Assembly (NCBI RefSeq): GCF_003111645.1
Contig: NZ_CP022187.1
Span: 1,240,001-1,304,000 of the forward strand
DNA: 64,000 nt
From: Parazoarcus communis
Lineage (GTDB): Bacteria; Pseudomonadota; Gammaproteobacteria; Burkholderiales; Rhodocyclaceae
Direction of reading: 5' to 3'
Below are positions 1-64,000 of the stretch, piece by piece (positions within the stretch are counted from its first letter, which is position 1; each line of letters opens with the position of its first letter). Under the pieces are notes generated by a model, which ran no database searches, had not been told where the DNA came from, and saw nothing but the letters and a program-made list of their open reading frames with translations. The position numbers and the translations under genes are program-made.

Positions 1-765
1 TTTGGAGTCGTCAGCCTGATTGTGTCCTTCCCGTTCGGATGGGTCGCGTGGTCAGAACATTCGCAACAACTCGGCGTTCAGGCATGGCTTGCCATCATTG
101 CCAGCGGGATCGTGCACGGCGCGTATTCGCTCGTACTGCAGAAGGGCTATCGTGAAAGCGACTTTTCGATCGTTTACCCATTGGCACGTGGAACGGGGCC
201 TTTGTTTGCTGTCCTCGGTGCGATCATCGTTCTGGGTGAAGCGCCCAGTCTGCGCGGCTGGCTGGGTATCCTCGCGATTCTGACAGGCATCTTCCTGATT
301 TCCGGTGCGGCGCAGGCGCTTCTCATCCCCTCACCGAGGGCCCGGGCAGGCCTGCTGTGGGGCGCCATCACCGGACTGTTCATTGCCAGCTACACCGTCA
401 TTGACGGTTGGGCAATCAAGGCGCTCGGTATTGCGCCCGTGCTCTACTACGTTCTGGTTCTCGCCTTGCGCACCGTCATCCTTGCGCCGCAAGCGCTGCG
501 TAACCCTGACGCGCTCCGCACTCAATGGTCTGCGAATGGCCGCTACATCATTGCGGTCGGGGTGCTTTCGCCTCTGGCATACATCCTGGTTCTGTTCGCA
601 CTGACAATCGCACCGCTGAGTTACGTTGCGCCAGTTCGCGAACTCTCCATGCTGCTCGGCGTGCTGTTTGGCGCCAAGCTGCTGCGCGAGTCATTTTCGC
701 TATCGCGTGGCATCGGTACGGCGTGCATGGTCGCAGGTGTCGTGCTGCTGGCCGGCATTCAGTGA
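1..765 (+). CDS. EamA/DMT-family membrane transporter, 5'-truncated by window edge
   Basis: The reading frame is open from the first base, so the true start lies outside the window; 254 residues are visible. A GTG at 22 is only an internal candidate start. The visible part is a chain of hydrophobic segments with two halves of similar layout, ending in a Gly/Leu/Val-rich helix (VVLLAGIQ). This matches the 10-helix drug/metabolite transporter superfamily, whose members are about 280-300 residues, so roughly 30-50 residues are missing. Substrate cannot be read from sequence; EamA proteins export amino acids, metabolites or drugs across the inner membrane. The next gene is convergent and no T-rich terminator is seen between them. 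Confidence 0.8.
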   Translation, partial: FGVVSLIVSFPFGWVAWSEHSQQLGVQAWLAIIASGIVHGAYSLVLQKGYRESDFSIVYPLARGTGPLFAVLGAIIVLGEAPSLRGWLGILAILTGIFLISGAAQALLIPSPRARAGLLWGAITGLFIASYTVIDGWAIKALGIAPVLYYVLVLALRTVILAPQALRNPDALRTQWSANGRYIIAVGVLSPLAYILVLFALTIAPLSYVAPVRELSMLLGVLFGAKLLRESFSLSRGIGTACMVAGVVLLAGIQ

Positions 766-816
766 GGACGCAAAAAGGGCCAACGGGGCGAGACGCCACG
801 GGTCCTTGTCAGCGCT

Positions 817-1467
817 TCAGCCCAGCCTAGAGAAACGACCTGTTTCGAGAAACGCCCTCACCGCCCGATGGCATGCGCGGCTGACAAGCATCGCGGAGTG
901 CCCCAGGCGCAGCTCGATGTGATCGCGCAGACCGTCGATGCGGGTTTCGGCGACGCTCACCACGCCGTCGTTGGGTCGCCCGAGACCGGGAAAGAGCATC
1001 CCTGCACCGAAACTGCGCGTCCCAGCGATCATGCCTGTATCGATGCTTTCGGGGATTCCGCCCGGCGCAGCCATCCATTCCCCGAGCACCCGTCCGGTGA
1101 CCCATCTCAGCACCGTAATCCTCCGCAGCACGCGCGCACAGTGGGAGCCGGCTACCGGCGAGCCCAGCAGCACCACCCGTCCGATCCGCGCATCGCGCCG
1201 TTGTGCGAGCATCGCAAGGATTACCAGACCGCCCTGACTGTGCCCCACAAGGTGAATCGGCGCGCCCTCGATTGCCGCGACGCGCTTCGCCAGCGCGCTG
1301 GCATTGTCTGCCAGCCCCCTGCGCACTGAGGGATAGGAGAAGGTCTCGACCCGGTAGCCTGCCTCTTCGAACCAGCGGCGATGAAGTGCGAACACGATGC
1401 CGTGCATCCACAGACCGTGGACCAGCACAACGGTGGCGGGTGAGGATGACGGGGTTTGCTGTGACAT
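817..1467 (-). CDS. Alpha/beta-fold hydrolase (esterase/lipase-like)
   Basis: The 216-residue protein has the alpha/beta-hydrolase layout. An oxyanion-hole segment VVLVHGLWMHG lies near residues 13-23 and a nucleophile elbow GHSQGG carries the catalytic Ser at about 77. A late Asp (in RPNDGVVS) and His (in RLGHSAML) can complete the triad. No signal peptide or lipobox is seen, so it is probably cytoplasmic. The family includes small lipases and PGAP1-like esterases; the substrate is unknown. An in-frame ATG lies seven codons upstream (1488). The shorter start is preferred because the extra residues are not part of the fold, but neither has a clear ribosome-binding site. Confidence 0.75.
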   Translation of the reverse strand: MSQQTPSSSPATVVLVHGLWMHGIVFALHRRWFEEAGYRVETFSYPSVRRGLADNASALAKRVAAIEGAPIHLVGHSQGGLVILAMLAQRRDARIGRVVLLGSPVAGSHCARVLRRITVLRWVTGRVLGEWMAAPGGIPESIDTGMIAGTRSFGAGMLFPGLGRPNDGVVSVAETRIDGLRDHIELRLGHSAMLVSRACHRAVRAFLETGRFSRLG

Positions 1468-1685
1468 GGCCGGTGCAGGATAGCGCATGTGGTGGCGTTT
1501 TCAGCCCGCAGCGCGCGCCATTTCGAGCGGCGCTGATGCCGGAACCACGTGCCTCGCTCAGCCAGGCAAGGGCCAGCGACTGATCGCATCGCGGTATGTA
1601 AAATGAAGCGATCCACTGCTGACAAACGCGAAAGGTTTTATCCGCCTTTCTACGCCGAAGCGTTCATCCAGAGGGCAGACACATC

Positions 1686-2075
1686 ATGGGCGTCCGGGTT
1701 GTTCGGTTGGGTACTCCAAGGACTGAAGGAGAAGGCACGCGCATCGGCACGGTGAGGCGTCCTCCACGCGGCGTGCCCAGGAGCGAATTCGCTACGCAGA
1801 ACTGGTATGACGTCTGGCTCCCCAATCTTTCACCAAGCGCTGAACTCGTCAAGCTTGCCCTGGCGGCTGAGTCGGAGAAGGACTGGAGCGCCTTCGTCAG
1901 GAAATTCCGCGCTGAAATGGCCGAGCCGGAGAAGAGCCGGGTTCTTGATCTTCTTGCGGCCCTGTCTCATGGCAGCAATTTCTCTGTCGGCTGCTACTGT
2001 GAGAATGAAGCACGTTGTCACAGGTCCGTCTTGAAAGCGCTCCTGAAAGAGCGCGGCGCCAGTTTTGACAGCTGA
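1686..2075 (+). CDS. DUF488 family protein
   Basis: This 129-residue protein matches DUF488 along its whole length. It opens with MGVRVVRLGTPR, has the GTVRRPPRGVP segment near residues 21-31 and a conserved WLPNLSPS block. It ends with the family's cysteine motif CYCENEARCHRS (about residues 106-117), which may bind a nucleotide or a metal. The function of DUF488 is not established. An AGAGGG stretch just upstream of the ATG supports the start. It is flanked by unrelated genes and appears monocistronic. Confidence 0.8.
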   Translation: MGVRVVRLGTPRTEGEGTRIGTVRRPPRGVPRSEFATQNWYDVWLPNLSPSAELVKLALAAESEKDWSAFVRKFRAEMAEPEKSRVLDLLAALSHGSNFSVGCYCENEARCHRSVLKALLKERGASFDS

Positions 2076-2185
2076 TTTCGACAGCTGATCGAGCGATTGA
2101 GCTGCGCCCGCGGTTCATGCGGAAGCCTCCTTCCCCCTTGTGACGCGTTCTTCCGGGACGCCCCAAACCAGCACAGGGAGGACAG

Positions 2186-2917
2186 ATGAGCGATACGGAA
2201 TCCGGTACGGACAAGCGTTCGCTGTTATCCGCGTGGAAGGACGTGGTGTCGCTGCTGCGTGACACGCTGCTGCTTTGCCTGGGCGTTCTTCTGATCATCT
2301 TTCCCACGACGTTCAACAACATCCTGGTTGGCGCCGGCTTTGAGGAAGGCAGCGTTGTCGGGTTCAAATGGAAGTCCCGCCTCGTTGAAGCGGATCAGGC
2401 CCTGAAGGATGCGCGCGCGAGCATCAACGACCTGACCATTCAGAACGAAAAGCTGTCCGAAGCACTGATCAAGGCACAGGCAATGATCAATGACCCGGCC
2501 GAAACCGAAAAGCTGGCCGAGCTTCAGGAAGAGAACAGCAGGCTCAAGCTCACATCAGAAAAAATTGAAGCCAGCGTGCAGGCCACGATCACGTCCAATG
2601 CCACCCTGGTCGAAAAAGCACAGACATCAATCGGTACGGCAAGCCAATGGGGGGTCGTCTATGGCGGCGACACGACCATTGCAGGCGCCCAGTACGAAGC
2701 CGGCCCGGTCGCCAAAAAGCTGGGGCTTCCGAACACGGACATCTATCTTCGCCAAGGCTCCTACCGCAGCGTGGCGCTCGCATCCAGCAGGGCCGAAGCG
2801 GAGCAGCTGCTCTATCTCGCCAGGAGTCGCCGAAGCGACGCCTACGTTGTCGACATGAGCAGATGGTGCCCGCAATCAACACGAAAGGCGGACTTCCATG
2901 AATGCCTGCAGCCCTAG
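2186..2917 (+). CDS. Unknown inner-membrane protein with coiled coil and C-terminal SPOR-like module
   Basis: I do not recognise this 243-residue protein. An excellent GGAGG site precedes the ATG. After a short charged N-terminus there is one hydrophobic helix (about residues 24-47, TLLLCLGVLLIIFPTTF). A long heptad-rich, Glu/Lys/Ala/Leu-rich region follows (about 60-150) and should form a coiled coil. The last 85 residues (from WGVVYGGD) form a compact alpha/beta segment with repeated Val/Ala strands that resembles SPOR-like domains, including a run ending SRAEAEQLLYLAR. This suggests a single-pass protein projecting a coiled coil with a small terminal domain. The SPOR comparison is by eye and tentative. 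Confidence 0.65.
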   Translation: MSDTESGTDKRSLLSAWKDVVSLLRDTLLLCLGVLLIIFPTTFNNILVGAGFEEGSVVGFKWKSRLVEADQALKDARASINDLTIQNEKLSEALIKAQAMINDPAETEKLAELQEENSRLKLTSEKIEASVQATITSNATLVEKAQTSIGTASQWGVVYGGDTTIAGAQYEAGPVAKKLGLPNTDIYLRQGSYRSVALASSRAEAEQLLYLARSRRSDAYVVDMSRWCPQSTRKADFHECLQP

Positions 2918-2944
2918 ACCTGGAAGCAGCGGGATCAAACGACT

Positions 2945-2976
2945 CTGACCCCTTTGATTCCTGACCCCTTTGATTC
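2945..2976. repeat. Perfect tandem duplication of a 16-bp GACCCCTTTGATT element
   Basis: Two identical head-to-tail copies of ctgacccctttgattc occupy 2945-2960 and 2961-2976. They are followed at 2982-2997 by a second tandem duplication, of the 8-mer tgcttcag, which runs into the end of the LivK-like gene. The phrase GACTCTGACCCCTTTGATT resembles short dispersed elements that, from memory, occur between genes in many proteobacteria, sometimes near REP-associated transposases. No transposase is present here. Confidence 0.7.
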
Positions 2977-2993
2977 TGCGTTGCTTCAGTGCT

Positions 2994-4130
2994 TCAGCGA
3001 ATCAGACGCCCATTGCGGTCCAGGATTGAGATGTCGGTGTAATCCGAGCCGGCATGGTCGTTCTGCGCGTAGCGAATCGTCACCCCGCCGGCGTCATAGG
3101 TACCGAGGCCATTGAGGGCGGCGAGAATGCGCGAGGGCGTGGGTTCGCCCGCCCGCCTGATGCCCTCCACCAGCACTTTGGCCATGACGTAGCCTTCGAG
3201 CACGGTATGGTTTGCCGAAGACTTGCTGTCGAGGCGCCTGAGGTCCTCATCAAGCTGACGCGTTACCGCGAGCGAGATCGATTGCGGCTTGGGGACGACC
3301 TGGACCACGCCAAGGCCGTGCGCAAGCGTGTTGCCGATTTTCTCAGCGACCTGCGGGCCGGCCGTCACCGACAGCGCAATCAGCATGGCCGAACTGCCGC
3401 GTTCGCGCATGTCCTTGACGAAGGCCGCGCTCGCTGCGGTGTTCGACACCATGATCACGCCGTCGGGCGAAGCCGCAGCGATCTTGCCGGCTGCGGCCGC
3501 CACGTTTGCCGTGCCCTTCTCATAGCCCCCGGTCGCGACGAGTTCGAGCCCCGCCTTGGAAAGCGCTGCCTGCGCGGCCTTGAGTCCATCCTCACCAAAG
3601 GGGTCGTCCTGGTGAAACACGGCCACCCGCTTGATCCCCATGATGCCCATCTGCTGCACGATGGTGTTCACTTCGGCCGCGTAGCTGGCACGCGTATGAA
3701 AGACCCTGGCCGGAACCGGTGTTCGCAGCGCCGATGCGCCCGAACGCACGCCAACCAGCGCCATACCCGCGCGGTCCAGCGTTCCGGCCTTCAGCAAGGC
3801 ATCGACGTTGCCCGTACCGACAAAACCGATCAGTGCGACGGGCGCATCACGTTCGATGAGCTCGGTGGTTTGCTTGAGCGTATCTTCAACCTTGTATCCG
3901 TCGTCCCGGCTGACAAGCCGCAGCGTGTTCCCCCGGACGCCCCCCTCGGCATTGACCCGCGCGAAATACGCCTGGATGCCGAGTTTCACATCGTTGCCAG
4001 TGGGCGCGAGGGTGCCGGAAAACGGCGCGACCTGACCGATCACGATTTCGGCCGCCGTCGCAGCGGGAATGGTGCCGGCAAGTGCGAGCGCAAACAGGGA
4101 ACAGCAGAGGGATCGAAACGGATTCTTCAT
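2994..4130 (-). CDS. Branched-chain amino acid-type ABC transporter substrate-binding protein (LivK-like)
   Basis: The 378-residue periplasmic binding protein belongs to the leucine/branched-chain fold (Peripla_BP_6). It starts MKNPFRSLCCSLFALALAG with a signal peptide ending near AATAAE. It then has the typical first strand IVIGQVAPFSGTLAPTG, a GGVRGNTLRLVSRDDGYK block, and GIKRVAVFHQDDPFGEDG at the inter-domain crossing. The family delivers amino acids, amides or aromatic compounds to LivHMGF permeases. None of those partner genes is nearby, so this is an orphan receptor. A 21-residue upstream in-frame extension was rejected because it would bury the signal peptide. Confidence 0.85.
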   Translation of the reverse strand: MKNPFRSLCCSLFALALAGTIPAATAAEIVIGQVAPFSGTLAPTGNDVKLGIQAYFARVNAEGGVRGNTLRLVSRDDGYKVEDTLKQTTELIERDAPVALIGFVGTGNVDALLKAGTLDRAGMALVGVRSGASALRTPVPARVFHTRASYAAEVNTIVQQMGIMGIKRVAVFHQDDPFGEDGLKAAQAALSKAGLELVATGGYEKGTANVAAAAGKIAAASPDGVIMVSNTAASAAFVKDMRERGSSAMLIALSVTAGPQVAEKIGNTLAHGLGVVQVVPKPQSISLAVTRQLDEDLRRLDSKSSANHTVLEGYVMAKVLVEGIRRAGEPTPSRILAALNGLGTYDAGGVTIRYAQNDHAGSDYTDISILDRNGRLIR

Positions 4131-4510
4131 TATGTGTTGTCTCCTTGGTGTGGCGAATCGTGCGTCCGCGCCCGGATTATCACCGAATAGCATTCCGCTG
4201 AAACAACGATATGTAGTCCAGTGGGCCTCATGAAGAAACCGTCGTGGCGTGCTCGTCTGATGAGCGGCGCATCAACAGCATCCAGCCCGCAGTGGCACCT
4301 CAAACAGCACTTCAGGCCACGGAGCATTTGCGGACAGGTGGCAACGTTGCACTTGACGGCACATCCCGCGCCGACGCTTACTGGAACCCTCGATGGCGTG
4401 TTGGCCGGCACAGTCGCCTGCCCACCCCGCGCAGGAGCGATGACGATGGGTTCGATCACACTCACGACCAGGATTCCTGGCCCTGCCAGCCAGCCCATCG
4501 TGGCACGGCC
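4131..4510. other. 380-bp intergenic region, no supported gene
   Basis: This gap separates the divergent LivK-like and C45-hydrolase genes and should contain both promoters. Short frames cross it on both strands, but none has a convincing start, ribosome-binding site or recognisable domain. No repeat, hairpin with a T-tract, or RNA gene was seen. Confidence 0.5.
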
Positions 4511-5590
4511 ATGAGCGCGCCGCGCGTGCTTGAACTCGCCGGCGCCCCACGCCAGGTGGGCTTCGCCCACGGATGTGCGTACGTCGACGATATCCGCCGC
4601 TACACCACCGAGCGCGTGGCACTGGCCGGCAGCGAAACGTGGGCCGGACACGCGATGGATACCGACGCCGTGCTGGCACTGTCCGAAGCCTGCATCGGCG
4701 CGCACGAAGCCTACGCGCCCGACCTCATGGACGAACTGGCGGGCCTTGCGGAAGCCACAGGCCTGAGCGTTGCAGCGCTGATCGTCACCAACGGCTTCAC
4801 CGATTTCATCGATCTGGTCTATGCACAAGGCGGCAGCGCGACGGCAACCCGCGCGGTTGAAGACGACTGCACCGCCTTCATCGTCCCCGACCACCTCAGC
4901 GCCGATGGCAAGGGCTGGTTCGGGCAGACCTGGGACATGCACGCCGGCTCTGGCCCCCACGTGGTGTTGCTGCGCGGCCGGCCCGACGGTGCGCCCGCCT
5001 TCATGGCCTTCAGCCTGACGGGCTGCGTCGGCATGATCGGCATGAACGACGCAGGCATCGCTGTCGGCATCAACAACCTCCTCGGCGCCGAGGGTCAGAT
5101 CGGCGTCAGCTGGCCCTTCGTGGTGCGGAAAGTGCTGCAGCAGACCGACATCGACGCCGCGCTTGCATGCATCACCCGCGCCCCGCTGATGGGTGCGCAC
5201 AATTTTCAGCTGTTCGACCGCCACGGCACCGGCATCAACATCGAAGCCATGCCCGGCCACTGCCATGTCACACGCAGCAATGCCGAAGCGCTGGTGCACA
5301 GCAACCACTGCCTTTCACCCGACACCCTGCGCCGCTGCCGCCCGCGCGCACCGGCATCGCAAGCGTCCAGCGAAGCCCGCCTGTCTCGCGCACAACATCT
5401 GCTGGGCACCACCAGGGTAACGCCGGAAGACCTGATGGCGCTCACCCGCGACCCGACGATCTGTGTCCGGGCCACACCGCCACTCGAGATGCAGACCTGC
5501 GGTGCAGCGATCATGCAGCCGGCAAGCGGCCGGTTCTGGGCGGTACAGGGCATGCCGAGCGCAAACGGGTACGCTCGGTTCGACATCTGA
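4511..5590 (+). CDS. C45-family autoproteolytic acyltransferase/hydrolase (penicillin acyltransferase-like Ntn hydrolase)
   Basis: The 359-residue protein fits the acyl-CoA:6-aminopenicillanate acyltransferase family (peptidase C45). Its precursor cleaves itself before a cysteine that becomes the N-terminal nucleophile. The likely cleavage site is EDDCTAF with Cys at residue 120, followed by GWFGQTWDMHAG and the GCVGMIGMNDAGIAVGINNL signature. Members hydrolyse or transfer acyl groups on amides; few act on penicillin in bacteria, and the natural substrate here is unknown. The reading frame stays open upstream to 4244, but the ATG at 4511 begins at the first conserved residues (RVLELAGAPRQVGFAHG). 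It is divergent from the orphan binding protein. Confidence 0.8.
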   Translation: MSAPRVLELAGAPRQVGFAHGCAYVDDIRRYTTERVALAGSETWAGHAMDTDAVLALSEACIGAHEAYAPDLMDELAGLAEATGLSVAALIVTNGFTDFIDLVYAQGGSATATRAVEDDCTAFIVPDHLSADGKGWFGQTWDMHAGSGPHVVLLRGRPDGAPAFMAFSLTGCVGMIGMNDAGIAVGINNLLGAEGQIGVSWPFVVRKVLQQTDIDAALACITRAPLMGAHNFQLFDRHGTGINIEAMPGHCHVTRSNAEALVHSNHCLSPDTLRRCRPRAPASQASSEARLSRAQHLLGTTRVTPEDLMALTRDPTICVRATPPLEMQTCGAAIMQPASGRFWAVQGMPSANGYARFDI

Positions 5591-5729
5591 GCAGGCGCAA
5601 ATCATCGAACCGGAACCCGACGCAGCAGGGTCTGGCCGGCACGATTCGCGTCCGTACGCTCAGCCAGTGCCGAGGGACGCATCGAAGGGCTCTGATATGC
5701 TTTCCCGGACACGACATTGAAGGTCGAAG

Positions 5730-6863
5730 ATGAGAAGGCTGTATTTTTCCGTTTTTCTGGCTGCGGTCCTCGCGACAACGCTGGCAGTCGTCTGGAAGCC
5801 CGCGCCGATCGAGACCCAGCTCCTGCGCGTGCAACTGAACAGGCAGCTGCCTGAGTACGCGAACGCGCTGAGCATCGAGCCGCTCGAACTGCAGGCCTTG
5901 TTCCTCGATTACGCGAGCGATCCGCTTCTCGCCGGCAAGGCCCGGCTGGCGATGCTGCGCTATCCACAGATGACGCGGCAGGTGCTCGAACACTACGGCG
6001 CCGAACCCCTTTTCCAGCAATCCCTCAAGGACTATGGCGATCAGGCGATCCCGCCGATCTACTACTACCTCACGCACGAACTCGCATCGGTTACGGTGCG
6101 CAGGCGTGCAGAGGATCTGGCCACTTCGGCGGAGCAGACATGGCGAAATTTCTGGGGTGAGGCAGACGAGGCAGATGTACCGGAAACCGGCGCGCCGCGT
6201 GACGACGCCACTACCGCCATGACCCCGGAGCGCCGTGGCTGGTATGCGGTTGGTTTCATCCTCGAAGAAGGACACGACTTTTTAGGGCAGTTTGTGGTCA
6301 AGGCGGATGGCGATGTGCACCAGGTCCAGACCGAACGGGTACTGGAAGCACTCAATTCATTCTTTGCGGGCGGCGTACGCGGACTCGAATCCAAGTATCG
6401 ACGCAGCGAACCCGTGGGGCTTGGCGATGTAGGCTGGGCGGGCGTCGATCTCGCAATCGGGATCAGCGCGCTCAAGGTCCTGCGCATGGGGCGTACCGCC
6501 AGAGCGGGTGCCGGAGCGCATGCAAGCGGTCTGACCGAACGCAGCGCGGCACTGGGTTCGTCGCTGCTTCGCGGCAGCGCAATCGGACTTCGCGTGGCGA
6601 AGTACGGCGCCCCGTTCGCGCTGGGCTATATTGTCCTGCGTCATCCGAGCGTGCTCAACGCCCTGTTCCGCGAGGTCGCCGAAGCGCTTGGCGCCCCCGT
6701 GCCCCTGATACAGACCCTGGGGTGGACGCTCGCGCTGCTGCCGCTCCTGCTGCTAGCACAGCTCCTGCTGCGCCCACTTGCCGCACTGTTGTCCGTATCA
6801 TCCACCAGCCTGAGGTGGATTGAATCCGTAATCCGCGGTCGATCCCGATCCGCGATCAGGTGA
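5730..6863 (+). CDS. Unknown membrane protein, 377 residues
   Basis: No family is recognised. A GAAGG site lies just upstream of the ATG. The protein has an N-terminal membrane anchor (about residues 4-22, [19 protein letters not shown]). A large soluble, probably periplasmic, middle contains [20 protein letters not shown] and a paired YYY segment. A Gly/Ala-rich hydrophobic stretch follows (about 225-300), with a strong helix near residues 325-350 ([14 protein letters not shown]). The C-terminus is very basic (RSRSAIR). It stands between the C45 hydrolase and dtd in the same direction, but spacing gives no evidence of co-transcription. Confidence 0.6.
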
Positions 6864-6972
6864 GCATCCGGCGCACCGAATCGCACCCTTCGGACGCGCG
6901 CGGCGGGCACGGCCTGCCCTCGCCCCCCGCATGTCCTCCCCCGACTTACTGAATGAAGGACAAGCAGAACCC

Positions 6973-7440
6973 ATGATGGCATTGCTCCAGCGCGTGTCCG
7001 AAGCACGCGTCGTGATTGACGGCAAGGTGGCAGGCGAGATCGGCCACGGTTTTCTGGTACTCGTCTGCGCCGAGCAGGGCGACACCACTGCCGAGGCTGA
7101 CAAGCTGCTGGCCAAGGTACTCAAGCTGCGGGTGTTTTCCGACGACGCCGGCAAGATGAACCGCTCGGTGCAGGACCTTGAAGGCGGCCTGCTGATCGTC
7201 AGCCAGTTCACCCTCGCGGCCGATCTCAAGGGCGGCAATCGCCCCAGTTTCACCAACGCGGCCCCCCCAGCCCTTGGACGCGAACTTTACGAATACGTGG
7301 TGGCGCAGGCAAAGATGCTGCACCCGGTCGTTGAGACGGGCGAATTCGGCGCAGACATGAAGGTGCAGCTCATCAACGACGGTCCGGTCACCATCCCGAT
7401 GCATTTCCCGCCATCGGCCAGCACCGGGCAGGCAGCCTGA
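6973..7440 (+). CDS. dtd: D-aminoacyl-tRNA deacylase
   Basis: Dtd removes D-amino acids mischarged onto tRNA and also clears glycine from tRNA-Ala, protecting translation quality in the cytoplasm. The 155-residue protein opens with [20 protein letters not shown] and carries both family signatures. These are SQFTL (near residue 78) and the Gly-cisPro motif GPVT within INDGPVTIP (near 139). Length is normal (about 145-155). The start at 6973 gives the canonical MMALLQRV opening; 14 upstream in-frame codons are not conserved-looking. A GGA-containing site lies 13 bases upstream. Confidence 0.95.
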
Positions 7441-7594
7441 GATGCGGTACAGCCCGCCAGAAATGCGCCGAACACTGCGCCGGACTTGACCGATAACCAG
7501 TTGTGCAAGGCACAATACGACGTCCGGCGGAGAGCTTACCGTCAGGGGGCGCTGCTCGCAGTGCGACAAACATTCAATTTTCTTGGAGCTAGCC

Positions 7595-8683
7595 ATGGAA
7601 TTGCGCGTCAAGATGCTGGCTGCGGTCTTCGCCGCAGTCACCACCACTGTTGCAGCCGAAGACAAGTCGCTCAACATCTACAACTGGAACGACTACATCG
7701 CCGAGGACACCATCCCCACCTTCGAGAAGGCGACCGGCATCAAGGTCAATTACGACCTCTACGACAGCAACGCCACGCTGCAGTCCAAGCTCCTCACCGG
7801 CAGCAGCGGTTACGACGTGGTGTACCCGAGCGTTGAATACGCGGGCAAGCAGATCCAGGCAAAGATCTTCCAGCCGCTCGACAAGAGCAAGCTGCCGAAC
7901 CTGACGAACATCGACCCGGTGATTCTCAAGGCCCTGGAGGCCGCCGATCCGGGCAATCAGTACCTCGTCCCCTACATGTGGTTTACCACTGGCGTGGCGA
8001 TCAACGTCGACAAGGTTACCCAGGCGCTGGGCGGCACCCTGCCCGACAATGCGTGGGACCTGCTGTTCGATCCCAAGGTGACCGCAAAGCTCAAGGACTG
8101 CGGCATCTCGATGATGGACGAAGCCAGCGACCTGGTGCCGGCCGCAATGCTCTACGCCGGCAAGGACACCAAGAAGATGGCCAGCGCGGACATCAATGCC
8201 GCCATCGAGCAGATCCGCCCGGTGCGCAAGAACGTGCGCACCTTCAATTCCTCGCCGATCGACCTCATGGCCAAGGGCAGCGTGTGCGTGGCCATGATGT
8301 TCTCGGGTGATGCGATGATCGCCGGGGACCGGGCGAAGGAATCGAATACCGGCGTCAAGGTGCAGTACATCATCCCCAAGACCGGGGCGATGATGTCGAT
8401 CGACGTGATGGCGGTGCCGAGCGATGCCAGGAACGTCGGCAATGCCCACGCATGGATCAACACCATGATGGACCCGAAGGTGATCGCGCAGATCTCCAAC
8501 GAGACCTTCTATTTCAGCGCCAACACCGCCGCGCAGCCGCTGATGTCGAAAGCGCTCACCGACAATCCGATGCTCAACGTGCCCGCAGAGCTGAAGGCAC
8601 TGCTGCATCCGAAGCCGGTGCTGACGCAAACCGTTCAGCGTGATCTGACGCGTGCGCTGAGCCGCTTCAAGACCGCAAAATAA
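7595..8683 (+). CDS. potF: Putrescine/spermidine-type ABC transporter substrate-binding protein
   Basis: This 362-residue periplasmic protein is the receptor of a polyamine-type ABC importer. A TTGGAG site precedes the ATG and a signal peptide (MELRVKMLAAVFAAVTTTVAA) leads into KSLNIYNWNDYIAEDTIP, the hallmark of PotD/PotF. The segments GYDVVYPSVEYAGKQI, YLVPYMWFTTGVAINV and WDLLFDPK are typical of the group. It heads a four-gene operon with ATPase and two permeases, separated by only 17 bases from the ATPase. PotF (putrescine) is favoured over PotD by operon order and length, but ligand specificity is inference. Confidence 0.85.
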   Translation: MELRVKMLAAVFAAVTTTVAAEDKSLNIYNWNDYIAEDTIPTFEKATGIKVNYDLYDSNATLQSKLLTGSSGYDVVYPSVEYAGKQIQAKIFQPLDKSKLPNLTNIDPVILKALEAADPGNQYLVPYMWFTTGVAINVDKVTQALGGTLPDNAWDLLFDPKVTAKLKDCGISMMDEASDLVPAAMLYAGKDTKKMASADINAAIEQIRPVRKNVRTFNSSPIDLMAKGSVCVAMMFSGDAMIAGDRAKESNTGVKVQYIIPKTGAMMSIDVMAVPSDARNVGNAHAWINTMMDPKVIAQISNETFYFSANTAAQPLMSKALTDNPMLNVPAELKALLHPKPVLTQTVQRDLTRALSRFKTAK

Positions 8684-8700
8684 AGTCGAGCAGGAACCCG

Positions 8701-9813
8701 ATGGTGGCACAGCAAGCGGACAAGGGCGCAGCCTACCTGCGCATCGAAGGCGTCAACAAGCGCTTCGGTCAGAATCACGTGGTGAAGGACGTTTCGCTCG
8801 AAATCGTGCGAAAGGAAATCTTCGCCCTGCTGGGCAGCTCCGGCTGCGGCAAGTCGACCCTGCTGCGCATGCTCGCAGGGCTCGAAACCCCGAGCACAGG
8901 GCGCATCGTGCTCGACGGCGAAGACCTCGCCACGGTTCAGCCCCACCATCGGCCGACCAACATGATGTTCCAGTCCTACGCGCTGTTTCCGCACCTCACG
9001 GTCGAGGACAACGTCGCCTTCGGATTGCGCCAGGAGCGCCCCCGGATCGCGCGCGACGTCATCGCCGCGCGCGTGACGAAGATGCTCGACCTGGTGCAGA
9101 TGCAGCGTTTCGCGCGGCGAAAGCCGCACGAACTCTCGGGCGGACAGCAGCAGCGCGTGGCCCTGGCACGCAGTCTCGCCAAGGAACCCAAGCTGCTGCT
9201 GCTCGACGAGCCGCTGGCGGCACTGGACAAGAAGATCCGCCAGGAAACCCAGCTCGAGCTCGTTCATCTCATCGAGCGTGTCGGCGTCACCTGCATCATG
9301 GTCACCCACGACCAGGAAGAGGCAATGACGATGGCCGACCGCATTGGCGTCATGTCTGACGGCGTGTTGCTGCAGGTGGGTACGCCGGACGAGATCTACG
9401 AGCATCCGAACTGCCGCTTTACCGCCGAGTTCATTGGCGAAACCAACATGTTTCATGGCCGGCTAGGCCAGCAAGGGGTTGCCTGCAGCGATTTCCCTGC
9501 ACCCATCCTCATCCCGCCGCTGACCGATCACGCCGATGGCAGCGAGGTCTCGGTGTCGGTGCGCCCGGAGCGCATCGTGCTCGGTCGTGACAAGCCCGAG
9601 GCGGCCGACGGCACGATGAACCTGGCAGCAGGCGAGGTGGTCGATATTGCCTATCTGGGCAGCTATTCAATCTATCACGTCCGGGTCGGCACATCGCGTA
9701 CCGTCATCGCCAGCGTGCCCTCCGCACGCTGGGGCGATGCGCCGCCGCCAACCTGGGGGGATTCCGTCTGGGTGTCGTGGAAGGCACCTGCCGGGGTGGT
9801 GCTCGGGCGATGA
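8701..9813 (+). CDS. potG: Polyamine-type ABC transporter ATP-binding protein
   Basis: The 370-residue ATPase energises the polyamine importer. It shows Walker A GSSGCGKST (near residue 45), Q-loop FQSYALFPHLTVEDNVAFGL, signature LSGGQQQRVALARSLA, Walker B LLLLDEPLAALD, and switch His in VTHDQEEAMTMADRI. A C-terminal TOBE-type domain follows (from about 280, VSVRPERIVLG). It overlaps the first permease gene by four bases (ATGA at 9810-9813), indicating translational coupling. Confidence 0.9.
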   Translation: MVAQQADKGAAYLRIEGVNKRFGQNHVVKDVSLEIVRKEIFALLGSSGCGKSTLLRMLAGLETPSTGRIVLDGEDLATVQPHHRPTNMMFQSYALFPHLTVEDNVAFGLRQERPRIARDVIAARVTKMLDLVQMQRFARRKPHELSGGQQQRVALARSLAKEPKLLLLDEPLAALDKKIRQETQLELVHLIERVGVTCIMVTHDQEEAMTMADRIGVMSDGVLLQVGTPDEIYEHPNCRFTAEFIGETNMFHGRLGQQGVACSDFPAPILIPPLTDHADGSEVSVSVRPERIVLGRDKPEAADGTMNLAAGEVVDIAYLGSYSIYHVRVGTSRTVIASVPSARWGDAPPPTWGDSVWVSWKAPAGVVLGR

Positions 9814-10754
9814 GCACGCGCAAACTGTTCCTGCTGCGTGGCCGTTTCTGGGTCGGGATGCTGCCGTGGACCTGGCTGCTGCTGTTCTTCCTGCTGCCCT
9901 TCGTGCTGATCGTCAACGTCAGCCTGTCCACGCCCGAGCTTTCGATTCCGCCCTACGTGCCACCGCTCCACACCGCCGCCGATGGTACCGGGGTCGAGTT
10001 CGTGCCCGACCTGTCGAACTACCAGCGCCTGCAGGACGAATTCACCTCGATCGGCGAGGACGGCGCCTATCTGCTCTACCTCCGGGCCTACGGCAACTCG
10101 CTGCTGCTGGCCAGCCTGACCACGCTGTGCTGCCTGCTCATCGGCTATCCCTTCGCCTACCACATTGCACGCGCACGCGAATCGATCCGCAACGTGCTGC
10201 TGATGATGGTGATGCTGCCGTTCTGGACCTCCTTCCTGCTCCGCGTCTACGCCTGGATGGGCCTGCTCGACAGCAGCGAGGTGGGGTTGATCAACCAGCT
10301 GCTGCTGGGGCTGGGCATCGTCGACGCGCCCCTGCCCCTGCTCTACAACACCGGCGCGGTGCTGACCGGCATGATCTACAGCTACCTGCCCTTCATGGTG
10401 CTGCCGCTGTACGCCAACCTGGTCAAGCTCGACCCGCGCCTGCTCGAGGCCGCCAGCGATCTCGGCGCGCGTCCGCTGACCACCTTCCTTTCAGTTACGC
10501 TGCCGCTGTCACGCAACGGCATCATCGCCGGCGCGATGATGGTGTTCATCCCCGCGGTGGGCGAATTCGTGATTCCCGACCTGCTCGGCGGCGGTGACGT
10601 ACAGATGATCGGCCGCAACATCTGGGACGATTTCGGCCCCAACCAGGACTGGCCGATGGCGGCTGCGGTTGCCGTGGTGATGGTGCTGCTGCTGATCGTG
10701 CCGATCATCATCTTCAACCGATCAAGCCGGCAGGAAGCGGAGGAACTGCGATGA
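9810..10754 (+). CDS. potH: Polyamine-type ABC transporter permease (PotH-like)
   Basis: This 314-residue inner-membrane permease has an N-terminal helix (WTWLLLFFLLPFVLIVNVSL), a long periplasmic loop and about five further helices. The ATPase-contact EAA-type loop is LEAASDLGARPLTTFLSVTLPLSRNGI. Signature segments LPFWTSFLLRVYAWMGLL and PAVGEFVIPDLLGG are characteristic of PotB/PotH. The chosen ATG overlaps the stop of the ATPase gene; an earlier in-frame TTG/ATG extension would lie wholly inside that gene. It is coupled downstream by ATGA to the second permease. Confidence 0.9.
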   Translation: MSTRKLFLLRGRFWVGMLPWTWLLLFFLLPFVLIVNVSLSTPELSIPPYVPPLHTAADGTGVEFVPDLSNYQRLQDEFTSIGEDGAYLLYLRAYGNSLLLASLTTLCCLLIGYPFAYHIARARESIRNVLLMMVMLPFWTSFLLRVYAWMGLLDSSEVGLINQLLLGLGIVDAPLPLLYNTGAVLTGMIYSYLPFMVLPLYANLVKLDPRLLEAASDLGARPLTTFLSVTLPLSRNGIIAGAMMVFIPAVGEFVIPDLLGGGDVQMIGRNIWDDFGPNQDWPMAAAVAVVMVLLLIVPIIIFNRSSRQEAEELR

Positions 10755-11581
10755 GCGTCGCGGCAAAGCGGTGGGGCGCACGCAGCTGGCTGGTGCTGGT
10801 GTTCGCCTTCCTCTACATACCGATCCTGTGTCTGGTGGTGTTTTCCTTCACCTCGGGCGAGATCACCACGCAATTCGACGGCTTCTCGCTGCGCTGGTAC
10901 GAGGCGCTGCTGGCGGACCGCGAGATCCAGTCCGCGGTGTGGCTGTCGCTGCGCATCGGCGCCATGGCAGCGACCGCCGCGGTGGTGGTCGGGTCAGCCG
11001 CGGCATTCGTGCTGACGCGTTACCGGCCTTATTTCGGCAGCAGCTTCTTCGCCGGGATGACGACGGCACCGATGGTGATGCCGGAAGTGGTGACCGGCCT
11101 GTCGCTGGTGCTGCTGTTCACCCACCCCGCCCTGTCCTTTCTCGGCGGACGCGGGGCACTCGCGATCTGGGCCGCGCACACCACGCTGTGCGCAGCCTAC
11201 GCCGCCGTACTCGTGCAGTCGCGCCTGCGCGAGGTGGATCGTTCCCTGGAAGAGGCCGCGCTCGACCTCGGCTGCCCACCGTTCAAGGTGTTCTTCATCA
11301 TCACCGTGCCGGTGATCGCCCCGGCACTCATATCCGCCTGGTTGCTGACCTTCACCCTGTCCATGGACGATTTCGTGCTCGCCGCGATGCTCTCCGACCC
11401 GGGCAGCACCACACTGCCGGTGCTGATCTTCGCCCGTCTGCATCATGGCCTGAAGCCCGAGATCAACGCCCTCGCCACCATCATCGTCGTGGTTGTGTCG
11501 ATCGCAGTGCTCACTGCGAACCACATGATGATGTCGTCACAACGGGCGCGGATGCGCGCGCGGGAACTCGCCCAGTGCTGA
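10751..11581 (+). CDS. potI: Polyamine-type ABC transporter permease (PotI-like)
   Basis: The second permease (276 residues) pairs with the upstream PotH-like subunit. It has six hydrophobic segments, opens the core with YIPILCLVVFSFTSG, and has the EAA-type loop LEEAALDLGCPPFKVFFIITVPVIAPAL. It also has the diagnostic LTFTLSMDDFVLAAMLSDPGSTTLP block of PotC/PotI. It overlaps potH by four bases and is the last gene of the operon; a strong GC-rich hairpin lies about 145 bases downstream. Confidence 0.9.
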   Translation: MSVAAKRWGARSWLVLVFAFLYIPILCLVVFSFTSGEITTQFDGFSLRWYEALLADREIQSAVWLSLRIGAMAATAAVVVGSAAAFVLTRYRPYFGSSFFAGMTTAPMVMPEVVTGLSLVLLFTHPALSFLGGRGALAIWAAHTTLCAAYAAVLVQSRLREVDRSLEEAALDLGCPPFKVFFIITVPVIAPALISAWLLTFTLSMDDFVLAAMLSDPGSTTLPVLIFARLHHGLKPEINALATIIVVVVSIAVLTANHMMMSSQRARMRARELAQC

Positions 11582-11725
11582 TTCTTCGCACGTTTGCATG
11601 CCACGACAGGTGTGCGAGTCGTCGTGTGCGAGCCCCCCGAGCGCTTGCCGGAGGCCGAGTTGCGGCGCTGAACACGCCTCAGCCGCGCCGGCGATCACAT
11701 CACGCGACACCCCCGGAATGCACGC

Positions 11726-11754
11726 GGCCGCGGCGCCAGTGAGGCGCCGCGGCC
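11726..11754. terminator. GC-rich hairpin between convergent potI and AGCS symporter genes
   Basis: A perfect 12-bp inverted repeat (ggccgcggcgcc, loop agtga, then its complement) sits in the 245-bp gap between two convergent genes. There is no T-run on either side, so it may act as a bidirectional, T-tract-less terminator or an mRNA-end stabiliser. The rest of this gap holds nothing else recognisable. Confidence 0.6.
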
Positions 11755-11826
11755 GGCGAATAACAGCACATGCTGCCCGGGCCGCAGGTTTGACTGCTGG
11801 CCCGACGCAGCATGCAGCGCTGCGAC

Positions 11827-13260
11827 TTACTTCCGCTTCACCCAGAAATCCGCGTTACGGATGCCGAGTTTTTCGGGGTCGAAGGTCGGGTCCTTGCCAT
11901 CCTTCTTCTGCTGCTCGTAGTCCTTGAGCGCAAGCAGCGCGGGCTTCTGGATGATCAGGATGGCGATGATGTTGAGCCAGGCCATGATGCCCACACCGAC
12001 GTCGCCCAGATCCCATGCCGCACCGGCGCTCTTCACCGAACCGTAGGTCACGGCCACCATGACGGCGATCTTGAGCACGAAGTACAGCCAGGGACGGTGC
12101 ACCTTGCGGTTGATGTAGGCGATGTTGGTTTCGGCCATGTAGTAGTAGGCCACGATGGTCGTGAAGGCGAAGAAGAACAGCGCCAGTGCGACGAAGGTGC
12201 TGCCGAATCCCGGCAGAACGGATTCGACCGCGGCCTGGGTGTAGCCAGGGCCGGCTTCCATGCCCGGCAGGCCATTCACAAGCATCGCGCCGTCCGGCCC
12301 CTGCACGTTGTACATGCCGGTCGACAGCAGCATGAAGGCGGTTGCCGAGCACACGAACAGGGTGTCGATGTACACCGAGAAAGCCTGCACATAGCCCTGC
12401 TTGGCCGGATGCGACACCTCGGCTGCGGCGGCGGGGTGCGGACCGGAACCCTGGCCGGCTTCGTTGGAATACACCCCGCGCTTCACGCCCCACTGCACGG
12501 CAAGGCCAAGCACCGCGCCAAAGCCCGCCTCAAGACCGAAAGCGCTCTTGAAGATCAGTGCGATCATGCCCGGCACCGCCTCGATGTTCAGCAGCACGAT
12601 CACCATCGCCACCAGAATGTAGGCCAGCGCCATGAAAGGCACGACGATCTCCGCAAACAGCGCGATCCGCTTCACCCCGCCAAAGATGATGAAGCCCAGC
12701 AGCAGCACGATGCAGGTCGCGCTGACCGCGGTGTCGATACCCCATGCGTTCTGCAGACCCGAGGCGATGCTGTTCGCCTGCACGCCCGGCAGCAGCAGGC
12801 CCATCGCGATTGCGGTGGACACTGCAAAGATCCACGCGTACCACTTCTGCCCCATGCACTTCTCGATGTAGTACGCCGGGCCGCCGCGGTACATGCCCTC
12901 GTCGTCCTTCTCCTTGTAGATCTGGGCGAGGGTCGACTCGATATAGGCGGTGGAGGCGCCGAGGAAGGCCACCGTCCACATCCAGAACACCGCACCCGGG
13001 CCACCGAAGGTGATGGCGGTGGCGACACCGGCGATGTTGCCGGTACCGACCCGGCCCGACAGCGACATGGTGAGTGCCTGGAACGAGGACACGCCGGCGT
13101 CCGACGCCTTGCCGGTGAAGGTCAGGCGGATCATCTCTCCAAGGCCGCGCACCTGCATGAAGCGGGTACGGATCGAAAAATACAGACCGGCGCCAAGGCA
13201 CAGATAAATCAGGGCCGGGCTCCAGATGATGCCGTTAAGCATGCTGACAAAATCGTTCAC
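11827..13260 (-). CDS. Sodium:alanine/glycine symporter (AGCS family)
   Basis: This 477-residue transporter takes up small neutral amino acids with Na+. It has about ten hydrophobic helices and the AGCS signature region SLSGRVGTGNIAGVATAITFGGPGA; related proteins usually read GTGNIAGVA here. The conserved WGVKRGVYSNEAGQGSGPHPAAAA and YMAETNIAYINR segments are also present. A GTG start is preferred over the ATG seven codons upstream (13281), because GGAGAA (about 13266-13273 on this strand) is ideally placed only for the GTG. A TATAAA hexamer lies further upstream (about 13304-13310). Confidence 0.9.
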   Translation of the reverse strand: MNDFVSMLNGIIWSPALIYLCLGAGLYFSIRTRFMQVRGLGEMIRLTFTGKASDAGVSSFQALTMSLSGRVGTGNIAGVATAITFGGPGAVFWMWTVAFLGASTAYIESTLAQIYKEKDDEGMYRGGPAYYIEKCMGQKWYAWIFAVSTAIAMGLLLPGVQANSIASGLQNAWGIDTAVSATCIVLLLGFIIFGGVKRIALFAEIVVPFMALAYILVAMVIVLLNIEAVPGMIALIFKSAFGLEAGFGAVLGLAVQWGVKRGVYSNEAGQGSGPHPAAAAEVSHPAKQGYVQAFSVYIDTLFVCSATAFMLLSTGMYNVQGPDGAMLVNGLPGMEAGPGYTQAAVESVLPGFGSTFVALALFFFAFTTIVAYYYMAETNIAYINRKVHRPWLYFVLKIAVMVAVTYGSVKSAGAAWDLGDVGVGIMAWLNIIAILIIQKPALLALKDYEQQKKDGKDPTFDPEKLGIRNADFWVKRK

Positions 13261-13540
13261 TGCTGCTTCTCCGTGAAACATGACGGCAGGTTGTCCTGCG
13301 TCGAATTTATAGTTTGATGGGCTCCGGGCGAGCCCCGGTGCTTTCGTGCTGCGCACCACGTGCCGACACCGCTCGCGGGGCCGGACCGCGCAGGACTCAC
13401 GGCCGGATGTAGCGGAAAATTCCGGGCCTGAATTGTTCCGGCTGCTGCACCGCAAGATCATACGGTTGACGCATTACTTCATGCGTTTCACGCATAACCT
13501 TGCATCAGAAACAATCAGGGCAGGGACGCGTCCGGGAGCC

Positions 13541-14848
13541 TCACAGACCACGCCACCACGCAAGGATGAACAGCACCACCACCGCCGCGACATAGGCCTG
13601 CAGGCTGTAGCGCACGTTGCCGCGCGCCATCTCGGCCCCCGACGCGCCGTAGCGCCCCTGCAAGGCAAGGTGGATACCCGACATGGGACTGGCTGCCAGA
13701 CCGATGGCCCAGCACTGTACATAGACCACGGCCATCAGCACCGGGTCGGGGTTCAGCGGCGCCAGCCAGGCCGCGACCGTGGTAATGGAGATCACCGCAT
13801 GGATGCCGAGCACACAGAGGACGATCATGCCGGCCAGCACCATCGCCGCCTGCGGGGCACCCACATGCGTCATCGGCAGCCAGCCCCCGCTGCTCGCGAT
13901 GAGTGCTTCCAGGCCGGTCGCGAATACGGCCGCGGCCAGAAACAGTGACATCTCGCCGCGCATGGCTGGTAGGCGCCGTACTGCATGACGCGCCAACTGC
14001 GCGCTCCCGGCACCGAAGCCGCTGCGCCGGATCACGATGCCGCTCACCATCAAGGGCGCAGCGATCGTAATGATGGCCAGCGTCGACCACGAAGACAGCA
14101 CAAAGTGGCCTGCGATGACGATCAGCGCGAGCGCGAGTGGCACCCCCAGGCTGGCAAGATGCATCGGATAGCCGACGAAATCGCGCCCATCATCGTGCTC
14201 GCGCAGCAGGTCGCGTGCCGCCAGGACGATCAACACCAGGGCCAGGGGAATACCCGCGGCCGCCAGTTCGCCCAGCGTGGCCCCGGGCGCATTGGTGAGC
14301 GCGACGGCGGTGGCGGCAAAGAACGGCGACCACAGGGCGGCGCCAAGAAAACCCCGGGTCAGCGCGCCGAGCTGCGCGATGGACGGCGTGCGTCCCGCCG
14401 CCACCCTGTCCGCCATGATGAACACCGCGGACAGATTGATGATCGCGCCAAACGCGTGTACGCCCGCAATCGTGCGCCACAACGCACCGCGGCCACGCGG
14501 CGGCGCTTCATCGTCGCCCCCGAGCCCAAGCAGCTGGAGAAAACTCACCGCCGCGAGCATGCCGAGCAGGGTGACGTTCTTCGTCAATATGCCCATCCAG
14601 TACCACTGCCCGCTCTGCCAGCCCGCCCACAGCAGTGCGGCAAGGCCGATACCGATCAAGCCCCACGACAGTCGCCGCTGGCGACGGTCGAGTCCCGGCC
14701 ACATCAACGCCACTGCCGCCCACGCAGCCAGTCCGCCGAGCCACACCGGCACGCCGGTGCGGGCACCGGAGAGCATGGCGACGACGGCCATCGTCAGGAT
14801 CAGCAGCGCGGCCAGACGATCGGCATGCTTGCGCGCGGGAGGTCGCAT
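13541..14848 (-). CDS. Unknown polytopic membrane protein (probable permease)
   Basis: The 435-residue protein is almost entirely hydrophobic, with roughly 11-12 predicted helices. A charged central loop (about residues 195-215, RDLLREHDDGRDF) splits two halves, a layout seen in ion-transporter-like permeases. Segments such as LTKNVTLLGMLAAVSFLQLLG and ASPMSGIHLALQGRYG suggest a transporter, but I cannot name the family. The ATG is preceded by GGAA. It is divergent from the broken SSS symporter gene, with 238 bp of unremarkable sequence between. Confidence 0.6.
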   Translation of the reverse strand: MRPPARKHADRLAALLILTMAVVAMLSGARTGVPVWLGGLAAWAAVALMWPGLDRRQRRLSWGLIGIGLAALLWAGWQSGQWYWMGILTKNVTLLGMLAAVSFLQLLGLGGDDEAPPRGRGALWRTIAGVHAFGAIINLSAVFIMADRVAAGRTPSIAQLGALTRGFLGAALWSPFFAATAVALTNAPGATLGELAAAGIPLALVLIVLAARDLLREHDDGRDFVGYPMHLASLGVPLALALIVIAGHFVLSSWSTLAIITIAAPLMVSGIVIRRSGFGAGSAQLARHAVRRLPAMRGEMSLFLAAAVFATGLEALIASSGGWLPMTHVGAPQAAMVLAGMIVLCVLGIHAVISITTVAAWLAPLNPDPVLMAVVYVQCWAIGLAASPMSGIHLALQGRYGASGAEMARGNVRYSLQAYVAAVVVLFILAWWRGL

Positions 14849-15086
14849 GAAAATTCCGGGTTCAGGAAGGCCTTGGCAAGCCGTGGCGCATCATTGTCGA
14901 CGCCCTGCGCGCCGCAAAGCAATGACAAGATGCGAGTCGACACCCGCCTTCGTCGGCCCGCTCTCACCTCTACCCTTGCGCAATGGCCCGCGTTCATGTT
15001 TTCCTGAAAAAGGCGCCGGATTCAAGACAGGCGGTTTCGCTTCCTGCATAAAGGCGCCGCTTCCACCACGACAACGGAATTCGCGG

Positions 15087-16634
15087 ATGAATGCCCTTCA
15101 TACCACCGACTACGTCATCGTGGCGGTCTACCTCGTGGTAGTCGTCGTGGTCTGTATCCGCGTCACGCGCAGACATCCTGACGCGGACGAACTGTTTCTC
15201 GCCGGACGCTCGCTGGGGGCCGGCGTCATCGGCCTGTCGCTGTTCGCATCGAACATCTCGTCCACAACGTTGATCGGTTTGCCCGGCGCCGCGTGGTCGA
15301 CCGGCATTTCGGTGGCGAACTACGAATGGATGGCCGCGCTGGTACTCGTATTCACTGCCGTGTTCGTGGCCCCCGTGCTCATCGGGCGCCGCATCACCAC
15401 GGTGCCGGAACTGCTCGAGCTGCGCTTCGACGCGCGCCTGCGCCGCTACCTTTCCGGCACCAGCCTGATCCTGAGCGTCTTCCTCGACACGGCCGGCAGT
15501 CTATACGCGGGCGCCCTGGTCCTGATGCTGTTCGTACCGGGTCTGTCACTGGCCCCCACGTGCGCAGCGCTGGCCGTGTTCGCCGGCATCTACACCGCTG
15601 CAGGAGGCTTGCGGGCGGTGGCTTACACCGATGTTCTGCAATCGCTGGTATTGCTGGTGGGTTCGGCGATCCTGTTCGTACTCGTCTTTGCCGAATTCGA
15701 CTACTCCTAGGCACAGGTCCTGGCGCGCGTGCCGGCGGAGAAGCTCTCGCTCATCCGCCCACTCGACGACGAAGCCCTGCCCTGGCTCGGGACCTTGCTG
15801 GGGCTGCCGATCCTGGGCTTCTACTACTGGACCATGAACCAGTATGTCTGCCAGCGACTGCTGGGGGCGCGCGATATCGGCACTGCCGGGCGCGGCGCAC
15901 TCATTGCCGCTGCTCTCAAGCTATTGCCACTGTTTCTCATGGTCCTGCCCGGCGCACTGGCCGTCGCACTGTTCACCGACCTCAACGTCCGGACACGGTG
16001 TTCCCCCGCCTGATCGGACACTTCGCCCCCCCCTGGTCTGGCCGGTCTGATGCTGGCCGGCTTGCTCGCTGCGATCATGTCGAGCGTGGACACGGCCCTC
16101 AACTCCGCATCGACCCTGGTGATCTGCGATTTCGTGCAACCACGCCGCCCGAAACTGGACGCCCGGGCGCTGGCACGGCTCGGCCGCCATACGACGCTGG
16201 GCATGATGTTCATTGCCGCGCTGTGGGCGCCGGCCATCGACCGTTTTCCCGGTCTGTTCGCCTATCTGCAGCAAGCGTTCGCCTACGTGACGCCTCCGCT
16301 GGTGGCGGTCTTTGCCGCGGGCATGCTCTCCGGACGCCTGTCCGCCAATGCCGCGTTTGCCGGCCTGATCACTGGCCATGGCGTCAGCGCAGCGTGGTTC
16401 ATCGCCACCCAGCTCGGCTGGGTCAAGGTGCACTTCACGGTCGTGGCCTTCCTGTTGCTGGTCATGACGCTGCTGGCGTGCGCGCTGTGGCAGGCACTGC
16501 TGGGCGGAACCGTGACAGACGAGCAACGCCTGGCGGTGGACGCATCACACGTCGAGCCCGCCCCCCTTGCCGTTCGCCGAGGGGCAGCGATGCTGACCGC
16601 GCTGACCCTGGTGTTGGTGATCGCATTCTGGTGA
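15087..16634 (+). pseudogene. Sodium:solute symporter (SSS family), broken by one stop and two compensating frameshifts
   Basis: Translation from the ATG at 15087 gives a typical SSS protein: SLFASNISSTTLIGLPGAAW near the start, then PELLELRFDARLRRYLSG and TAAGGLRAVAYTDVLQSLVLL. The frame is interrupted by TAG at 15708-15710, where related proteins would probably have Trp (TGG). It resumes in the same frame as ILGFYYWTMNQYVCQRLLGA. A base appears missing between 15986 and 15987 (expected N-R-P-D-T) and one extra C sits in the C8 run at 16026-16033. After that the original frame continues to the stop, including AAIMSSVDTALNSASTL. Apart from these three lesions the gene looks full length (about 515 codons). 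Either a recent pseudogene or sequencing error. Confidence 0.8.
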
Positions 16635-16684
16635 GCGAACCGACTGCGCCGTACAGCCGCCATCGTGCCGCACGGCTCGCCGCT

Positions 16685-18076
16685 TTACCGCTCGATGGCG
16701 CGTTCCACCCGTATAGCCAATGCACGCTGCAGGATCTGGGCCATGTGCAAAGCCGGTCGCTGCGCGCCTTCCATGATCTGCTGCCGGCAGCTCGTACCAT
16801 TGGCCACGATGACGACCTCGGCTGGCGCGCTGCGCACTGCCGGCAACAGGTCGAGCTCGGCCATGGCCATCGAAACGTCGTGATGTTCGGCCTCGTAGCC
16901 GAAACTGCCGCCCATGCCGCAGCAACTGGACTCGATGAAGTCCGCCTTGAGTCCCGGCACCCGATCCAGCACTTTCCGCATCGCGGGCATGAGGCCAAAC
17001 GCTTTCTGGTGACAGTGTCCATGGACAAGCACCTCGCTGGCGTCCATTGCATTGAGCGGCAGGTTCAGACGGCCACCGTCAATTTCCCGCGCGAGAAACT
17101 CCTCCAGCAGCATCGCCACGCTTGCCACTTGGGCGACGGCCTCGCCCAGCCCCAGTGCATGGTATTCATCGCGTAACATGAGCAGACAGGAGGGCTCCAG
17201 CCCGATCACGGGCAGGCCACGTGCGGCATACGGCAACAACGCCGCCAGTGTACGCCCGGCTTCCTCGCGAGCCTCCTCGACCAGCCCGCCCGACAGGTAG
17301 CTGCGGCCACAGCAAAGGGGACGTCCGGGCACCGAACTGCGGGCAAGATGCACGCGGTAGCCACCCGCGACGAGAACATCCAGCGCCGCGTGCGCGATCT
17401 CGGGGTGAAAGTGGTTGCTGAAGGTATCGACCAGCAGCACGACTTCTCCGGCGCTCCCCTCGCCAAGGCGATCGGCCGACACCGCTGATAGAAAGCTCCG
17501 CTTCGCCGGCAAAGGAATGGTGCGCCTGGCCGACAGGCCCAGCGCGGCTTCGCCAAGCCATGCAATGCCAGGCAGGCGATCGCGCAAACGCAAGAGACCT
17601 CGCCACTTCGACAGTGCCGGTGCAAGCCTGGGCAGGCGGGCAAACAGGCGTTCGCGTAAAGGGGGCGCAGCCGTGCCGGCCCAGCGCCGAGCGCGCGCCT
17701 CCGTCTTGAGCAAGGCCATGTCCACGCCGTTCGGACACTCACGCTTGCACCCCTTGCAGCCGACACACAGGTCCAGCGCCTCGGCGAGTTCGCTTCCCGC
17801 GAAGGGCTGCTCACCCAGACGGCCGTCGAGCGCAGCCGCCAGGGTCTCCGCACGGTGGCGGGTGGAGTGCCGCTCATCCTGCGTGACCCGGTAACTCGGG
17901 CACATGACGCCGGGATCGAGGGAAAGACAATGCCGTTTGCCGGCGCAGACCCCGACCGCCTTGGCAAAGCCATCACCGGCCGTCGGCGGCGGGCCGGACG
18001 ACTCGCCGAAACCGAAACCGAAGCCGAAATTGTCGTCACCGCCTTCGTAGGCGGACCAGTCGAGGTGTGAGTCCAT
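16685..18076 (-). CDS. (Fe-S)-binding CCG-domain protein resembling C-terminal half of an FAD/Fe-S 2-hydroxyacid dehydrogenase
   Basis: The 463-residue protein has two [4Fe-4S] motifs: CAGKRHC with a later CPSYRVT (residues about 48-70), and CVGCKGCKRECP. Two cysteine-rich CCG domains follow, LCCGRSYLSGG and HGHCHQKA plus SSCCGMGGSFGYE. The order matches the C-terminal half of large YdiJ/D-lactate-dehydrogenase-type proteins, including a LDWSAYEGG linker normally found inside those proteins. The N-terminal FAD-binding half is absent: only about 300 bp separate it from the upstream gene and no remnant is seen there. The ATG at 18076 has GAAGG eight bases upstream. It could be a stand-alone electron-transfer subunit or a 5'-truncated remnant. 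Confidence 0.75.
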   Translation of the reverse strand: MDSHLDWSAYEGGDDNFGFGFGFGESSGPPPTAGDGFAKAVGVCAGKRHCLSLDPGVMCPSYRVTQDERHSTRHRAETLAAALDGRLGEQPFAGSELAEALDLCVGCKGCKRECPNGVDMALLKTEARARRWAGTAAPPLRERLFARLPRLAPALSKWRGLLRLRDRLPGIAWLGEAALGLSARRTIPLPAKRSFLSAVSADRLGEGSAGEVVLLVDTFSNHFHPEIAHAALDVLVAGGYRVHLARSSVPGRPLCCGRSYLSGGLVEEAREEAGRTLAALLPYAARGLPVIGLEPSCLLMLRDEYHALGLGEAVAQVASVAMLLEEFLAREIDGGRLNLPLNAMDASEVLVHGHCHQKAFGLMPAMRKVLDRVPGLKADFIESSCCGMGGSFGYEAEHHDVSMAMAELDLLPAVRSAPAEVVIVANGTSCRQQIMEGAQRPALHMAQILQRALAIRVERAIER

Positions 18077-18375
18077 GGCGCATGCCTTCAATCGAGAAGG
18101 CATGCGAAGCAAGAGCGGTGCCCGTCGCCCGACCACCCCTTGCGCACCGACCGCCTCCCTGCGGACCCGTCCCGAGATTCCGCCAAGCGCCCCAATGCGC
18201 GCCGTGTCCTACCCCTCGGAGGTTCGTCGCACCATCACGAGAATGAGGCACGACACGCGGCCCCGGGCGAGGTGCGATTGTGTGCAATCCGACATGACGT
18301 CCTTGCTTGCGCGGCATGCGCCGACATTCGCATCGGGTGAAACGCAGTGCTGCACTAGCGCCCCATCCGACGCCG

Positions 18376-20400
18376 TCAAAACGCCCTTGCGGGCGCCGCG
18401 TTCGAACTCGAACCCGCGCGCAGGGTCAGGAAGCCGCTTTCGAACTCGGCGGCCGGCAAGGGGCGGCTGAAAAAGTAGCCCTGACAGAGCTCGCACCCGG
18501 TCGCCTTCAGCCAGTTGAACTGTTCCACGGTCTCGACCCCCTCGGCCACGACCTCGTACCCCAGGCGCCGTCCCAGTACGATCATCGCGCTGACAATGGC
18601 CGTGCTGCCGCGCGCGCCGTGCGAACCTGCCGGCCCGGCCAGGTTGGCGACGAAGGACTTGTCGATCTTGAGACAGTCGAGGTCGAGCGACTGGAGGTAG
18701 GACAGCGAAGAATAGCCGGTGCCGAAATCATCGAGGGCCACCCGGCAGCCCGCCTCGCGCAGGTTGTTGAGCATCCGCAGCGCGGCCCCCTCAGGGTTGA
18801 ACAGCACCGACTCGGTGACCTCGAGTTCGACCCTCGATGCCAGCACACCGTGCCGGGCGATCGCGGCGAGCACGTCCATCTCGACCGAATGGCGCAGGAA
18901 TTGGCGAGGCGACAGATTGATCGACACGCGAAGCGTATCGACGCAACTCGATTGCCACCGGGCCAATTGCTCGACCGCACTGTCGATGACCCATCGACCG
19001 AGCGGCACGATCAGACCGGTCTCCTCGGCCAGACCGATGAACTGGTCGGGCCGGATCATGTGCGCACCATCCTGCCAGCGCACCAGGGCCTCGGCGCCAA
19101 CCAGCTTGCCGTCTGCAAAGCGGCACTGCGGCTGATAGTGCAGCACGAGGTCGCCATTCTCGATCGCGATCCGCAGCCGGCTCTCCATGCTGGCCCGCGC
19201 ACTGACGCGCGCCTGCATCTCTCCTTCGAAGAACCGCACTTCATTGCCGCCGCTGGCCTTGGCCGCATACATGGCCATATCGGCGCAACGCAGCAGCGCA
19301 TCGGCATCCTCGCCGTCGGCGGGGAACATCGCTACCCCGATGCTGCCGGTGATGCGGATGTCGGAATCATCGATGACCACAGGATCCGCCACCAGCTCGA
19401 GCAGACGTTCGGCAACCAGTGCAGCCTCGGCCGGACTGCCCAGGCTGGTCAGCACCACTACCAGCTCGTCTCCGCCCTGTCGCATCAGCAGGTCGTATGC
19501 GCGCAATGCACCGGGCAGCCGCCGCGTGATCGCCACCAGCAGCGCGTCGCCGAACAGGTGACCGCGTGCATCGTTGACGTTCTTGAAGCGGTCGAGGTCA
19601 ATGAACAGTACGGCGAGCTGGGTGCCGCACCGTCTTGCCGTCTCGATGGCCGTCGGCAACCGCTCCATCAGGCTGCGCCGATTGGGCAGTCCTGTCAGCT
19701 GATCATTGAGCGCGAGGTCACGGATCTGCTGTTCGCGCTCGATCCGCTCGGTGATGTCGGTCACCGAGCCGGCCATCTGCGAAGCCTTGCCCTGCCGGTT
19801 GCGCAAGGCGATGCCCCGCGCCGCCAGCCAGCGATACTCGCCGTTGTGGGCCCTGACCCTGTACTCGCAGTAGAAATGGTCCGTCAGCCCCTTCAGATGC
19901 GCGGCCACCGTCCGGTTGTAGCGCTCACGATCGTCGGGATGGACGATCTTCAGCCAGGCATGCGTATCCTGCAGAAAGTTGTCCGCGTAGCCGAGTATGG
20001 CAAGCAGGCGCAAGCCGACCTTCAGCTCCTTGGTCAGCGGGTTCCATTCGAAAATGCCGTCGTGAGCGCCGGCCATCAGCAGCGCCTGTGCGCTGAGGGA
20101 TCGGCGCATGGCCAGCAGCGCCACCAGCGCAATGCCCAGCGCAATGGTCATCGCGCCGATGGCCAGCGCCATCGAGGCATTCGTCACCCCTTGCCTGAGC
20201 GCAATGCTGACGATGACCGCCGCCAGTACGCCGACCAGGACAGCGCTGGCGACCACGCAACGTGTCGGTGCATTCGCGACCGCCAGCCGCCACCGCCCCG
20301 AAGTCTTGTCGATACGCCTGATCAAATCCAAATACTCCACTATCCACGCCGCAGCGCACCCGGGAAAATCGGCGCGGAAATATAACTTTTGGCGTACCAA
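18376..20400 (-). CDS. PAS-GGDEF-EAL c-di-GMP signalling protein
   Basis: The 674-residue protein has two N-terminal membrane helices (about 48-67 and 76-98), then a PAS domain (about 105-220, ending GSVTDITERIE). A GGDEF domain (about 230-390) follows, with an EAL domain (about 400-655). The cyclase motif is RQGGDEL, one residue off canonical GGDEF. The phosphodiesterase motifs are all present: GAEALVRW, INLSPRQF, EVTES, DDFGTGYSSL, LKIDKSF, AEGVET and CQGYFFSRP. It most likely degrades c-di-GMP in response to a PAS-sensed signal; cyclase activity is uncertain. A GTG at 20340 is an alternative start. Confidence 0.9.
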   Translation of the reverse strand: MVRQKLYFRADFPGCAAAWIVEYLDLIRRIDKTSGRWRLAVANAPTRCVVASAVLVGVLAAVIVSIALRQGVTNASMALAIGAMTIALGIALVALLAMRRSLSAQALLMAGAHDGIFEWNPLTKELKVGLRLLAILGYADNFLQDTHAWLKIVHPDDRERYNRTVAAHLKGLTDHFYCEYRVRAHNGEYRWLAARGIALRNRQGKASQMAGSVTDITERIEREQQIRDLALNDQLTGLPNRRSLMERLPTAIETARRCGTQLAVLFIDLDRFKNVNDARGHLFGDALLVAITRRLPGALRAYDLLMRQGGDELVVVLTSLGSPAEAALVAERLLELVADPVVIDDSDIRITGSIGVAMFPADGEDADALLRCADMAMYAAKASGGNEVRFFEGEMQARVSARASMESRLRIAIENGDLVLHYQPQCRFADGKLVGAEALVRWQDGAHMIRPDQFIGLAEETGLIVPLGRWVIDSAVEQLARWQSSCVDTLRVSINLSPRQFLRHSVEMDVLAAIARHGVLASRVELEVTESVLFNPEGAALRMLNNLREAGCRVALDDFGTGYSSLSYLQSLDLDCLKIDKSFVANLAGPAGSHGARGSTAIVSAMIVLGRRLGYEVVAEGVETVEQFNWLKATGCELCQGYFFSRPLPAAEFESGFLTLRAGSSSNAAPARAF

Positions 20401-20562
20401 CGAACATCGTCGGCCAGCACGCGTTCAGTATTCCATAAGAACGAGTCAGGATCAAAGCTGGCGCCTCGCGCCCGGCTTTGACGGGTCTGTCGGCCCCCAA
20501 AAGGATAAGATTGCGGGCGGGTCGCTTCGCCCCCCATTTTCAAGACTCAGCACAAGCACGCC

Positions 20563-22503
20563 ATGCCAATCCAGCCCGCCACCTACACGCTTGCCGACGA
20601 CGGCACGCCCTACTCCGACACCTTCGATGACGTCTATCACTCCGCAGCAGGTGCGATCGGACAGGCCGAGCACGTGTTTCTCGGTGGCAACGGGCTTCCG
20701 GGGCGCTGGCGCGGGCGCGACCGCTTCGTCATTGTCGAGACTGGCTTCGGGCTCGGGCTGAATTTTCTCGCGACCTGGGCAGCATGGCGCGCCGACCCCG
20801 AGCGCGCTGCAACCCTGCATTTCGTCTCCTGCGAGCTGCACCCGTTCGCGGTCGAAGACCTCGCCGCGCTGCATGCGCGCTGGCCCGAGTTTGCACCGCT
20901 CGCGGCAGAACTCCAGGCGGCCTGGCCCAGCCTGACACCGGGTGTGCACCGACTGCATCTGGACAAGGACCAGGTGTTTCTCACCCTGTATTTCGGCGAT
21001 GCGCGGGACGGACTGGCGCAGCTCGACGCCCGTGCAGATGCATTCCTGCTCGACGGTTTCTCACCTGCGCGCAATCCGGACCTGTGGTCGCAGAAGGTCT
21101 TTCACCTGCTGGGCCGGATGGCGGCCCCGGGCGCAACGCTGGCGACCTGGTCGGTTGCCGGCGAAGTGCGCGAAGGCCTGCGGCGCGCCGGCTTCGAAGT
21201 GGAAAAGGCGCCCGGCTTTGCCGGCAAGCGTCAGATGCTGCGCGGCCGTCACCTCGGACCCCGCGGCGGGCAGGTGGAAGAGAAGCCCCTGCTTCGTGAA
21301 TCGGATGCACCGCAAGCCGCGCGCCGCGCCATCGTGATCGGCGCCGGCGTTGCCGGCAGTTCGGCGGCGGAGCGGCTTGCCGCACGAGGCTGGTCAGTGG
21401 AGGTCATTGATGTGGCCGACCGCCCCGGTCATGGCGCCTCGGGCAACCACGCCGGCGTGCTGCGGCCGCTTCCCAGCCTTGACGACAACCGGATGAGCAG
21501 GCTGACGCGCGCCGGTACCCTCTACGGCTGGCGCCACATCCGCCGCCTGCGGGCACGCGGCATCAACGTCCGGGCCGAGGACTGCGGCGTGCTGCACCTG
21601 GCACGCGACGCTGCGCAGCAGGACAAGATGCGGGCGGTGGTCGAGCGCCTCGCCCTGCCCCCGTCAGTGCTGCGTTTCGTCGATGCGGACGAAGCTGAAC
21701 GCATCGGGGGCTGGCCCGTACCGCTGGGTGGCTGGTGGTTCTCCGATAGCGGCTGGGTGCAGCCCCCGACCCTGTGCGCAGCCAATCTGGCCGCACACCC
21801 CAGCCGGATCCGCACCCACTTCGCTTGCCCGGTCGCCCAGATCGAACGTGTTGCGGACGAATGGCGGGCACTCGATGCAGCCGGACAGGTCATTGCGGCA
21901 GCGCCTGTCCTGATCATGGCCGCAGGAACGGGACTGCGCGATTTTCCGCTGGCCGGGACGCTGCCAATGGTCAGCGCCCGCGGTCAGGTGAGCCTGCTCG
22001 ACGCCGCTGCCGGCAGCGCCCCCCGGGTCGTGATGTGCCGCATGGGCTATGTCAGCCCCGAAGTGGACGGCCTGCGCTGCGCCGGTGCGACCTTCGACGT
22101 CGGGGACGACGACCCGGACCTGCGCGAACGCGATCACCACGAGAACATCGCGAAGCTCGAGGCCATGCTCCCCGGCTACACCACCCGGCTCGGCCCGACC
22201 GCACTGCGCGGGCGCGTGGGATTTCGCCCGGCATCGCCCGACCGCCTGCCCATGGTCGGCGCGATCCCGTCCGTCAGCAGCATCGCACCGCGTACCCCAC
22301 TCCCGGAAATACCACGCCACCCCGGGCTGTACGCGCTTTCCGGCTTCGGCGCCCGCGGCCTTGTGTGGGCGGCGCTGGCGGGGGAGTTGATGGCTTCCCT
22401 TATTTGCGGAGAGCCCGCACCGGTGGAGAATGACCTTATCGCGGCGGTGGATCCCGCACGTTTTATACTGCGTCCTGTGCGCCAATCAGCCACCGACGAC
22501 TGA
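20563..22503 (+). CDS. mnmC: Bifunctional tRNA 5-methylaminomethyl-2-thiouridine biosynthesis protein MnmC
   Basis: MnmC completes the mnm5s2U34 modification of tRNAs for Lys, Glu and Gln. The C-terminal FAD domain removes the carboxymethyl group and the N-terminal methyltransferase then methylates the amine. The 646-residue protein shows the SAM site ETGFGLGLNFLATW (about 59-72) and DAFLLDGFSPARNPDLW in the MnmD half. The FAD site IVIGAGVAGSSAAERLA begins near residue 257. Length is normal (about 640-670). The sbtA gene starts 27 bases after the stop, in the same direction. Confidence 0.93.
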   Translation: MPIQPATYTLADDGTPYSDTFDDVYHSAAGAIGQAEHVFLGGNGLPGRWRGRDRFVIVETGFGLGLNFLATWAAWRADPERAATLHFVSCELHPFAVEDLAALHARWPEFAPLAAELQAAWPSLTPGVHRLHLDKDQVFLTLYFGDARDGLAQLDARADAFLLDGFSPARNPDLWSQKVFHLLGRMAAPGATLATWSVAGEVREGLRRAGFEVEKAPGFAGKRQMLRGRHLGPRGGQVEEKPLLRESDAPQAARRAIVIGAGVAGSSAAERLAARGWSVEVIDVADRPGHGASGNHAGVLRPLPSLDDNRMSRLTRAGTLYGWRHIRRLRARGINVRAEDCGVLHLARDAAQQDKMRAVVERLALPPSVLRFVDADEAERIGGWPVPLGGWWFSDSGWVQPPTLCAANLAAHPSRIRTHFACPVAQIERVADEWRALDAAGQVIAAAPVLIMAAGTGLRDFPLAGTLPMVSARGQVSLLDAAAGSAPRVVMCRMGYVSPEVDGLRCAGATFDVGDDDPDLRERDHHENIAKLEAMLPGYTTRLGPTALRGRVGFRPASPDRLPMVGAIPSVSSIAPRTPLPEIPRHPGLYALSGFGARGLVWAALAGELMASLICGEPAPVENDLIAAVDPARFILRPVRQSATDD

Positions 22504-22530
22504 AATCCAATCCACTGGAACCGCCCTATC

Positions 22531-23469
22531 ATGGACGCCATCGCACTTTTCTTCGTACTGGGTTTCGCTGCGCGCCTCGCGCGTTCCGACCTGAAGCTAC
22601 CCGCCCAGCTCTATGAAGCACTCTCCATCTATCTGCTGCTCGCCATCGGCCTCAAGGGTGGCATGGAGCTGGCCAAGCAGTCACCGATGGACGTCCTTCC
22701 CCAAGCGGTGGCTGTCATCGCGCTGGGCATCGTCATCCCGCTGGTCGCCTTTCCCATCCTGCACAAGCTCGGTCGTCTCGACCGCTTCAATGCCGCATCC
22801 ATCGCCGGCCACTACGGCTCGGTGAGCGTGGTCACCTTTGCCGTGGGCATCGACTACCTGAGCGCGCGCCAGCTGGCCTACGAGCCCTACCTGCCGCTGT
22901 TCCTGGTCTTGCTCGAAATGCCCGGCATCGCGGTCGGCGTGCTGCTGGCGCGACTTGGTGGCAATACCGGCTCGGTACGCTGGGGGCCCTTGCTGCATGA
23001 GATCTTCCTCGGCAAGAGCATGGTGCTGCTCGCCGGCGGCCTGCTCATTGGCTGGGCGGCTGGACCAAAGGGGCTCGCGCCTCTGGAACCCTTCTTCTTC
23101 GGCCTGTTCAAGGGCGCGCTATGCCTCTTCCTGCTCGAGATGGGCCTGGTGGCTGCAGCCCAGGCGGGTGCGCTGCGCACCAGCGGGGCTTTTCTCGCCG
23201 GCTTCGCCATCGTGATGCCGATCCTCTCTGCGGTGTTCGGCACCGTCGTCGGAACTGCAATCGGGCTCTCTGCGGGCGGCACCCTGCTCCTGGCCACGCT
23301 GGCTGCGAGCGCATCCTACATCGCCGCTCCGGCAGCAATGCGAATCGCGGTACCGGAAGCCAATCCTGGGCTGTCGATTACCGCTGCCCTCGTCATCACC
23401 TTCCCCTTCAACATTCTTGTGGGCATCCCCCTCTACCACTACATCGTCGGTCTGATCCACGGGAGCTGA
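22531..23469 (+). CDS. sbtA: Sodium-dependent bicarbonate transporter SbtA
   Basis: This 312-residue inner-membrane protein matches the SbtA family (formerly DUF897), which imports HCO3- with Na+. It has about ten helices in two inverted halves. Diagnostic segments are KLPAQLYEALSIYLLLAIGLKGG, ASIAGHYGSVSVVTFAVG and ASASYIAAPAAMRIAVPEAN. The gene for the PII-like regulator SbtB follows after four bases, the usual sbtAB pairing. In an apparently heterotrophic or facultatively autotrophic host it could feed carboxylases rather than carboxysomes; that is inference. Confidence 0.9.
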   Translation: MDAIALFFVLGFAARLARSDLKLPAQLYEALSIYLLLAIGLKGGMELAKQSPMDVLPQAVAVIALGIVIPLVAFPILHKLGRLDRFNAASIAGHYGSVSVVTFAVGIDYLSARQLAYEPYLPLFLVLLEMPGIAVGVLLARLGGNTGSVRWGPLLHEIFLGKSMVLLAGGLLIGWAAGPKGLAPLEPFFFGLFKGALCLFLLEMGLVAAAQAGALRTSGAFLAGFAIVMPILSAVFGTVVGTAIGLSAGGTLLLATLAASASYIAAPAAMRIAVPEANPGLSITAALVITFPFNILVGIPLYHYIVGLIHGS

Positions 23470-23473
23470 AACC

Positions 23474-23785
23474 ATGCCAAATACCCATCCCTGCAAGCTC
23501 GTCGTCCTGATCACCGAAAAAGCGCTCGAAGAGAAACTGGCAGACGACGTCATGCACCTCGGCGCGCACGGCTACACCGTGGCCGACGTGCGCGGCCGCG
23601 GCAGCCACGGCAACCGCGCAGGCACCTGGGATGCCGACCGCTCCATCCGCATGGAAGTGCTGTGCGACGCCAATACGGCCGTCACCATCACCACGCACGT
23701 CGAAGCACGCTACTTCCGGCACTACGCGATGGTGGCCTTCGTCGCCGACGTGGGCGTGTTGCGGCCGGAGAAATTCGCCGGCTGA
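23474..23785 (+). CDS. sbtB: PII-like regulator of bicarbonate transport, SbtB-type
   Basis: The 103-residue protein has the ferredoxin-like PII fold: CKLVVLITEKALEEKLADDV, then GAHGYTVADVRGRGSHGNRAG, the T-loop region, and IRMEVLCDANTAVTIT. SbtB trimers bind adenyl nucleotides and block SbtA. The cyanobacterial C-terminal CGPxGC redox loop is missing; this protein ends RPEKFAG. The four-base gap to sbtA implies one transcript and translational coupling. Confidence 0.88.
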   Translation: MPNTHPCKLVVLITEKALEEKLADDVMHLGAHGYTVADVRGRGSHGNRAGTWDADRSIRMEVLCDANTAVTITTHVEARYFRHYAMVAFVADVGVLRPEKFAG

Positions 23786-23843
23786 ACCCGCACCCGGTGG
23801 ACGACCGTTTGCGCGAATGATTGACGTTCGTCACGAATGACGC

Positions 23844-25958
23844 GTGCCGACCGGGCTAGACTTCTGTCGACTCACGTCCGGTTGCAATGTCGTGCAATAC
23901 AAGCTTGTCGTCCTGATTGCCAGCACCGCACTTGCCGCGCTTTTCGCGGGTGGCGCGATGCTGTCGCTGCAGCAACATGACGATCGACTGAAGCTTCAGC
24001 TCGAGACACAGGCGGCACGGATGCAGAGCATCTACGAAGTATCCATGGACGAGCTTGAGCATGAAGCACGAGCGCTCGCTTACAACATGGCGGCCGATCC
24101 CGAGATCGCGCGCATCCTCGGGGACGCCAACCACCTGCTCCGCGCAGGCGGTGAAAGCAATGAGGCGCGCGCTGTCGAATTGCGTGCCGCGCTCACCGCC
24201 AAGCTTGATCTGCAGTGGCAGGACATGCATCGCATGTTCGACCTGCGCCAGCTTCAGTTTCTGCTCACGCCCGACCTGCGCTCTTTCCTCCGCCTGCATG
24301 CACCGGAACGCTACGGTGACAGCCTGATGGAACTCAGGCCGATGATGCGCAGCATTCAGAACGACCGTATTCCGCGCAGCGGCTTCGAGATCGGTCGTGC
24401 ATTTGCCGGCATACGTGGCGGCGCCCCCGTCATCCGGCCCTATGCGCACCGACACGAGGCACTTGCCGATGCGCCGCAAGCCGGCCAAACGGGCGAGCAT
24501 GTCGGCACACTTGAGGTCGGCATCGGCCTTGATGGCCTGCACAAGCGACTGAGCGAAAAGCTCGGCATCGGCGTCGCAGTGCTCCTGAATCCGGAACGTG
24601 TCACACAGGCGATGTGGTCGCACTATCAGCCTGCGACCCGCGCGCCCGAGCGCAGCAACTGCTGCTTTCTGCTGTCGGCATCCCGCCCCGAGGCCGAGGC
24701 CTGGCTTGCCGCAGGCCTGATCGAGCGTGGCAAGACCGAGGCGGAGTCGAGGCTCCAGACCTGGGACCGGAAGCAGTACCAGGTCATCCGCTTTCCGCTG
24801 TTCGATTTCGTGGGCAAGCAGAATCCGGCAAGACCTCCGGCCGGCAGCATCCTGATCTGGCGCAACGCAGAGACCGAGCTCGCCGCGCACACGAAAGCCC
24901 GAAGCATCACCCTCAGAAATGCGTTTGCCGGCTATGCACTGGTGCAGTTGATCGTGCTGCTGCTGCTGAACCTGTCGCGCCGGGAATGGAAGCGCCAACT
25001 CGATCTGCAGACCGCCGCAATCAGCCGCTTGTCACAGCAGAATGCCCTGCTGCTGAACACGGCCGGCGAAGGCATCTACGGTGTGGATCCGAATGGCGTG
25101 ACGAGCTTCATCAACCCTGCCGCGCTCACGATGCTTGGCTACACCGCGGCACAGGTCATCGGCGAAAATCAGCACCGGCTGTTTCACCACCATTATGCGG
25201 ACGGCTCACCCTATCCGGACGAAGCCTGCCCGGTATTCCAGACCCTGCTCGATGGCAAGCGCCGAAGCTGCGAGGACTGGTTCATCCGCGCGGACGGCAC
25301 CGCATTTCCGGTGGCCGTGACCGTCGCACCGATCGACGACGGCAACCAGCGCGACGGCGCTGTCGTGGTGTTTCGCGACATTTCCGAGCTGAAGGAACAA
25401 CGGGAAGCACTCGAGCAACTTGCCACGACCGACCCGCTGACCGGCGCATCAAACCGGCGCCAGTTCCTGGAGCGGCTGGATAACGAACTCTCCCGCCTTA
25501 AACGCAAGGGCGGCACGGCCTCGATCCTGATGGCCGACCTCGACCACTTCAAGAACGTCAACGACACTCACGGCCACGCGGCGGGGGATGCGGTGTTGAA
25601 GCATTTCGTCGACATCGTGCGGCAGACCTTGCGCAAGACCGATGTGATCGGACGCCTGGGCGGCGAAGAGTTTGCGATCCTGCTGCCGGGCGATGGCATC
25701 GAGGGCGCACGCGAGCTCGCCGAACGGCTGTGCGAAGCCGTCAAGAACTCACCGTCACGCTTCGAGCGCACACTGATACCGATCAGCGTGAGCATCGGGG
25801 TGGCAAGCCTGAACACGCGCGATGGCTCGGCAGAGGCCTCGCTGCAGCGCGCAGACAAGGCGCTCTACGACGCCAAGCATGCCGGGCGCGATCAGGTCAG
25901 GATTCACACCCCCGGGCAGGCAGGCGCAGGCCTGACCGCCCCTGAGGGAGCTCCCTGA
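23844..25958 (+). CDS. Membrane diguanylate cyclase with periplasmic sensor, PAS and GGDEF domains
   Basis: The 704-residue protein has an N-terminal helix (about 18-40), a roughly 310-residue periplasmic sensor of the double-Cache kind, and a second helix (about 352-372). A PAS domain (about 392-515, with GIYGVDPNGVTSFINPAALTM) and a C-terminal GGDEF domain follow. The cyclase signature is intact (RLGGEEFAILLPGDG, about residue 606), with a normal metal-binding block MADLDHFKNVNDTHGHAAGD. It should make c-di-GMP on an external cue. The GTG at 23844 is the earliest plausible start; a GTG at 23892 is an alternative. Confidence 0.88.
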   Translation: MPTGLDFCRLTSGCNVVQYKLVVLIASTALAALFAGGAMLSLQQHDDRLKLQLETQAARMQSIYEVSMDELEHEARALAYNMAADPEIARILGDANHLLRAGGESNEARAVELRAALTAKLDLQWQDMHRMFDLRQLQFLLTPDLRSFLRLHAPERYGDSLMELRPMMRSIQNDRIPRSGFEIGRAFAGIRGGAPVIRPYAHRHEALADAPQAGQTGEHVGTLEVGIGLDGLHKRLSEKLGIGVAVLLNPERVTQAMWSHYQPATRAPERSNCCFLLSASRPEAEAWLAAGLIERGKTEAESRLQTWDRKQYQVIRFPLFDFVGKQNPARPPAGSILIWRNAETELAAHTKARSITLRNAFAGYALVQLIVLLLLNLSRREWKRQLDLQTAAISRLSQQNALLLNTAGEGIYGVDPNGVTSFINPAALTMLGYTAAQVIGENQHRLFHHHYADGSPYPDEACPVFQTLLDGKRRSCEDWFIRADGTAFPVAVTVAPIDDGNQRDGAVVVFRDISELKEQREALEQLATTDPLTGASNRRQFLERLDNELSRLKRKGGTASILMADLDHFKNVNDTHGHAAGDAVLKHFVDIVRQTLRKTDVIGRLGGEEFAILLPGDGIEGARELAERLCEAVKNSPSRFERTLIPISVSIGVASLNTRDGSAEASLQRADKALYDAKHAGRDQVRIHTPGQAGAGLTAPEGAP

Positions 25959-25967
25959 CACAAGGCC

Positions 25968-27365
25968 TCAGCCATAACGCGCCAGGCGCGACAGCACGCG
26001 CTCGCGGCCCAGCACCTCGAGCACCGCGTCAATCGACGGCGTCTGCGGGACGCCGAGAACGGCCACCCGCAGCGGAATCGCGACCTGCGGCATCTTCAGT
26101 CCATGCTCGGCCATGGTGTCCTTGATCGCCTGGCTCAGCACGGCCTTTTCCCATGCAGCCGACTCGAAACGTGCGCGCAGGCTCGCCAGCGCGGCGCGCG
26201 CGGTCTCGGTGAGATGCTGACCGACCACTTCGGGCGCCGGGTGTACATCGGCACAGAAGAGTTCGGCGGAATCCGTCAGTTCATTGAGGGTAGCTGCGCG
26301 ATCCTTGTACAGCGCCACAACGGCATCCAGCGCCGGGCCGGCTTCCGGGTCTACCCCACGACGGGCAAGCCGGTTCGCCACTTCCCCAGCCAGACGGCTG
26401 TTGTCCGCCTGCTTGATGTAGTGGGCGTTGAGCCAGTTGAGTTTCTCGGTGTTGAACTGGGCAGCCGAGGGCGTGATGTGGTCGAGATCGAACCACTCGA
26501 CGAACTGCTCGCGGGTGAAGACCTCGTTATCGCCGTGGCTCCAGCCCAGGCGCGCAAGATAATTGATGACCGCTTCGGGCAGGTAGCCTTCATCGTCGTA
26601 CTGCATCACGCTCACTGCGCCATGGCGCTTCGAGAGCTTGGTACCGTCGTCGCCGAGAATCATCGACAGGTGGGCGTACTGCGGCACCTGCGCACCGAGC
26701 GCCTTCAGAATGTTGATCTGGCGCGGCGTGTTGTTCACATGATCGTCACCGCGAATCACCTGGGTGATGCCCATGTCCCAGTCGTCCACAACCACGCAGA
26801 AGTTGTAGGTCGGCGTGCCATCGGGGCGGGCGATGATGAGGTCGTCCATTTCCGCATTGGCAATCTCGATGCGGCCCTTGACGAGGTCGTCCCATGCCAC
26901 CACACCGTCGACCGGGTTGCAGAAGCGCACAACCGGCTTCACACCTTCCGGCACCGGCGGCAGCACCTTGCCCGGCGCGGGACGCCAGCGGCCGTCATAG
27001 CGCGGCTTTTCGCCACGTGCGCGCTGAGCCTCACGCAGCCGGTCGAGCTCCTCAGGGCTGGTATAGCAGTGATAGGCCGTGCCGGCAGCAAGCATCTGGC
27101 CGACTACTTCCTTGTATCGGTCCATGCGCTGCATCTGGTAGAACGGACCTTCATCCGCGTCGAGCCCCAGCCACTTCATGCCGTCGAGGATGGCCTGCAC
27201 CGCCTCGGGCGTGGAGCGGGCGACATCGGTGTCCTCGATGCGCAGCACGAAATCACCCTTGTGGTGACGGGCATAGGCCCACGAGAACAGGGCGGTGCGG
27301 GCGCCGCCGATATGCAGATAACCCGTGGGGCTTGGCGCGAAGCGGGTGCGAACGTGAGCAGTCAT
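25968..27365 (-). CDS. gltX: Glutamyl-tRNA synthetase
   Basis: GltX attaches glutamate to tRNA-Glu. The 465-residue class I enzyme begins [21 protein letters not shown], so the HIGH-type motif is HIGG (residues 18-21). It has the KMSKS-type motif KLSKRHG near 245 and the anticodon-binding alpha-helical cage at the C-terminus. Length is standard (about 465-470). Ten upstream in-frame codons were excluded because the family starts at this Met. It lies downstream of two tRNA-Val genes on the same strand, but an intrinsic terminator separates them, so it probably has its own promoter in the 60 bp before it. Confidence 0.96.
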
Positions 27366-27429
27366 CGAATATCCCTTGGCATTGGGCGCGGACAAGCTCG
27401 GTGCAAGGACGTCGCCACAGTCTGAAAAT

Positions 27430-27462
27430 AAAAAACCCCGCCGTCGAGACGACGTCGGGGTT
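27430..27462 (-). terminator. Intrinsic terminator after the tRNA-Val pair
   Basis: On the minus strand a stem of CCCCG/CGGGG and CGTCG/CGACG, with one internal mismatch and a 3-base loop, is followed by TTTTTT and further T-rich sequence. This is a textbook rho-independent terminator. It sits directly after the tRNA-Val gene at 27469-27543 and before gltX. Confidence 0.9.
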
Positions 27463-27468
27463 GGTATC

Positions 27469-27543
27469 TGGTGGGCGGTACTGGGATCGAACCAGTGACC
27501 CCTGCCGTGTGAAGGCAGTGCTCTACCGCTGAGCTAACCGCCC
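27469..27543 (-). tRNA. tRNA-Val (anticodon CAC), copy 1
   Basis: Read on the minus strand, the 75-nt gene folds as a tRNA. The acceptor is GGGCGGT/ACCGCCC, the D-arm is GCTCAGCGGTAGAGC, and the anticodon stem CTGCC/GGCAG bears loop TTCACAC (anticodon CAC). The T-arm has GGTTCGATCC, and the 3' CCA is encoded. It reads GUG valine codons. It is identical to the second copy 51 nt away. Confidence 0.96.
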
Positions 27544-27594
27544 GGTCAGCGGGGATCAATCCCTCTGCCGGCTTTCGCTACGAGTTCCCACCGT

Positions 27595-27669
27595 TGGTGG
27601 GCGGTACTGGGATCGAACCAGTGACCCCTGCCGTGTGAAGGCAGTGCTCTACCGCTGAGCTAACCGCCC
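27595..27669 (-). tRNA. tRNA-Val (anticodon CAC), copy 2
   Basis: This is a second, sequence-identical 75-nt tRNA-Val(CAC) gene with encoded CCA, lying upstream of the first on the same strand. The 51-nt spacer contains no terminator, so both are probably cut from one precursor. A conserved link between valine tRNA genes and gltX is also known in E. coli, where they are divergent. Confidence 0.96.
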
Positions 27670-27749
27670 TTCGCGAAAGAGGCCGGATTGTAGAAGCAGC
27701 ACCGGATAACGTCAATAGCCACGCACAGTGTTCGCGACCACCCGCATCG

Positions 27750-28805
27750 TCAATCCAGCGCAAGCTCGGTCAGCACGCGGTTGCGACCACTGTTCTTGGC
27801 GGCATACAGCGCCTTGTCGGCGCGCTCGAAAATGCCGTCGAAGGCTTCGTCGTCGTGCCGGGATGCCACGCCGAGCGAAACCGTGAATGGATCGAGCGCG
27901 AGTTTGTCCTGACGCCGGATGAGGCGCAGGCGCTCGACCTTGATCCGTATCGATTCAGCCAGCGCTTCCGCCTCTTCAAGACTGCGTCGCGGCATCAGGA
28001 TGACGAACTCCTCGCCACCGAAGCGCACCGTCACATCCTCTGCGCAAACCGCGGTCCGCATCACCTTGGCAACATGGCGAATCACGACATCGCCGACCGC
28101 ATGGCCGTAGGTATCGTTAATGCGCTTGAAATGATCGATATCGAGGACGACCACCGAGAGCGGCTCGCGCGCACCGGAAACCGCCAACTCGTCGAGGTGA
28201 TACTCCATGCCGCGGCGGTTGAGCAGGCCGGTCAGGGGATCGCTGAGCGCCTCGCGCCGATGGCGCTCAAGCTCGTCGCGCAGCTTGCGTGCTTCCTGAT
28301 CGGCGGAGTCGAGACGCGCCTTCAGGGTTGCGTTACTTGTATGCACCTTGGCAGTGGCCGCCAGCAGGTCCGAGGCAATCGCGGTCACCGCCTCGCTGTC
28401 GTTCCTGCGCTTCAACAGGCTGATGTTGTTTTCCACCGTGGAGTGAAAGCCCGAAGCGTGCTCCCCTGCTTCGCTGATATCGCCGATCAGCCCGTCGACC
28501 AGTTCCTGCAGGCTCCCGCCCAGACCGCGCAGGTTGCGGAACTGTTCGATCGCGAGATGCTCGTCGTAGAGCTCGCGCATCAGCAGATCGTCGAGTCGCT
28601 TGTCCGCCGCCAGATGGGTGTCGATGCGAGCATTCAGCGCGGCGTCGCCCCCCATCCGGTACTCGTAGGCGACGGCGTAGTTGATCGGGCTGGGATGAAG
28701 AGCGTGAACGATCAGAAACTCGATCACCTCATGAGCGAGCATCCGGGCATCGCTATGGGTTGCACCCGGCTGCACCGCAGCGGGCTCGGCACTGACACCA
28801 CTCAT
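27750..28805 (-). CDS. Diguanylate cyclase (GGDEF domain, soluble)
   Basis: The 351-residue protein has a helical N-terminal sensor region with no membrane helix (about 1-185, including EVIEFLIVHALHPSPINYAVAYEY) and a coiled-coil linker (about 155-195). The C-terminal GGDEF domain has VRFGGEEFVILMPRR near residue 260 and LDIDHFKRINDTYGHAVGD for the metal site. The motif is canonical, so it should make c-di-GMP. The N-terminal pattern is typical of cytoplasmic cyclases whose cue is unknown. Confidence 0.9.
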   Translation of the reverse strand: MSGVSAEPAAVQPGATHSDARMLAHEVIEFLIVHALHPSPINYAVAYEYRMGGDAALNARIDTHLAADKRLDDLLMRELYDEHLAIEQFRNLRGLGGSLQELVDGLIGDISEAGEHASGFHSTVENNISLLKRRNDSEAVTAIASDLLAATAKVHTSNATLKARLDSADQEARKLRDELERHRREALSDPLTGLLNRRGMEYHLDELAVSGAREPLSVVVLDIDHFKRINDTYGHAVGDVVIRHVAKVMRTAVCAEDVTVRFGGEEFVILMPRRSLEEAEALAESIRIKVERLRLIRRQDKLALDPFTVSLGVASRHDDEAFDGIFERADKALYAAKNSGRNRVLTELALD

Positions 28806-28948
28806 CTGACCACCGGTTGACTACGTTATTCACGAAATTCATGCAAGGAACATTCACGGCGCACCAAGGAGGTGCAGTCATGCCTGTCTACATGGCTGTT
28901 TTAATGAGTTTAACGCGATGATGATGACAACTCCAACCGAAGTCATCA

Positions 28949-28989
28949 AAAGCCCTAAAACCGCAGGCGCTGCATCAGCAAGCGCCTGC
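28949..28989 (-). terminator. Intrinsic terminator of thrC
   Basis: On the minus strand a perfect 9-bp stem (gcaggcgct/agcgcctgc, 9-base loop) is followed by GGTTTTAGGGCTTTT. It begins 14 bases after the thrC stop. The rest of the 197-bp gap up to 28806 shows no other feature. Confidence 0.85.
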
Positions 28990-29002
28990 CAGACACCCTG
29001 TC

Positions 29003-30451
29003 TCAGACCCGCTCAGCGATGAAGCGCTTGATCTGCTCGCCGTCGGGCGCCATCACTTCGACGCGCTGAGGCAGGGTCTCGAGCCCCTGCAGATCAGCCG
29101 GCACCTCGGGGTCGCGCCCGAGCGCTTCGCGGATGGTTTCGGCAAACTTCACCGGCAGCGCCGTTTCCAGCACCAGCAGGGGCACACCCGCCGGGACTTC
29201 GGCTGCGAGTTCCCGCGCCACCTTGACGCCATCGGCGGTGTGGGTGTCGATCATCACGCCGTAGGTTTCGTAGATGCTGCGGATGGTCTCCAGACGGTCG
29301 GCGTGACTGCTGCTGCCCGACACAAAGGCAAAGTCGTCCAGACGGGCAAACCACGGCGTGGTGGTGAGATCGAAAGGCCGGCCGGCATCGACCTCCGCCC
29401 ACAGTTCGGCCACTTTCTTCGGGTCGCGGCCGACGAGGTCGAACACGAAGCGCTCGAAGTTGGACGCCTTCGAGATATCCATCGACGGGCTCGAGGTCAC
29501 GCTGGTCTCGGCGGTCTTGCGCGGGCGATACACGCCGGTACGGAAGAACTCGTCGAGCACGTTGTTCTCGTTGGTGGCGAGAATCAGCTTTGCCACCGGC
29601 AGGCCCATCTGTCGTGCGATATGGCCGGCGCAGATGTTGCCGAAGTTGCCCGAGGGCACGCAGAACGCGACCTGCTCGTCGTTCGACTTCGTGGCCTCGA
29701 AGTAGCCCTTGAAGTAGTACACGATCTGGGCTGCAACGCGCGCCCAGTTGATCGAGTTCACCGCGCCGATCCTGTGCTTCGCCTTGAAGGCGTGATCGTT
29801 GGAGACCGCCTTCACGATGTCCTGCGCGTCATCGAACATGCCGGTAACGGCAATATTGAAAATGTTGTCGTCCTGCAGCGAGTACATCTGCGCACGCTGG
29901 AAAGCGCTCATCTTGCCATGCGGCGACAGCATGAACACCCGCACGCCCTGTTTGCCGCGCATCGCGTATTCGGCCGCAGAGCCAGTGTCGCCCGAGGTCG
30001 CGCCAAGAATGTTGATGCTCTCCCCGCGCTTGGCCAGCACGTACTCGAACAGGTTGCCGAGCAGCTGCATGGCCATGTCCTTGAAAGCCAGCGTGGGGCC
30101 ATTCGACAGCTCCAGCAGACCCAGCTTGCCGTCTTCGAGCCAGCGCACCGGCGTGATGTCGGCCGCGTTGTCTCCGGGGCGTACGTGGCAGTACACCGCT
30201 GCGGTGTAGGTCTTGTCGCAGATCGCCTTCAGGTCTGCGGCGGGAATGTCGGTGATGAACTTCGACAGAATCGCAAAGGCAAGCTCCGCGTAGGACAGCG
30301 AGCGCCAGGCGTCGAGTTCTTCCCGGCCGATCAGCGGATAGGACTCCGGCAGGTAGAGACCGCCGTCGGGGGCGAGGCCGCCGAGCAGGATGTCGCAGAA
30401 TTCCGGATTGGCGGGCTGGCCGGCATGGCCACGGGTGGAGATGTACTTCAC
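29003..30451 (-). CDS. thrC: Threonine synthase
   Basis: ThrC converts O-phosphohomoserine to threonine using PLP. The 482-residue protein is the long bacterial type, opening MKYISTRGHAGQ. The PLP lysine is in GPTLAFKDMAMQLLGNLF (near residue 124). The phosphate-binding block GATSGDTGSAAEYAMRGK and the PSGNFGNICAGHIA segment are present. The start is GTG with GAGGA about eight bases upstream. Its pathway partner hom is about 18 kb away in this window, so the thr genes are not in one operon here. Confidence 0.95.
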   Translation of the reverse strand: MKYISTRGHAGQPANPEFCDILLGGLAPDGGLYLPESYPLIGREELDAWRSLSYAELAFAILSKFITDIPAADLKAICDKTYTAAVYCHVRPGDNAADITPVRWLEDGKLGLLELSNGPTLAFKDMAMQLLGNLFEYVLAKRGESINILGATSGDTGSAAEYAMRGKQGVRVFMLSPHGKMSAFQRAQMYSLQDDNIFNIAVTGMFDDAQDIVKAVSNDHAFKAKHRIGAVNSINWARVAAQIVYYFKGYFEATKSNDEQVAFCVPSGNFGNICAGHIARQMGLPVAKLILATNENNVLDEFFRTGVYRPRKTAETSVTSSPSMDISKASNFERFVFDLVGRDPKKVAELWAEVDAGRPFDLTTTPWFARLDDFAFVSGSSSHADRLETIRSIYETYGVMIDTHTADGVKVARELAAEVPAGVPLLVLETALPVKFAETIREALGRDPEVPADLQGLETLPQRVEVMAPDGEQIKRFIAERV

Positions 30452-30905
30452 GGAACAGTCCTCGGAGTCAGCTGATTCTGCGCACGCCGATCACCGGCGC
30501 GCGAATACGAAGGCGTGAGTTTAACGAAAGTGCGTGGAGATTCGCAGGTTTGTGCATCACGCCGGCACGGTGACAACCGACATCCGTGCCGGTTGCAGCG
30601 CCATGAGCGACTCGGCCGACACCCGGAGCGCGTTCAGAGACATTGAAGAACATCCGTCGCCTCATACCCGTCACGCCACTTCCGCGGCGCGCCGAAACCC
30701 GGTCAACGGTGTTTTGCTGGCGCAACATGATCGACCTTTCGCATTAGAATTTCACTTTCACGACGCCCACCTCCCCAGACTTGACCATGACCCGCCAGCT
30801 CTCCGTGCGCCTGACCACTGCCCTGCTCTCCGAGGCTCACCGCAGCGTTCGACACTGCCTCGCGAACGGCTTGTGCACTGCAGCGCAACCTGCGCCGGGC
30901 CGCCC
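30452..30905. other. 454-bp region between divergent thrC and pabB-pabC genes
   Basis: The region must hold both promoters. The pabB frame is open far upstream (to 30534), but that extension lacks conserved features. A short frame at 30787-30909 is listed separately. No repeat or RNA gene was recognised. Confidence 0.4.
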
Positions 30906-30909
30906 GTGA
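30787..30909 (+). CDS. Possible 40-residue leader peptide overlapping pabB start
   Basis: An ATG frame (MTRQLSVRLTTALLSEAHRS...) ends with a TGA overlapping the GTG of the downstream gene (GTGA at 30906-30909). This overlap could couple translation of the pabB-pabC fusion. The peptide has no recognised similarity and no strong ribosome-binding site, so it may be chance. Confidence 0.2.
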   Translation: MTRQLSVRLTTALLSEAHRSVRHCLANGLCTAAQPAPGRP

Positions 30910-32714
30910 CAACGCCCCTTTCCCCTGACGAAACAGCGAATCCGGGCTGGGCCCTGTTTGACGACAGCCTTCCCGACGGCGAGCACCTGTGGCTGACCGA
31001 CCTGCAGTACACGCTGTGCTGCCGCTCGCCAGGCGAGGTCGAATCCACGTTCGGCAAGATCGAGGCTGCGCGCAGGCAAGGCAAGTGGGTTGCGGTGGCC
31101 GCAGCCTACGAACTGGGTTATGCACTCGAACCCCGGCTGCAGGCCTTGCTCCCCGCCGACGACGCCCCGCTGCTCCGTGCCTGGGTGTTTGCAAAGGGCG
31201 AACGCCTGTCACAGGCCGAGAGCCTGGTCCGGATAGAGGAAGAACTGTCGCTCCTCGACGAGCACCTGCAGAACGCAGGTGTGGCAGCACTCGAGCGCGG
31301 CATCGAACGGGCTGACTACCTTGAGGCCATCGGTCGCATCCGCGAACTGATCCACGCCGGGGACTGCTATCAGGTCAACTTCACCTGGCCGCTTACCGGC
31401 ACGATCTATGGCTCGCCACTGGCGCTGTACCGACGCCTGATGGAGGCGCAGCCGGTCGGTCACGGCGGATACATCGCGGATGCCGACGGCGCCATCCTGT
31501 CGCGCTCGCCCGAACTCTTCGTCGAGCGCAGCGGCAAACGGCTGAGCTGCCGCCCGATGAAAGGCACAGCACCGCGCTCGAGCGACCCGAACGCACTGGC
31601 GAGCTCGACGAAGGATCGCGCCGAAAACGTGATGATCGTCGACCTCATCCGCAACGACCTTGGTCGCCTCGCGCCCGCAGGTGGCGTCAAGGTCGAATCG
31701 CTCTGCACGATCGAACCCTATCCGTCGGTGTGGCAGATGACATCGTCGGTCCATGCGGAGCCGGTCGATGCCGATCTGATCACGGTATTCCGCGCCCTGT
31801 TTCCCTGCGGCTCGGTCACCGGCGCGCCGAAGATCCGCGCGATGGAGATCATCCGCGAGCTTGAGCGCGAGCCACGCGGCCTGTACTGCGGTGCGCTCGG
31901 GTGGGTCGCCCCCGATGGCGACTTCAGCTTCAACGTGCCGATCCGGACCCTGAACGTGCAACCCGACGGCCGCTTCCGGCTGAACCTCGGGAGCGGCGTG
32001 GTGGCGGACTCGGACGCTGAGTCCGAATGGGAAGAATGCCTGCTGAAAGGGCGCTTCCTGACTGCCCTCGGCGCACCGTTCGGCCTCATCGAGACCCTGC
32101 GCTGCGAAGTGGGCGCCGAACCCACCTTTCCCCTTCTCGAGGCGCACCTGTCCCGACTGCTGCGCTCATCGCGGCATTTCGGCCACAACTGCGACATCGG
32201 TGCGCTGCGATCGGCCCTGCTGGCCCATGGACGCACGCTGACGCCCGGCATTCACCGGGTCCGACTGGAGCTCTCGTACGCAGGACGTCTCGTGATCGCC
32301 GGTCAGGTACTGGATGCACCGCCCGATACGCCACCGGAAATCGTGCAATGGCCCGAACGGGTCGACAGCACGGACATGCTGCTGAGGTACAAGACGACGG
32401 CGCGCGAGACCTATGATCACGCACTGCACGACGTACTGGGCCGCGGGTATTTCGACGCGGTATTCCTGAACGAAAGAAACGAAGTAACCGAGGGCGCACG
32501 CAGCACGGTCTTCATCGACACCGGCGACGGGATTCTGCACACGCCGCCATTGTCGGCGGGCGTACTGGACGGCGTGCTGCGACGGCAGCTGCTAGAAGAC
32601 GGGCGCGCCATCGAACGCACGCTGTTGATGGACGACTTGCGCAGCGCCCGCGCAATCTACGTCGGCAACGCCCTGCGTGGATTGCAGCGGGTGACGCTGG
32701 CACCACCGGCTTGA
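30906..32714 (+). CDS. pabBC: Fused aminodeoxychorismate synthase component I / aminodeoxychorismate lyase
   Basis: The 602-residue protein joins two steps of p-aminobenzoate synthesis for folate. The N-terminal half (to about 380) is a chorismate-utilising PabB: IHAGDCYQVNFTWPL, the PMKGTAPRSSDP motif and GSVTGAPKIRAMEIIRELE. The C-terminal part (about 390-600) is a class IV PLP aminotransferase-fold lyase (PabC), with the segments LLRYKTTARETYD and FLNERNEVTEGARSTVF. The GTG start was chosen because conserved sequence (WALFDDSLPDG) begins just after it; a longer upstream frame exists but looks non-coding. The fusion is known in several beta- and gammaproteobacteria. Confidence 0.85.
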   Translation: MTTPLSPDETANPGWALFDDSLPDGEHLWLTDLQYTLCCRSPGEVESTFGKIEAARRQGKWVAVAAAYELGYALEPRLQALLPADDAPLLRAWVFAKGERLSQAESLVRIEEELSLLDEHLQNAGVAALERGIERADYLEAIGRIRELIHAGDCYQVNFTWPLTGTIYGSPLALYRRLMEAQPVGHGGYIADADGAILSRSPELFVERSGKRLSCRPMKGTAPRSSDPNALASSTKDRAENVMIVDLIRNDLGRLAPAGGVKVESLCTIEPYPSVWQMTSSVHAEPVDADLITVFRALFPCGSVTGAPKIRAMEIIRELEREPRGLYCGALGWVAPDGDFSFNVPIRTLNVQPDGRFRLNLGSGVVADSDAESEWEECLLKGRFLTALGAPFGLIETLRCEVGAEPTFPLLEAHLSRLLRSSRHFGHNCDIGALRSALLAHGRTLTPGIHRVRLELSYAGRLVIAGQVLDAPPDTPPEIVQWPERVDSTDMLLRYKTTARETYDHALHDVLGRGYFDAVFLNERNEVTEGARSTVFIDTGDGILHTPPLSAGVLDGVLRRQLLEDGRAIERTLLMDDLRSARAIYVGNALRGLQRVTLAPPA

Positions 32715-32759
32715 GCCGGGAGGTCCGGAGCTGCCCCAGCGAGCAGCCCCGGGCAGACC

Positions 32760-33734
32760 TTACTTCTTGCTCTTGCTCTTGCCCTTGGTCACGACAGGCA
32801 GGGAATCGAGCACCGCGACCAGCTCTTTTGCCGAACGCTCGCCCAGCAGTTTGAGACCGGCACGCAGCACTTCGGACTTCGTTGCCAGCCGTCCGGCACG
32901 TGCCAGCGCGGTACGTATCTTCTTGAGCGCAGCCTGCTCGCTCTTGGGCATCGAGAACGAATCCCGCACCACCTTGCCCGCCTTTTCCTTTTTCGACTCG
33001 ACGCTCGCAGCCGGGAGCTTGATGACTGCGGGGCCGGCGACCGACTTCTTCGCACCGCCGGACGTGCCGGCCACGGCTTTCGCAGGCGCCACCCTCGCCA
33101 CCGCTGTTCCAGCGGACTTGACCTTGGCCGCCTTGGGCTTTGCTTCTGCCGGCTTAGCTGCTGCCGGTTTAGCTGCTACCGGTTTAGCTGCTACCGGTTT
33201 GGCCGCTGCCGGTTTGGCCGCTGCCGGTTTGGCCGCCGCCGGTTTGGCCGCCGCCGGTTTGGCCGCTGCCGGTTTGGTTGCTGCCGGCTTGGCCGCTGCT
33301 TTCGCCCCGGCTTCGGCCTTGGGCTTTGCAGGCGCCTTTTCTGCAGCGGGCTTCGCGACCGCGGCAGGCTTGGCCGGCGCAGGCTTCTTCGCTGCGCTTG
33401 CACGACGTCGGGCCGGGGCCTTGGAAGTCGCCGTCGCAGCGGGTGCAGCCGCAGCAGCAGCAGACGCGGGAGCCGGCACCGGCTCGGCAGCCGCGACCGG
33501 TTTCGCCTCGACCGGCGCTGCCGGCGCAGGCTTTGCTGTCACGGGCTTGCGCGCACGCGGGGCCCGCGGCGTCACGGGCTTTGCCGCGGGCTTCGCGGCA
33601 GGCTTCTCAGCCTGAGCGGACCTGGTCGCCGTCGCCGCGACCGCGGCCACTTCGGGCAAGCGTCCGGCAACCGAGGCGTCTTCCTGCTTGAGCGTGGCAC
33701 GCAGTGCCGATTGCGTCTTGTTGCGTGTGGTCAT
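32760..33734 (-). CDS. Histone-H1-like Ala/Lys/Pro-rich protein with C-terminal ribbon-helix-helix-like domain
   Basis: The 324-residue protein is dominated by a basic, disordered tail of AAAKP pentapeptides (about residues 145-195), flanked by other K/P/A-rich blocks. This resembles histone-H1-like AlgP/PhaF proteins, which coat DNA. The last 75 residues are different: a globular segment SFSMPKSEQAALKKI...KSEVLRAGLKLLGE resembles a ribbon-helix-helix DNA-binding fold. The ATG overlaps the parA stop (ATGA at 33731-33734), so the two are translationally coupled. I infer a DNA-binding or cargo-adaptor partner of the ParA ATPase; its exact role is unknown. Confidence 0.75.
   Translation of the reverse strand: MTTRNKTQSALRATLKQEDASVAGRLPEVAAVAATATRSAQAEKPAAKPAAKPVTPRAPRARKPVTAKPAPAAPVEAKPVAAAEPVPAPASAAAAAAPAATATSKAPARRRASAAKKPAPAKPAAVAKPAAEKAPAKPKAEAGAKAAAKPAATKPAAAKPAAAKPAAAKPAAAKPAAAKPVAAKPVAAKPAAAKPAEAKPKAAKVKSAGTAVARVAPAKAVAGTSGGAKKSVAGPAVIKLPAASVESKKEKAGKVVRDSFSMPKSEQAALKKIRTALARAGRLATKSEVLRAGLKLLGERSAKELVAVLDSLPVVTKGKSKSKK
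33151..33300 (-). repeat. Ten tandem 15-bp units encoding AAAKP pentapeptides
   Basis: Ten uninterrupted 15-bp units run from 33151 to 33300, most of the form ggtttggccgctgcc on the plus strand. They differ mainly at silent or Ala/Val/Thr-changing positions. This coding minisatellite forms the core of the H1-like tail and is a likely site of length variation by slippage. Confidence 0.9.
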
Positions 33735-34396
33735 CTTGTTTCTCCTGTCAGTTCAAGGACCGCCGCTACGAGACGGTCCACTTCATCACGGGCCTGCCCG
33801 GCACTGCGCCCCAGCCGATATACCGACCCGCCTTCGACTGCGCTCTGGGCGTAGGCATTGCGCTGGGCCAGGCTCGCAGCCACCACGGGCAAGGTGAATT
33901 CGCCAAGCACTTCGAGCACGTCTCCTGCCAGTGCAGTGCGCTGCACCCGGTTCGGCAGCAAGGCCGCGCGCAAGCCCGGACGGCGCGCCATGGTTGCAAC
34001 CACCAGGCGCTCGACCGCACGCGTCGACCACAAGTCGGTCGGGCTGGGCACAACAGGAATCAGGATGACGTCGGCCAGCTCGAGCGCGGCGAGCGTATGC
34101 GCGTGTTCGATGGATGGCGGGCAATCCAGCAGCAGCATGTCCGAACGGCAGCCGACATTGCCAACCTGCGTTTCGAGTGAGGCCAGATCGCCCTGCATGC
34201 TCATCACCGATGCCGGAAAGGGGTCGGCCGGATTCGCCGCGGCAGCCCATCGCGCCGCGCTCTCCTGTGGATCGAGATCGCACACCGAGATCCGGTAACC
34301 CGCGCCTGCGAGCCCCTCTGCCAACTGCATGGCGACGGTCGTTTTTCCGACGCCGCCTTTTTGCGATAACAGGGCAATGACGCTGCACTGTTTCAT
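33731..34396 (-). CDS. parA: Small ParA/MinD-family ATPase
   Basis: The 221-residue protein has the deviant Walker A KGGVGKTT (about 11-18), switch segment CDLDPQESAARW and Walker B MLLLDCPPS. It lacks an N-terminal DNA-binding domain, so it belongs to the short ParA group that positions plasmids, chemoreceptor clusters, carboxysomes or storage granules on the nucleoid. AGAGGAG lies ahead of the ATG; a 30-codon upstream extension was rejected. No parB or parS candidate was seen; the coupled partner is the H1-like protein. Confidence 0.88.
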   Translation of the reverse strand: MKQCSVIALLSQKGGVGKTTVAMQLAEGLAGAGYRISVCDLDPQESAARWAAAANPADPFPASVMSMQGDLASLETQVGNVGCRSDMLLLDCPPSIEHAHTLAALELADVILIPVVPSPTDLWSTRAVERLVVATMARRPGLRAALLPNRVQRTALAGDVLEVLGEFTLPVVAASLAQRNAYAQSAVEGGSVYRLGRSAGQARDEVDRLVAAVLELTGETR

Positions 34397-34560
34397 TGTT
34401 GCATCTCCTCTGTTGCCCAATGCGGATGCAGACACATGTCTGCTGCATTTCCGACCCGCATCAAGTAATACTTTATTATTGTCCACTCGGACCCGACTCG
34501 TGACAAGCGCGGCGCCCCTTTCATCGTTTCAAGCTATTTCGATATCTCTCGCGCTCTGGA

Positions 34561-34587
34561 TATACTCCTCCGACACTTTCAGAGGGG
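34561..34587 (+). promoter_or_regulatory. Candidate promoter -10 and ribosome-binding site of metY
   Basis: TATACT (34561-34566) fits a sigma-70 -10 box, with a weak TTCGAT at the -35 distance (34538-34543). AGAGGGG (34581-34587) is a strong ribosome-binding site ten bases before the metY ATG. That would leave only a very short 5' leader. No SAM-riboswitch fold was recognised in it. Confidence 0.4.
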
Positions 34588-34596
34588 ACCCTAAGA

Positions 34597-35868
34597 ATGA
34601 AACTCGAAACAATCGCCGTACACGGTGGCTACTCTCCCGATCCGACCACCAAGGCGGTCGCAGTACCGATTTACCAGACAACCTCCTACGCTTTCGACGA
34701 CACCCAGCATGGTGCCGACCTGTTCGATCTGAAGGTGGCCGGCAACATTTACACCCGCATCATGAACCCTACCACCGCCGTGCTGGAACAGCGCGTCGCA
34801 GAAATGGAAGGCGGCATTGCGGGCTTGGCGGTTGCCTCCGGCATGTCGGCGATTGCCTACGCGATCCAGACCATTGCCGAAGCCGGTGACAACATCATTT
34901 CGGCGGCAACGCTGTATGGCGGCACCTACAATCTCTTCGCGCACACCTTTCCGCAACTCGGTATCGAGGTGCGCTTTGCCGACTATCGCGACCCCGACGC
35001 TTTCGCCAAGCTGATCGACGACCGCACCAAGGCCATTTTCTGCGAATCGGTCGGCAACCCGCTGGGCAACGTCACCGACTTCGAGCGCCTCGCCGAGATC
35101 GCCCACAAGGCCGGCATCCCGCTGATCGTGGACAACACCGTGCCCTCGCCCTACCTGTGCCGCCCGATCGAGCACGGTGCCGACATCGTTGTGCATTCGC
35201 TCACCAAGTACCTTGGCGGTCACGGCACCTCGATCGGCGGCGTCATCGTGGATTCGGGCAAATTCCCCTGGGCCGAGCACAAGACGCGCTTCCGCCGCCT
35301 GAACGAACCCGACGTGTCCTATCACGGCGTGGTCTATACCGAAGCGCTCGGCGCTGCAGCCTACATCGGGCGCGCCCGTGTCGTCCCGCTGCGCAACATG
35401 GGTGCAGCGATCTCGCCCTTCAACGCCTTCCTGATTCTGCAAGGCATCGAAACGGTTGCGCTGCGCATGGACCGCATCTGCGAAAACGCGCTTGCTGTCG
35501 CGAGCTACCTGAAGACACACGCCAAGGTGTCGTGGGTCAACTACGCCGGCCTGCCCGACCATGCCGACCATGGCCTGGTGCAGAAGTACATGGGCGGGCG
35601 TGCCTCGGGCATCCTGTCCTTCGGCGTTCAGGGTGGCCTCGAAGGCGGCGGGCGTTTCCAGGACGCGCTCAAGCTGGTCACGCGTCTGGTCAACATCGGC
35701 GATGCAAAGTCGCTCGCATGCCACCCGGCGTCCACCACCCACCGCCAGCTCTCGCCAGCTGAAATGGCCAAGGCCGGCGTGTCGCCCGACATGGTTCGCC
35801 TGTCGATCGGCATCGAGCATATCGACGACATCATCGCCGATCTCGAACAGGCGCTCGCCGCAGTCTGA
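34597..35868 (+). CDS. metY: O-acetylhomoserine sulfhydrylase
   Basis: MetY makes homocysteine (or methionine) from O-acetylhomoserine and sulfide (or methanethiol), using PLP. The 423-residue protein begins METIAVHGGYSPD-like (MKLETIAVHGGY). It has the YTRIMNPTTAVLEQRVAEMEGG block and the PLP lysine in VVHSLTKYLGGHGTSIGG. The C-terminal substrate-binding HPASTTHRQL is also present. Length fits the MetY group (about 425-430) rather than MetB or MetC (about 385). It draws on homoserine made by hom elsewhere in the window. Confidence 0.93.
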   Translation: MKLETIAVHGGYSPDPTTKAVAVPIYQTTSYAFDDTQHGADLFDLKVAGNIYTRIMNPTTAVLEQRVAEMEGGIAGLAVASGMSAIAYAIQTIAEAGDNIISAATLYGGTYNLFAHTFPQLGIEVRFADYRDPDAFAKLIDDRTKAIFCESVGNPLGNVTDFERLAEIAHKAGIPLIVDNTVPSPYLCRPIEHGADIVVHSLTKYLGGHGTSIGGVIVDSGKFPWAEHKTRFRRLNEPDVSYHGVVYTEALGAAAYIGRARVVPLRNMGAAISPFNAFLILQGIETVALRMDRICENALAVASYLKTHAKVSWVNYAGLPDHADHGLVQKYMGGRASGILSFGVQGGLEGGGRFQDALKLVTRLVNIGDAKSLACHPASTTHRQLSPAEMAKAGVSPDMVRLSIGIEHIDDIIADLEQALAAV

Positions 35869-35882
35869 TTGAAGTGAGCGTG

Positions 35883-35912
35883 CGTCCGGCCGTGTTCATG
35901 CACGGCCGGACG
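35883..35912. terminator. Hairpin after metY
   Basis: A perfect 12-bp inverted repeat (cgtccggccgtg / cacggccggacg, loop ttcatg) lies 14 bases after the metY stop. No T-run follows, so it is a probable but atypical terminator. Confidence 0.6.
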
Positions 35913-35980
35913 CCAAATTACGCGCTGCCGTAGTAGACTCGCGGATTGTTTCGTTTCGCCCCTCGCACGGGCACTCCGTC

Positions 35981-36532
35981 ATGTCGCTCATTCCTCAGGC
36001 ACGAGATGCCGCACTTGCCGGCGATGCTGCGCGCCGTCGTGCCAGCATCTGTCTCCTCCTCTCGCTGCTGGCCACACCTGCCTCGACCTGGCTGTTCCTC
36101 AATCTCGACATGATCTGGCCGCAGATCATGCAGCTCGAAGGCGGCGCCTTCATGCTCGGTGCGACCGTGCTCGGTACCGTGCTCGCACTCACCCCGCTGG
36201 TGGCCGGCGGCGGTTTTCTGCTTGCCGTCTGGTACGGCGTGGAGAGCGTCTACCTGCCGCGGCAACGTCCGTCGCCGCTGATCGACAAGGGCATCGTTGC
36301 CGGTGGCCTGCTGGTATGGTTCGCGCCTGCGCTGGCTGCGGCAGCTTCGGTCATCATGGGACTGGTTCAGGGCCGCGTCCATTTCACCCGCCCGCCTCGC
36401 GATTACTTCCTCGCCACCGACCCGATCGCGTTCTGGGAAGGCATCGGTTTCTGGCTCATCATGGGCACCCTGTTCGGCCTGCTGGCCTGGCGCTACTGGC
36501 GCAACAAGCTGCTGAAGAAGGACGCGGTGTAA
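35981..36532 (+). CDS. Small membrane protein with four hydrophobic segments
   Basis: The 183-residue protein is not recognised. It has a polar N-terminus (SLIPQARDAALAGDAARRR) and then about four helices: LLSLLATPASTWLFLNL, FMLGATVLGTVLALTPLVAG, an ALAAAASVIMGLV helix and the C-terminal GIGFWLIMGTLFGLLAWRYW. The C-terminus is lysine-rich (NKLLKKDAV). A rho-independent terminator follows, so it is the end of its transcript. Confidence 0.65.
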   Translation: MSLIPQARDAALAGDAARRRASICLLLSLLATPASTWLFLNLDMIWPQIMQLEGGAFMLGATVLGTVLALTPLVAGGGFLLAVWYGVESVYLPRQRPSPLIDKGIVAGGLLVWFAPALAAAASVIMGLVQGRVHFTRPPRDYFLATDPIAFWEGIGFWLIMGTLFGLLAWRYWRNKLLKKDAV

Positions 36533-36571
36533 GCCCCTTTCCGGAGCTCAATCACCCGCAGCGGCAAAGCT

Positions 36572-36604
36572 GGGCCGGCGACCTCACGGATGCCGGCCCT
36601 TTTG
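36572..36604 (+). terminator. Intrinsic terminator after the small membrane protein gene
   Basis: A perfect 8-bp GC stem (gggccggc / gccggccc, 12-base loop) is followed directly by TTTTGATTCTT on the plus strand. It lies between convergent genes. Confidence 0.85.
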
Positions 36605-36628
36605 ATTCTTGCTGTCGTTTTACCAGAC

Positions 36629-38431
36629 TCAGTGCCCCAGCCAGCCCTTCCGCAGACGGCGCACCGACGCTGCAGCCTTCTCGTCCACGGCCAGTTTGAC
36701 CACGTCACTGGCGGACGCTGCGAGTTCGACGTCGAAGCACATCAGCTCGTCGCGGCGGAAGGCGTGGACTTCGATTGAATCACCCGTCTGATGACGCTCG
36801 AGCATGCTGTCGAGGTTGGCAGCGCTGACCTTGAGCCCGTCGACGGCGAGCAGCACATCCCCCGCCGACAGCCCGGCGAGCTGAGCCGCGCCGCCGTCAT
36901 ACGCGGTCGCAATCTTCGCTTCGCCCTTTCCGTTTCCACCCGCGAGCTTGATGCCGAGCGTCGGCTTCGCGCCCGGCGCCTCGGGCTGATACGCCACGCC
37001 GAAGGGCTTGAGCAGGCGGGCCAGCGGCAGGTCGTCCGTGCCTTCGACCGCCTTGCGCAGCCAGCGCGCCAGCCGTGCGCCACAATCCTTGCCGCCGACC
37101 TCCTCGACGATGGCAAAGATGCCGTCCTCGGCAACACCGACGCCGGTCTGTCCATGGCGCTGCCACAGCAGCCGCATCACGCCATCCAGGCTACGCTTGC
37201 CGCCGGTCTCGCTGCGCAGCTGCAGGTCGAGCGCGAGTGCGATCAGCGAGCCCTTGGCGTAGTAGCTGACGATTGCGTTCGGCGAATTTTCGTCCTGCCG
37301 GTAGTACTTGCTCCAGGCCTCGAACGAGGATTCCGCCACGCTCTGCCGATGACGACCGGGACCGCGCAGGACGGCAGAAACCGTCTTGCCCACCAGTCCA
37401 AGATAGTCGGCCGGCGAGATCACGCCTGAGCGCACTAGCACGAGGTCGTCGTAATAGGACGTGAAGCCCTCGAAGGCCCACAGCAGCCGGGTGTAGTTTT
37501 CGACCGCCAGGTCGTAGGGCACGAAGGCGGCGGGCTTGATGCGCTTGACGTTCCAGGTGTGGAAGTATTCGTGGCTGCACAGGCCAAGGAAGGTCTTGTA
37601 GCCGTCGGGCAGACCGGTCATGCCTTTCCACGGCAGGTCTGCCCGGCTGGCCAGCAGCGCGGTGGATGCGCGGTGTTCCAGCCCGCCGTAACCGTCGCCG
37701 ACCAGCTGCGTCAGAAAGACGTAATAGTCCATCGGCGGGGGCGCACCGAAGAGCTCGATCTGGAACTGACAGATGCGTTCGAGATCGGCTGCAAGGCGCT
37801 CGGTATCGCAGTCGTGGCGACCGGTGAGCACGATGTCGTGGCGCACCCCGCCCGCCTCGAAACCGGCAAGCGTGAATGTGCCCATCTCGACCGGGTGATC
37901 GACCAGTTCGTCGTAGTTCTCCGCCCGGTACAGCCCGAACCCGTAAGCGAGCGCCGCGCCGATTTCGCCACGCGCGCGCGGCAGCGCGGTCGCCACTTTC
38001 CAGTCACGATAGGCCATGCCTTCCGGACTCTCGATCTCGACCAGACAGGGCCGGTCGGTGCGCCCCTCCACCGCAAGAAACACGCTGGTGCCGTTGAAGA
38101 AGCCGTGGGTCTGGTCAAGATGCGCCGCACGCACCGACAGATCCCATGCATACACTTCGTAGAACACCGTCAGCGGCTTTCCGGCAGCCAGCCCGGTAAC
38201 GAGCCAGGTGTGCTTGTCGAGCTTCTCGACCTTCGCGGCCTTTCCTCCTGACTCGGCGCGCAGGCTCACGACGTGGCGCGCGAACTCGCGAATCATGTAG
38301 CTGCCCGGAATCCAGGCCGGCAGGCTGAAACGCTGGCCTGCGGGGTCCGGATCACTGACCGTGCAGCGCAACTCGAACACATGGGCTTCAGGACGCGAGG
38401 GGCGGATGAAATAGCGGATCGGGGCAGTCAT
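36629..38431 (-). CDS. M61-family metallopeptidase with PDZ domain
   Basis: The 600-residue protein matches the glycyl-aminopeptidase (M61) family. It has an N-terminal beta domain (FSLPAWIPGSYMIREFARH) and a zinc site HEYFH in LCSHEYFHTWNVKRIKP (about residue 285). The third ligand Glu is in WAFEGFTSYYDDL. A C-terminal PDZ domain (about 500-580) includes AAQLAGLSAGDVLLAVDGLKV. No signal peptide is visible, so it is probably cytoplasmic. Related proteins of about 600 residues are widespread in proteobacteria; their substrate is poorly known. It is divergent from the DnaA-box repeat region. Confidence 0.88.
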   Translation of the reverse strand: MTAPIRYFIRPSRPEAHVFELRCTVSDPDPAGQRFSLPAWIPGSYMIREFARHVVSLRAESGGKAAKVEKLDKHTWLVTGLAAGKPLTVFYEVYAWDLSVRAAHLDQTHGFFNGTSVFLAVEGRTDRPCLVEIESPEGMAYRDWKVATALPRARGEIGAALAYGFGLYRAENYDELVDHPVEMGTFTLAGFEAGGVRHDIVLTGRHDCDTERLAADLERICQFQIELFGAPPPMDYYVFLTQLVGDGYGGLEHRASTALLASRADLPWKGMTGLPDGYKTFLGLCSHEYFHTWNVKRIKPAAFVPYDLAVENYTRLLWAFEGFTSYYDDLVLVRSGVISPADYLGLVGKTVSAVLRGPGRHRQSVAESSFEAWSKYYRQDENSPNAIVSYYAKGSLIALALDLQLRSETGGKRSLDGVMRLLWQRHGQTGVGVAEDGIFAIVEEVGGKDCGARLARWLRKAVEGTDDLPLARLLKPFGVAYQPEAPGAKPTLGIKLAGGNGKGEAKIATAYDGGAAQLAGLSAGDVLLAVDGLKVSAANLDSMLERHQTGDSIEVHAFRRDELMCFDVELAASASDVVKLAVDEKAAASVRRLRKGWLGH

Positions 38432-38562
38432 GGGCAGGACGGGCGACAGCAGCCGGAAAACGGAGAAGTCCCGATTTTAGGCGCTTTGCGAGGAGCTGCC
38501 TATTTATTGTGCAGCACGCAAAAGCCCTGTTGCTTCAAGGTGTTTGAACGCTCCCTCACACC

Positions 38563-39049
38563 TTGTCCACAGCTTCGCCCACGGCCTCCGGGGATAAACC
38601 CGATGGGTCGGACCTGTTTTCCACACCCCACGCGGAAAATTCGTGCGAATCGCCACCAAAAACACTGGACAAACGTCGAAACTCGCCGGAAAACAGGTCT
38701 GAGCGGCGCTTTTCCCGGACTTGCCTAATTTTTAGGCAGACGATGAAATCCCTTTCGATTCAAGGAGGTTTCGGCTTCCCTCACACCTTGTCCACAGCTT
38801 CACCCACGCCGCACGGGGATAAACAGGACTGATCGAACACACAATCCACAGGCCGCGCAGAAATTACGTAGAAACCGCAGCAGAAAACAGTGGACAAATC
38901 GCCGAAAAGGCCCGGGAAAGGTCTTGAAACCACGATTTCATGGGACTGCCTCATTTTTAGGCAAGCCTCGAAAAGCCTGTTGATTCAAGGCGGTTGCGGA
39001 CTCCCCCACACCTTGTCCACAGCTTCATTCACCTTGATCGTGGATAAAC
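38563..39049. other. Cluster of DnaA-box-like sequences inside the 225-bp repeats
   Basis: TTGTCCACA, the preferred DnaA 9-mer of some high-GC bacteria and one base from the E. coli consensus TTATCCACA, occurs at 38563, 38788 and 39013. TTTTCCACA, a perfect TTWTNCACA match, is at 38617-38625, and its counterpart CAATCCACA is at 38842. On the opposite strand are TTATCCCCG-like (twice) and TTATCCACG (complement of 39039-39047), plus TTGTCCACT (complement of 38890-38898). Alternating orientation and AT-rich patches resemble a replication-origin or DnaA-titration region. No dnaA, dnaN or rep gene is in the window, so function is inferred only. Confidence 0.55.
38722..38738. repeat. Inverted repeat TGCCTAA-ttt-TTAGGCA at repeat-unit boundary
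   Basis: A perfect 7-bp palindrome with a 3-base spacer opens the second unit. It is partly kept in unit 3 (38947-38963, one mismatch) and decayed in unit 1. It marks the junction of each unit and may be a protein-binding site. Confidence 0.6.
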
Positions 39050-39216
39050 ACAGTTGATCAAAGAAAGGCCGGCATCGACTCCTGCCTGCGCGACACCCGT
39101 CGTCTCTCCGAAACCCGTGCGCTGACATCCCGGCACGCCTTCATCCGGCCTGCGCTTTGTTGGTGCAGCGCGCTTGGCAGATAATCCGGCACGGAATTTC
39201 GCAAAGGTACAGATCG

Positions 39217-40179
39217 ATGCCCCCATTCAACGCCGTCTTCCTGGACATCACCCCGCTCGACCAGAACGATCTCGACCTGACTTCACTGCGGGAAGCATTT
39301 TCTGGCTTTGAGGCCTACGAGCACACCCCGGCTGAGCAGGTAATCAGCCGACTGCAGGGGGCACAGGTCGCGATCGTCAACAAGGTCAATCTGACGGCTG
39401 AAATGCTTGCAGCCTGCCCGCAACTGGAACTCGTGCTGGTTTCCGCGACCGGTCTGAACAACGTGGATCTGGACGCGGCGAAGGCACGCGGGATTGCCGT
39501 GTTCAACTGTCAGGGCTACGGCACCGCCACCGTTGCGCAACACACGCTGATGCTGTTGCTGGCACTGGCGACCCGGCTACCGGATTATCAGGCTGCGGTG
39601 AAAGCGGGCCACTGGCAGCAGGCAAAGCATTTCTGTCTGCTCGATTTTCCGATTGTCGAACTGGCGGGCAAGACCCTTGGCGTGCTTGGCCAGGGCGAGC
39701 TCGGTGGCGCAGTAACGCGACTGGCCGAGGCACTGGGCATGCGCGTGGTGGTCGGCAACCTTCCCGGGCGTCCGCCGAAGGCGGATCGTCTGTCCCTGGA
39801 TGCCTTGCTGCCCGAGGTCGATGCGCTCACGCTGCACTGCCCGCTCACCGAGCAAACACGCAATCTGATCGGCGCGCGCGAGCTTGCACTGATGAAACCC
39901 GGCGCCTTCCTGATCAATACCGCGCGTGGCGGACTGGTTGAAGAGCAGGCGCTGGCCGATGCGCTGCGTCGCGGTCATCTCGGCGGCGCTGCAACCGATG
40001 TGCTGATTCAGGAGCCCCCGGTCGCTGGCAACCCCCTGCTGGCCGACGACGTACCACGCCTGATCGTCACGCCACACAGCGCCTGGGGCAGCCGCGAGGC
40101 ACGTCAGCGCATCGTCGATCAGCTGGTCGAGAACACGCACGCGTTCAGGTCGGGGAACGCGCTGCGTCGGGTTGCGTGA
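39217..40179 (+). CDS. D-2-hydroxyacid dehydrogenase (glycerate/hydroxypyruvate-type)
   Basis: The 320-residue NAD(P)-dependent enzyme has the Rossmann motif LGVLGQGELGGAV (about 150). Catalytic Arg is in INTARGGLVEEQAL, Glu in the QEPPVAGNPLL segment and His in VTPHSAWGSREAR. The substrate-side GYGTATVAQHTLMLLLAL matches HprA-type glycerate dehydrogenases, which interconvert hydroxypyruvate and glycerate. The closest-looking group is glycerate dehydrogenase, but related enzymes act on other 2-oxoacids. The start at 39217 was chosen over an upstream frame (39157) because the family begins at this Met. Confidence 0.85.
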   Translation: MPPFNAVFLDITPLDQNDLDLTSLREAFSGFEAYEHTPAEQVISRLQGAQVAIVNKVNLTAEMLAACPQLELVLVSATGLNNVDLDAAKARGIAVFNCQGYGTATVAQHTLMLLLALATRLPDYQAAVKAGHWQQAKHFCLLDFPIVELAGKTLGVLGQGELGGAVTRLAEALGMRVVVGNLPGRPPKADRLSLDALLPEVDALTLHCPLTEQTRNLIGARELALMKPGAFLINTARGGLVEEQALADALRRGHLGGAATDVLIQEPPVAGNPLLADDVPRLIVTPHSAWGSREARQRIVDQLVENTHAFRSGNALRRVA

Positions 40180-40263
40180 GACGGATACGGCCTCGCTGAG
40201 CAGGATGGTACGCGCGGGTCCGGCGGCCCGCGCCACACGGAATCATGTGGATTGCCGTTGTGA

Positions 40264-40279
40264 CTGTATTTATTTACAG
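40264..40279 (+). promoter_or_regulatory. LexA (SOS) box upstream of dnaE2
   Basis: CTGTATTTATTTACAG is a perfect CTGT-N8-ACAG LexA operator. It lies seven bases ahead of the dnaE2 ATG and so would cover the promoter/leader region. It indicates DNA-damage induction of dnaE2. Confidence 0.88.
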
Positions 40280-40286
40280 TCCACAC

Positions 40287-43200
40287 ATGATCCCGCGCTT
40301 TGCCGAACTCCATTGCCTGTCCAACTTCAGCTTCCAGCGTGGCGCTTCGCACCCCGAAGAGCTGGCCACGCAGGCGGCGGCCTTCGGTTATGAGGCGCTT
40401 GCCATCACCGATGAATGTTCGCTGGCGGGGGTTGTCCGGGCGCATCGCTGCATTCGCGAACATGCGCTGCCTGTGCGGCTCATCATCGGCAGCGAGATCC
40501 GGCTCGAGGATGGCCCGGCACTGGTGCTCCTGGCCTGCACGCGCAAGGGATACGGTCAGCTCTCGCGGCTGATCACCCGCGGCCGCCGCGCCGCCGACAA
40601 GGGGCATTACCGGCTGCTGCGCAGCGATCTCGAACACGGGCTGGACGATTGCCTGGCCGTGCTGCTGTCACCCGACCTGCCCGACGAAAGCACCGAGGCC
40701 GCCGCCCACTGGCTCGCCAGGTGGTTTCCCGGTGCAGCCTGGATGGCCTTCATGCAGACGCTCGACGGCCGCGACGCCGCCCGTCTGACGCAACTGCGCC
40801 TGATCGGCGCACGCACCGGCCTGCGCCTCATCGCCAGCACCGGCGCGCTGATGCACGACGCCAGCCGCCGCCCGCTGGCCGATGTACTCACTGCGACGCG
40901 CCTGCTCACCACCGTGGCCGATGCCGGGCTTGCGCTCGCCGCCAATGCCGAGCGCCGGTTGCAGGCACGTGAAGTGCTCGGGCGCCGCTTTCCACCCGAT
41001 CTGCTGGCCGAAACCCTGGTACTCGCCGAACGCTGCAACTTCACGCTCGACGAATTGCGCTACGAGTATCCGGAAGAGCTCGTCCCTGCGACCGAAACGC
41101 CCGCCTCCTGGCTGCGCAAGCTGGTCGAAGCGGGGCTGCGCTGGCGCTACCGCAAGGCTGAGTCCGCCGACGACGCCCTTGCCTGCGCAGCCGCTGGGGA
41201 CGACGACCCGGCGCCCGCCAGGGTTCGTCACCAGATCGAGACCGAACTCGCCCTGATCGGCGAACTCGCCTATGAGGCGTATTTCCTCACCGTGCACGAC
41301 ATCGTCCGCTTTGCCCGCAGTGCAGGCATCCTGTGCCAGGGGCGCGGCTCCGCGGCCAACTCGGTGGTGTGCTGGGCGCTGGGCATTACCGAAGTCGACC
41401 CTTCGCTCGGCATCATGCTGGTCGAACGCTTCATCTCGCGCGAGCGCCAGGAACCGCCCGACATCGACGTCGACTTCGAGCACTCGCGCCGCGAAGAGGT
41501 CATCCAGTACATCTATCGCAAGTACGGCCGTGAGCGTGCCGCGCTGGCCGGCACCGTCATCAGCTACCGCTCGCGCAGCGCACTGCGCGATGTGGGTCGG
41601 GCGCTGGGTTTCGAGGCCGCACAGATCGAGCGCCTGACCCGCGACCGCTACTGGTTCGACGACGGACAGATCATTCCCGAGCGGGTGCGCGAGGCCGGTT
41701 TCGATCCCGACAGCCCGCAGCTCATCCAGCTCCTGTCGCTCACCCACGCCCTGATCGGCTTTCCGCGCCACCTGTCGCAGCACGTCGGCGGCTTCGTGAT
41801 TGCGCGCGGCCGGCTCGATGAGCTGGTCCCGATCGAAAACGCCGCCATGCCCGACCGCACCGTGCTGCAGTGGGACAAGGACGACCTCGACACCCTCGGC
41901 CTGCTCAAGGTCGACGTGCTCGCGCTCGGCATGCTCTCCGCACTGCGCCGTGCGCTCGACATGGTATCGGCGTGGCGTGGCACCCCGCTCAGCCTGGCCA
42001 GCATCCCGCGCGAGGAGGAGGCGGTGTACGCCATGCTGTCGCGCGCCGACACCATCGGCGTGTTCCAGATCGAATCGCGCGCGCAGATGACCATGCTGCC
42101 ACGGCTCAAGCCGACGCGTTTCTACGACCTGGTCGTCGAGGTCGCCATCGTGCGCCCTGGCCCGATCCAGGGCGGCATGGTCCATCCCTATCTCGAAGCG
42201 CGCACACGCAAGGCCCGCGGCGAAGACCCGATGGCCGGTCTGCGGCATGAGATCCGCGCCGTGCTGGAACGCACGCTGGGGGTGCCGATCTTTCAGGAGC
42301 AGGTGATGCAGCTCGCAGTGGCGGCGGCCGGCTTCACCGGTGGCGAGGCTGATCAGCTGCGCCGCTCGATGGGCGCATGGCGGCGCAAGGGCGAACTCGA
42401 GCGTTACCGCAACAAGCTGCTGCAAGGCATGGCTGCCAACGGCTACGAAGCCGAATTTGCCGAACGCCTGTGCAAGCAGATCGAAGGCTTCGGCAGCTAT
42501 GGTTTTCCGGAATCCCATGCGGCCAGCTTCGCCTTGCTGGTCTATGCCTCGGCCTGGCTCAAATGCTTCGAACCCGCAGCCTTCCTGTGTGCCCTGCTCA
42601 ACAGCCAGCCGATGGGCTTCTATTCGCCCTCGCAACTGATCCAGGACGCACGCCGCCATCAGGTCGAGGTCCGCAGCGCGGACGTCAATGCCAGCGACAG
42701 GGAATGCACACTGGAGGCGATTGACGATGAAGTAGCCGGTACTGATCGTGCACACACGAACCCTGCCGTGCGTCTGGGCCTGTGCATGATCCGCGGGCTC
42801 GGCACCGAGACCGCCACCCGCATTGCCACCGCCCGCGCCACACGGCCCTTTGCCGACGTGGCCGACCTCGCCACGCGCGCCGGCCTGGATGCCGCCACCC
42901 TGCAACGCCTGGCCGCGGCCGACGCACTCAAATCACTGGCCGGCAACCGCCGCCAGGCCTTGTGGCAGGCCACCGGCAACTGCCCGCTGCCCGGCATGCT
43001 CAAAGGCGCAGCCGGCTACGAAACCGCACTTCGCTTCGCCCCGCCCTCGGAAGCAGAGGATCTGCGTGCCGACTACAACAGGCTCGGTTTCACCCTCGGT
43101 CGCCACCCGCTGAGCCTGTTGCGCACAACCCTGCGTGGCATGCGCTTTCTGGATGCCACCGAGATCATGCACTGCCCCGACCGCATGCTCGCCCGCGCCG

Positions 43201-43466
43201 CCGGCATCGTGACCTGCCGCCAGCGCCCCGGCACCGCCAATGGCACGATGTTCATCACCCTGGAAGACGAAGCCGGCCTCATCAACATCATCGTTCGCCC
43301 CGAGCTGGTCGAACGTCAGCGCCGGCAGCTTCTGGGCGCGAAGCTGCTGGGGGTGTACGGGCAGATCAGCCGTCAGGGCCAGGTGGTGCACCTCATCGCC
43401 GGCCGCGTGGTCGACCACTCCGCCCTGCTCGGCCAGCTAGAGACCCACAGCAGGGACTTCCATTGA
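40287..43466 (+). CDS. dnaE2: Error-prone DNA polymerase DnaE2 (ImuC)
   Basis: DnaE2 is a non-essential C-family polymerase for translesion synthesis, normally working with ImuA and ImuB. The 1059-residue protein has a PHP domain (FAELHCLSNFSFQRGASHPEEL at the start) and the polymerase active-site Asp pair in EPPDIDVDFEHSRREEVIQYIYRKYG (about 390). It has the FPRHLSQHVGGFVIARG block and a C-terminal OB fold (about 980-1050, ending VDHSALL). Length and the IDVDFEHSRREEVIQ variant fit DnaE2 rather than DnaE1. The ATG follows the LexA box directly. imuA and imuB are not beside it. Confidence 0.93.
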   Translation: MIPRFAELHCLSNFSFQRGASHPEELATQAAAFGYEALAITDECSLAGVVRAHRCIREHALPVRLIIGSEIRLEDGPALVLLACTRKGYGQLSRLITRGRRAADKGHYRLLRSDLEHGLDDCLAVLLSPDLPDESTEAAAHWLARWFPGAAWMAFMQTLDGRDAARLTQLRLIGARTGLRLIASTGALMHDASRRPLADVLTATRLLTTVADAGLALAANAERRLQAREVLGRRFPPDLLAETLVLAERCNFTLDELRYEYPEELVPATETPASWLRKLVEAGLRWRYRKAESADDALACAAAGDDDPAPARVRHQIETELALIGELAYEAYFLTVHDIVRFARSAGILCQGRGSAANSVVCWALGITEVDPSLGIMLVERFISRERQEPPDIDVDFEHSRREEVIQYIYRKYGRERAALAGTVISYRSRSALRDVGRALGFEAAQIERLTRDRYWFDDGQIIPERVREAGFDPDSPQLIQLLSLTHALIGFPRHLSQHVGGFVIARGRLDELVPIENAAMPDRTVLQWDKDDLDTLGLLKVDVLALGMLSALRRALDMVSAWRGTPLSLASIPREEEAVYAMLSRADTIGVFQIESRAQMTMLPRLKPTRFYDLVVEVAIVRPGPIQGGMVHPYLEARTRKARGEDPMAGLRHEIRAVLERTLGVPIFQEQVMQLAVAAAGFTGGEADQLRRSMGAWRRKGELERYRNKLLQGMAANGYEAEFAERLCKQIEGFGSYGFPESHAASFALLVYASAWLKCFEPAAFLCALLNSQPMGFYSPSQLIQDARRHQVEVRSADVNASDRECTLEAIDDEVAGTDRAHTNPAVRLGLCMIRGLGTETATRIATARATRPFADVADLATRAGLDAATLQRLAAADALKSLAGNRRQALWQATGNCPLPGMLKGAAGYETALRFAPPSEAEDLRADYNRLGFTLGRHPLSLLRTTLRGMRFLDATEIMHCPDRMLARAAGIVTCRQRPGTANGTMFITLEDEAGLINIIVRPELVERQRRQLLGAKLLGVYGQISRQGQVVHLIAGRVVDHSALLGQLETHSRDFH

Positions 43467-43559
43467 GGCAGCACGGGGGGCTCCGCGCCGCAACCATGAC
43501 GTTGGACGCGGCTCAGGATCTGCGCCAGAGTTCACCCTTTGCACACAACAGGGACAACA

Positions 43560-44714
43560 GTGAACTCGGAAACGCAGGCTCGAACCGATGCGGACTTCAT
43601 CATTGTCGGCGCGGGCATTGCCGGTGCCTCGATCGGATACTGGCTGGCGCCCTTCGTCCGCGTCCTCATCCTCGAACGCGAATCGCAGCCCGGCTATCAC
43701 GCCACCGGACGCTCCGCCGCGATCTTCGTGCCAAGTTACGGAAACGCTCAGGTGCGGGCACTCACCCGCGCAAGCCTGTCTTTCATGCAGTCGCCCCCTG
43801 CAGGCTTCACCGGCCACCCCTTGCTGAGCCCGCGTGGGGTGCTGGTCGTGGCCACACCGGACCAGTTGCCACACCTCGATGACTTCTGGCGCGAGCTGCA
43901 GACCACCTCATCCACGGCCCGCCGTCTGTCTGCGGCCGAGGCCTGCGCCATGGTGCCGGCCCTGCGTCCGTCGCAGGTCGCGGCTGCAGTGTATGAAGAG
44001 GGCGCCTTCGATATCGACGTCAACGCATTGCATCAGGGCTTTCTCAAGGGGGTACGCCACGCCGGCGGTCAGGTCGTGTGCGACGCCGAGCTCAGCGCCG
44101 TCGAGCGCAGCGGCGAGGTCTGGACCCTTAGCGCCGGCACACGCACGTGGACGGCACCGGTGCTGATCGATGCCGCCGGCGCCTGGGCCGACATCGTCGC
44201 CGGGCTGGCGGGTGTCGCACCGCTGGGACTGGTACCCAAGCGGCGCACGGCCTGCATCCTGCCCGCACCCGCCGACATGCCCACCGCACACTGGCCGATG
44301 GTGCTCGGCGCAGCGGAGGACTGGTACATCAAGCCCGATGCAGGCGCCTTGCTCGCCTCACCCGCAAATGCCGACCCGGTACCGCCGCAGGATGTACAGC
44401 CCGAAGACCTGGATATTGCCCTGGCGATGTACCGCGTCGAAGAGATGACCACGCTGGACGCAAGCCGCCCGCGAACCCCGTGGGCCGGCCTGCGCACTTT
44501 CGCTTCCGACGGCGGGCTGGTCGGCGGTTTCGATGATCGTGTGCCCGGTTTCTTCTGGGTGGCCGCACAGGGTGGCTACGGCATCCAGACCGCCGCTGCA
44601 ATGGGTGAAGCCTGCGCAGCGCTGGTGCGACAGCTGCCGCTGCCGGCCCACATTGCGGCCGAGGGGATCAGCGAGGCCGCGCTCGGACCTGCCCGCATCC
44701 GCAACGCGCAGTAA
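43560..44714 (+). CDS. FAD-dependent oxidoreductase (DAO family)
   Basis: The 384-residue protein has the FAD-binding motif FIIVGAGIAGASIGYWLA near the N-terminus and the GRSAAIFVPSYGNAQVR segment. The C-terminal FAD contact is GFFWVAAQGGYGIQTAAAMG. It belongs to the glycine oxidase/D-amino-acid dehydrogenase fold; the amine substrate is unknown. A GTG start is used because AGGGAC lies seven bases upstream; a TTG seven codons earlier is less likely. It is convergent with a LysR gene and could be its target only if transcribed divergently, which it is not. Confidence 0.8.
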   Translation: MNSETQARTDADFIIVGAGIAGASIGYWLAPFVRVLILERESQPGYHATGRSAAIFVPSYGNAQVRALTRASLSFMQSPPAGFTGHPLLSPRGVLVVATPDQLPHLDDFWRELQTTSSTARRLSAAEACAMVPALRPSQVAAAVYEEGAFDIDVNALHQGFLKGVRHAGGQVVCDAELSAVERSGEVWTLSAGTRTWTAPVLIDAAGAWADIVAGLAGVAPLGLVPKRRTACILPAPADMPTAHWPMVLGAAEDWYIKPDAGALLASPANADPVPPQDVQPEDLDIALAMYRVEEMTTLDASRPRTPWAGLRTFASDGGLVGGFDDRVPGFFWVAAQGGYGIQTAAAMGEACAALVRQLPLPAHIAAEGISEAALGPARIRNAQ

Positions 44715-44777
44715 GTGCCCCTCTCGCTGCCGGGCGCACTGCCGCCCGCAGCGCGCACGTTCACCAGCAGGCTGGCA

Positions 44778-45683
44778 TCAAGCACCCGCCGCGAGTTGAT
44801 CGATCCGCCCTTGCAGATGCTGGCGCAGCAACTGCACCGCAGGGCCGATCTGGCGCCGGCTGGCACACAGCAGGTTGAGCGGGCTGGACTCCCCCGACCA
44901 TGCAGTGCACAGCGCCACCAGGCGCCCATCGCGCAGGTCCTGCTCGGTGTCGAGCCGCGATTTGTAGGCGATCCCATGTCCGGCCACGGCCCAGCGCCTG
45001 ACCGTCTCGCCATCGTCGGCGATGCGGTTGCCCCTGACGTTGACCAGGCTCTCTTCGCCATCACGTGAAAAGCGCCAGCGATCGTGCACCTGATCGCTGA
45101 GCATGAAGCACAGGCAGTTGTGCCGAACGAGATCGGCAGGCGTTTCGGGCCTGCCATGACGTTCGAGATAGGCCGGCGATGCACACAACACCCGTCGGTT
45201 GCTGGGCGCGAGGGGCAAGGCCACCATCCTCGAGTCCGGCGGATTGCCGTAGCGGATCGCAATATCCACCGGCTGCTGAAATACATCCGCAACCCGGTCC
45301 GACACCTGCACCCGCAACTGCAGGCGCGGATAGTCCGCAACAAACTCGTCCAGCCATGGCAACAGCAGACGCCGCCCGATGTCTGACGGGATGGATAGCT
45401 GCAGGCTGCCGCTGAGTTCGAGTTGTCCGGCCGTTGCCGCCCGTCTGCCCTGATCAAGCAACTCCAGCGCCTGCAGACAATGCTGCAGATAGGCTTCCCC
45501 CTCCTGCGACAGTCGCTGACTCCGTGTGGAGCGCACAAAGAGCCGCACGCCGAGATCGGCTTCGAGCCGTTTGAGCGAGGCGCTTGCCGCAGCCGGGGTG
45601 ATGTCCATCATGCGCGCCGCGGCGCTGAGGCTGCCGCCCTGAACGGTGCGGACGAAGATTTCGAGATCCTTGAGCGCAATCAT
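44778..45683 (-). CDS. LysR-family transcriptional regulator
   Basis: The 301-residue protein has the N-terminal winged helix-turn-helix (LKDLEIFVRTVQGGSLSAAARMM, then PAAASASLKRLEADLGVRLF). An effector-binding domain follows, with the IRYGNPPDSRMVALPLAPSNRR segment. It is the CrgA-like LTTR subgroup, which often controls a divergent oxidoreductase. Indeed the neighbour at 45793 is transcribed divergently. Start ATG at 45683. Confidence 0.92.
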   Translation of the reverse strand: MIALKDLEIFVRTVQGGSLSAAARMMDITPAAASASLKRLEADLGVRLFVRSTRSQRLSQEGEAYLQHCLQALELLDQGRRAATAGQLELSGSLQLSIPSDIGRRLLLPWLDEFVADYPRLQLRVQVSDRVADVFQQPVDIAIRYGNPPDSRMVALPLAPSNRRVLCASPAYLERHGRPETPADLVRHNCLCFMLSDQVHDRWRFSRDGEESLVNVRGNRIADDGETVRRWAVAGHGIAYKSRLDTEQDLRDGRLVALCTAWSGESSPLNLLCASRRQIGPAVQLLRQHLQGRIDQLAAGA

Positions 45684-45685
45684 TA

Positions 45686-45700
45686 TCAAATCTTGTTTGA
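45686..45700. promoter_or_regulatory. Possible LysR operator
   Basis: TCAAA-tcttg-TTTGA is a perfect 5-bp inverted repeat with a 5-base spacer, just upstream of the lysR start in the divergent intergenic region. It fits a LysR-type site but is not proven. Confidence 0.4.
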
Positions 45701-45792
45701 AATACCTTCTTCATTATCGGCGTTTTTCCGCGCAATGAAGTCGTGCATCATCCAGACATTCGCAACGCACCGATCACGAAGAAGGAATCAGC

Positions 45793-46812
45793 ATGAAAGC
45801 CATCGCCTATCAGAACGCCCACCCGATCACCGATGAAAACGGCCTGCAGGATGTCGTCCTGCCCGAACCCGTTGCCACCGGTCGCGATCTGCTGGTCGAG
45901 GTCAAGGCCATTTCGGTCAATCCGGTGGATACCAAGGTCCGGGCCAACGCCAGCGCAGAGGCCGGTGGATGGAAAGTGCTGGGCTGGGATGCCACCGGGG
46001 TTGTGCGTGCAGCAGGCCCTGACGTAACGCAGTTCAAGGTCGGCGACCGCGTCTGGTACGCCGGCGACATCACCCGTCCGGGCACCAATGCCGAACTCCA
46101 CCTGGTGGACGAGCGCATCGTCGGGCACATGCCCGCATCGCTCGATTTCGCCCAGGCCGCAGCCCTGCCGCTGACCTCGATCACGGCGTGGGAGATGCTT
46201 TTCGACCGTCTGCGCCTGAAGGCCGACACCACGCCGACCAACGAGCGCCTGCTGATCATTGGCGCGTCTGGCGGCGTCGGTTCGATCATGACCCAGCTCG
46301 CCCGTCGTCTTACCGGCGCCACGGTGATCGGCACCGCATCTCGGCCAGAGACCGAGGCCTGGGTGCGCGAACTGGGCGCGCATCACGTCATCAATCACAC
46401 CCGTCCGCTCGCCGAAGAGCTCAGGCGCATCGGCATTGACCAGGTGACCCACGTCGTCAGCCTGACCAAGACCGACCAGCATTTCCCGCACATCGTCGAA
46501 GCCATCGCGCCGCAGGGCAAGTTCGGTCTCATCGACGACCCTGAGCCCATCGACGTCCGCCTGCTCAAGCGCAAGAGCGTGTCGCTGCACTGGGAACTGA
46601 TGTTTACGCGCTCGATGTTCGGCACCGAGGACATGATCGCCCAGCACCGCCTGCTCGACGAAATGGCCCGCCTGGTCGACGCCGGCACGATCCGCAGCAC
46701 GGCCGCCGAACACTTCGGCAGCATCAACGCCGCCAACCTGAAACGGGCACATGCGCTGCTCGAGTCCGGCAAGGCGCGCGGCAAGATCGTGCTCGAAGGC
46801 TTCACCGGCTAA
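45793..46812 (+). CDS. Zinc-type alcohol dehydrogenase family / quinone oxidoreductase (ZADH1-like)
   Basis: The 339-residue medium-chain reductase has LGWDATGVVRAAGPDVTQFKVGDRVWYAGD and the nucleotide-binding stretch LIIGASGGVGSIMTQLARRL (about 153-172). The catalytic-zinc cysteines and GHE motif of true alcohol dehydrogenases are absent, so it is the zinc-free NADPH:quinone/enone reductase type. The divergent LysR gene probably regulates it. Confidence 0.88.
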   Translation: MKAIAYQNAHPITDENGLQDVVLPEPVATGRDLLVEVKAISVNPVDTKVRANASAEAGGWKVLGWDATGVVRAAGPDVTQFKVGDRVWYAGDITRPGTNAELHLVDERIVGHMPASLDFAQAAALPLTSITAWEMLFDRLRLKADTTPTNERLLIIGASGGVGSIMTQLARRLTGATVIGTASRPETEAWVRELGAHHVINHTRPLAEELRRIGIDQVTHVVSLTKTDQHFPHIVEAIAPQGKFGLIDDPEPIDVRLLKRKSVSLHWELMFTRSMFGTEDMIAQHRLLDEMARLVDAGTIRSTAAEHFGSINAANLKRAHALLESGKARGKIVLEGFTG

Positions 46813-46873
46813 ACGATGGCCCGAACGCGGACCTGACCGGCTCGCCGGTTCGACGGGTGCAAAGCATCGATCT

Positions 46874-46887
46874 GGCACTCATCATGC
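46874..46887 (+). promoter_or_regulatory. Candidate sigma-54 promoter
   Basis: TGGCAC-N5-ATGCT has GG at 46874-46875 and GC at 46886-46887, separated by exactly ten bases (the invariant -24/-12 spacing). Only one core base differs from TTGC. A perfect 8-bp hairpin with GCGT loop (46905-46924) lies in the would-be 5' leader of the next gene. Confidence 0.5.
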
Positions 46888-46946
46888 TTTCCGGGTCACG
46901 GGAGGGGTGCAGGCGTCTGCACCCTCGCGACCAAATGGAGCGCATC

Positions 46947-47234
46947 ATGCAGGCACTTGCCAGCCGTACCGACAAGCACGGAAACCCTGTCCAGATCGGC
47001 GATGAGGTTCGCATTCTCAGCATCAGCATGGATTCCGACATCGACGACGATGAACGCGAGATGTTCGAATTCATGCTGGGCGCGATCTGCGAGATCGAAC
47101 GCTTCGACGCGGACGGCCGCGCCTGGGTGTCGATGTGGTGGAGTACCGGCGAGGGCAATGCCACAACCAGTGTCGGACTCGCGACACACGAAATGGAGCG
47201 GGTCACCAGCCACTGCCCCAAACCGTCCGCGTGA
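46947..47234 (+). CDS. Small unknown acidic protein (95 residues)
   Basis: I do not recognise this protein. A GGAG site six bases before the ATG at 46947 fixes the start; an ATG four codons earlier is less well placed. It has a beta-rich start (KHGNPVQIGDEVRILSI), a strongly acidic stretch (DSDIDDDEREMFEFMLGAI) and a Trp-containing segment (RAWVSMWWSTGEG). It has no membrane segment or cysteine cluster. It may be driven by the sigma-54-like promoter upstream, which would tie it to nitrogen or stress control. Confidence 0.6.
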   Translation: MQALASRTDKHGNPVQIGDEVRILSISMDSDIDDDEREMFEFMLGAICEIERFDADGRAWVSMWWSTGEGNATTSVGLATHEMERVTSHCPKPSA

Positions 47235-47274
47235 AGCGGGGCTCAGCCAGCCCGTGCCGCTCCGCCGGGCGGGA

Positions 47275-47964
47275 TCAGACCATGACGCCGAACAGGGCCC
47301 CGACCCCGGCGGTCAGCGCCATGGCGAGCGCGCCCCAGAAACCGACGCGGATGACTGACGTGAGAACCGGCGCCCCGCCCGCATTGGCCGCAAGCGCCCC
47401 GAGCAGGGCAAGGAAAAGAAGCGAACTGCCTGATACCGACCACATCAGCGCCGACACCGGCACCAGCAACACCACGAGCAGCGGCAGCGCCGCCCCGACG
47501 GAGAACGCCGCGGCCGAAGACAGCGCAGCCTGAACCGGCCGCGCCGTGACCGTATCCGAGATGCCGAGTTCGTCACGTGCGTGGGCGCCGAGTGCATCAT
47601 GGGTCATCAGCTGGGCGGCGACCTGCCCGGCAAGCTCGCGATCGAGCCCGCGCCCGACGTAGATGGAGGTCAGCTCCATCAGCTCGTGCTCGGGGTCAGC
47701 GAGGAGCTCCCTGCGCTCGCGCTCAATGTCGGCCCGTTCGGTGTCGGACTGCGAGCTCACCGAAACGTATTCACCTGCGGCCATCGACATCGCCCCGGCG
47801 ACCATGCCGGCCACACCTGCAATCAGGATGCTGGAGGAGGACGCCTCTGCCGCTGCCACGCCAAGGATGAGGCTGGAGGTGGACACGATGCCGTCGTTGG
47901 CGCCAAGCACCGCCGCTCGAAGCCAGCCGATGCGTTGGGTGTGATGCTTCTCTACATGTCGCAT
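47275..47964 (-). CDS. VIT1/CCC1-family membrane transporter
   Basis: The 229-residue protein matches the VIT (vacuolar iron transporter) family. It has GWLRAAVLGANDGIVSTSSLILGV at the start, AGAMSMAAGEYVSVSSQSDTE, and a cytoplasmic acidic helix region (ERRELLADPEHELMEL) that binds metal in relatives. Three C-terminal helices follow. These proteins export Fe2+ or Mn2+. The ATG at 47964 starts MRHVEKHHTQR; a 6-codon upstream GTG extension is less likely. Confidence 0.9.
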   Translation of the reverse strand: MRHVEKHHTQRIGWLRAAVLGANDGIVSTSSLILGVAAAEASSSSILIAGVAGMVAGAMSMAAGEYVSVSSQSDTERADIERERRELLADPEHELMELTSIYVGRGLDRELAGQVAAQLMTHDALGAHARDELGISDTVTARPVQAALSSAAAFSVGAALPLLVVLLVPVSALMWSVSGSSLLFLALLGALAANAGGAPVLTSVIRVGFWGALAMALTAGVGALFGVMV

Positions 47965-48027
47965 GCGGGTCGCTCCACACACGGCATGGACCGCATGCCG
48001 TCAGAAAAAGTGGCGCCAGAAAGCAGA

Positions 48028-48047
48028 ACCGCGCCCTGGGGCGCGGT
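48028..48047 (-). terminator. Hairpin after hom
   Basis: An 8-bp perfect stem (accgcgcc/ggcgcggt, CTGG loop) lies 14 bases past the hom stop. It is followed on the minus strand by TCTGCTTTC and, a little later, CTTTTTCTG. A probable terminator of the alaA-hom transcript. Confidence 0.7.
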
Positions 48048-48060
48048 GCGGAGAGTCAGA

Positions 48061-49368
48061 TCAGAGCGTTTCGAGACGAAGTCGGGTGACCTTGCCTTTG
48101 ACAACATCCAGTGCCTCGATGCGGGCAATGGCGGCGTTGGCGTTCTTCTCCACCGTCTGATGCGTGAGCATGATGATGTCGGTCTGCGACTCGCCCTCGG
48201 CCGGTTCCTTCTGGATCATCGCGTCGATCGAGATGTCGCTGTCGGCCAGAATGCGGGTGATGTCGGCCAGCACGCCCGGCTGATCCTCGACCCGCATGCG
48301 CAGGTAGTAGGAGGTGATGATCTCGTCGATCGGCAGCACCGAAAGGTCCTGCACCTGATCCGGCTGGAAGGCCAGATGCGGTACGCGGTGCTCGGGATCG
48401 GCGGTATGCAGGCGGGTGACATCGACCAGGTCGGCGATCACGGCCGAAGCGGTCGGCTCGGCGCCGGCGCCCTTGCCGTAATACAGGGTGGCGCCAACGG
48501 CATCGCCCTGTACCAGCACGGCGTTCATCGGGCCTTCGACGTTGGCGATCAGACGCTTCTCGGGGATCAGGGTCGGATGCACGCGCAGCTCGACGCCATC
48601 GTCACGCTTCTTGGCAATGCCGAGCAGCTTGATGCGATAGCCGAGTTGTTCGGCGTAGCTGATGTCGATCGACTCGAGCTTGGTGATGCCCTCGATGTGC
48701 GCCTTGTCGAACTGCATCGGGATACCGAATGCAATGGCGCTCATGATCGTGGCCTTGTGCGCGGCGTCGACGCCTTCGATGTCGAAGGTGGGGTCGGCTT
48801 CGGCGTAGCCCAGCGCCTGCGCTTCCTTGAGCACTTCGGCAAACGGCAGCCCGCGGTCGCGCATCTCGGACAGGATGAAGTTGGTGGTGCCGTTGATGAT
48901 GCCCGCCAGCCACTGGATGCGGTTGGCCGACAGGCCTTCGCGCAGTGCCTTGATGATGGGGATGCCACCGGCCACTGCGGCCTCGAACGCCACCATCACG
49001 CCCTTTTCCTGGGCTGCGGCGAAGATCTCGTTGCCATGCACGGCGAGCAGCGCCTTGTTGGCCGTGACCACATGCTTGCCGTTTTCGATGGCCTTGAGCA
49101 CGAGTTCGCGCGCCACACCATAGCCACCGATCAGCTCGATGACGATGTCGATTTCGGGGTCGGTGACCACGGAGAAGGCGTCGTCGGTCAGCCTGACGTC
49201 GTCACCCGCGACTTCACGCGCGAGAGCGAGGTTCTTGTCCGCCACCGTGGTAATACGAATCGGCCGACCTGCGCGACGGGTAATTTCCTCTTCGTTGCGT
49301 TTGAGGACGGTAAAGGTGCCGCCGCCGACGGTACCGATGCCCAGCAGGCCCACGTTGATCGGTTTCAT
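48061..49368 (-). CDS. hom: Homoserine dehydrogenase
   Basis: Hom reduces aspartate semialdehyde to homoserine, the branch point to threonine and methionine. The 435-residue protein has the NAD(P) site IGTVGGGTFTVL at the start and the KALLAVHGNEIFAAAQEKGV and GIINGTTNFILSEM blocks. The substrate segment is EADPTFDIEGVDAAHK, and a C-terminal ACT domain (about 350-435, YYLRMRVEDQPGVLADI) allows feedback by threonine. It follows alaA by 44 bases on the same strand, so they are probably co-transcribed. Its products feed thrC and metY elsewhere in this window. Confidence 0.95.
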   Translation of the reverse strand: MKPINVGLLGIGTVGGGTFTVLKRNEEEITRRAGRPIRITTVADKNLALAREVAGDDVRLTDDAFSVVTDPEIDIVIELIGGYGVARELVLKAIENGKHVVTANKALLAVHGNEIFAAAQEKGVMVAFEAAVAGGIPIIKALREGLSANRIQWLAGIINGTTNFILSEMRDRGLPFAEVLKEAQALGYAEADPTFDIEGVDAAHKATIMSAIAFGIPMQFDKAHIEGITKLESIDISYAEQLGYRIKLLGIAKKRDDGVELRVHPTLIPEKRLIANVEGPMNAVLVQGDAVGATLYYGKGAGAEPTASAVIADLVDVTRLHTADPEHRVPHLAFQPDQVQDLSVLPIDEIITSYYLRMRVEDQPGVLADITRILADSDISIDAMIQKEPAEGESQTDIIMLTHQTVEKNANAAIARIEALDVVKGKVTRLRLETL

Positions 49369-49412
49369 TCAGTGCTTCCGTGTTGGTCGTTGAAGAATTG
49401 GAACGCCACGGC

Positions 49413-50711
49413 TCAGGTGCCGTGACGTTTGCGATAGTTTTCGAGGAAGCGGGCAATGCGCCCGACTGCGTCGCGCAGGTCGTCTTCATGCGGCAGGAAG
49501 ACGAGGCGGAAGTGGTCCGGTTGCGGCCAGTTGAAGCCGGTGCCCTGCACCAGCAGCACGCGCTCTTCCTCGAGCAGTTCAGCGATGAAGGCCTGATCGT
49601 CGACGATCGGATAGACCTTCGGATCGAGCTTCGGGAACATGTAGAGCGTGGCCTGCGGCTTGACGCAACTCACCCCCGGGATGGCGTTGATCAGCTCCCA
49701 GGCGAGGTCACGCTGACGGCGCATGCGCCCGCCTTCAGCCACGAGGTCGTTGATGCTCTGATAGCCACCGAGCGCAGTCTGGATGGCGTACTGCCCGGGA
49801 ACGTTGGCGCACAGTCGCATCGAGGCCAGCATGTTGAGGCCTTCGATGTAGTCCTGAGCATGACGCTTGTCGCCACACACCACCATCCAGCCGGCGCGAT
49901 AGCCGCAGGAGCGGTAGTTCTTCGACAGTCCGTTGAAGATGATGGTGAGCACGTCTTCGGACAGCGCAGCCAGCGAAGTGTGTTCGATGCCGTCGTACAG
50001 CACCTTGTCGTACACCTCGTCCGAGTACAGGATCAGGTCGTGTTCGCGTGCGAGCGCGACGATCTGCTTCAGCACCGAATCGGGATACACCGCGCCGGTC
50101 GGGTTGTTCGGGTTGATGACCACGATCGCCCGCGTATTGGGGGTGATCCGGGCGCGCATGTCTTCGATGTCGGGCAGCCAGCCTGCAGCCTCGTCGCACA
50201 TGTAGTGCACCGGCTTGCCGCCGGACAGACTCACCGCAGCGGTCCACAGCGGGTAATCGGGGGCCGGCACCAGCACCTCGTCACCGGCGTTGAGCAGTGC
50301 ATTCATCGCCATGACGATGAGCTCGGAGACGCCGTTGCCGATGTAGATATCCTCGATCCCGACATTCTTGATGTTCTTCTGCTGCGTGTAGTGCATCACT
50401 GCCTTGCGCGCGGCGAAGATGCCCTTCGAATCCGAATAGCCTGCCGAATTGGGCAGGTTGCGGATCATGTCCATCTGGATTTCTTCGGGCGAATCGAAGC
50501 CGAACGCGGCCAGATTGCCGATGTTCAGCTTGATGATCTTGAGTCCTTCGTCTTCCATCTGCTTGGCGCGAACGAGCACCGGCCCGCGGATGTCGTAACA
50601 GACGTCGGCGAGCTTGGCAGACTTGCGAATCGGACGCGCGGCGGCGGCCTCGGCCCGGAGCACAGGTTCCGTGGGTGCCGTTGCCAGATTCAAAGTCGTT
50701 GCCGCTTTCAT
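49413..50711 (-). CDS. alaA: Alanine-synthesising aminotransferase AlaA-type
   Basis: The 432-residue PLP enzyme of fold type I has the PLP lysine in FNGLSKNYRSCGYRAGWMV (about residue 265). It also has VINPNNPTGAVYP, LYSDEVYDKVLYDG and a C-terminal FRLVFLPHEDDLRDAV. It is the AlaA-type glutamate-pyruvate aminotransferase commonly found just upstream of hom in betaproteobacteria. The start at 50711 includes a 25-residue variable N-terminus; a later start is possible. Confidence 0.88.
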   Translation of the reverse strand: MKAATTLNLATAPTEPVLRAEAAAARPIRKSAKLADVCYDIRGPVLVRAKQMEDEGLKIIKLNIGNLAAFGFDSPEEIQMDMIRNLPNSAGYSDSKGIFAARKAVMHYTQQKNIKNVGIEDIYIGNGVSELIVMAMNALLNAGDEVLVPAPDYPLWTAAVSLSGGKPVHYMCDEAAGWLPDIEDMRARITPNTRAIVVINPNNPTGAVYPDSVLKQIVALAREHDLILYSDEVYDKVLYDGIEHTSLAALSEDVLTIIFNGLSKNYRSCGYRAGWMVVCGDKRHAQDYIEGLNMLASMRLCANVPGQYAIQTALGGYQSINDLVAEGGRMRRQRDLAWELINAIPGVSCVKPQATLYMFPKLDPKVYPIVDDQAFIAELLEEERVLLVQGTGFNWPQPDHFRLVFLPHEDDLRDAVGRIARFLENYRKRHGT

Positions 50712-50871
50712 GTCCTTCGTCCTTTATGTCTGCCCCCGGAATACCGCGGAGCGCCGGTTCGCCACCTGTGACAGGAAAGTCCTGCTCGCGCAAATGGAGA
50801 AAAGGTTGCTATCTTAGCCCCGCCGCCCCGGCGCGGCAATTTGCCCCGACCTACTTCTCGAATGTAAAGCC

Positions 50872-51252
50872 ATGAAGCTACATCAAGACCAGCCTGACAG
50901 CATCAACACCGTGACCGGCTACGGTGCAGACCATGTCCTGATCAACAAGGTCCGCCACGATGGCAACCTGATCCTCACCGCCGAGCGCATCGTCGCCGAC
51001 TGGGCGCCGGGCGGCTTTGCCGGACTCAGTGCCGACGATCTCGCTCAGGTGTGCTCGGTGGACGTGGAAATCGTGCTCATCGGAACCGGCGCCCGCCAGC
51101 GCTTCCCGTCGCCCGCCCTGCTGCGCCCGCTCATCGACGCCCGGATTGGCTTCGAAATCATGGATTTGCCCGCTGCTTGCCGCACCTACAACGTACTCGT
51201 CGGCGAGGGGCGCTCGGTGGCTGCCGCCCTGCTCTTCGACCCTGCACAGTAA
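50872..51252 (+). CDS. Mth938-like domain protein (DUF498)
   Basis: The 126-residue protein matches the Mth938-like/DUF498 fold, related to the mitochondrial complex I assembly factor NDUFAF3. It has VTGYGADHVLINKVRHDGNLIL, DVEIVLIGTGARQRFPSPALL and GFEIMDLPAACRTYNVLVGEGR. Its bacterial role is not established. Bcp and PhoH genes follow in the same direction, about 90 bases away. Confidence 0.85.
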   Translation: MKLHQDQPDSINTVTGYGADHVLINKVRHDGNLILTAERIVADWAPGGFAGLSADDLAQVCSVDVEIVLIGTGARQRFPSPALLRPLIDARIGFEIMDLPAACRTYNVLVGEGRSVAAALLFDPAQ

Positions 51253-51341
51253 GCCGGCGGCAACGCCCAGTCATCTTGCGGTAATTGTCATGAATACCCT
51301 CTGTCCGGTACGCTGCGCCAACACCCACGACAGGAGACGCA

Positions 51342-51797
51342 ATGACAGCAATCCCCCCCGCCGATTTCAGTCTTCCCGCCACCAGTGGCCAGACTGTGAG
51401 CTTGTCGGCTTTGCGCGGAAAGAAAGTCGTGCTGTACTTTTATCCCAAGGACAACACGCCCGGCTGCACCAACGAAACGCGGGACTTCGGCGCGCTGCAC
51501 GCAGCGTTTGCGGCGGCCGGTTGTGAAGTGTTCGGCATTTCCCGCGACAGCCTGAAGTCGCACGAAAACTTCAAGGCCAAGCTCGAACTGCCGTTCGAGC
51601 TGATCTCGGACGCCGACGAAACCGCCTGCACCATCTTCGACGTGATCAAGATGAAAAACATGTACGGGAAGCAGGTGCGCGGCATTCAGCGCAGCACCTT
51701 CGTGCTCTCCACCGACGGCTCGGTGGCACGCGAGTGGCGCGGGGTCAAGGTACCCGGCCATGCAGAGGAAGTCCTCGCTTTTGTCCAGTCGCTCTGA
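51342..51797 (+). CDS. bcp: Thioredoxin-dependent thiol peroxidase (Bcp/PrxQ)
   Basis: The 151-residue peroxiredoxin reduces hydroperoxides in the cytoplasm. It has FYPKDNTPGCTNETRDF with the peroxidatic Cys (about 44) and the GVQRSTFVLS-like strand RGIQRSTFVLSTDG. The resolving Cys five residues after the peroxidatic one in E. coli Bcp is absent; another Cys (AAGCEVFGIS, about 63) might serve instead. A perfect AGGAG site precedes the ATG. Confidence 0.92.
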   Translation: MTAIPPADFSLPATSGQTVSLSALRGKKVVLYFYPKDNTPGCTNETRDFGALHAAFAAAGCEVFGISRDSLKSHENFKAKLELPFELISDADETACTIFDVIKMKNMYGKQVRGIQRSTFVLSTDGSVAREWRGVKVPGHAEEVLAFVQSL

Positions 51798-51819
51798 TCC
51801 CGCCCAAAGGTCCTCGAAA

Positions 51820-53247
51820 ATGCCAGCTGCCACTACCAAGAAGACGACCCGCCGCCGCGCCGCGCCGAAGACCAAACTCTTCGTCCTCGACACCAACGTG
51901 CTGATGCACGACCCGACCAGCCTCTACCGTTTTGAAGAGCACGACATCTACGTGCCGATCATGACGCTCGAGGAGCTCGACAACAACAAGAAGGGCATGT
52001 CCGAAGTCGCGCGCAACGCCCGCCAGGCCAGTCGCATGATGGACGAGATCGTCACCGCCTCGCCCGACGGCATCGAGGCGGGGATCGAGCTCAAGGGCCC
52101 GTCGCGCGACCTCGCGACCGGCAAGCTCTTCCTGCAGACCGAAGCGATCAATGTCACCCTGCCGGCAGCGCTGCCCACGGCCAAGGGCGACAACCAGATC
52201 CTGGCTGTCGTCATGTTCCTGGCCGAAAAGGAACCTGGCCGTGGCGTGATCCTGGTGTCCAAGGACATCAACATGCGGATCAAGGCCCGCGCGCTCGGCC
52301 TTGAGGCGCAGGACTACTTCAACGACAAGGTGCTCGAGGATACCGATCTCCTCTACACCGGCACGCGCGAACTGCCCGCGGACTTCTGGGAGACCCACGC
52401 CAAGGGCATGGAGTCGTGGAAGAACGACGGCCACACCTACTACCGCCTGCAGGGCCCGCTGACCGCAGACCTGCAGGTCAACGAGTTCCTTTACCAGGAT
52501 GGCGAAACACCGCTCGAAACGCTGGTGAAGGAGCAAAGCGGTCGCGTCGTGGTGCTGGAAACCCTCACCGACTACAGCCACCAGAAGAACAACATCTGGG
52601 GGATTACCTCGCGCAACCGTGAGCAGAATTTCGCCCTCAACCTGCTGATGAACCCCGAGATCGATTTCGTCACCCTGCTCGGCCAGGCCGGCACGGGCAA
52701 GACGCTGCTGACGCTGGCAGCAGGTCTGACCCAGGTGCTCGAGACCAAGCGTTATTCCGAGATCATCATGACCCGGGTCACCGTGCCGGTGGGCGAGGAC
52801 ATCGGCTTTCTGCCCGGCACCGAGGAAGAGAAGATGGCGCCGTGGATGGGCGCGCTCGAGGACAACCTCGACGTGCTCAACGGAACGACGGGCGAAGGTG
52901 GCGACTGGGGTCGCGCCGCAACACGCGACCTGATCCGCAGCCGGATCAAGATCAAGAGCCTGAACTTCATGCGCGGGCGCACCTTCATCAACAAGTTCCT
53001 GATCATCGACGAAGCGCAGAACCTGACGCCCAAGCAGATGAAGACCCTGATCACCCGCGCCGGCCCCGGCACCAAGGTGGTCTGCCTGGGCAACGTCGCC
53101 CAGATCGACACGCCCTACCTCACCGAAGGCTCGTCCGGCCTCACGTTTGCGGTCGATCGTTTCAAGGGCTGGCTGCATTCGGGCCACATCACCCTGCAGC
53201 GCGGCGAACGCTCCCGCCTCGCCGACCACGCGGCAGAAGTGCTCTAA
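51820..53247 (+). CDS. PhoH-family protein with N-terminal PIN domain
   Basis: The 475-residue protein joins a PIN nuclease domain (about 18-150; KLFVLDTNVLMHDP, PIMTLEELDNNKKG) to a PhoH ATPase (about 265-470). Walker A is LGQAGTGKTLLTLAAGL (about 286-302), Walker B is FLIIDEAQNLTPKQMKTLITRAG, and GNVAQIDTPYLTEGSSGL follows. PIN-PhoH proteins couple an ATP-driven helicase to RNA cleavage. The ATG at 51820 lies 22 bases after bcp; a 20-codon upstream extension was rejected. Confidence 0.9.
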   Translation: MPAATTKKTTRRRAAPKTKLFVLDTNVLMHDPTSLYRFEEHDIYVPIMTLEELDNNKKGMSEVARNARQASRMMDEIVTASPDGIEAGIELKGPSRDLATGKLFLQTEAINVTLPAALPTAKGDNQILAVVMFLAEKEPGRGVILVSKDINMRIKARALGLEAQDYFNDKVLEDTDLLYTGTRELPADFWETHAKGMESWKNDGHTYYRLQGPLTADLQVNEFLYQDGETPLETLVKEQSGRVVVLETLTDYSHQKNNIWGITSRNREQNFALNLLMNPEIDFVTLLGQAGTGKTLLTLAAGLTQVLETKRYSEIIMTRVTVPVGEDIGFLPGTEEEKMAPWMGALEDNLDVLNGTTGEGGDWGRAATRDLIRSRIKIKSLNFMRGRTFINKFLIIDEAQNLTPKQMKTLITRAGPGTKVVCLGNVAQIDTPYLTEGSSGLTFAVDRFKGWLHSGHITLQRGERSRLADHAAEVL

Positions 53248-53267
53248 GTCAGCCCGAAAGGCACAAC

Positions 53268-53318
53268 CCGGGGTCACCCGGGCCGGGCGCGAAGGCGCTC
53301 AGGCCCGGGTGACCCCGG
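53268..53318 (+). terminator. Long perfect hairpin after phoH
   Basis: A 17-bp perfect inverted repeat (arms 53268-53284 and 53302-53318) encloses a second small GCGC-gaag-GCGC hairpin. There is only a weak T-run (ttccgtctt). It is probably the terminator of the bcp-phoH transcript; the following 190 bases hold nothing recognisable. Confidence 0.65.
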
Positions 53319-53505
53319 TTCCGTCTTGCGTCCTTGCTACGCACACGGACACTCATCGACAGCGCCCTTGCGGGATGCTGCCCCGACGAAAATTCAAGTA
53401 TTGCCGGCATCACGCCGTTAATCAGACAGTCCCGCCCGACAACTGCTGCCCGGACCCGGCCGGGCATGGGTTGCCGGGCCCTCCGCCAATACGGAAGCGC
53501 GCCCC

Positions 53506-55095
53506 ATGAGCACTACGAACACCAGAGCAGCGGGGAAGGAATCCTTTCTCGATCCGCGACGCCCCATCGTCACCAAGACCGATCTCAAGGGTGTCATCAC
53601 CTACGCCAATCCGGCCTTCGTCCAGATCAGCGAATACAGCCGCGAAGAGCTCATCGGATCGAACCACAATATCGTTCGTCATCCCGACATGCCCAAGGCT
53701 GCGTTCGCCGACCTCTGGCGAACCATCGCAGCGGGTGCGCCATGGCGCGGAATGGTGAAGAACAGGACCAAGTCCGGGGGCTTCTACTGGGTGGACGCCT
53801 ACATCACCCCAGTAACCGATGACGGCCGGCACGTCGGCTACATGTCGGTACGCAGCGCACCCAGTCAGCAGGCACGAAGCGAAGCGGAAGCCCTCTACCG
53901 TGCAGTCAGTGAAGGCCGCCAGACACTGCAGCCGACCGCAATCGGCGCTGGCGTGTCGCTCGGCGCAACAAGTGCTGTCGGCCTCGCGCTGATCCTTGCA
54001 CTGGCCGCCGCTCAGGCCTTCGTGGACGGCTGGGCGGCGTTTGCGCTGCTGGGCGCTCAGGCGGTACTCGCTCTCGCGCTGTGGATGTCGATCAAGACAG
54101 CCGTGGTCACACCGCTGAAGAACATGCTCGGCCTGTTCCGCCAGATTGCCGAAGGCAATCTCAAGGCCGAGGTCGCCGACGCCGGCTGCCGCGAAGTCCG
54201 TGATCTGCGCACGGCCCTGCGTTCGATGCAGGTGAGCCTGCGCGCCCTGATAGGCGATGTGGTTGCATCCGCCAGCGACACTTCAGCGGAAGCAAGCGTG
54301 CTCCATCGGGGCGCCAACAAACTGCATCAGGGCTCGTCCGATCAGGCGGATCAGGTCTCGTCCTCTGCGGCTGCCATGGAGCAGCTTGCGGTATCCGTAG
54401 GCGAAATCGCCAGTGCAACCGAAGACAGCGCCAGACAGGCCGGTCAGGCGCTGAAGATCACACAGGACGGGCAACGCAACATGTCGCTCGCAGCCGAGAA
54501 CACGCGCCTGGTGGTGTCCGCCGTCGAGGAGAACCAGCGCATGATGGCGGCGCTGGGGGCGTCGGTGAAGAAGATCGGGGCGGTTGCCGAGGCCATCAGC
54601 GGCATTGCCAAGCGCACCAACCTGCTCGCACTCAATGCGGCGATCGAGGCCGCCCGTGCAGGCGAGCAGGGCCGCGGCTTTGCGGTGGTGGCGGGCGAAG
54701 TCACCGAACTGGCCGGTCAAACCCAGCGCAGCACCGAAGACATTGCCCGCCTGGTGACCGAGATCGCGGAGCGTGAGTCCAGCGTCACTGAGAGCATGGC
54801 CGGCCTTCAGTCCGGCGTGAGTCGCAGCGTCGAGGCGATTCAGACGCTTGCCGGCGAACTCGAGCAGATCTCGATTGCCAACACCGCCGTGTCATCGAAT
54901 GCCGAGGACGTGAAGCACATGCTGTCGCAACAGCAACAGGCGTCGACCGACGTCGCCGGCATCATGGAGCGCATGAGCGGAATCACCGAGCGCAATCTCG
55001 GCACGGTGGCCGACGTCGAAGCGGCTGCGGCAGGCCTGGAAGATACCGCACGCGAGCTCAAACTGCTGGTGGCGCACTTCGAACAGCGGATCTGA
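53506..55095 (+). CDS. Aer-like methyl-accepting chemotaxis protein (PAS sensor)
   Basis: The 529-residue protein has an N-terminal Aer-type PAS domain (about 18-120; [55 protein letters not shown]). Two membrane helices follow (about 150-200) and a cytoplasmic MCP signalling domain. The signalling tip is [34 protein letters not shown], which contacts CheA/CheW. Aer PAS domains bind FAD and sense redox state for aerotaxis; FAD binding here is inferred by similarity. Confidence 0.9.
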
Positions 55096-55162
55096 GGCGC
55101 TCGCAATCCGCTCAGGCACCCGGGCTTGTCGCAGATCAGTCCCGGGGTGCCGGGTCAAAGCC

Positions 55163-55168
55163 TATAAT
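55163..55168 (+). promoter_or_regulatory. Perfect TATAAT -10 hexamer upstream of the DUF294 gene
   Basis: TATAAT lies 29 bases before the ATG at 55197. No clear -35 is seen at the expected distance. The placement would give a short leader. Confidence 0.4.
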
Positions 55169-55196
55169 CCGGCGATTGACATCTGATTCACAGGCC

Positions 55197-57095
55197 ATGA
55201 CTGTTACAGCCCCCGACATGCTGGTCGGCGCCAGCTCTGACTTCCTGAAGCGCTTCTCCCCCTTCAACCGGATGGAGCCAGAAGCGCTGGCGTTTCTGGC
55301 GCAACGGGCTGCGCTGGCTTTCCATGCGCGCGGCAACGAGATCCTGACCCCGGAAATGGGGCAGGCGAGGCACTTCTACATCATCCAGCGCGGCAAGGTG
55401 CAGTCGCGCCAGACCGGCGCAACCGTGGTCACCGAATACGCCAGCATGTCGATGGGTCCCGGCGAGTGCTTCCCGATCGGCGCCATTTCGGCGAGCCGGC
55501 CTTCGACCAACGCCTACGTGGCGGTCGAAGACAGCTTCTGCTTCCAGATCACCGCCGACGACTTCATGCAGCTGATGCAGATGAGCCCGGTCTTCCATCT
55601 GTTCTGCACCCAGTACATTGCCAGTCTGCTCAACCAGTCGCGGCAGCAGCTCCAGACTACCTTCTCGCAGCGTGCGGCAGAACAGCAGACCATGACCACG
55701 CCGCTGGCCCAGCTGGTCAAGCAGGAGCCCGTCTTCGTAGCCCCGGATTGCAGCACCCGTGAAGCACTGGAAAAGATGGCGGAGCTTCACATCGGCTGCA
55801 TGGTCATCGCCGATGCCGAGCAGCGTCCGCTCGGGGTGCTCACCCAGAGCGACCTTCTGCCACGCTTGCTGCTGCCCGGCGTAGACCTGTCCCTTCCGAT
55901 CAGCGAGGTCATGACGGCCAACCCGCATGAGCTGCTCAGCACGGCTTCGGCCTATGATGCCGCGCTCGCGATGGCGACCCACGGCGTTCGCCACCTGCTG
56001 GTCATCGACGCCGATGGCAGGCTGCAAGGCGTGGTGTCAGAACGCGATCTGTTCTCCCTGCAGCGCATCAGCCTGCGTCAGATCCGCGCCGGCATCGAGA
56101 GTGCGACCGAGGCCAAGGCGCTGCAACGCGCAAGCCAGGACATCCGTCAGCTGGCGCTGAACCTGATCGCCCAGGGCATCGGCGCCGAACAGCTCACGCA
56201 GTTCATCTCCGCGCTCAACGATGCGCTGACGCGCCGCATCATCAGCCTGGCGCTTGAACACCACGACCTGTATGGCATCGATTTCGCGTGGCTGTCCTTC
56301 GGCTCCGAGGGGCGACATGAGCAGACGCTGTCGACCGACCAGGACAACGGCATCATCTGGGTCTGCCCCGAGCTGCAGGAGCTCGAGAAACTGCGGGTCC
56401 GGCTGGTCAAGTTTGCACGTGAGGTCAATGACAATCTTGCCGCCTGCGGTTTCCCGCTGTGCAAGGGCAACATCATGGCGAGCAATCCCGATCTGTGCCT
56501 CACACTGGACGAATGGCGCAGCCGTTTCGGCAGCTGGATTCGCGAACCCGATCCGCAAGCCCTGCTCAATGCATCCATCTTTTTCGACTTCCGCGTCCTC
56601 TACGGTAACGAACGGCTGGGCGACCACCTGCGCGCCTGGCTCAACAAGAGCGCAAAATCGAACGCCACCTTCCAGCGCATGATGGCGAGCAATGCGCTGC
56701 AGGTCGTGCCGCCGCTGGGCCGCATCCGCGACTTCGTGCTCGACGATGACGGCATGATCGACCTGAAGAAGTCCGGCGCACGCCTCTTCGTCGATGTCGC
56801 CCGCATCCTTGCACTGCGCACCGGCGCCGAATCGAGCAGCACGGTCCAGCGCCTGCGAAGGGCAGCGGTCAAGATGGGCGTGCCCAACGAAGAAGTGTCG
56901 GCCATCATCGACGGCTTTCACTTCATCCAGCTTCTGCGCCTGCGCTCGCAGCATCTCGATACCGAGCACGACGACGTCACCGACAACAAGGTGAACCCCG
57001 AGACGCTCAACGAACTCGATCGTCGCATCCTAAAGGAAGCCTTCCGCCAGGCACGCAAGCTGCAATTGCGCCTCAAACTGGATTACCAGCTATGA
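55197..57095 (+). CDS. DUF294 putative nucleotidyltransferase with cNMP-binding and CBS domains
   Basis: The 632-residue protein has a cyclic-nucleotide-binding-like domain (about 20-140; FHARGNEILTPEMGQARHFYIIQRG), two CBS domains (about 165-290; GVVSERDLFSLQRI) and a GlnD-like nucleotidyltransferase. The catalytic block of the last is LSFGSEGRHEQTLSTDQDNGIIW (about 367-389). A DUF294 C-terminal region ends it. Such proteins are suspected to modify or bind nucleotide signals. The DnaQ-like gene overlaps its stop by four bases (ATGA). The ATG at 55197 was preferred to a TTG at 55176. Confidence 0.9.
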   Translation: MTVTAPDMLVGASSDFLKRFSPFNRMEPEALAFLAQRAALAFHARGNEILTPEMGQARHFYIIQRGKVQSRQTGATVVTEYASMSMGPGECFPIGAISASRPSTNAYVAVEDSFCFQITADDFMQLMQMSPVFHLFCTQYIASLLNQSRQQLQTTFSQRAAEQQTMTTPLAQLVKQEPVFVAPDCSTREALEKMAELHIGCMVIADAEQRPLGVLTQSDLLPRLLLPGVDLSLPISEVMTANPHELLSTASAYDAALAMATHGVRHLLVIDADGRLQGVVSERDLFSLQRISLRQIRAGIESATEAKALQRASQDIRQLALNLIAQGIGAEQLTQFISALNDALTRRIISLALEHHDLYGIDFAWLSFGSEGRHEQTLSTDQDNGIIWVCPELQELEKLRVRLVKFAREVNDNLAACGFPLCKGNIMASNPDLCLTLDEWRSRFGSWIREPDPQALLNASIFFDFRVLYGNERLGDHLRAWLNKSAKSNATFQRMMASNALQVVPPLGRIRDFVLDDDGMIDLKKSGARLFVDVARILALRTGAESSSTVQRLRRAAVKMGVPNEEVSAIIDGFHFIQLLRLRSQHLDTEHDDVTDNKVNPETLNELDRRILKEAFRQARKLQLRLKLDYQL

Positions 57096-57736
57096 ACTGG
57101 CTGGCCAAACTCATGGGCGGCCGCGACGGCGCCACAAGCCCCGACACCAACGTGCTGCAGACCATAGCGGACTGGAAAGCCCTCCCCGCCTGCGACCCCA
57201 ACCGCCCGCATTTCGAAGCGAGATACACCATCGTCAATACCGAGGCGAGCGGTCTCAACCTCGATCACGACACCCTGCTGTCGGTTGCAGCGATCGGTCT
57301 CAACGAAGGCATCCTCACCCCCGAGAACAGCTTCTACGCGGCCCTGGAACCACACCCCGCGGCAACGCTGGCCGAGTTGCTCAGATTTGCAGGCAAGGAA
57401 CCGCTGGTGGTCTTCAATGCGGGATTCAACCGCAGCATGCTCGAGCGCGCCTTCGACACCCATCTCGGCTTCGTTCCGGAGCTGATCTGGCTCGATCTCT
57501 TCATCCTGCTGCCGACGCTCTTCCCCGACCGGATCAACCGCAACGCGCGGCTTGCCGACTGGATGGAAGCCTTCGACATCGAAACCTTCCAGCGCCATCA
57601 TGCGCTCGGCGACGCATTCGTGATCGCCCAGCTCATGCTTGCCGCGCAGGCCCGTGCGCTGGCACAAGGCGTCAGTACGCCACGTGCGCTGGTCGAGGTG
57701 GAACGGGCGCGACGCCAGCTGCAGCGCCACACCTGA
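57092..57736 (+). CDS. DnaQ-like exonuclease-fold protein with degenerate active site
   Basis: The 214-residue protein has the RNase H-like DEDD exonuclease fold that normally accompanies DUF294-CBS proteins. But motif I reads IVNTEASGL where relatives have DxETxGL, and motif II reads FNAGFNRSML where they have HNAxFD. Thus two of four catalytic Asp are Asn. Motif III (HHALGDAF) keeps its His and Asp. It may be inactive as a nuclease and act as a binding or structural partner. It overlaps the upstream gene by four bases, so they are translated together. Confidence 0.8.
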   Translation: MNWLAKLMGGRDGATSPDTNVLQTIADWKALPACDPNRPHFEARYTIVNTEASGLNLDHDTLLSVAAIGLNEGILTPENSFYAALEPHPAATLAELLRFAGKEPLVVFNAGFNRSMLERAFDTHLGFVPELIWLDLFILLPTLFPDRINRNARLADWMEAFDIETFQRHHALGDAFVIAQLMLAAQARALAQGVSTPRALVEVERARRQLQRHT

Positions 57737-57837
57737 CGCGCTGCGGCACGCGCTCATCGTGCCGGTTCTGGCCACCGGGTAGTCTTGCGTCATCTTCGCG
57801 GTTTACAGGCACCGCCGTGGTGCGTATAGTCCGGGCG

Positions 57838-58386
57838 ATGCGAATTTCCGTCCACCTTCTGCCCCTGCTGCTAAGCGCGCTGCTCGCGCTACCGGCAACC
57901 GTCTCCGCGCAGACGGCACCCACGGACGAAGTGACGGAACAGTCAAACCTCATCGGGCGCTACACCAGCGCTGCCCAGAACCTCGTCAACGAGAGCATGG
58001 GCTACCTCGGGATTGGCTACCGTTTTGGCGGCACCTCACCCGAAACCGGCTTCGACTGCAGTGGTCTGGTTCAGGCTGTCTTCCGCAACGCCCTCGGCCT
58101 TGACCTGCCGCGTACCGCCCATGAAATGGCAAGCCGTGGCGACAAGGTGGCGAAACAGGAACTCAAGCCTGGCGATCTGGTGTTCTTCAACACCATGCGT
58201 CGCGCTTTCTCGCATGTCGGCATCTATCTCGGCGACGGACGTTTCGTGCATTCGCCGTCCAGCGGCGGCAGCGTGCGGGTCGAGAGCATGAGCACCAGCT
58301 ACTGGGCCAAACGCTTCAACGGCGCCCGCCGACTGCTCGACGACGACGCATCCGCCACGGGTTCAAGCGCCGCACTCACCAACTGA
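57838..58386 (+). CDS. NlpC/P60-family (C40) peptidoglycan endopeptidase
   Basis: The 182-residue protein has a signal peptide (MRISVHLLPLLLSALLALPATVSA) and an NlpC/P60 domain. The catalytic triad is Cys74 (GFDCSGLV), His126 (FSHVGIYLG) and His138 (RFVHSPSSGG). It cleaves peptide crosslinks in the cell wall. There is no LysM, and no Cys lipobox is present at the cleavage site, so it is probably periplasmic and soluble. ATG at 57838 follows the family's usual N-terminus; a 7-codon GTG extension was rejected. Confidence 0.9.
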   Translation: MRISVHLLPLLLSALLALPATVSAQTAPTDEVTEQSNLIGRYTSAAQNLVNESMGYLGIGYRFGGTSPETGFDCSGLVQAVFRNALGLDLPRTAHEMASRGDKVAKQELKPGDLVFFNTMRRAFSHVGIYLGDGRFVHSPSSGGSVRVESMSTSYWAKRFNGARRLLDDDASATGSSAALTN

Positions 58387-58471
58387 GCGGCCTGCCGCCT
58401 GACGCTGGCGAGCGGTTCTGCCTGCCCGCTCCCCCCTTCCCAGCCTTCACATTCTTCGCACGACTGCGCGC

Positions 58472-58822
58472 TCAATGCCTGCGCCGGCCGGTCGCGCTCC
58501 GCTCGGGGCAGGCACCGCAGCGATCGCAACTGTCCATCGCAATCCGTTTGCCCAAAGCCTGCTGCAGTGCGCACACTGAGCGCCGGCAACAGACCAGGCT
58601 CACCCCTTCGCGGCTGGCCGCCTCGCGAAAGCGCTGCATCACGTTGTGCCCGATGAAGTCGGTAAACAGAATCACCATCTCGATGCCCGCGGGCAAGGGC
58701 GCACTGCGCCGCTGGTGCGCACTGTCCCTGCCACTGACGTGCGCAGCGATTCGGATTCCAAACTGCTGCAACACATCGGGAATGTTTCCCAGACGATCGG
58801 CACCAACGAGCAGGGCATTCAT
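58472..58822 (-). CDS. DUF2325 family protein, probably iron-regulated
   Basis: The 116-residue protein matches DUF2325: MNALLVGADRLGNIPDVLQQFGI at the start, HVSGRDSAHQRR, and ILFTDFIGHNVMQRFREAA with SLVCCRRSVCALQQAL. A C-terminal cysteine cluster follows (MDSCDRCGACPERS), which could bind iron or a cluster. It is divergent from the iron-binding protein across two Fur-box-like sequences, so a role in iron homeostasis is likely, though DUF2325 has no established function. Confidence 0.8.
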   Translation of the reverse strand: MNALLVGADRLGNIPDVLQQFGIRIAAHVSGRDSAHQRRSAPLPAGIEMVILFTDFIGHNVMQRFREAASREGVSLVCCRRSVCALQQALGKRIAMDSCDRCGACPERSATGRRRH

Positions 58823-58835
58823 GATGAGTCCTTAT

Positions 58836-58850
58836 TGAGAATGATTCGCA
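58836..58850. promoter_or_regulatory. Fur-box-like site 1 (nearer the DUF2325 gene)
   Basis: TGAGAATGATTCGCA resembles bacterial Fur boxes and lies 14 bases upstream of the DUF2325 start. A near copy occurs in inverted orientation at 58884-58898. Confidence 0.65.
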
Positions 58851-58883
58851 ACCATGATGACCATTACAAGATCCATTTGCAAG

Positions 58884-58898
58884 TGCGAATTAATCTCG
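58884..58898. promoter_or_regulatory. Fur-box-like site 2 (nearer the iron-binding protein gene)
   Basis: TGCGAATTAATCTCG is the reverse complement of CGAGATTAATTCGCA, a match to site 1 at most positions. It lies 45 bases upstream of the fbpA-like ATG. The pair suggests iron repression of both divergent genes. Confidence 0.6.
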
Positions 58899-58943
58899 TT
58901 ACCATCCAGACATCGACAACTCGTTCTGTAAGGCAAACACTTC

Positions 58944-59966
58944 ATGATCAGAAAGGCTCTCGCATCCGCCCTGCTCGCAGGCTTTGGCATTTACGGTGCT
59001 CAGGCTCTTGCGGCCGACAACGAGGTCAATATCTACTCGGCACGGCACTACCAGACCGATGAAGCGCTCTACGGCAACTTCACCAAGCAGACCGGCATCA
59101 AGGTCAACCGGATCGAAGCCAAGGAAGACGAATTGCTCGAGCGTATCCGCAACGAAGGCGCGAACAGCCCTGCGGACGTCTTCATCGCGGTAGACGCTTC
59201 GCGCCTCGCCAACGCCGACGAAATGGGCATCTTCGCCCCGGTGAAGTCGAAGCTGCTTGAGGAGCGCATCCCCGCGCATCTGCGTGCCGACAACTGGTTC
59301 TCGTACTCCACCCGTGCCCGCGTCATCGTCTACAACAAGGACATGGTGAAGGCCGAGCAGGCGCAGACCTATGAAGGCCTTGCAGACCCGGCGCTGAAAG
59401 GCATGGTGTGCACCCGTTCCGGCAGCCACCCCTACAACCTCTCGCTCGGCGCAGCGCTGGTGCAGCACGACGGCGCGGCCAAGACCGAGGAATGGGCCAA
59501 GGGCATCGTCGCCAACTTTGCGCGCGCACCCAAGGGCGGCGACACCGATCAGATCAAGGCGGTTGCCGCTGGCGAGTGTGGCATTGCCATCGCCAACAGC
59601 TACTACCTCGCCCGCCTGATGAACTCCACCAAGCCCGACGATCAGGCCGTGGTCGCCAAGATCACGCCGGTATGGCCCAACCAGAAGTCCTGGGGCACCC
59701 ATATCAACGTATCCGGTGCGGGCATGCTGAAGACGTCCCCGAACAAGGCGGCTGCGGTCAAGTTCCTCGAATACCTGGCATCCGATGAAGCCCAGGTGTA
59801 TTTCGCCGATGGCAACAACGAATGGCCGGTGGTCGCCAGCGTGAAGGTCAGCAATCCCGCGCTCGACAAGCTCGGTGAATTCAAGGCCGACACCCTGCCA
59901 ATCCAGAAGCTGGCCGACACGGTCGGTGAAGCGCAGAAGATTTTCGACCGCGCCGGCTATCGCTGA
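58944..59966 (+). CDS. fbpA: Periplasmic iron(III) ABC-transporter binding protein (FbpA/FutA-like)
   Basis: The 340-residue protein has a signal peptide (ending QALAADN), then NEVNIYSARHYQTDEALYGNF and FIAVDASRLANADEMGIF. The ligand tyrosines are in IANSYYLARLMNS (about 214-219). It is a ferric-binding protein of the FbpA/FutA class. A rho-independent terminator follows, so it is transcribed alone; the permease and ATPase genes are downstream in a separate divergent pair. Confidence 0.9.
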   Translation: MIRKALASALLAGFGIYGAQALAADNEVNIYSARHYQTDEALYGNFTKQTGIKVNRIEAKEDELLERIRNEGANSPADVFIAVDASRLANADEMGIFAPVKSKLLEERIPAHLRADNWFSYSTRARVIVYNKDMVKAEQAQTYEGLADPALKGMVCTRSGSHPYNLSLGAALVQHDGAAKTEEWAKGIVANFARAPKGGDTDQIKAVAAGECGIAIANSYYLARLMNSTKPDDQAVVAKITPVWPNQKSWGTHINVSGAGMLKTSPNKAAAVKFLEYLASDEAQVYFADGNNEWPVVASVKVSNPALDKLGEFKADTLPIQKLADTVGEAQKIFDRAGYR

Positions 59967-59985
59967 TCACGCGTCCGCGAACGCA

Positions 59986-60028
59986 AACAGCCCACGCCAC
60001 CCTTCCGGGGTGACGTGGGCTGTTTTCC
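59986..60028 (+). terminator. Intrinsic terminator after fbpA
   Basis: A perfect 11-bp stem (aacagcccacg / cgtgggctgtt) with an inner CACCC/GGGTG stem is followed by TTTTCCTT on the plus strand. Confidence 0.9.
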
Positions 60029-60284
60029 TTCGTGCCTGGCCAGCACAGCGGGCGCAAGGCCTGATCCACAAGCACTCATCCGCCCTTGCCCTCTGCCTAG
60101 CGCATCGCGCCTCCGTGGCAACGCGGCTTCAGCCACCTCCGATCATCGATCACTGCGCGCTCCACCGGCACACCGCACAGCCGACGAAGCGTGCGCATGA
60201 CAAGCGCAGCACGCGCCCCCGCCCGACCCATCGAGCTGCGGCGAGCGAGACCCCGACGAAAGGCTTGTGCGACGCATCTGCGCG
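60029..60284. other. Intergenic sequence between fbpA terminator and permease gene, no supported gene
   Basis: Together with the terminator this completes a 318-bp gap between convergent genes. Only short non-conserved frames cross it; no repeat, RNA or further hairpin was recognised. Confidence 0.4.
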
Positions 60285-61976
60285 TCAGCCTGCGCGCCGC
60301 CCCTTGAGGATCTGCTGCGAAATCACGAACATCGGCAACAGCCCCACGACGACGATGGTCAGTGCCGCAGTCGAGGCCTCGGTCAGACGCTCGTCAGAGG
60401 CGAGCGTGTGCGCCTGCGTGGCCAGCGTATCGAAGTTGAAGGGGCGGATCACCAGCGTGGCAGGCAGTTCCTTCATCACATCGACAAACACCAGCAGCGA
60501 TGCGGTCAGCAAGCTGCCGCGCAGAATCGGAACATGCACCCGCCGCAGCGTCGCCCACTTCCCGTAGCCGAGGCTGCGTGAAGCGTCGTCCATGCTCAGC
60601 GTGACCTTGCCCAGCGAGGACTCCACCGTCTGCAGGGATACGGTCAGGAAGCGCGCAAGATAGGCGTAGACCAGTGCCGCGATGCCGCCGGTCAGAAGCA
60701 GCCCGGGATTCACACCGAACGCGGCTTCCCACCACGCGATCAGCCAGTTGTCGAGCCGCGTCACCGGAATCAGCACGCCGACCGCAATCACGGAGCCTGG
60801 GACCGCATAGCCCAGCCCGACAATCCGGTTCAGCACCAGCGGCAGCCGCGAACGTGCCATGCGTGCAGCGTAGGCCAGCACGACCGCCAGCACCACCGCC
60901 AGCACCGCCGTCACCGCCGCCAGGGTGAAGCTGTTGCTTGCGAGTTGCACGAAACGCTCGCCGAACTGCGCATCGCCATCGCCGAAGGCCATCCGCAACA
61001 GCAGGCCCGCCGGCAGCAGAAAGCCGAAAAACAGCGGCATGAAGCACGCAAATGCCGCAACCGCGCCCGCCAGCGGCGAGAGCCGATGCCGTATCGTCGA
61101 ACCGGCGTTGCGCGATGTGTTGTTGAAACGCGCCCGCCCACGCGTCGCACGTTCGAGCGCCAGCACGATGACCACGAACAGCAGCAGTGCCGCCGACAGC
61201 TGTGCGGCGGCAATGCGGTCGCCGAGCGAAAACCAGGCCCGATAGATACCGGTGGTGAAGGTCTGTACGCCGAAGTAGGCAACCGTGCCGAAATCGGCAA
61301 GCGTCTCCATCAGCGCCAGGGCGGTGCCGGCGACAACCGCCGGACGTGCCAGCGGCAGCGACACGCGGAAGAAGCATCCCCACGGCCCGAGGCCAAGCGA
61401 ACGCCCCGCCTCGAGCATGCCGCCGGCCCGCTCCAGAAAGGCAGAGCGCGAGATCATGTAGGCGTAGGGATAGAGCACGAACATGAACATGGCCACCGCG
61501 CCACCCACCGTACGCACGTCAGGAAACCAGTAGTCGGCCCGGGTCCAGCCAAAGGTGTCGCGAAGCCAGGTCTGTACCGGCCCGACAAACTGCAGAAAGT
61601 CCGTATACACATAGGCCATGACGTAGGCCGGCACGGCCAGCGGCAGGATCAGCGCCCACTCGAAGGCACGCCGCCCGGGAAAGTCATGCATGGTCGTCAG
61701 CCACGCAGTGGTCACCCCGATCGAGGACACGCCAAGACCGACGCCAATGCACAGAATGACCGTATTGCTCACGAACTCACCCAGCACCGTGTCGGCCAGA
61801 TGCGACCACGTGCCGGTCGTCCCGCCAACGAATACGTTCGAGAACACCGACAGCACCGGCGCCGCGATCAGCATCGCGATGACGACGGCCACCGCTGTCA
61901 GCCACGACACGCGCAAACCAAAGCGCCCTTCTCTTCCCCTGACTCTCATCCTGCTCCCGATATCCCGTATCGCCAT
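60285..61976 (-). CDS. fbpB: Iron(III) ABC transporter permease (FbpB-like)
   Basis: The 563-residue permease is a tandem duplication with about 12 helices. The two ATPase-contact loops are EAGRSLGLGPWGCFFRVSLPLARPAVVAG (about 205-233) and DASRSLGYGKWATLRRVHVPILRGSL (about 465-490). It transports ferric iron across the inner membrane together with the FbpC-like ATPase, which is divergent and 92 bases away. The ATG at 61976 gives MAIRDIGSRMRVRG; a 26-codon upstream extension was rejected. Confidence 0.9.
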   Translation of the reverse strand: MAIRDIGSRMRVRGREGRFGLRVSWLTAVAVVIAMLIAAPVLSVFSNVFVGGTTGTWSHLADTVLGEFVSNTVILCIGVGLGVSSIGVTTAWLTTMHDFPGRRAFEWALILPLAVPAYVMAYVYTDFLQFVGPVQTWLRDTFGWTRADYWFPDVRTVGGAVAMFMFVLYPYAYMISRSAFLERAGGMLEAGRSLGLGPWGCFFRVSLPLARPAVVAGTALALMETLADFGTVAYFGVQTFTTGIYRAWFSLGDRIAAAQLSAALLLFVVIVLALERATRGRARFNNTSRNAGSTIRHRLSPLAGAVAAFACFMPLFFGFLLPAGLLLRMAFGDGDAQFGERFVQLASNSFTLAAVTAVLAVVLAVVLAYAARMARSRLPLVLNRIVGLGYAVPGSVIAVGVLIPVTRLDNWLIAWWEAAFGVNPGLLLTGGIAALVYAYLARFLTVSLQTVESSLGKVTLSMDDASRSLGYGKWATLRRVHVPILRGSLLTASLLVFVDVMKELPATLVIRPFNFDTLATQAHTLASDERLTEASTAALTIVVVGLLPMFVISQQILKGRRAG

Positions 61977-62002
61977 GGGCTGAGGCGATCTTACAAGTAA
62001 AT

Positions 62003-62024
62003 TATAATTGATCGCATTTCGATC
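62003..62024. promoter_or_regulatory. AT-rich divergent promoter region with GATCG inverted repeat
   Basis: A TATAAT hexamer (62003-62008) adjoins GATCG-cattt-CGATC (62010-62024) between the divergent permease and ATPase genes. The repeat could be a Fur or other metal-regulator operator, but it is not a good Fur consensus. Confidence 0.35.
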
Positions 62025-62068
62025 GCTGCAATGCAATAATCCCACAACCTGCACTGGACCGTTAAATC

Positions 62069-63175
62069 ATGTCCCTTCTGCAACTCGTCGACATCGATCT
62101 GGCATACGCCGGCAACCGTGTTGTCAAAAGTCTGTCGCTCAGCCTCGAAAAAGGCAGCATCGGCTGCCTGCTGGGCCCGTCCGGCTGCGGCAAGACCACG
62201 GTGCTCAGGTGCATCGCCGGCTTCGAACCGGTGTCTGCGGGTGAAATCCTGCTCGACGGGGCGGTCGTGAGTCGCAAGGGCTACAACCTCGCCCCCGAGC
62301 GCCGGCGCGTTGGCATGGTATTCCAGGACTACGCCCTCTTCCCCCACCTCACGGTCGCCGAGAACATCGCCTTCGGCCTGCGTGACCGCGGACGCGACGA
62401 AAAGCGCGACCGGGTGGACGAATTGCTGGCACTGGTCGGGCTCGGCACACAGGGCAACAAGTATCCGCACGAGATGTCGGGCGGTCAGCAACAGCGCGTC
62501 GCCCTTGCACGCGCACTCGCACCGGCGCCGAGCCTGCTGCTGCTCGACGAGCCCTTCTCCAACCTCGACGTGGAGCTGCGCGAGCGTCTTTCGCACGAGG
62601 TGCGCGACATCATCAAGGCCACCGGGACGACAGCGATTCTCGTGACCCATGACCAGCATGAGGCATTTGCGGTCGCCGATGAGATCGGCATCATGCACGA
62701 GGGCCGGATCCAGCAGTGGGACACCCCCTACAATCTTTATCACCGCCCGCAGAATCGCTTTGTCGCCGACTTCATCGGCCAGGGCGTGTTTCTGCCCGGC
62801 ATGGTGCTCAACGACGGCCGGGTACAGGTCGAAATCGGCACCCTGCGCAGCGACGTGCCCATCGAATGCACGACCAGTTGCGACAACTGCGAACGCAACT
62901 GCAGCCTCGACGTATTGCTGCGCCCCGACGATGTCGTGCATGACGACGCCAGCCCGATGCGCGGCGAGGTGGTGCACAAGGCCTTTCGCGGCGCGGACAT
63001 CCTGTACACCCTGAAGCTCGCCAGCGGGGCGAAAGTGCTCTCGCTGGTACCCAGTCACCACAACCACGCCATCGGGGAGCGCATCGGCATCCGCCTGGAT
63101 GTGGACCACGTCGTGACCTTCAGGGGCAGCGAGGCCGGCGCAGGCACCCTGCAACTCGTTCAGCTCCCGGGATGA
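62069..63175 (+). CDS. fbpC: Iron(III) ABC transporter ATP-binding protein (FbpC-like) with C-terminal Cys motif
   Basis: The 368-residue ATPase has Walker A GPSGCGKTT (36-44), signature MSGGQQQRVALARAL, Walker B LLLLDEPFSNLD and switch His in VTHDQHEAF. In its C-terminal regulatory domain lies IECTTSCDNCERNCSLDV, a CX3CX2CX3C motif (Cys at 267, 271, 274, 278) that could bind iron or a cluster. The aat gene overlaps its stop by four bases (ATGA at 63172-63175), so an N-degron enzyme is translationally coupled to an iron-uptake ATPase. Confidence 0.9.
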   Translation: MSLLQLVDIDLAYAGNRVVKSLSLSLEKGSIGCLLGPSGCGKTTVLRCIAGFEPVSAGEILLDGAVVSRKGYNLAPERRRVGMVFQDYALFPHLTVAENIAFGLRDRGRDEKRDRVDELLALVGLGTQGNKYPHEMSGGQQQRVALARALAPAPSLLLLDEPFSNLDVELRERLSHEVRDIIKATGTTAILVTHDQHEAFAVADEIGIMHEGRIQQWDTPYNLYHRPQNRFVADFIGQGVFLPGMVLNDGRVQVEIGTLRSDVPIECTTSCDNCERNCSLDVLLRPDDVVHDDASPMRGEVVHKAFRGADILYTLKLASGAKVLSLVPSHHNHAIGERIGIRLDVDHVVTFRGSEAGAGTLQLVQLPG

Positions 63176-63939
63176 TTCCATGGCTGGCCGGCGCACCGGC
63201 ATTTCCGCCGCTTGACTCCGCGCTCGTCGAACCGAACGGCCTGCTTGCGGCCGGCGGAGCGCTGACGCCCGAGTGGCTGCTGGCTGCGTACCACAGAGGC
63301 ATTTTCCCCTGGTTCAGCCACGGCGAACCCATCCTGTGGTGGAGCCCCGATCCGCGCCTGGTCCTGGCGCCTGCGCACATCAGGATTCGACGCTCACTGC
63401 TCAAGGTGCTGCGCCAGCGGCGGTTCGAGGTCCGGATCGACACCGCGTTCGCTGCCGTGATGGCCGAATGCGCAGCGCCCCGGGAACCTGAGGGCGGAAC
63501 CTGGATCACACCCGACATCCAGGCCGCCTACTGCCGCATGCACGAACTCGGCTATGCCCACAGCGTGGAATGCTGGCGCGATGGCAAACTCGTGGGCGGG
63601 CTCTACGGCATGGCGGTCGGGCGCGCATTTTTCGGCGAGTCGATGTTTTCGCGCGAGACGGACGCCTCGAAAGTGGCCCTCGCACACCTCGCCCGCGTGC
63701 TTGAACAGCGCGATTTCGCCGTGATAGATTGCCAGATGACAACGCCTCACCTGCTTTCCATGGGGGCACGTGAGATTCGTCGCAGCGAGTTCGCGGCAGG
63801 CCTGGAACGATGGTCACGGGAAGGCGAGCCACCGGGACAATGGTCATCCGGGCCGCTGCAAGGAATCGAATGGAACCATAACGCTGCAGGAGGAGCCGCA
63901 GGCGCACATCTATGCAACAGGACTACCCCTACGCCCTGA
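63172..63939 (+). CDS. aat: Leucyl/phenylalanyl-tRNA-protein transferase
   Basis: Aat adds Leu or Phe from tRNA to proteins with N-terminal Lys or Arg, marking them for ClpAP through the N-degron pathway. The 255-residue protein has [32 protein letters not shown] and [26 protein letters not shown]. The catalytic-core segment [16 protein letters not shown] and [14 protein letters not shown] follow. It overlaps the ATPase gene upstream and bpt downstream (28 bases). Confidence 0.93.
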
Positions 63940-64000
63940 TCCAGTTTTATGCGACAGCGCCCTATGCCTGCTCCTATCTGCCCGACCGCGTCGCGCGCTC
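63912..64000 (+). CDS. bpt: Aminoacyl-tRNA-protein transferase Bpt, 3'-truncated by window end
   Basis: The first 29 codons encode [20 protein letters not shown] followed by SYLPDRVAR, matching the N-terminus of the Bpt/Ate family, which transfers Leu to proteins with N-terminal Asp or Glu. It overlaps aat, and aat-bpt pairing is common in proteobacteria. The rest lies beyond the window. Confidence 0.85.

What the first reader, a model, noticed from the sequence alone, without database searches (positions are those of the whole stretch)
38497..39062. Exact 225-bp triplicate repeat array packed with DnaA-box-like sites
Three non-coding units align with no indels, so every motif recurs at exactly +225 and +450. 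Each unit carries TTGTCCACA plus oppositely oriented GGATAAA and TGGACAAA elements, and the first also has TTTTCCACA. Sequence between the motifs has diverged while motif spacing has not, which suggests selection on phasing. Established: DnaA binds TTWTNCACA and, in some high-GC bacteria, TTGTCCACA. Inference: a datA-like DnaA-titration site, a cryptic or secondary origin, or a remnant of an integrated replicon. No dnaA, dnaN or rep gene is in the window.
Basis: partly seen in the sequence, partly recalled or inferred. Interest (0 to 1): 0.82.

Follow-up and report, generated by a model that had tools for sequence, protein, structure and literature searches.

The report
Tandem DARS-like DnaA-control module array
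The three repeats look like copies of a compact DNA switch, found in many related bacteria, whose binding sites for the replication-starting protein DnaA are spaced as in the E. coli sites that recharge DnaA, which suggests that this way of timing DNA replication is more widespread than described.

Summary
The repeat is real: three units at exactly +225 bp without indels, the third truncated. The period is not what is conserved: relatives carry 1, 2 or 3 units at periods of 224, 134/135 or 130/135 bp. What is kept is the inside of the unit, about 104 bp: a dyad TGCCNNATTTTTNNGCA, an IHF-like site, and three DnaA boxes, direct at 0, direct at +12, inverted at +26. In E. coli DARS1 and DARS2 (DnaA-reactivating sequences) this is the best of 208 box geometries tested; oriC lacks it and datA has only the +12 pair. 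A sequence model finds the unit in 118 of 199 family genomes and 208 of 399 order genomes, often in tandem; blastn of the array found nothing in plasmid or phage collections. The array lies 1.92 Mb from oriC, so it is not an origin. [quoted passage not shown] This is inferred from anatomy; no biochemistry was possible. Passive DnaA titration is the main rival. The dyad's protein is unknown: the site fits Fis, but no stand-alone Fis gene was found in this genome.

The parts
38497..38513 (+). Unit 1 dyad TGCCTATTTATTGTGCA (possible site of a nucleoid protein)
   Evidence: 66 bp before box III in 18 of 18 aligned units
38533..38545 (+). Unit 1 IHF-like site (6 of 9 consensus positions)
38563..38571 (+). 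Unit 1 DnaA box III, TTGTCCACA
38575..38583 (+). Unit 1 DnaA box II, TCGCCCACG (weak)
38589..38597 (-). Unit 1 DnaA box I, inverted (CGGGGATAA on + strand)
38617..38625 (+). Extra DnaA-like box TTTTCCACA, unit 1 only
38722..38738 (+). Unit 2 dyad TGCCTAATTTTTAGGCA
38758..38770 (+). Unit 2 IHF-like site
38788..38796 (+). Unit 2 DnaA box III, TTGTCCACA
38800..38808 (+). Unit 2 DnaA box II, TCACCCACG (weak)
38814..38822 (-). Unit 2 DnaA box I, inverted
38947..38963 (+). Unit 3 dyad TGCCTCATTTTTAGGCA
38983..38995 (+). Unit 3 IHF-like site
39013..39021 (+). Unit 3 DnaA box III, TTGTCCACA
39025..39033 (+). Unit 3 DnaA box II, TCATTCACC
39039..39047 (-). Unit 3 DnaA box I, inverted (CGTGGATAA on + strand)
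   Evidence: best trio of the window, 21 of 24
36629..38431 (-). Neighbour: M61 peptidase gene, reads away from the array; marks the same locus in relatives
39217..40179 (+). Neighbour: D-2-hydroxyacid dehydrogenase gene; by eye not present between array and polymerase gene in G001, G003, G004
40290..43466 (+). Neighbour: DNA polymerase III alpha-type gene (dnaE2-like by recall)

Best explanation
The array is three tandem copies of a compact, DARS2-like DnaA-control module. Proposed working: IHF bends the DNA at a site that starts 30 bp before DnaA box III, and a second protein binds the dyad at -66. Together they help ADP-DnaA assemble on boxes III, II and I. DnaA on boxes II and I then meets head to head and loses ADP; the freed apo-DnaA picks up ATP and can start replication at oriC. 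Tandem copies would add capacity. Shown here: the anatomy, its internal spacing over many genera, its dispersal, its distance from oriC, and the identity of its box geometry with that of DARS1 and DARS2. Inferred: DnaA and IHF binding, the direction of the effect (reactivation rather than storage or inactivation), and the role of the dyad.
For: Of 208 tested box geometries, direct box at +12 and inverted box at +26 ranks first in E. coli DARS1 (22 of 24) and first in DARS2 (21 of 24), while in oriC 170 of the 208 reach its score. It also ranks first in the 18 units chosen without any model (mean 19.9; all geometries 13.6, sd 1.2) and in 176 of 186 model-found units, 10 short ones skipped (mean 18.7; 13.6, sd 0.94). 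A review gives the same definition: equal spacing in DARS1 and DARS2, box I opposed to II and III (section 20 of PMC5742627). Scanned without filters over 26 kb of E. coli holding datA, DARS1, DARS2 and oriC, model R2's two best places are in the DARS2 and DARS1 regions, at these trios (10.3 and 8.6 bits; next 6.2 in asnA; best in the datA stretch 4.9). In 65 order-level units the IHF pattern fits best at -30 (6.9 of 9, next offset 5.3). IHF-like and Fis-like positions lie on the box III side, as in DARS2. Shifting the IHF or Fis sites of DARS2 by 5-10 bp impairs it (passages of PMC4245941), which would explain fixed spacing. Two halves of a profile made only from the 18 M61-locus units each beat all 1.42 million null positions, in register, at 10 of 13 further loci of family and order. 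No RNA fold or Rfam family.
Against: No binding or nucleotide exchange was tested. Scores alone do not separate DARS from datA: the DnaA half of the 18-unit profile gives datA 4.4, DARS2 6.1, DARS1 2.8; only the inverted box does. The E. coli matches are weak (E 0.014 and 0.05), and I placed boxes I-III of DARS1 and DARS2 by their shared spacing, since the figures were not held. The middle Zoogloea units (4 of 4) have box II at +11, not +12, and 8 of 74 units have an internal indel against the model. In the 18 units box III is strong and box II weak (5-6 of 8), whereas box II is a full box in DARS1. In the 18 units the IHF fit at -30 (5.5 of 9) hardly exceeds other offsets (5.3 at -10 and -66); over 70 family units it is 0.63 against 0.61 at +1, and the Fis fit 0.83 at -65 against 0.82 at -9. 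The window copies match IHF at 6 of 9 positions. The sites lie closer to the boxes (-30, -65) than those in DARS2 (-71/-87, -125). In 34 class-level units neither site is seen at these offsets. No stand-alone Fis gene was found: 19 HTH_8 matches, all in open frames of 211 aa or more. Copy number and position vary between genera.
Confidence: 0.58

Rival explanations
1. A datA-like or passive DnaA-titration locus: the boxes hold or inactivate DnaA so that initiation waits until enough DnaA has been made.
For: Several DnaA boxes plus an IHF-like site, as in datA; tandem copies would store more DnaA, and in an array each inner IHF-like site has DnaA boxes on both sides, as the IHF site of datA has. 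The DnaA half of the 18-unit profile scores datA 4.4, between DARS1 2.8 and DARS2 6.1.
Against: datA has the +12 pair but no inverted box at +26 (4 of 8). At the M61 locus G001 and G004 have one unit, with boxes on one side of the IHF-like site only. Pure titration would not need fixed internal spacing or an inverted box. The array lies far from oriC, while datA lies near it.
Confidence: 0.23
2. A chromosome-organising site whose main ligand is the protein that binds the dyad, with DnaA as a secondary partner.
For: The dyad is among the best-conserved parts and is kept at the same distance from the boxes in many genera. Copies are scattered and thin out near the origin (53 clusters in 30 genomes, KS p 0.007; strongest copy per genome only, p 0.25).
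Against: The DnaA boxes are as conserved as the dyad, and at 11 loci outside the class they are the better-conserved half. Orientation relative to the fork is mixed (17 of 32 matches co-directional).
Confidence: 0.08
3. A DnaA-controlled promoter region of the neighbouring M61 or dehydrogenase genes.
For: In the window it lies between divergent genes, next to the M61 start. DnaA is known to act as a transcription regulator (start of the abstract of PMC8203912 in the listing).
Against: The same unit stands beside unrelated genes: NAD synthase, a GGDEF protein, fumarase, pyrroline-5-carboxylate reductase. Model R1 finds no unit in 15 M61 loci of Thauera and other relatives scanned whole.
Confidence: 0.05
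4. A cryptic origin or a decayed replicon.
For: Clustered DnaA boxes and an IHF-like site occur in origins; the first DARS was found in the ColE1 plasmid origin (passage of PMC5835720).
Against: No skew change at the locus; oriC is at 3.2017-3.2047 Mb. No blastn match of the array in plasmids or phages. The unit recurs over the order.
Confidence: 0.03

Closest known systems
E. coli DARS2 (DnaA-reactivating sequence 2)
   Same: Three DnaA boxes with identical spacing (0, +12, inverted +26); IHF-like and Fis-like sites on the box III side; non-coding; spacing matters
   Different: About 104 bp against 455 bp; sites closer to the boxes; strong box III and weak box II; several dispersed copies and tandem arrays; no stand-alone Fis gene found; other neighbours
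E. coli DARS1
   Same: Same three-box geometry (22 of 24)
   Different: DARS1 (101 bp) needs no protein factors (PMC4585315 passages); here IHF-like and dyad sites are built into each unit
E. coli datA
   Same: DnaA boxes plus IHF site; direct pair at +12
   Different: No inverted box at +26; boxes on both sides of the IHF site; near oriC
B. subtilis DnaA-box clusters outside oriC
   Same: Dispersed DnaA-box clusters outside oriC (passage of PMC13220808)
   Different: Their architecture was not compared here; the passage says that B. [quoted passage not shown]

Membership tests
DARS (DnaA-reactivating sequence) | Core of three DnaA boxes, box I opposite to II and III, spacing as in DARS1 and DARS2 | tested here: met
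   box I 6-7 of 8, box II 5-6 of 8, box III 7-8 of 8 in 18 of 18 units; exception: 4 of 4 middle Zoogloea units, left out of the 18, have box II at +11
DARS (DnaA-reactivating sequence) | Promotes ADP release from ADP-DnaA and raises ATP-DnaA | not testable with these tools
   needs purified DnaA and mutants
DARS2 subtype | IHF site at fixed distance from the core | tested here: inconclusive
   Clear at -30 in 65 order-level units (6.9 of 9), marginal in family units, 6 of 9 in the window copies, not seen in class-level units; distance differs from DARS2
DARS2 subtype | Fis sites and a Fis protein | tested here: inconclusive
   Dyad fits GNNYRNNNNNYRNNC at 5 or 6 of 6 positions in 18 of 18 units, though offset -9 fits almost as well; no stand-alone Fis among 19 HTH_8 matches in this genome
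DARS1/DARS2 orthology | Location beside uvrB or mutH | tested here: not met
   Neighbours are M61 peptidase and a hydroxyacid dehydrogenase; so DARS-like, not an ortholog of DARS1 or DARS2
datA | DnaA boxes on both sides of one IHF site, near oriC | tested here: not met
   Single-unit relatives have one side only; array 1.92 Mb from oriC
oriC | GC-skew switch at the site | tested here: not met
   Skew switches at 3.204-3.207 Mb; at the array it is negative on both sides
Structured RNA | Conserved secondary structure or Rfam match | tested here: not met
   -1.1 kcal/mol consensus; in 37000-40500 one match far below its family cut-off, outside the array

The most novel reading that the evidence does not exclude
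DnaA recycling by DARS-type sites is not an enterobacterial speciality but a widespread, perhaps ancestral, layer of replication control in Pseudomonadota. In Burkholderiales it takes the form of a compact module of dyad, IHF site and three DnaA boxes, multiplied in tandem and dispersed, in which an unidentified dyad-binding protein takes the place of Fis.
Probability: 0.4. Interest if true: 0.87.

Novelty: new variant of a known kind. Interest (0 to 1): 0.74.

Why it matters
How bacteria outside the E. coli group recharge or retire DnaA is largely open. A 2014 paper stated that the DARS2 core is conserved specifically among gamma-proteobacteria related to E. coli (PMC4245941 section 26), while a later review speaks of E. 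coli-proximal beta- or gamma-proteobacteria (PMC5742627 passage). A recognisable module in 208 of 399 sampled genomes of the order gives a ready list of sites to delete, count and test, and points to a conserved dyad whose protein is unknown.

Tried and rejected
Fold as RNA: rejected. Plasmid or phage origin by distant blastn of the whole array: no match; the single unit was not searched there. A terminus-linked element: positions only thin out near the origin and orientation is mixed. A Fis gene that would explain the dyad: not found; two of the candidate places were read and look like response regulators (by recall); 17 more were fetched but not analysed. Weak matches in other classes of the phylum: of 11 such loci set against the 18-unit profile, the DnaA half beat all null positions in 9, the left half in 1; the dyad pattern does fit there (5.9 of 6 at -65, 11 rows), the IHF pattern does not. 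So I claim the whole module for the order, and only the box trio plus a dyad for some genomes beyond. These loci had been picked by model R2, which favours such matches. Counts from searches of more than 40 genomes are lower bounds, since only 9-19 candidates per genome were scored. The models' E-values are rough by the tool's own word, and no reversed-genome control was run. For one search I chose clusters by hand (E up to about 7e-5); dropped were 10 of 24 order genomes whose dnaA was not at the start and the positive family genomes G022, G046, G159, G103 and G155.

Full report
OBSERVATION. The window holds three ungapped copies at +225 and +450. The identity sits in short blocks: motif positions 77-89% identical between units, spacers 58-62%. 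The whole array gives one match in the 4.57-Mb genome. The box trio stands out: 19, 19 and 21 of 24, next best on that strand of the window 15, and nothing at 18 or above in 400 kb of other sequence of the same genome, both strands.

WHERE IT LIES. The window is 1,240,001-1,304,000 of a single-contig genome; dnaA is at 3,093,020. GC skew, sampled in stretches, turns from negative to positive between 3.204 and 3.207 Mb and back near 0.95 Mb. A cluster of TTATCCACA and TTGTCCACA boxes at 3.2017-3.2047 Mb with AT-rich stretches marks the likely oriC. The array is therefore about 1.92 Mb from oriC, on the arm where + strand skew is negative. An M61 peptidase gene lies on one side; a D-2-hydroxyacid dehydrogenase and a DNA polymerase III alpha-type gene on the other.

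RELATIVES. All 5 genomes of the genus, the own one included, have a match. At that place G002 has three copies, G003 two at period 224, G001 and G004 one. Of 80 named M61 loci, a box scan of 450 bp upstream of M61 found two copies at 134/135 bp in four Aromatoleum loci and three at 130/135 in four Zoogloea or Zoogloeaceae loci; the other 72 show at most one box-like match. So neither the period nor the copy number is conserved. The inside is: 18 units of these groups align with at most one end gap over 109 columns, the dyad starting 66 bp before the strong box in 18 of 18. Four middle Zoogloea-type units, not among the 18, keep dyad, box III and box I in place but have box II at +11.

HOW WIDE. 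A sequence-only model of the 18 (R1) matches 118 of 199 family genomes at E <= 0.01. A second model from 74 matches (R2; 8 of the 74 carry an internal indel) matches 208 of 399 genomes of the order, 102 of 159 genera, at E <= 1e-4. Two further searches of complete genomes were made to map copies and give no frequency: one search took 24 positives (24 of 24 match), one search took 21 positives and 3 negatives (21 of 24 match). In a class-level sample 78 of 369 match, the own genome and one other of the order included, and in a phylum-level sample 93 of 398: the own genome, 18 of the same order, 24 of the same class, 50 beyond the class (totals per rank were not given). Many of these are partial and cover mainly the DnaA half.

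As a check free of the models' weights, I made a two-part profile from the 18 M61-locus units only. At the second copy of the own genome (459,889) both halves beat all 1.42 million null positions, in register. At the third copy (1,974,061) the DnaA half does, and the dyad-IHF half has p 7e-6. Of 13 further loci of family and order both halves beat the null in 10; the left half falls short in 3 (L135, L189, L197). Of 11 loci from other classes the DnaA half beats all null positions in 9, the left half in 1. The loci themselves had been found with R1 or R2, which favours agreement.

ANATOMY. (a) TGCC-ATTTTT-GCA dyad, which fits the Fis pattern: mean 5.4 of 6 in the 18 units, 5.7 in order-level rows; offset -9, inside the DnaA boxes, fits nearly as well in the family. 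(b) An A-rich stretch, then a site that fits IHF (WATCAANNNNTTR, as given in PMC4585315 passages). In 65 order-level units it is clear: 6.9 of 9 at -30, next offset 5.3, consensus TCA..gaCTTg. In the family it is only marginally the best offset, and the window copies match 6 of 9. (c) DnaA boxes: direct at 0 (III), direct at +12 (II), inverted at +26 (I), preceded by CCCACA. No RNA structure.

WHAT IT WORKS LIKE. Testing 208 geometries of two direct and one inverted box, (12, 26) ranks first in E. coli DARS1 and in DARS2; in oriC 170 of 208 reach its score. It ranks first in the 18 units and in 176 model-found units. In datA it ties for the top with three others only because of a +12 pair; the inverted box is absent there. 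A review states that DARS1 and DARS2 share the spacing of boxes I-III and that box I is opposed (PMC5742627 section 20); another paper says that this opposition lets ADP-DnaA meet head to head and lose ADP (PMC8682772 passages). DARS2 needs IHF and Fis at set distances (PMC4245941 passages). In the unit the IHF-like and dyad sites lie on the same side as in DARS2 but closer. I conclude: a compact DARS2-like module, likely to recharge DnaA. Membership is claimed at the level of box geometry only; ADP release is untested, and by neighbourhood it is no ortholog of DARS1 or DARS2.

CAUTIONS. The E. coli matches to R2 are weak, the positions of boxes I-III in E. coli were placed by geometry, not read from a figure, and the DnaA half of the 18-unit profile cannot tell datA from DARS by score. 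No stand-alone Fis was seen in this genome, so the dyad protein is open. IHF genes were not searched for. Printed work was searched in one open library only: no paper there holds both DnaA-reactivating and betaproteobacter, and the three that hold DARS2 and Burkholderia were seen as listings, one also in passages (PMC6090056, which reports DARS-like sequences in V. cholerae). Fujimitsu 2009, the source paper of DARS, was not read.

CHROMOSOME POSITION. 53 hand-chosen clusters in 30 complete genomes, with the origin taken as dnaA, fall into fifths from origin to terminus as 2, 10, 12, 16, 13 (KS p 0.007; strongest copy per genome only, p 0.25). G000 and G002 have three clusters each at similar relative places (0.79/0.82, 0.85/0.87, 0.49/0.54). 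Some genome sizes used were rounded.

Noticed in passing
window 40264-40279: CTGTATTTATTTACAG, a LexA-like palindrome (recalled motif), just before the polymerase gene at about 40290; similar palindromes stand before that gene in L005, L006 and L007 (by eye). Suggests SOS control and a start downstream of the listed ORF start.
   Followed up: partly
window 33146-33299: Ten copies of a 15-bp repeat inside an ORF (32760-33734, minus strand) rich in AAKPA repeats; looks like a histone H1-like or phasin-like tail (recall).
   Followed up: no
L009 (own genome 3,201,746-3,204,724): The likely oriC is split: two AT-rich DnaA-box clusters about 2.7 kb apart with coding-like sequence between them, about 110 kb from dnaA rather than beside it.
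   Followed up: partly
L010 2081-2182 (own genome about 3.0766 Mb): Another AT-rich DnaA-box cluster that matches the unit weakly (22.5 bits); its left half is poor.
   Followed up: partly
L161 2890-2988 and L162 3062-3163 (own genome 459,889 and 1,974,061): Two further single copies of the unit in this genome, beside an NAD synthase gene and a GGDEF gene; G002 has copies at similar relative places.
   Followed up: yes
L280-L289, L299 (other classes of the phylum): Several of these 11 matches carry a near-perfect palindrome such as GCCTAAATTTTAGGCAA at the same distance from the DnaA boxes, without a clear IHF part. Which protein binds it is unknown.
   Followed up: partly
L195, L192, L199, L194, L208 (order-level genomes): Larger tandem arrays of the unit, with 5 to 7 matches within about 0.7-1.7 kb, in other families of the order.
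   Followed up: no
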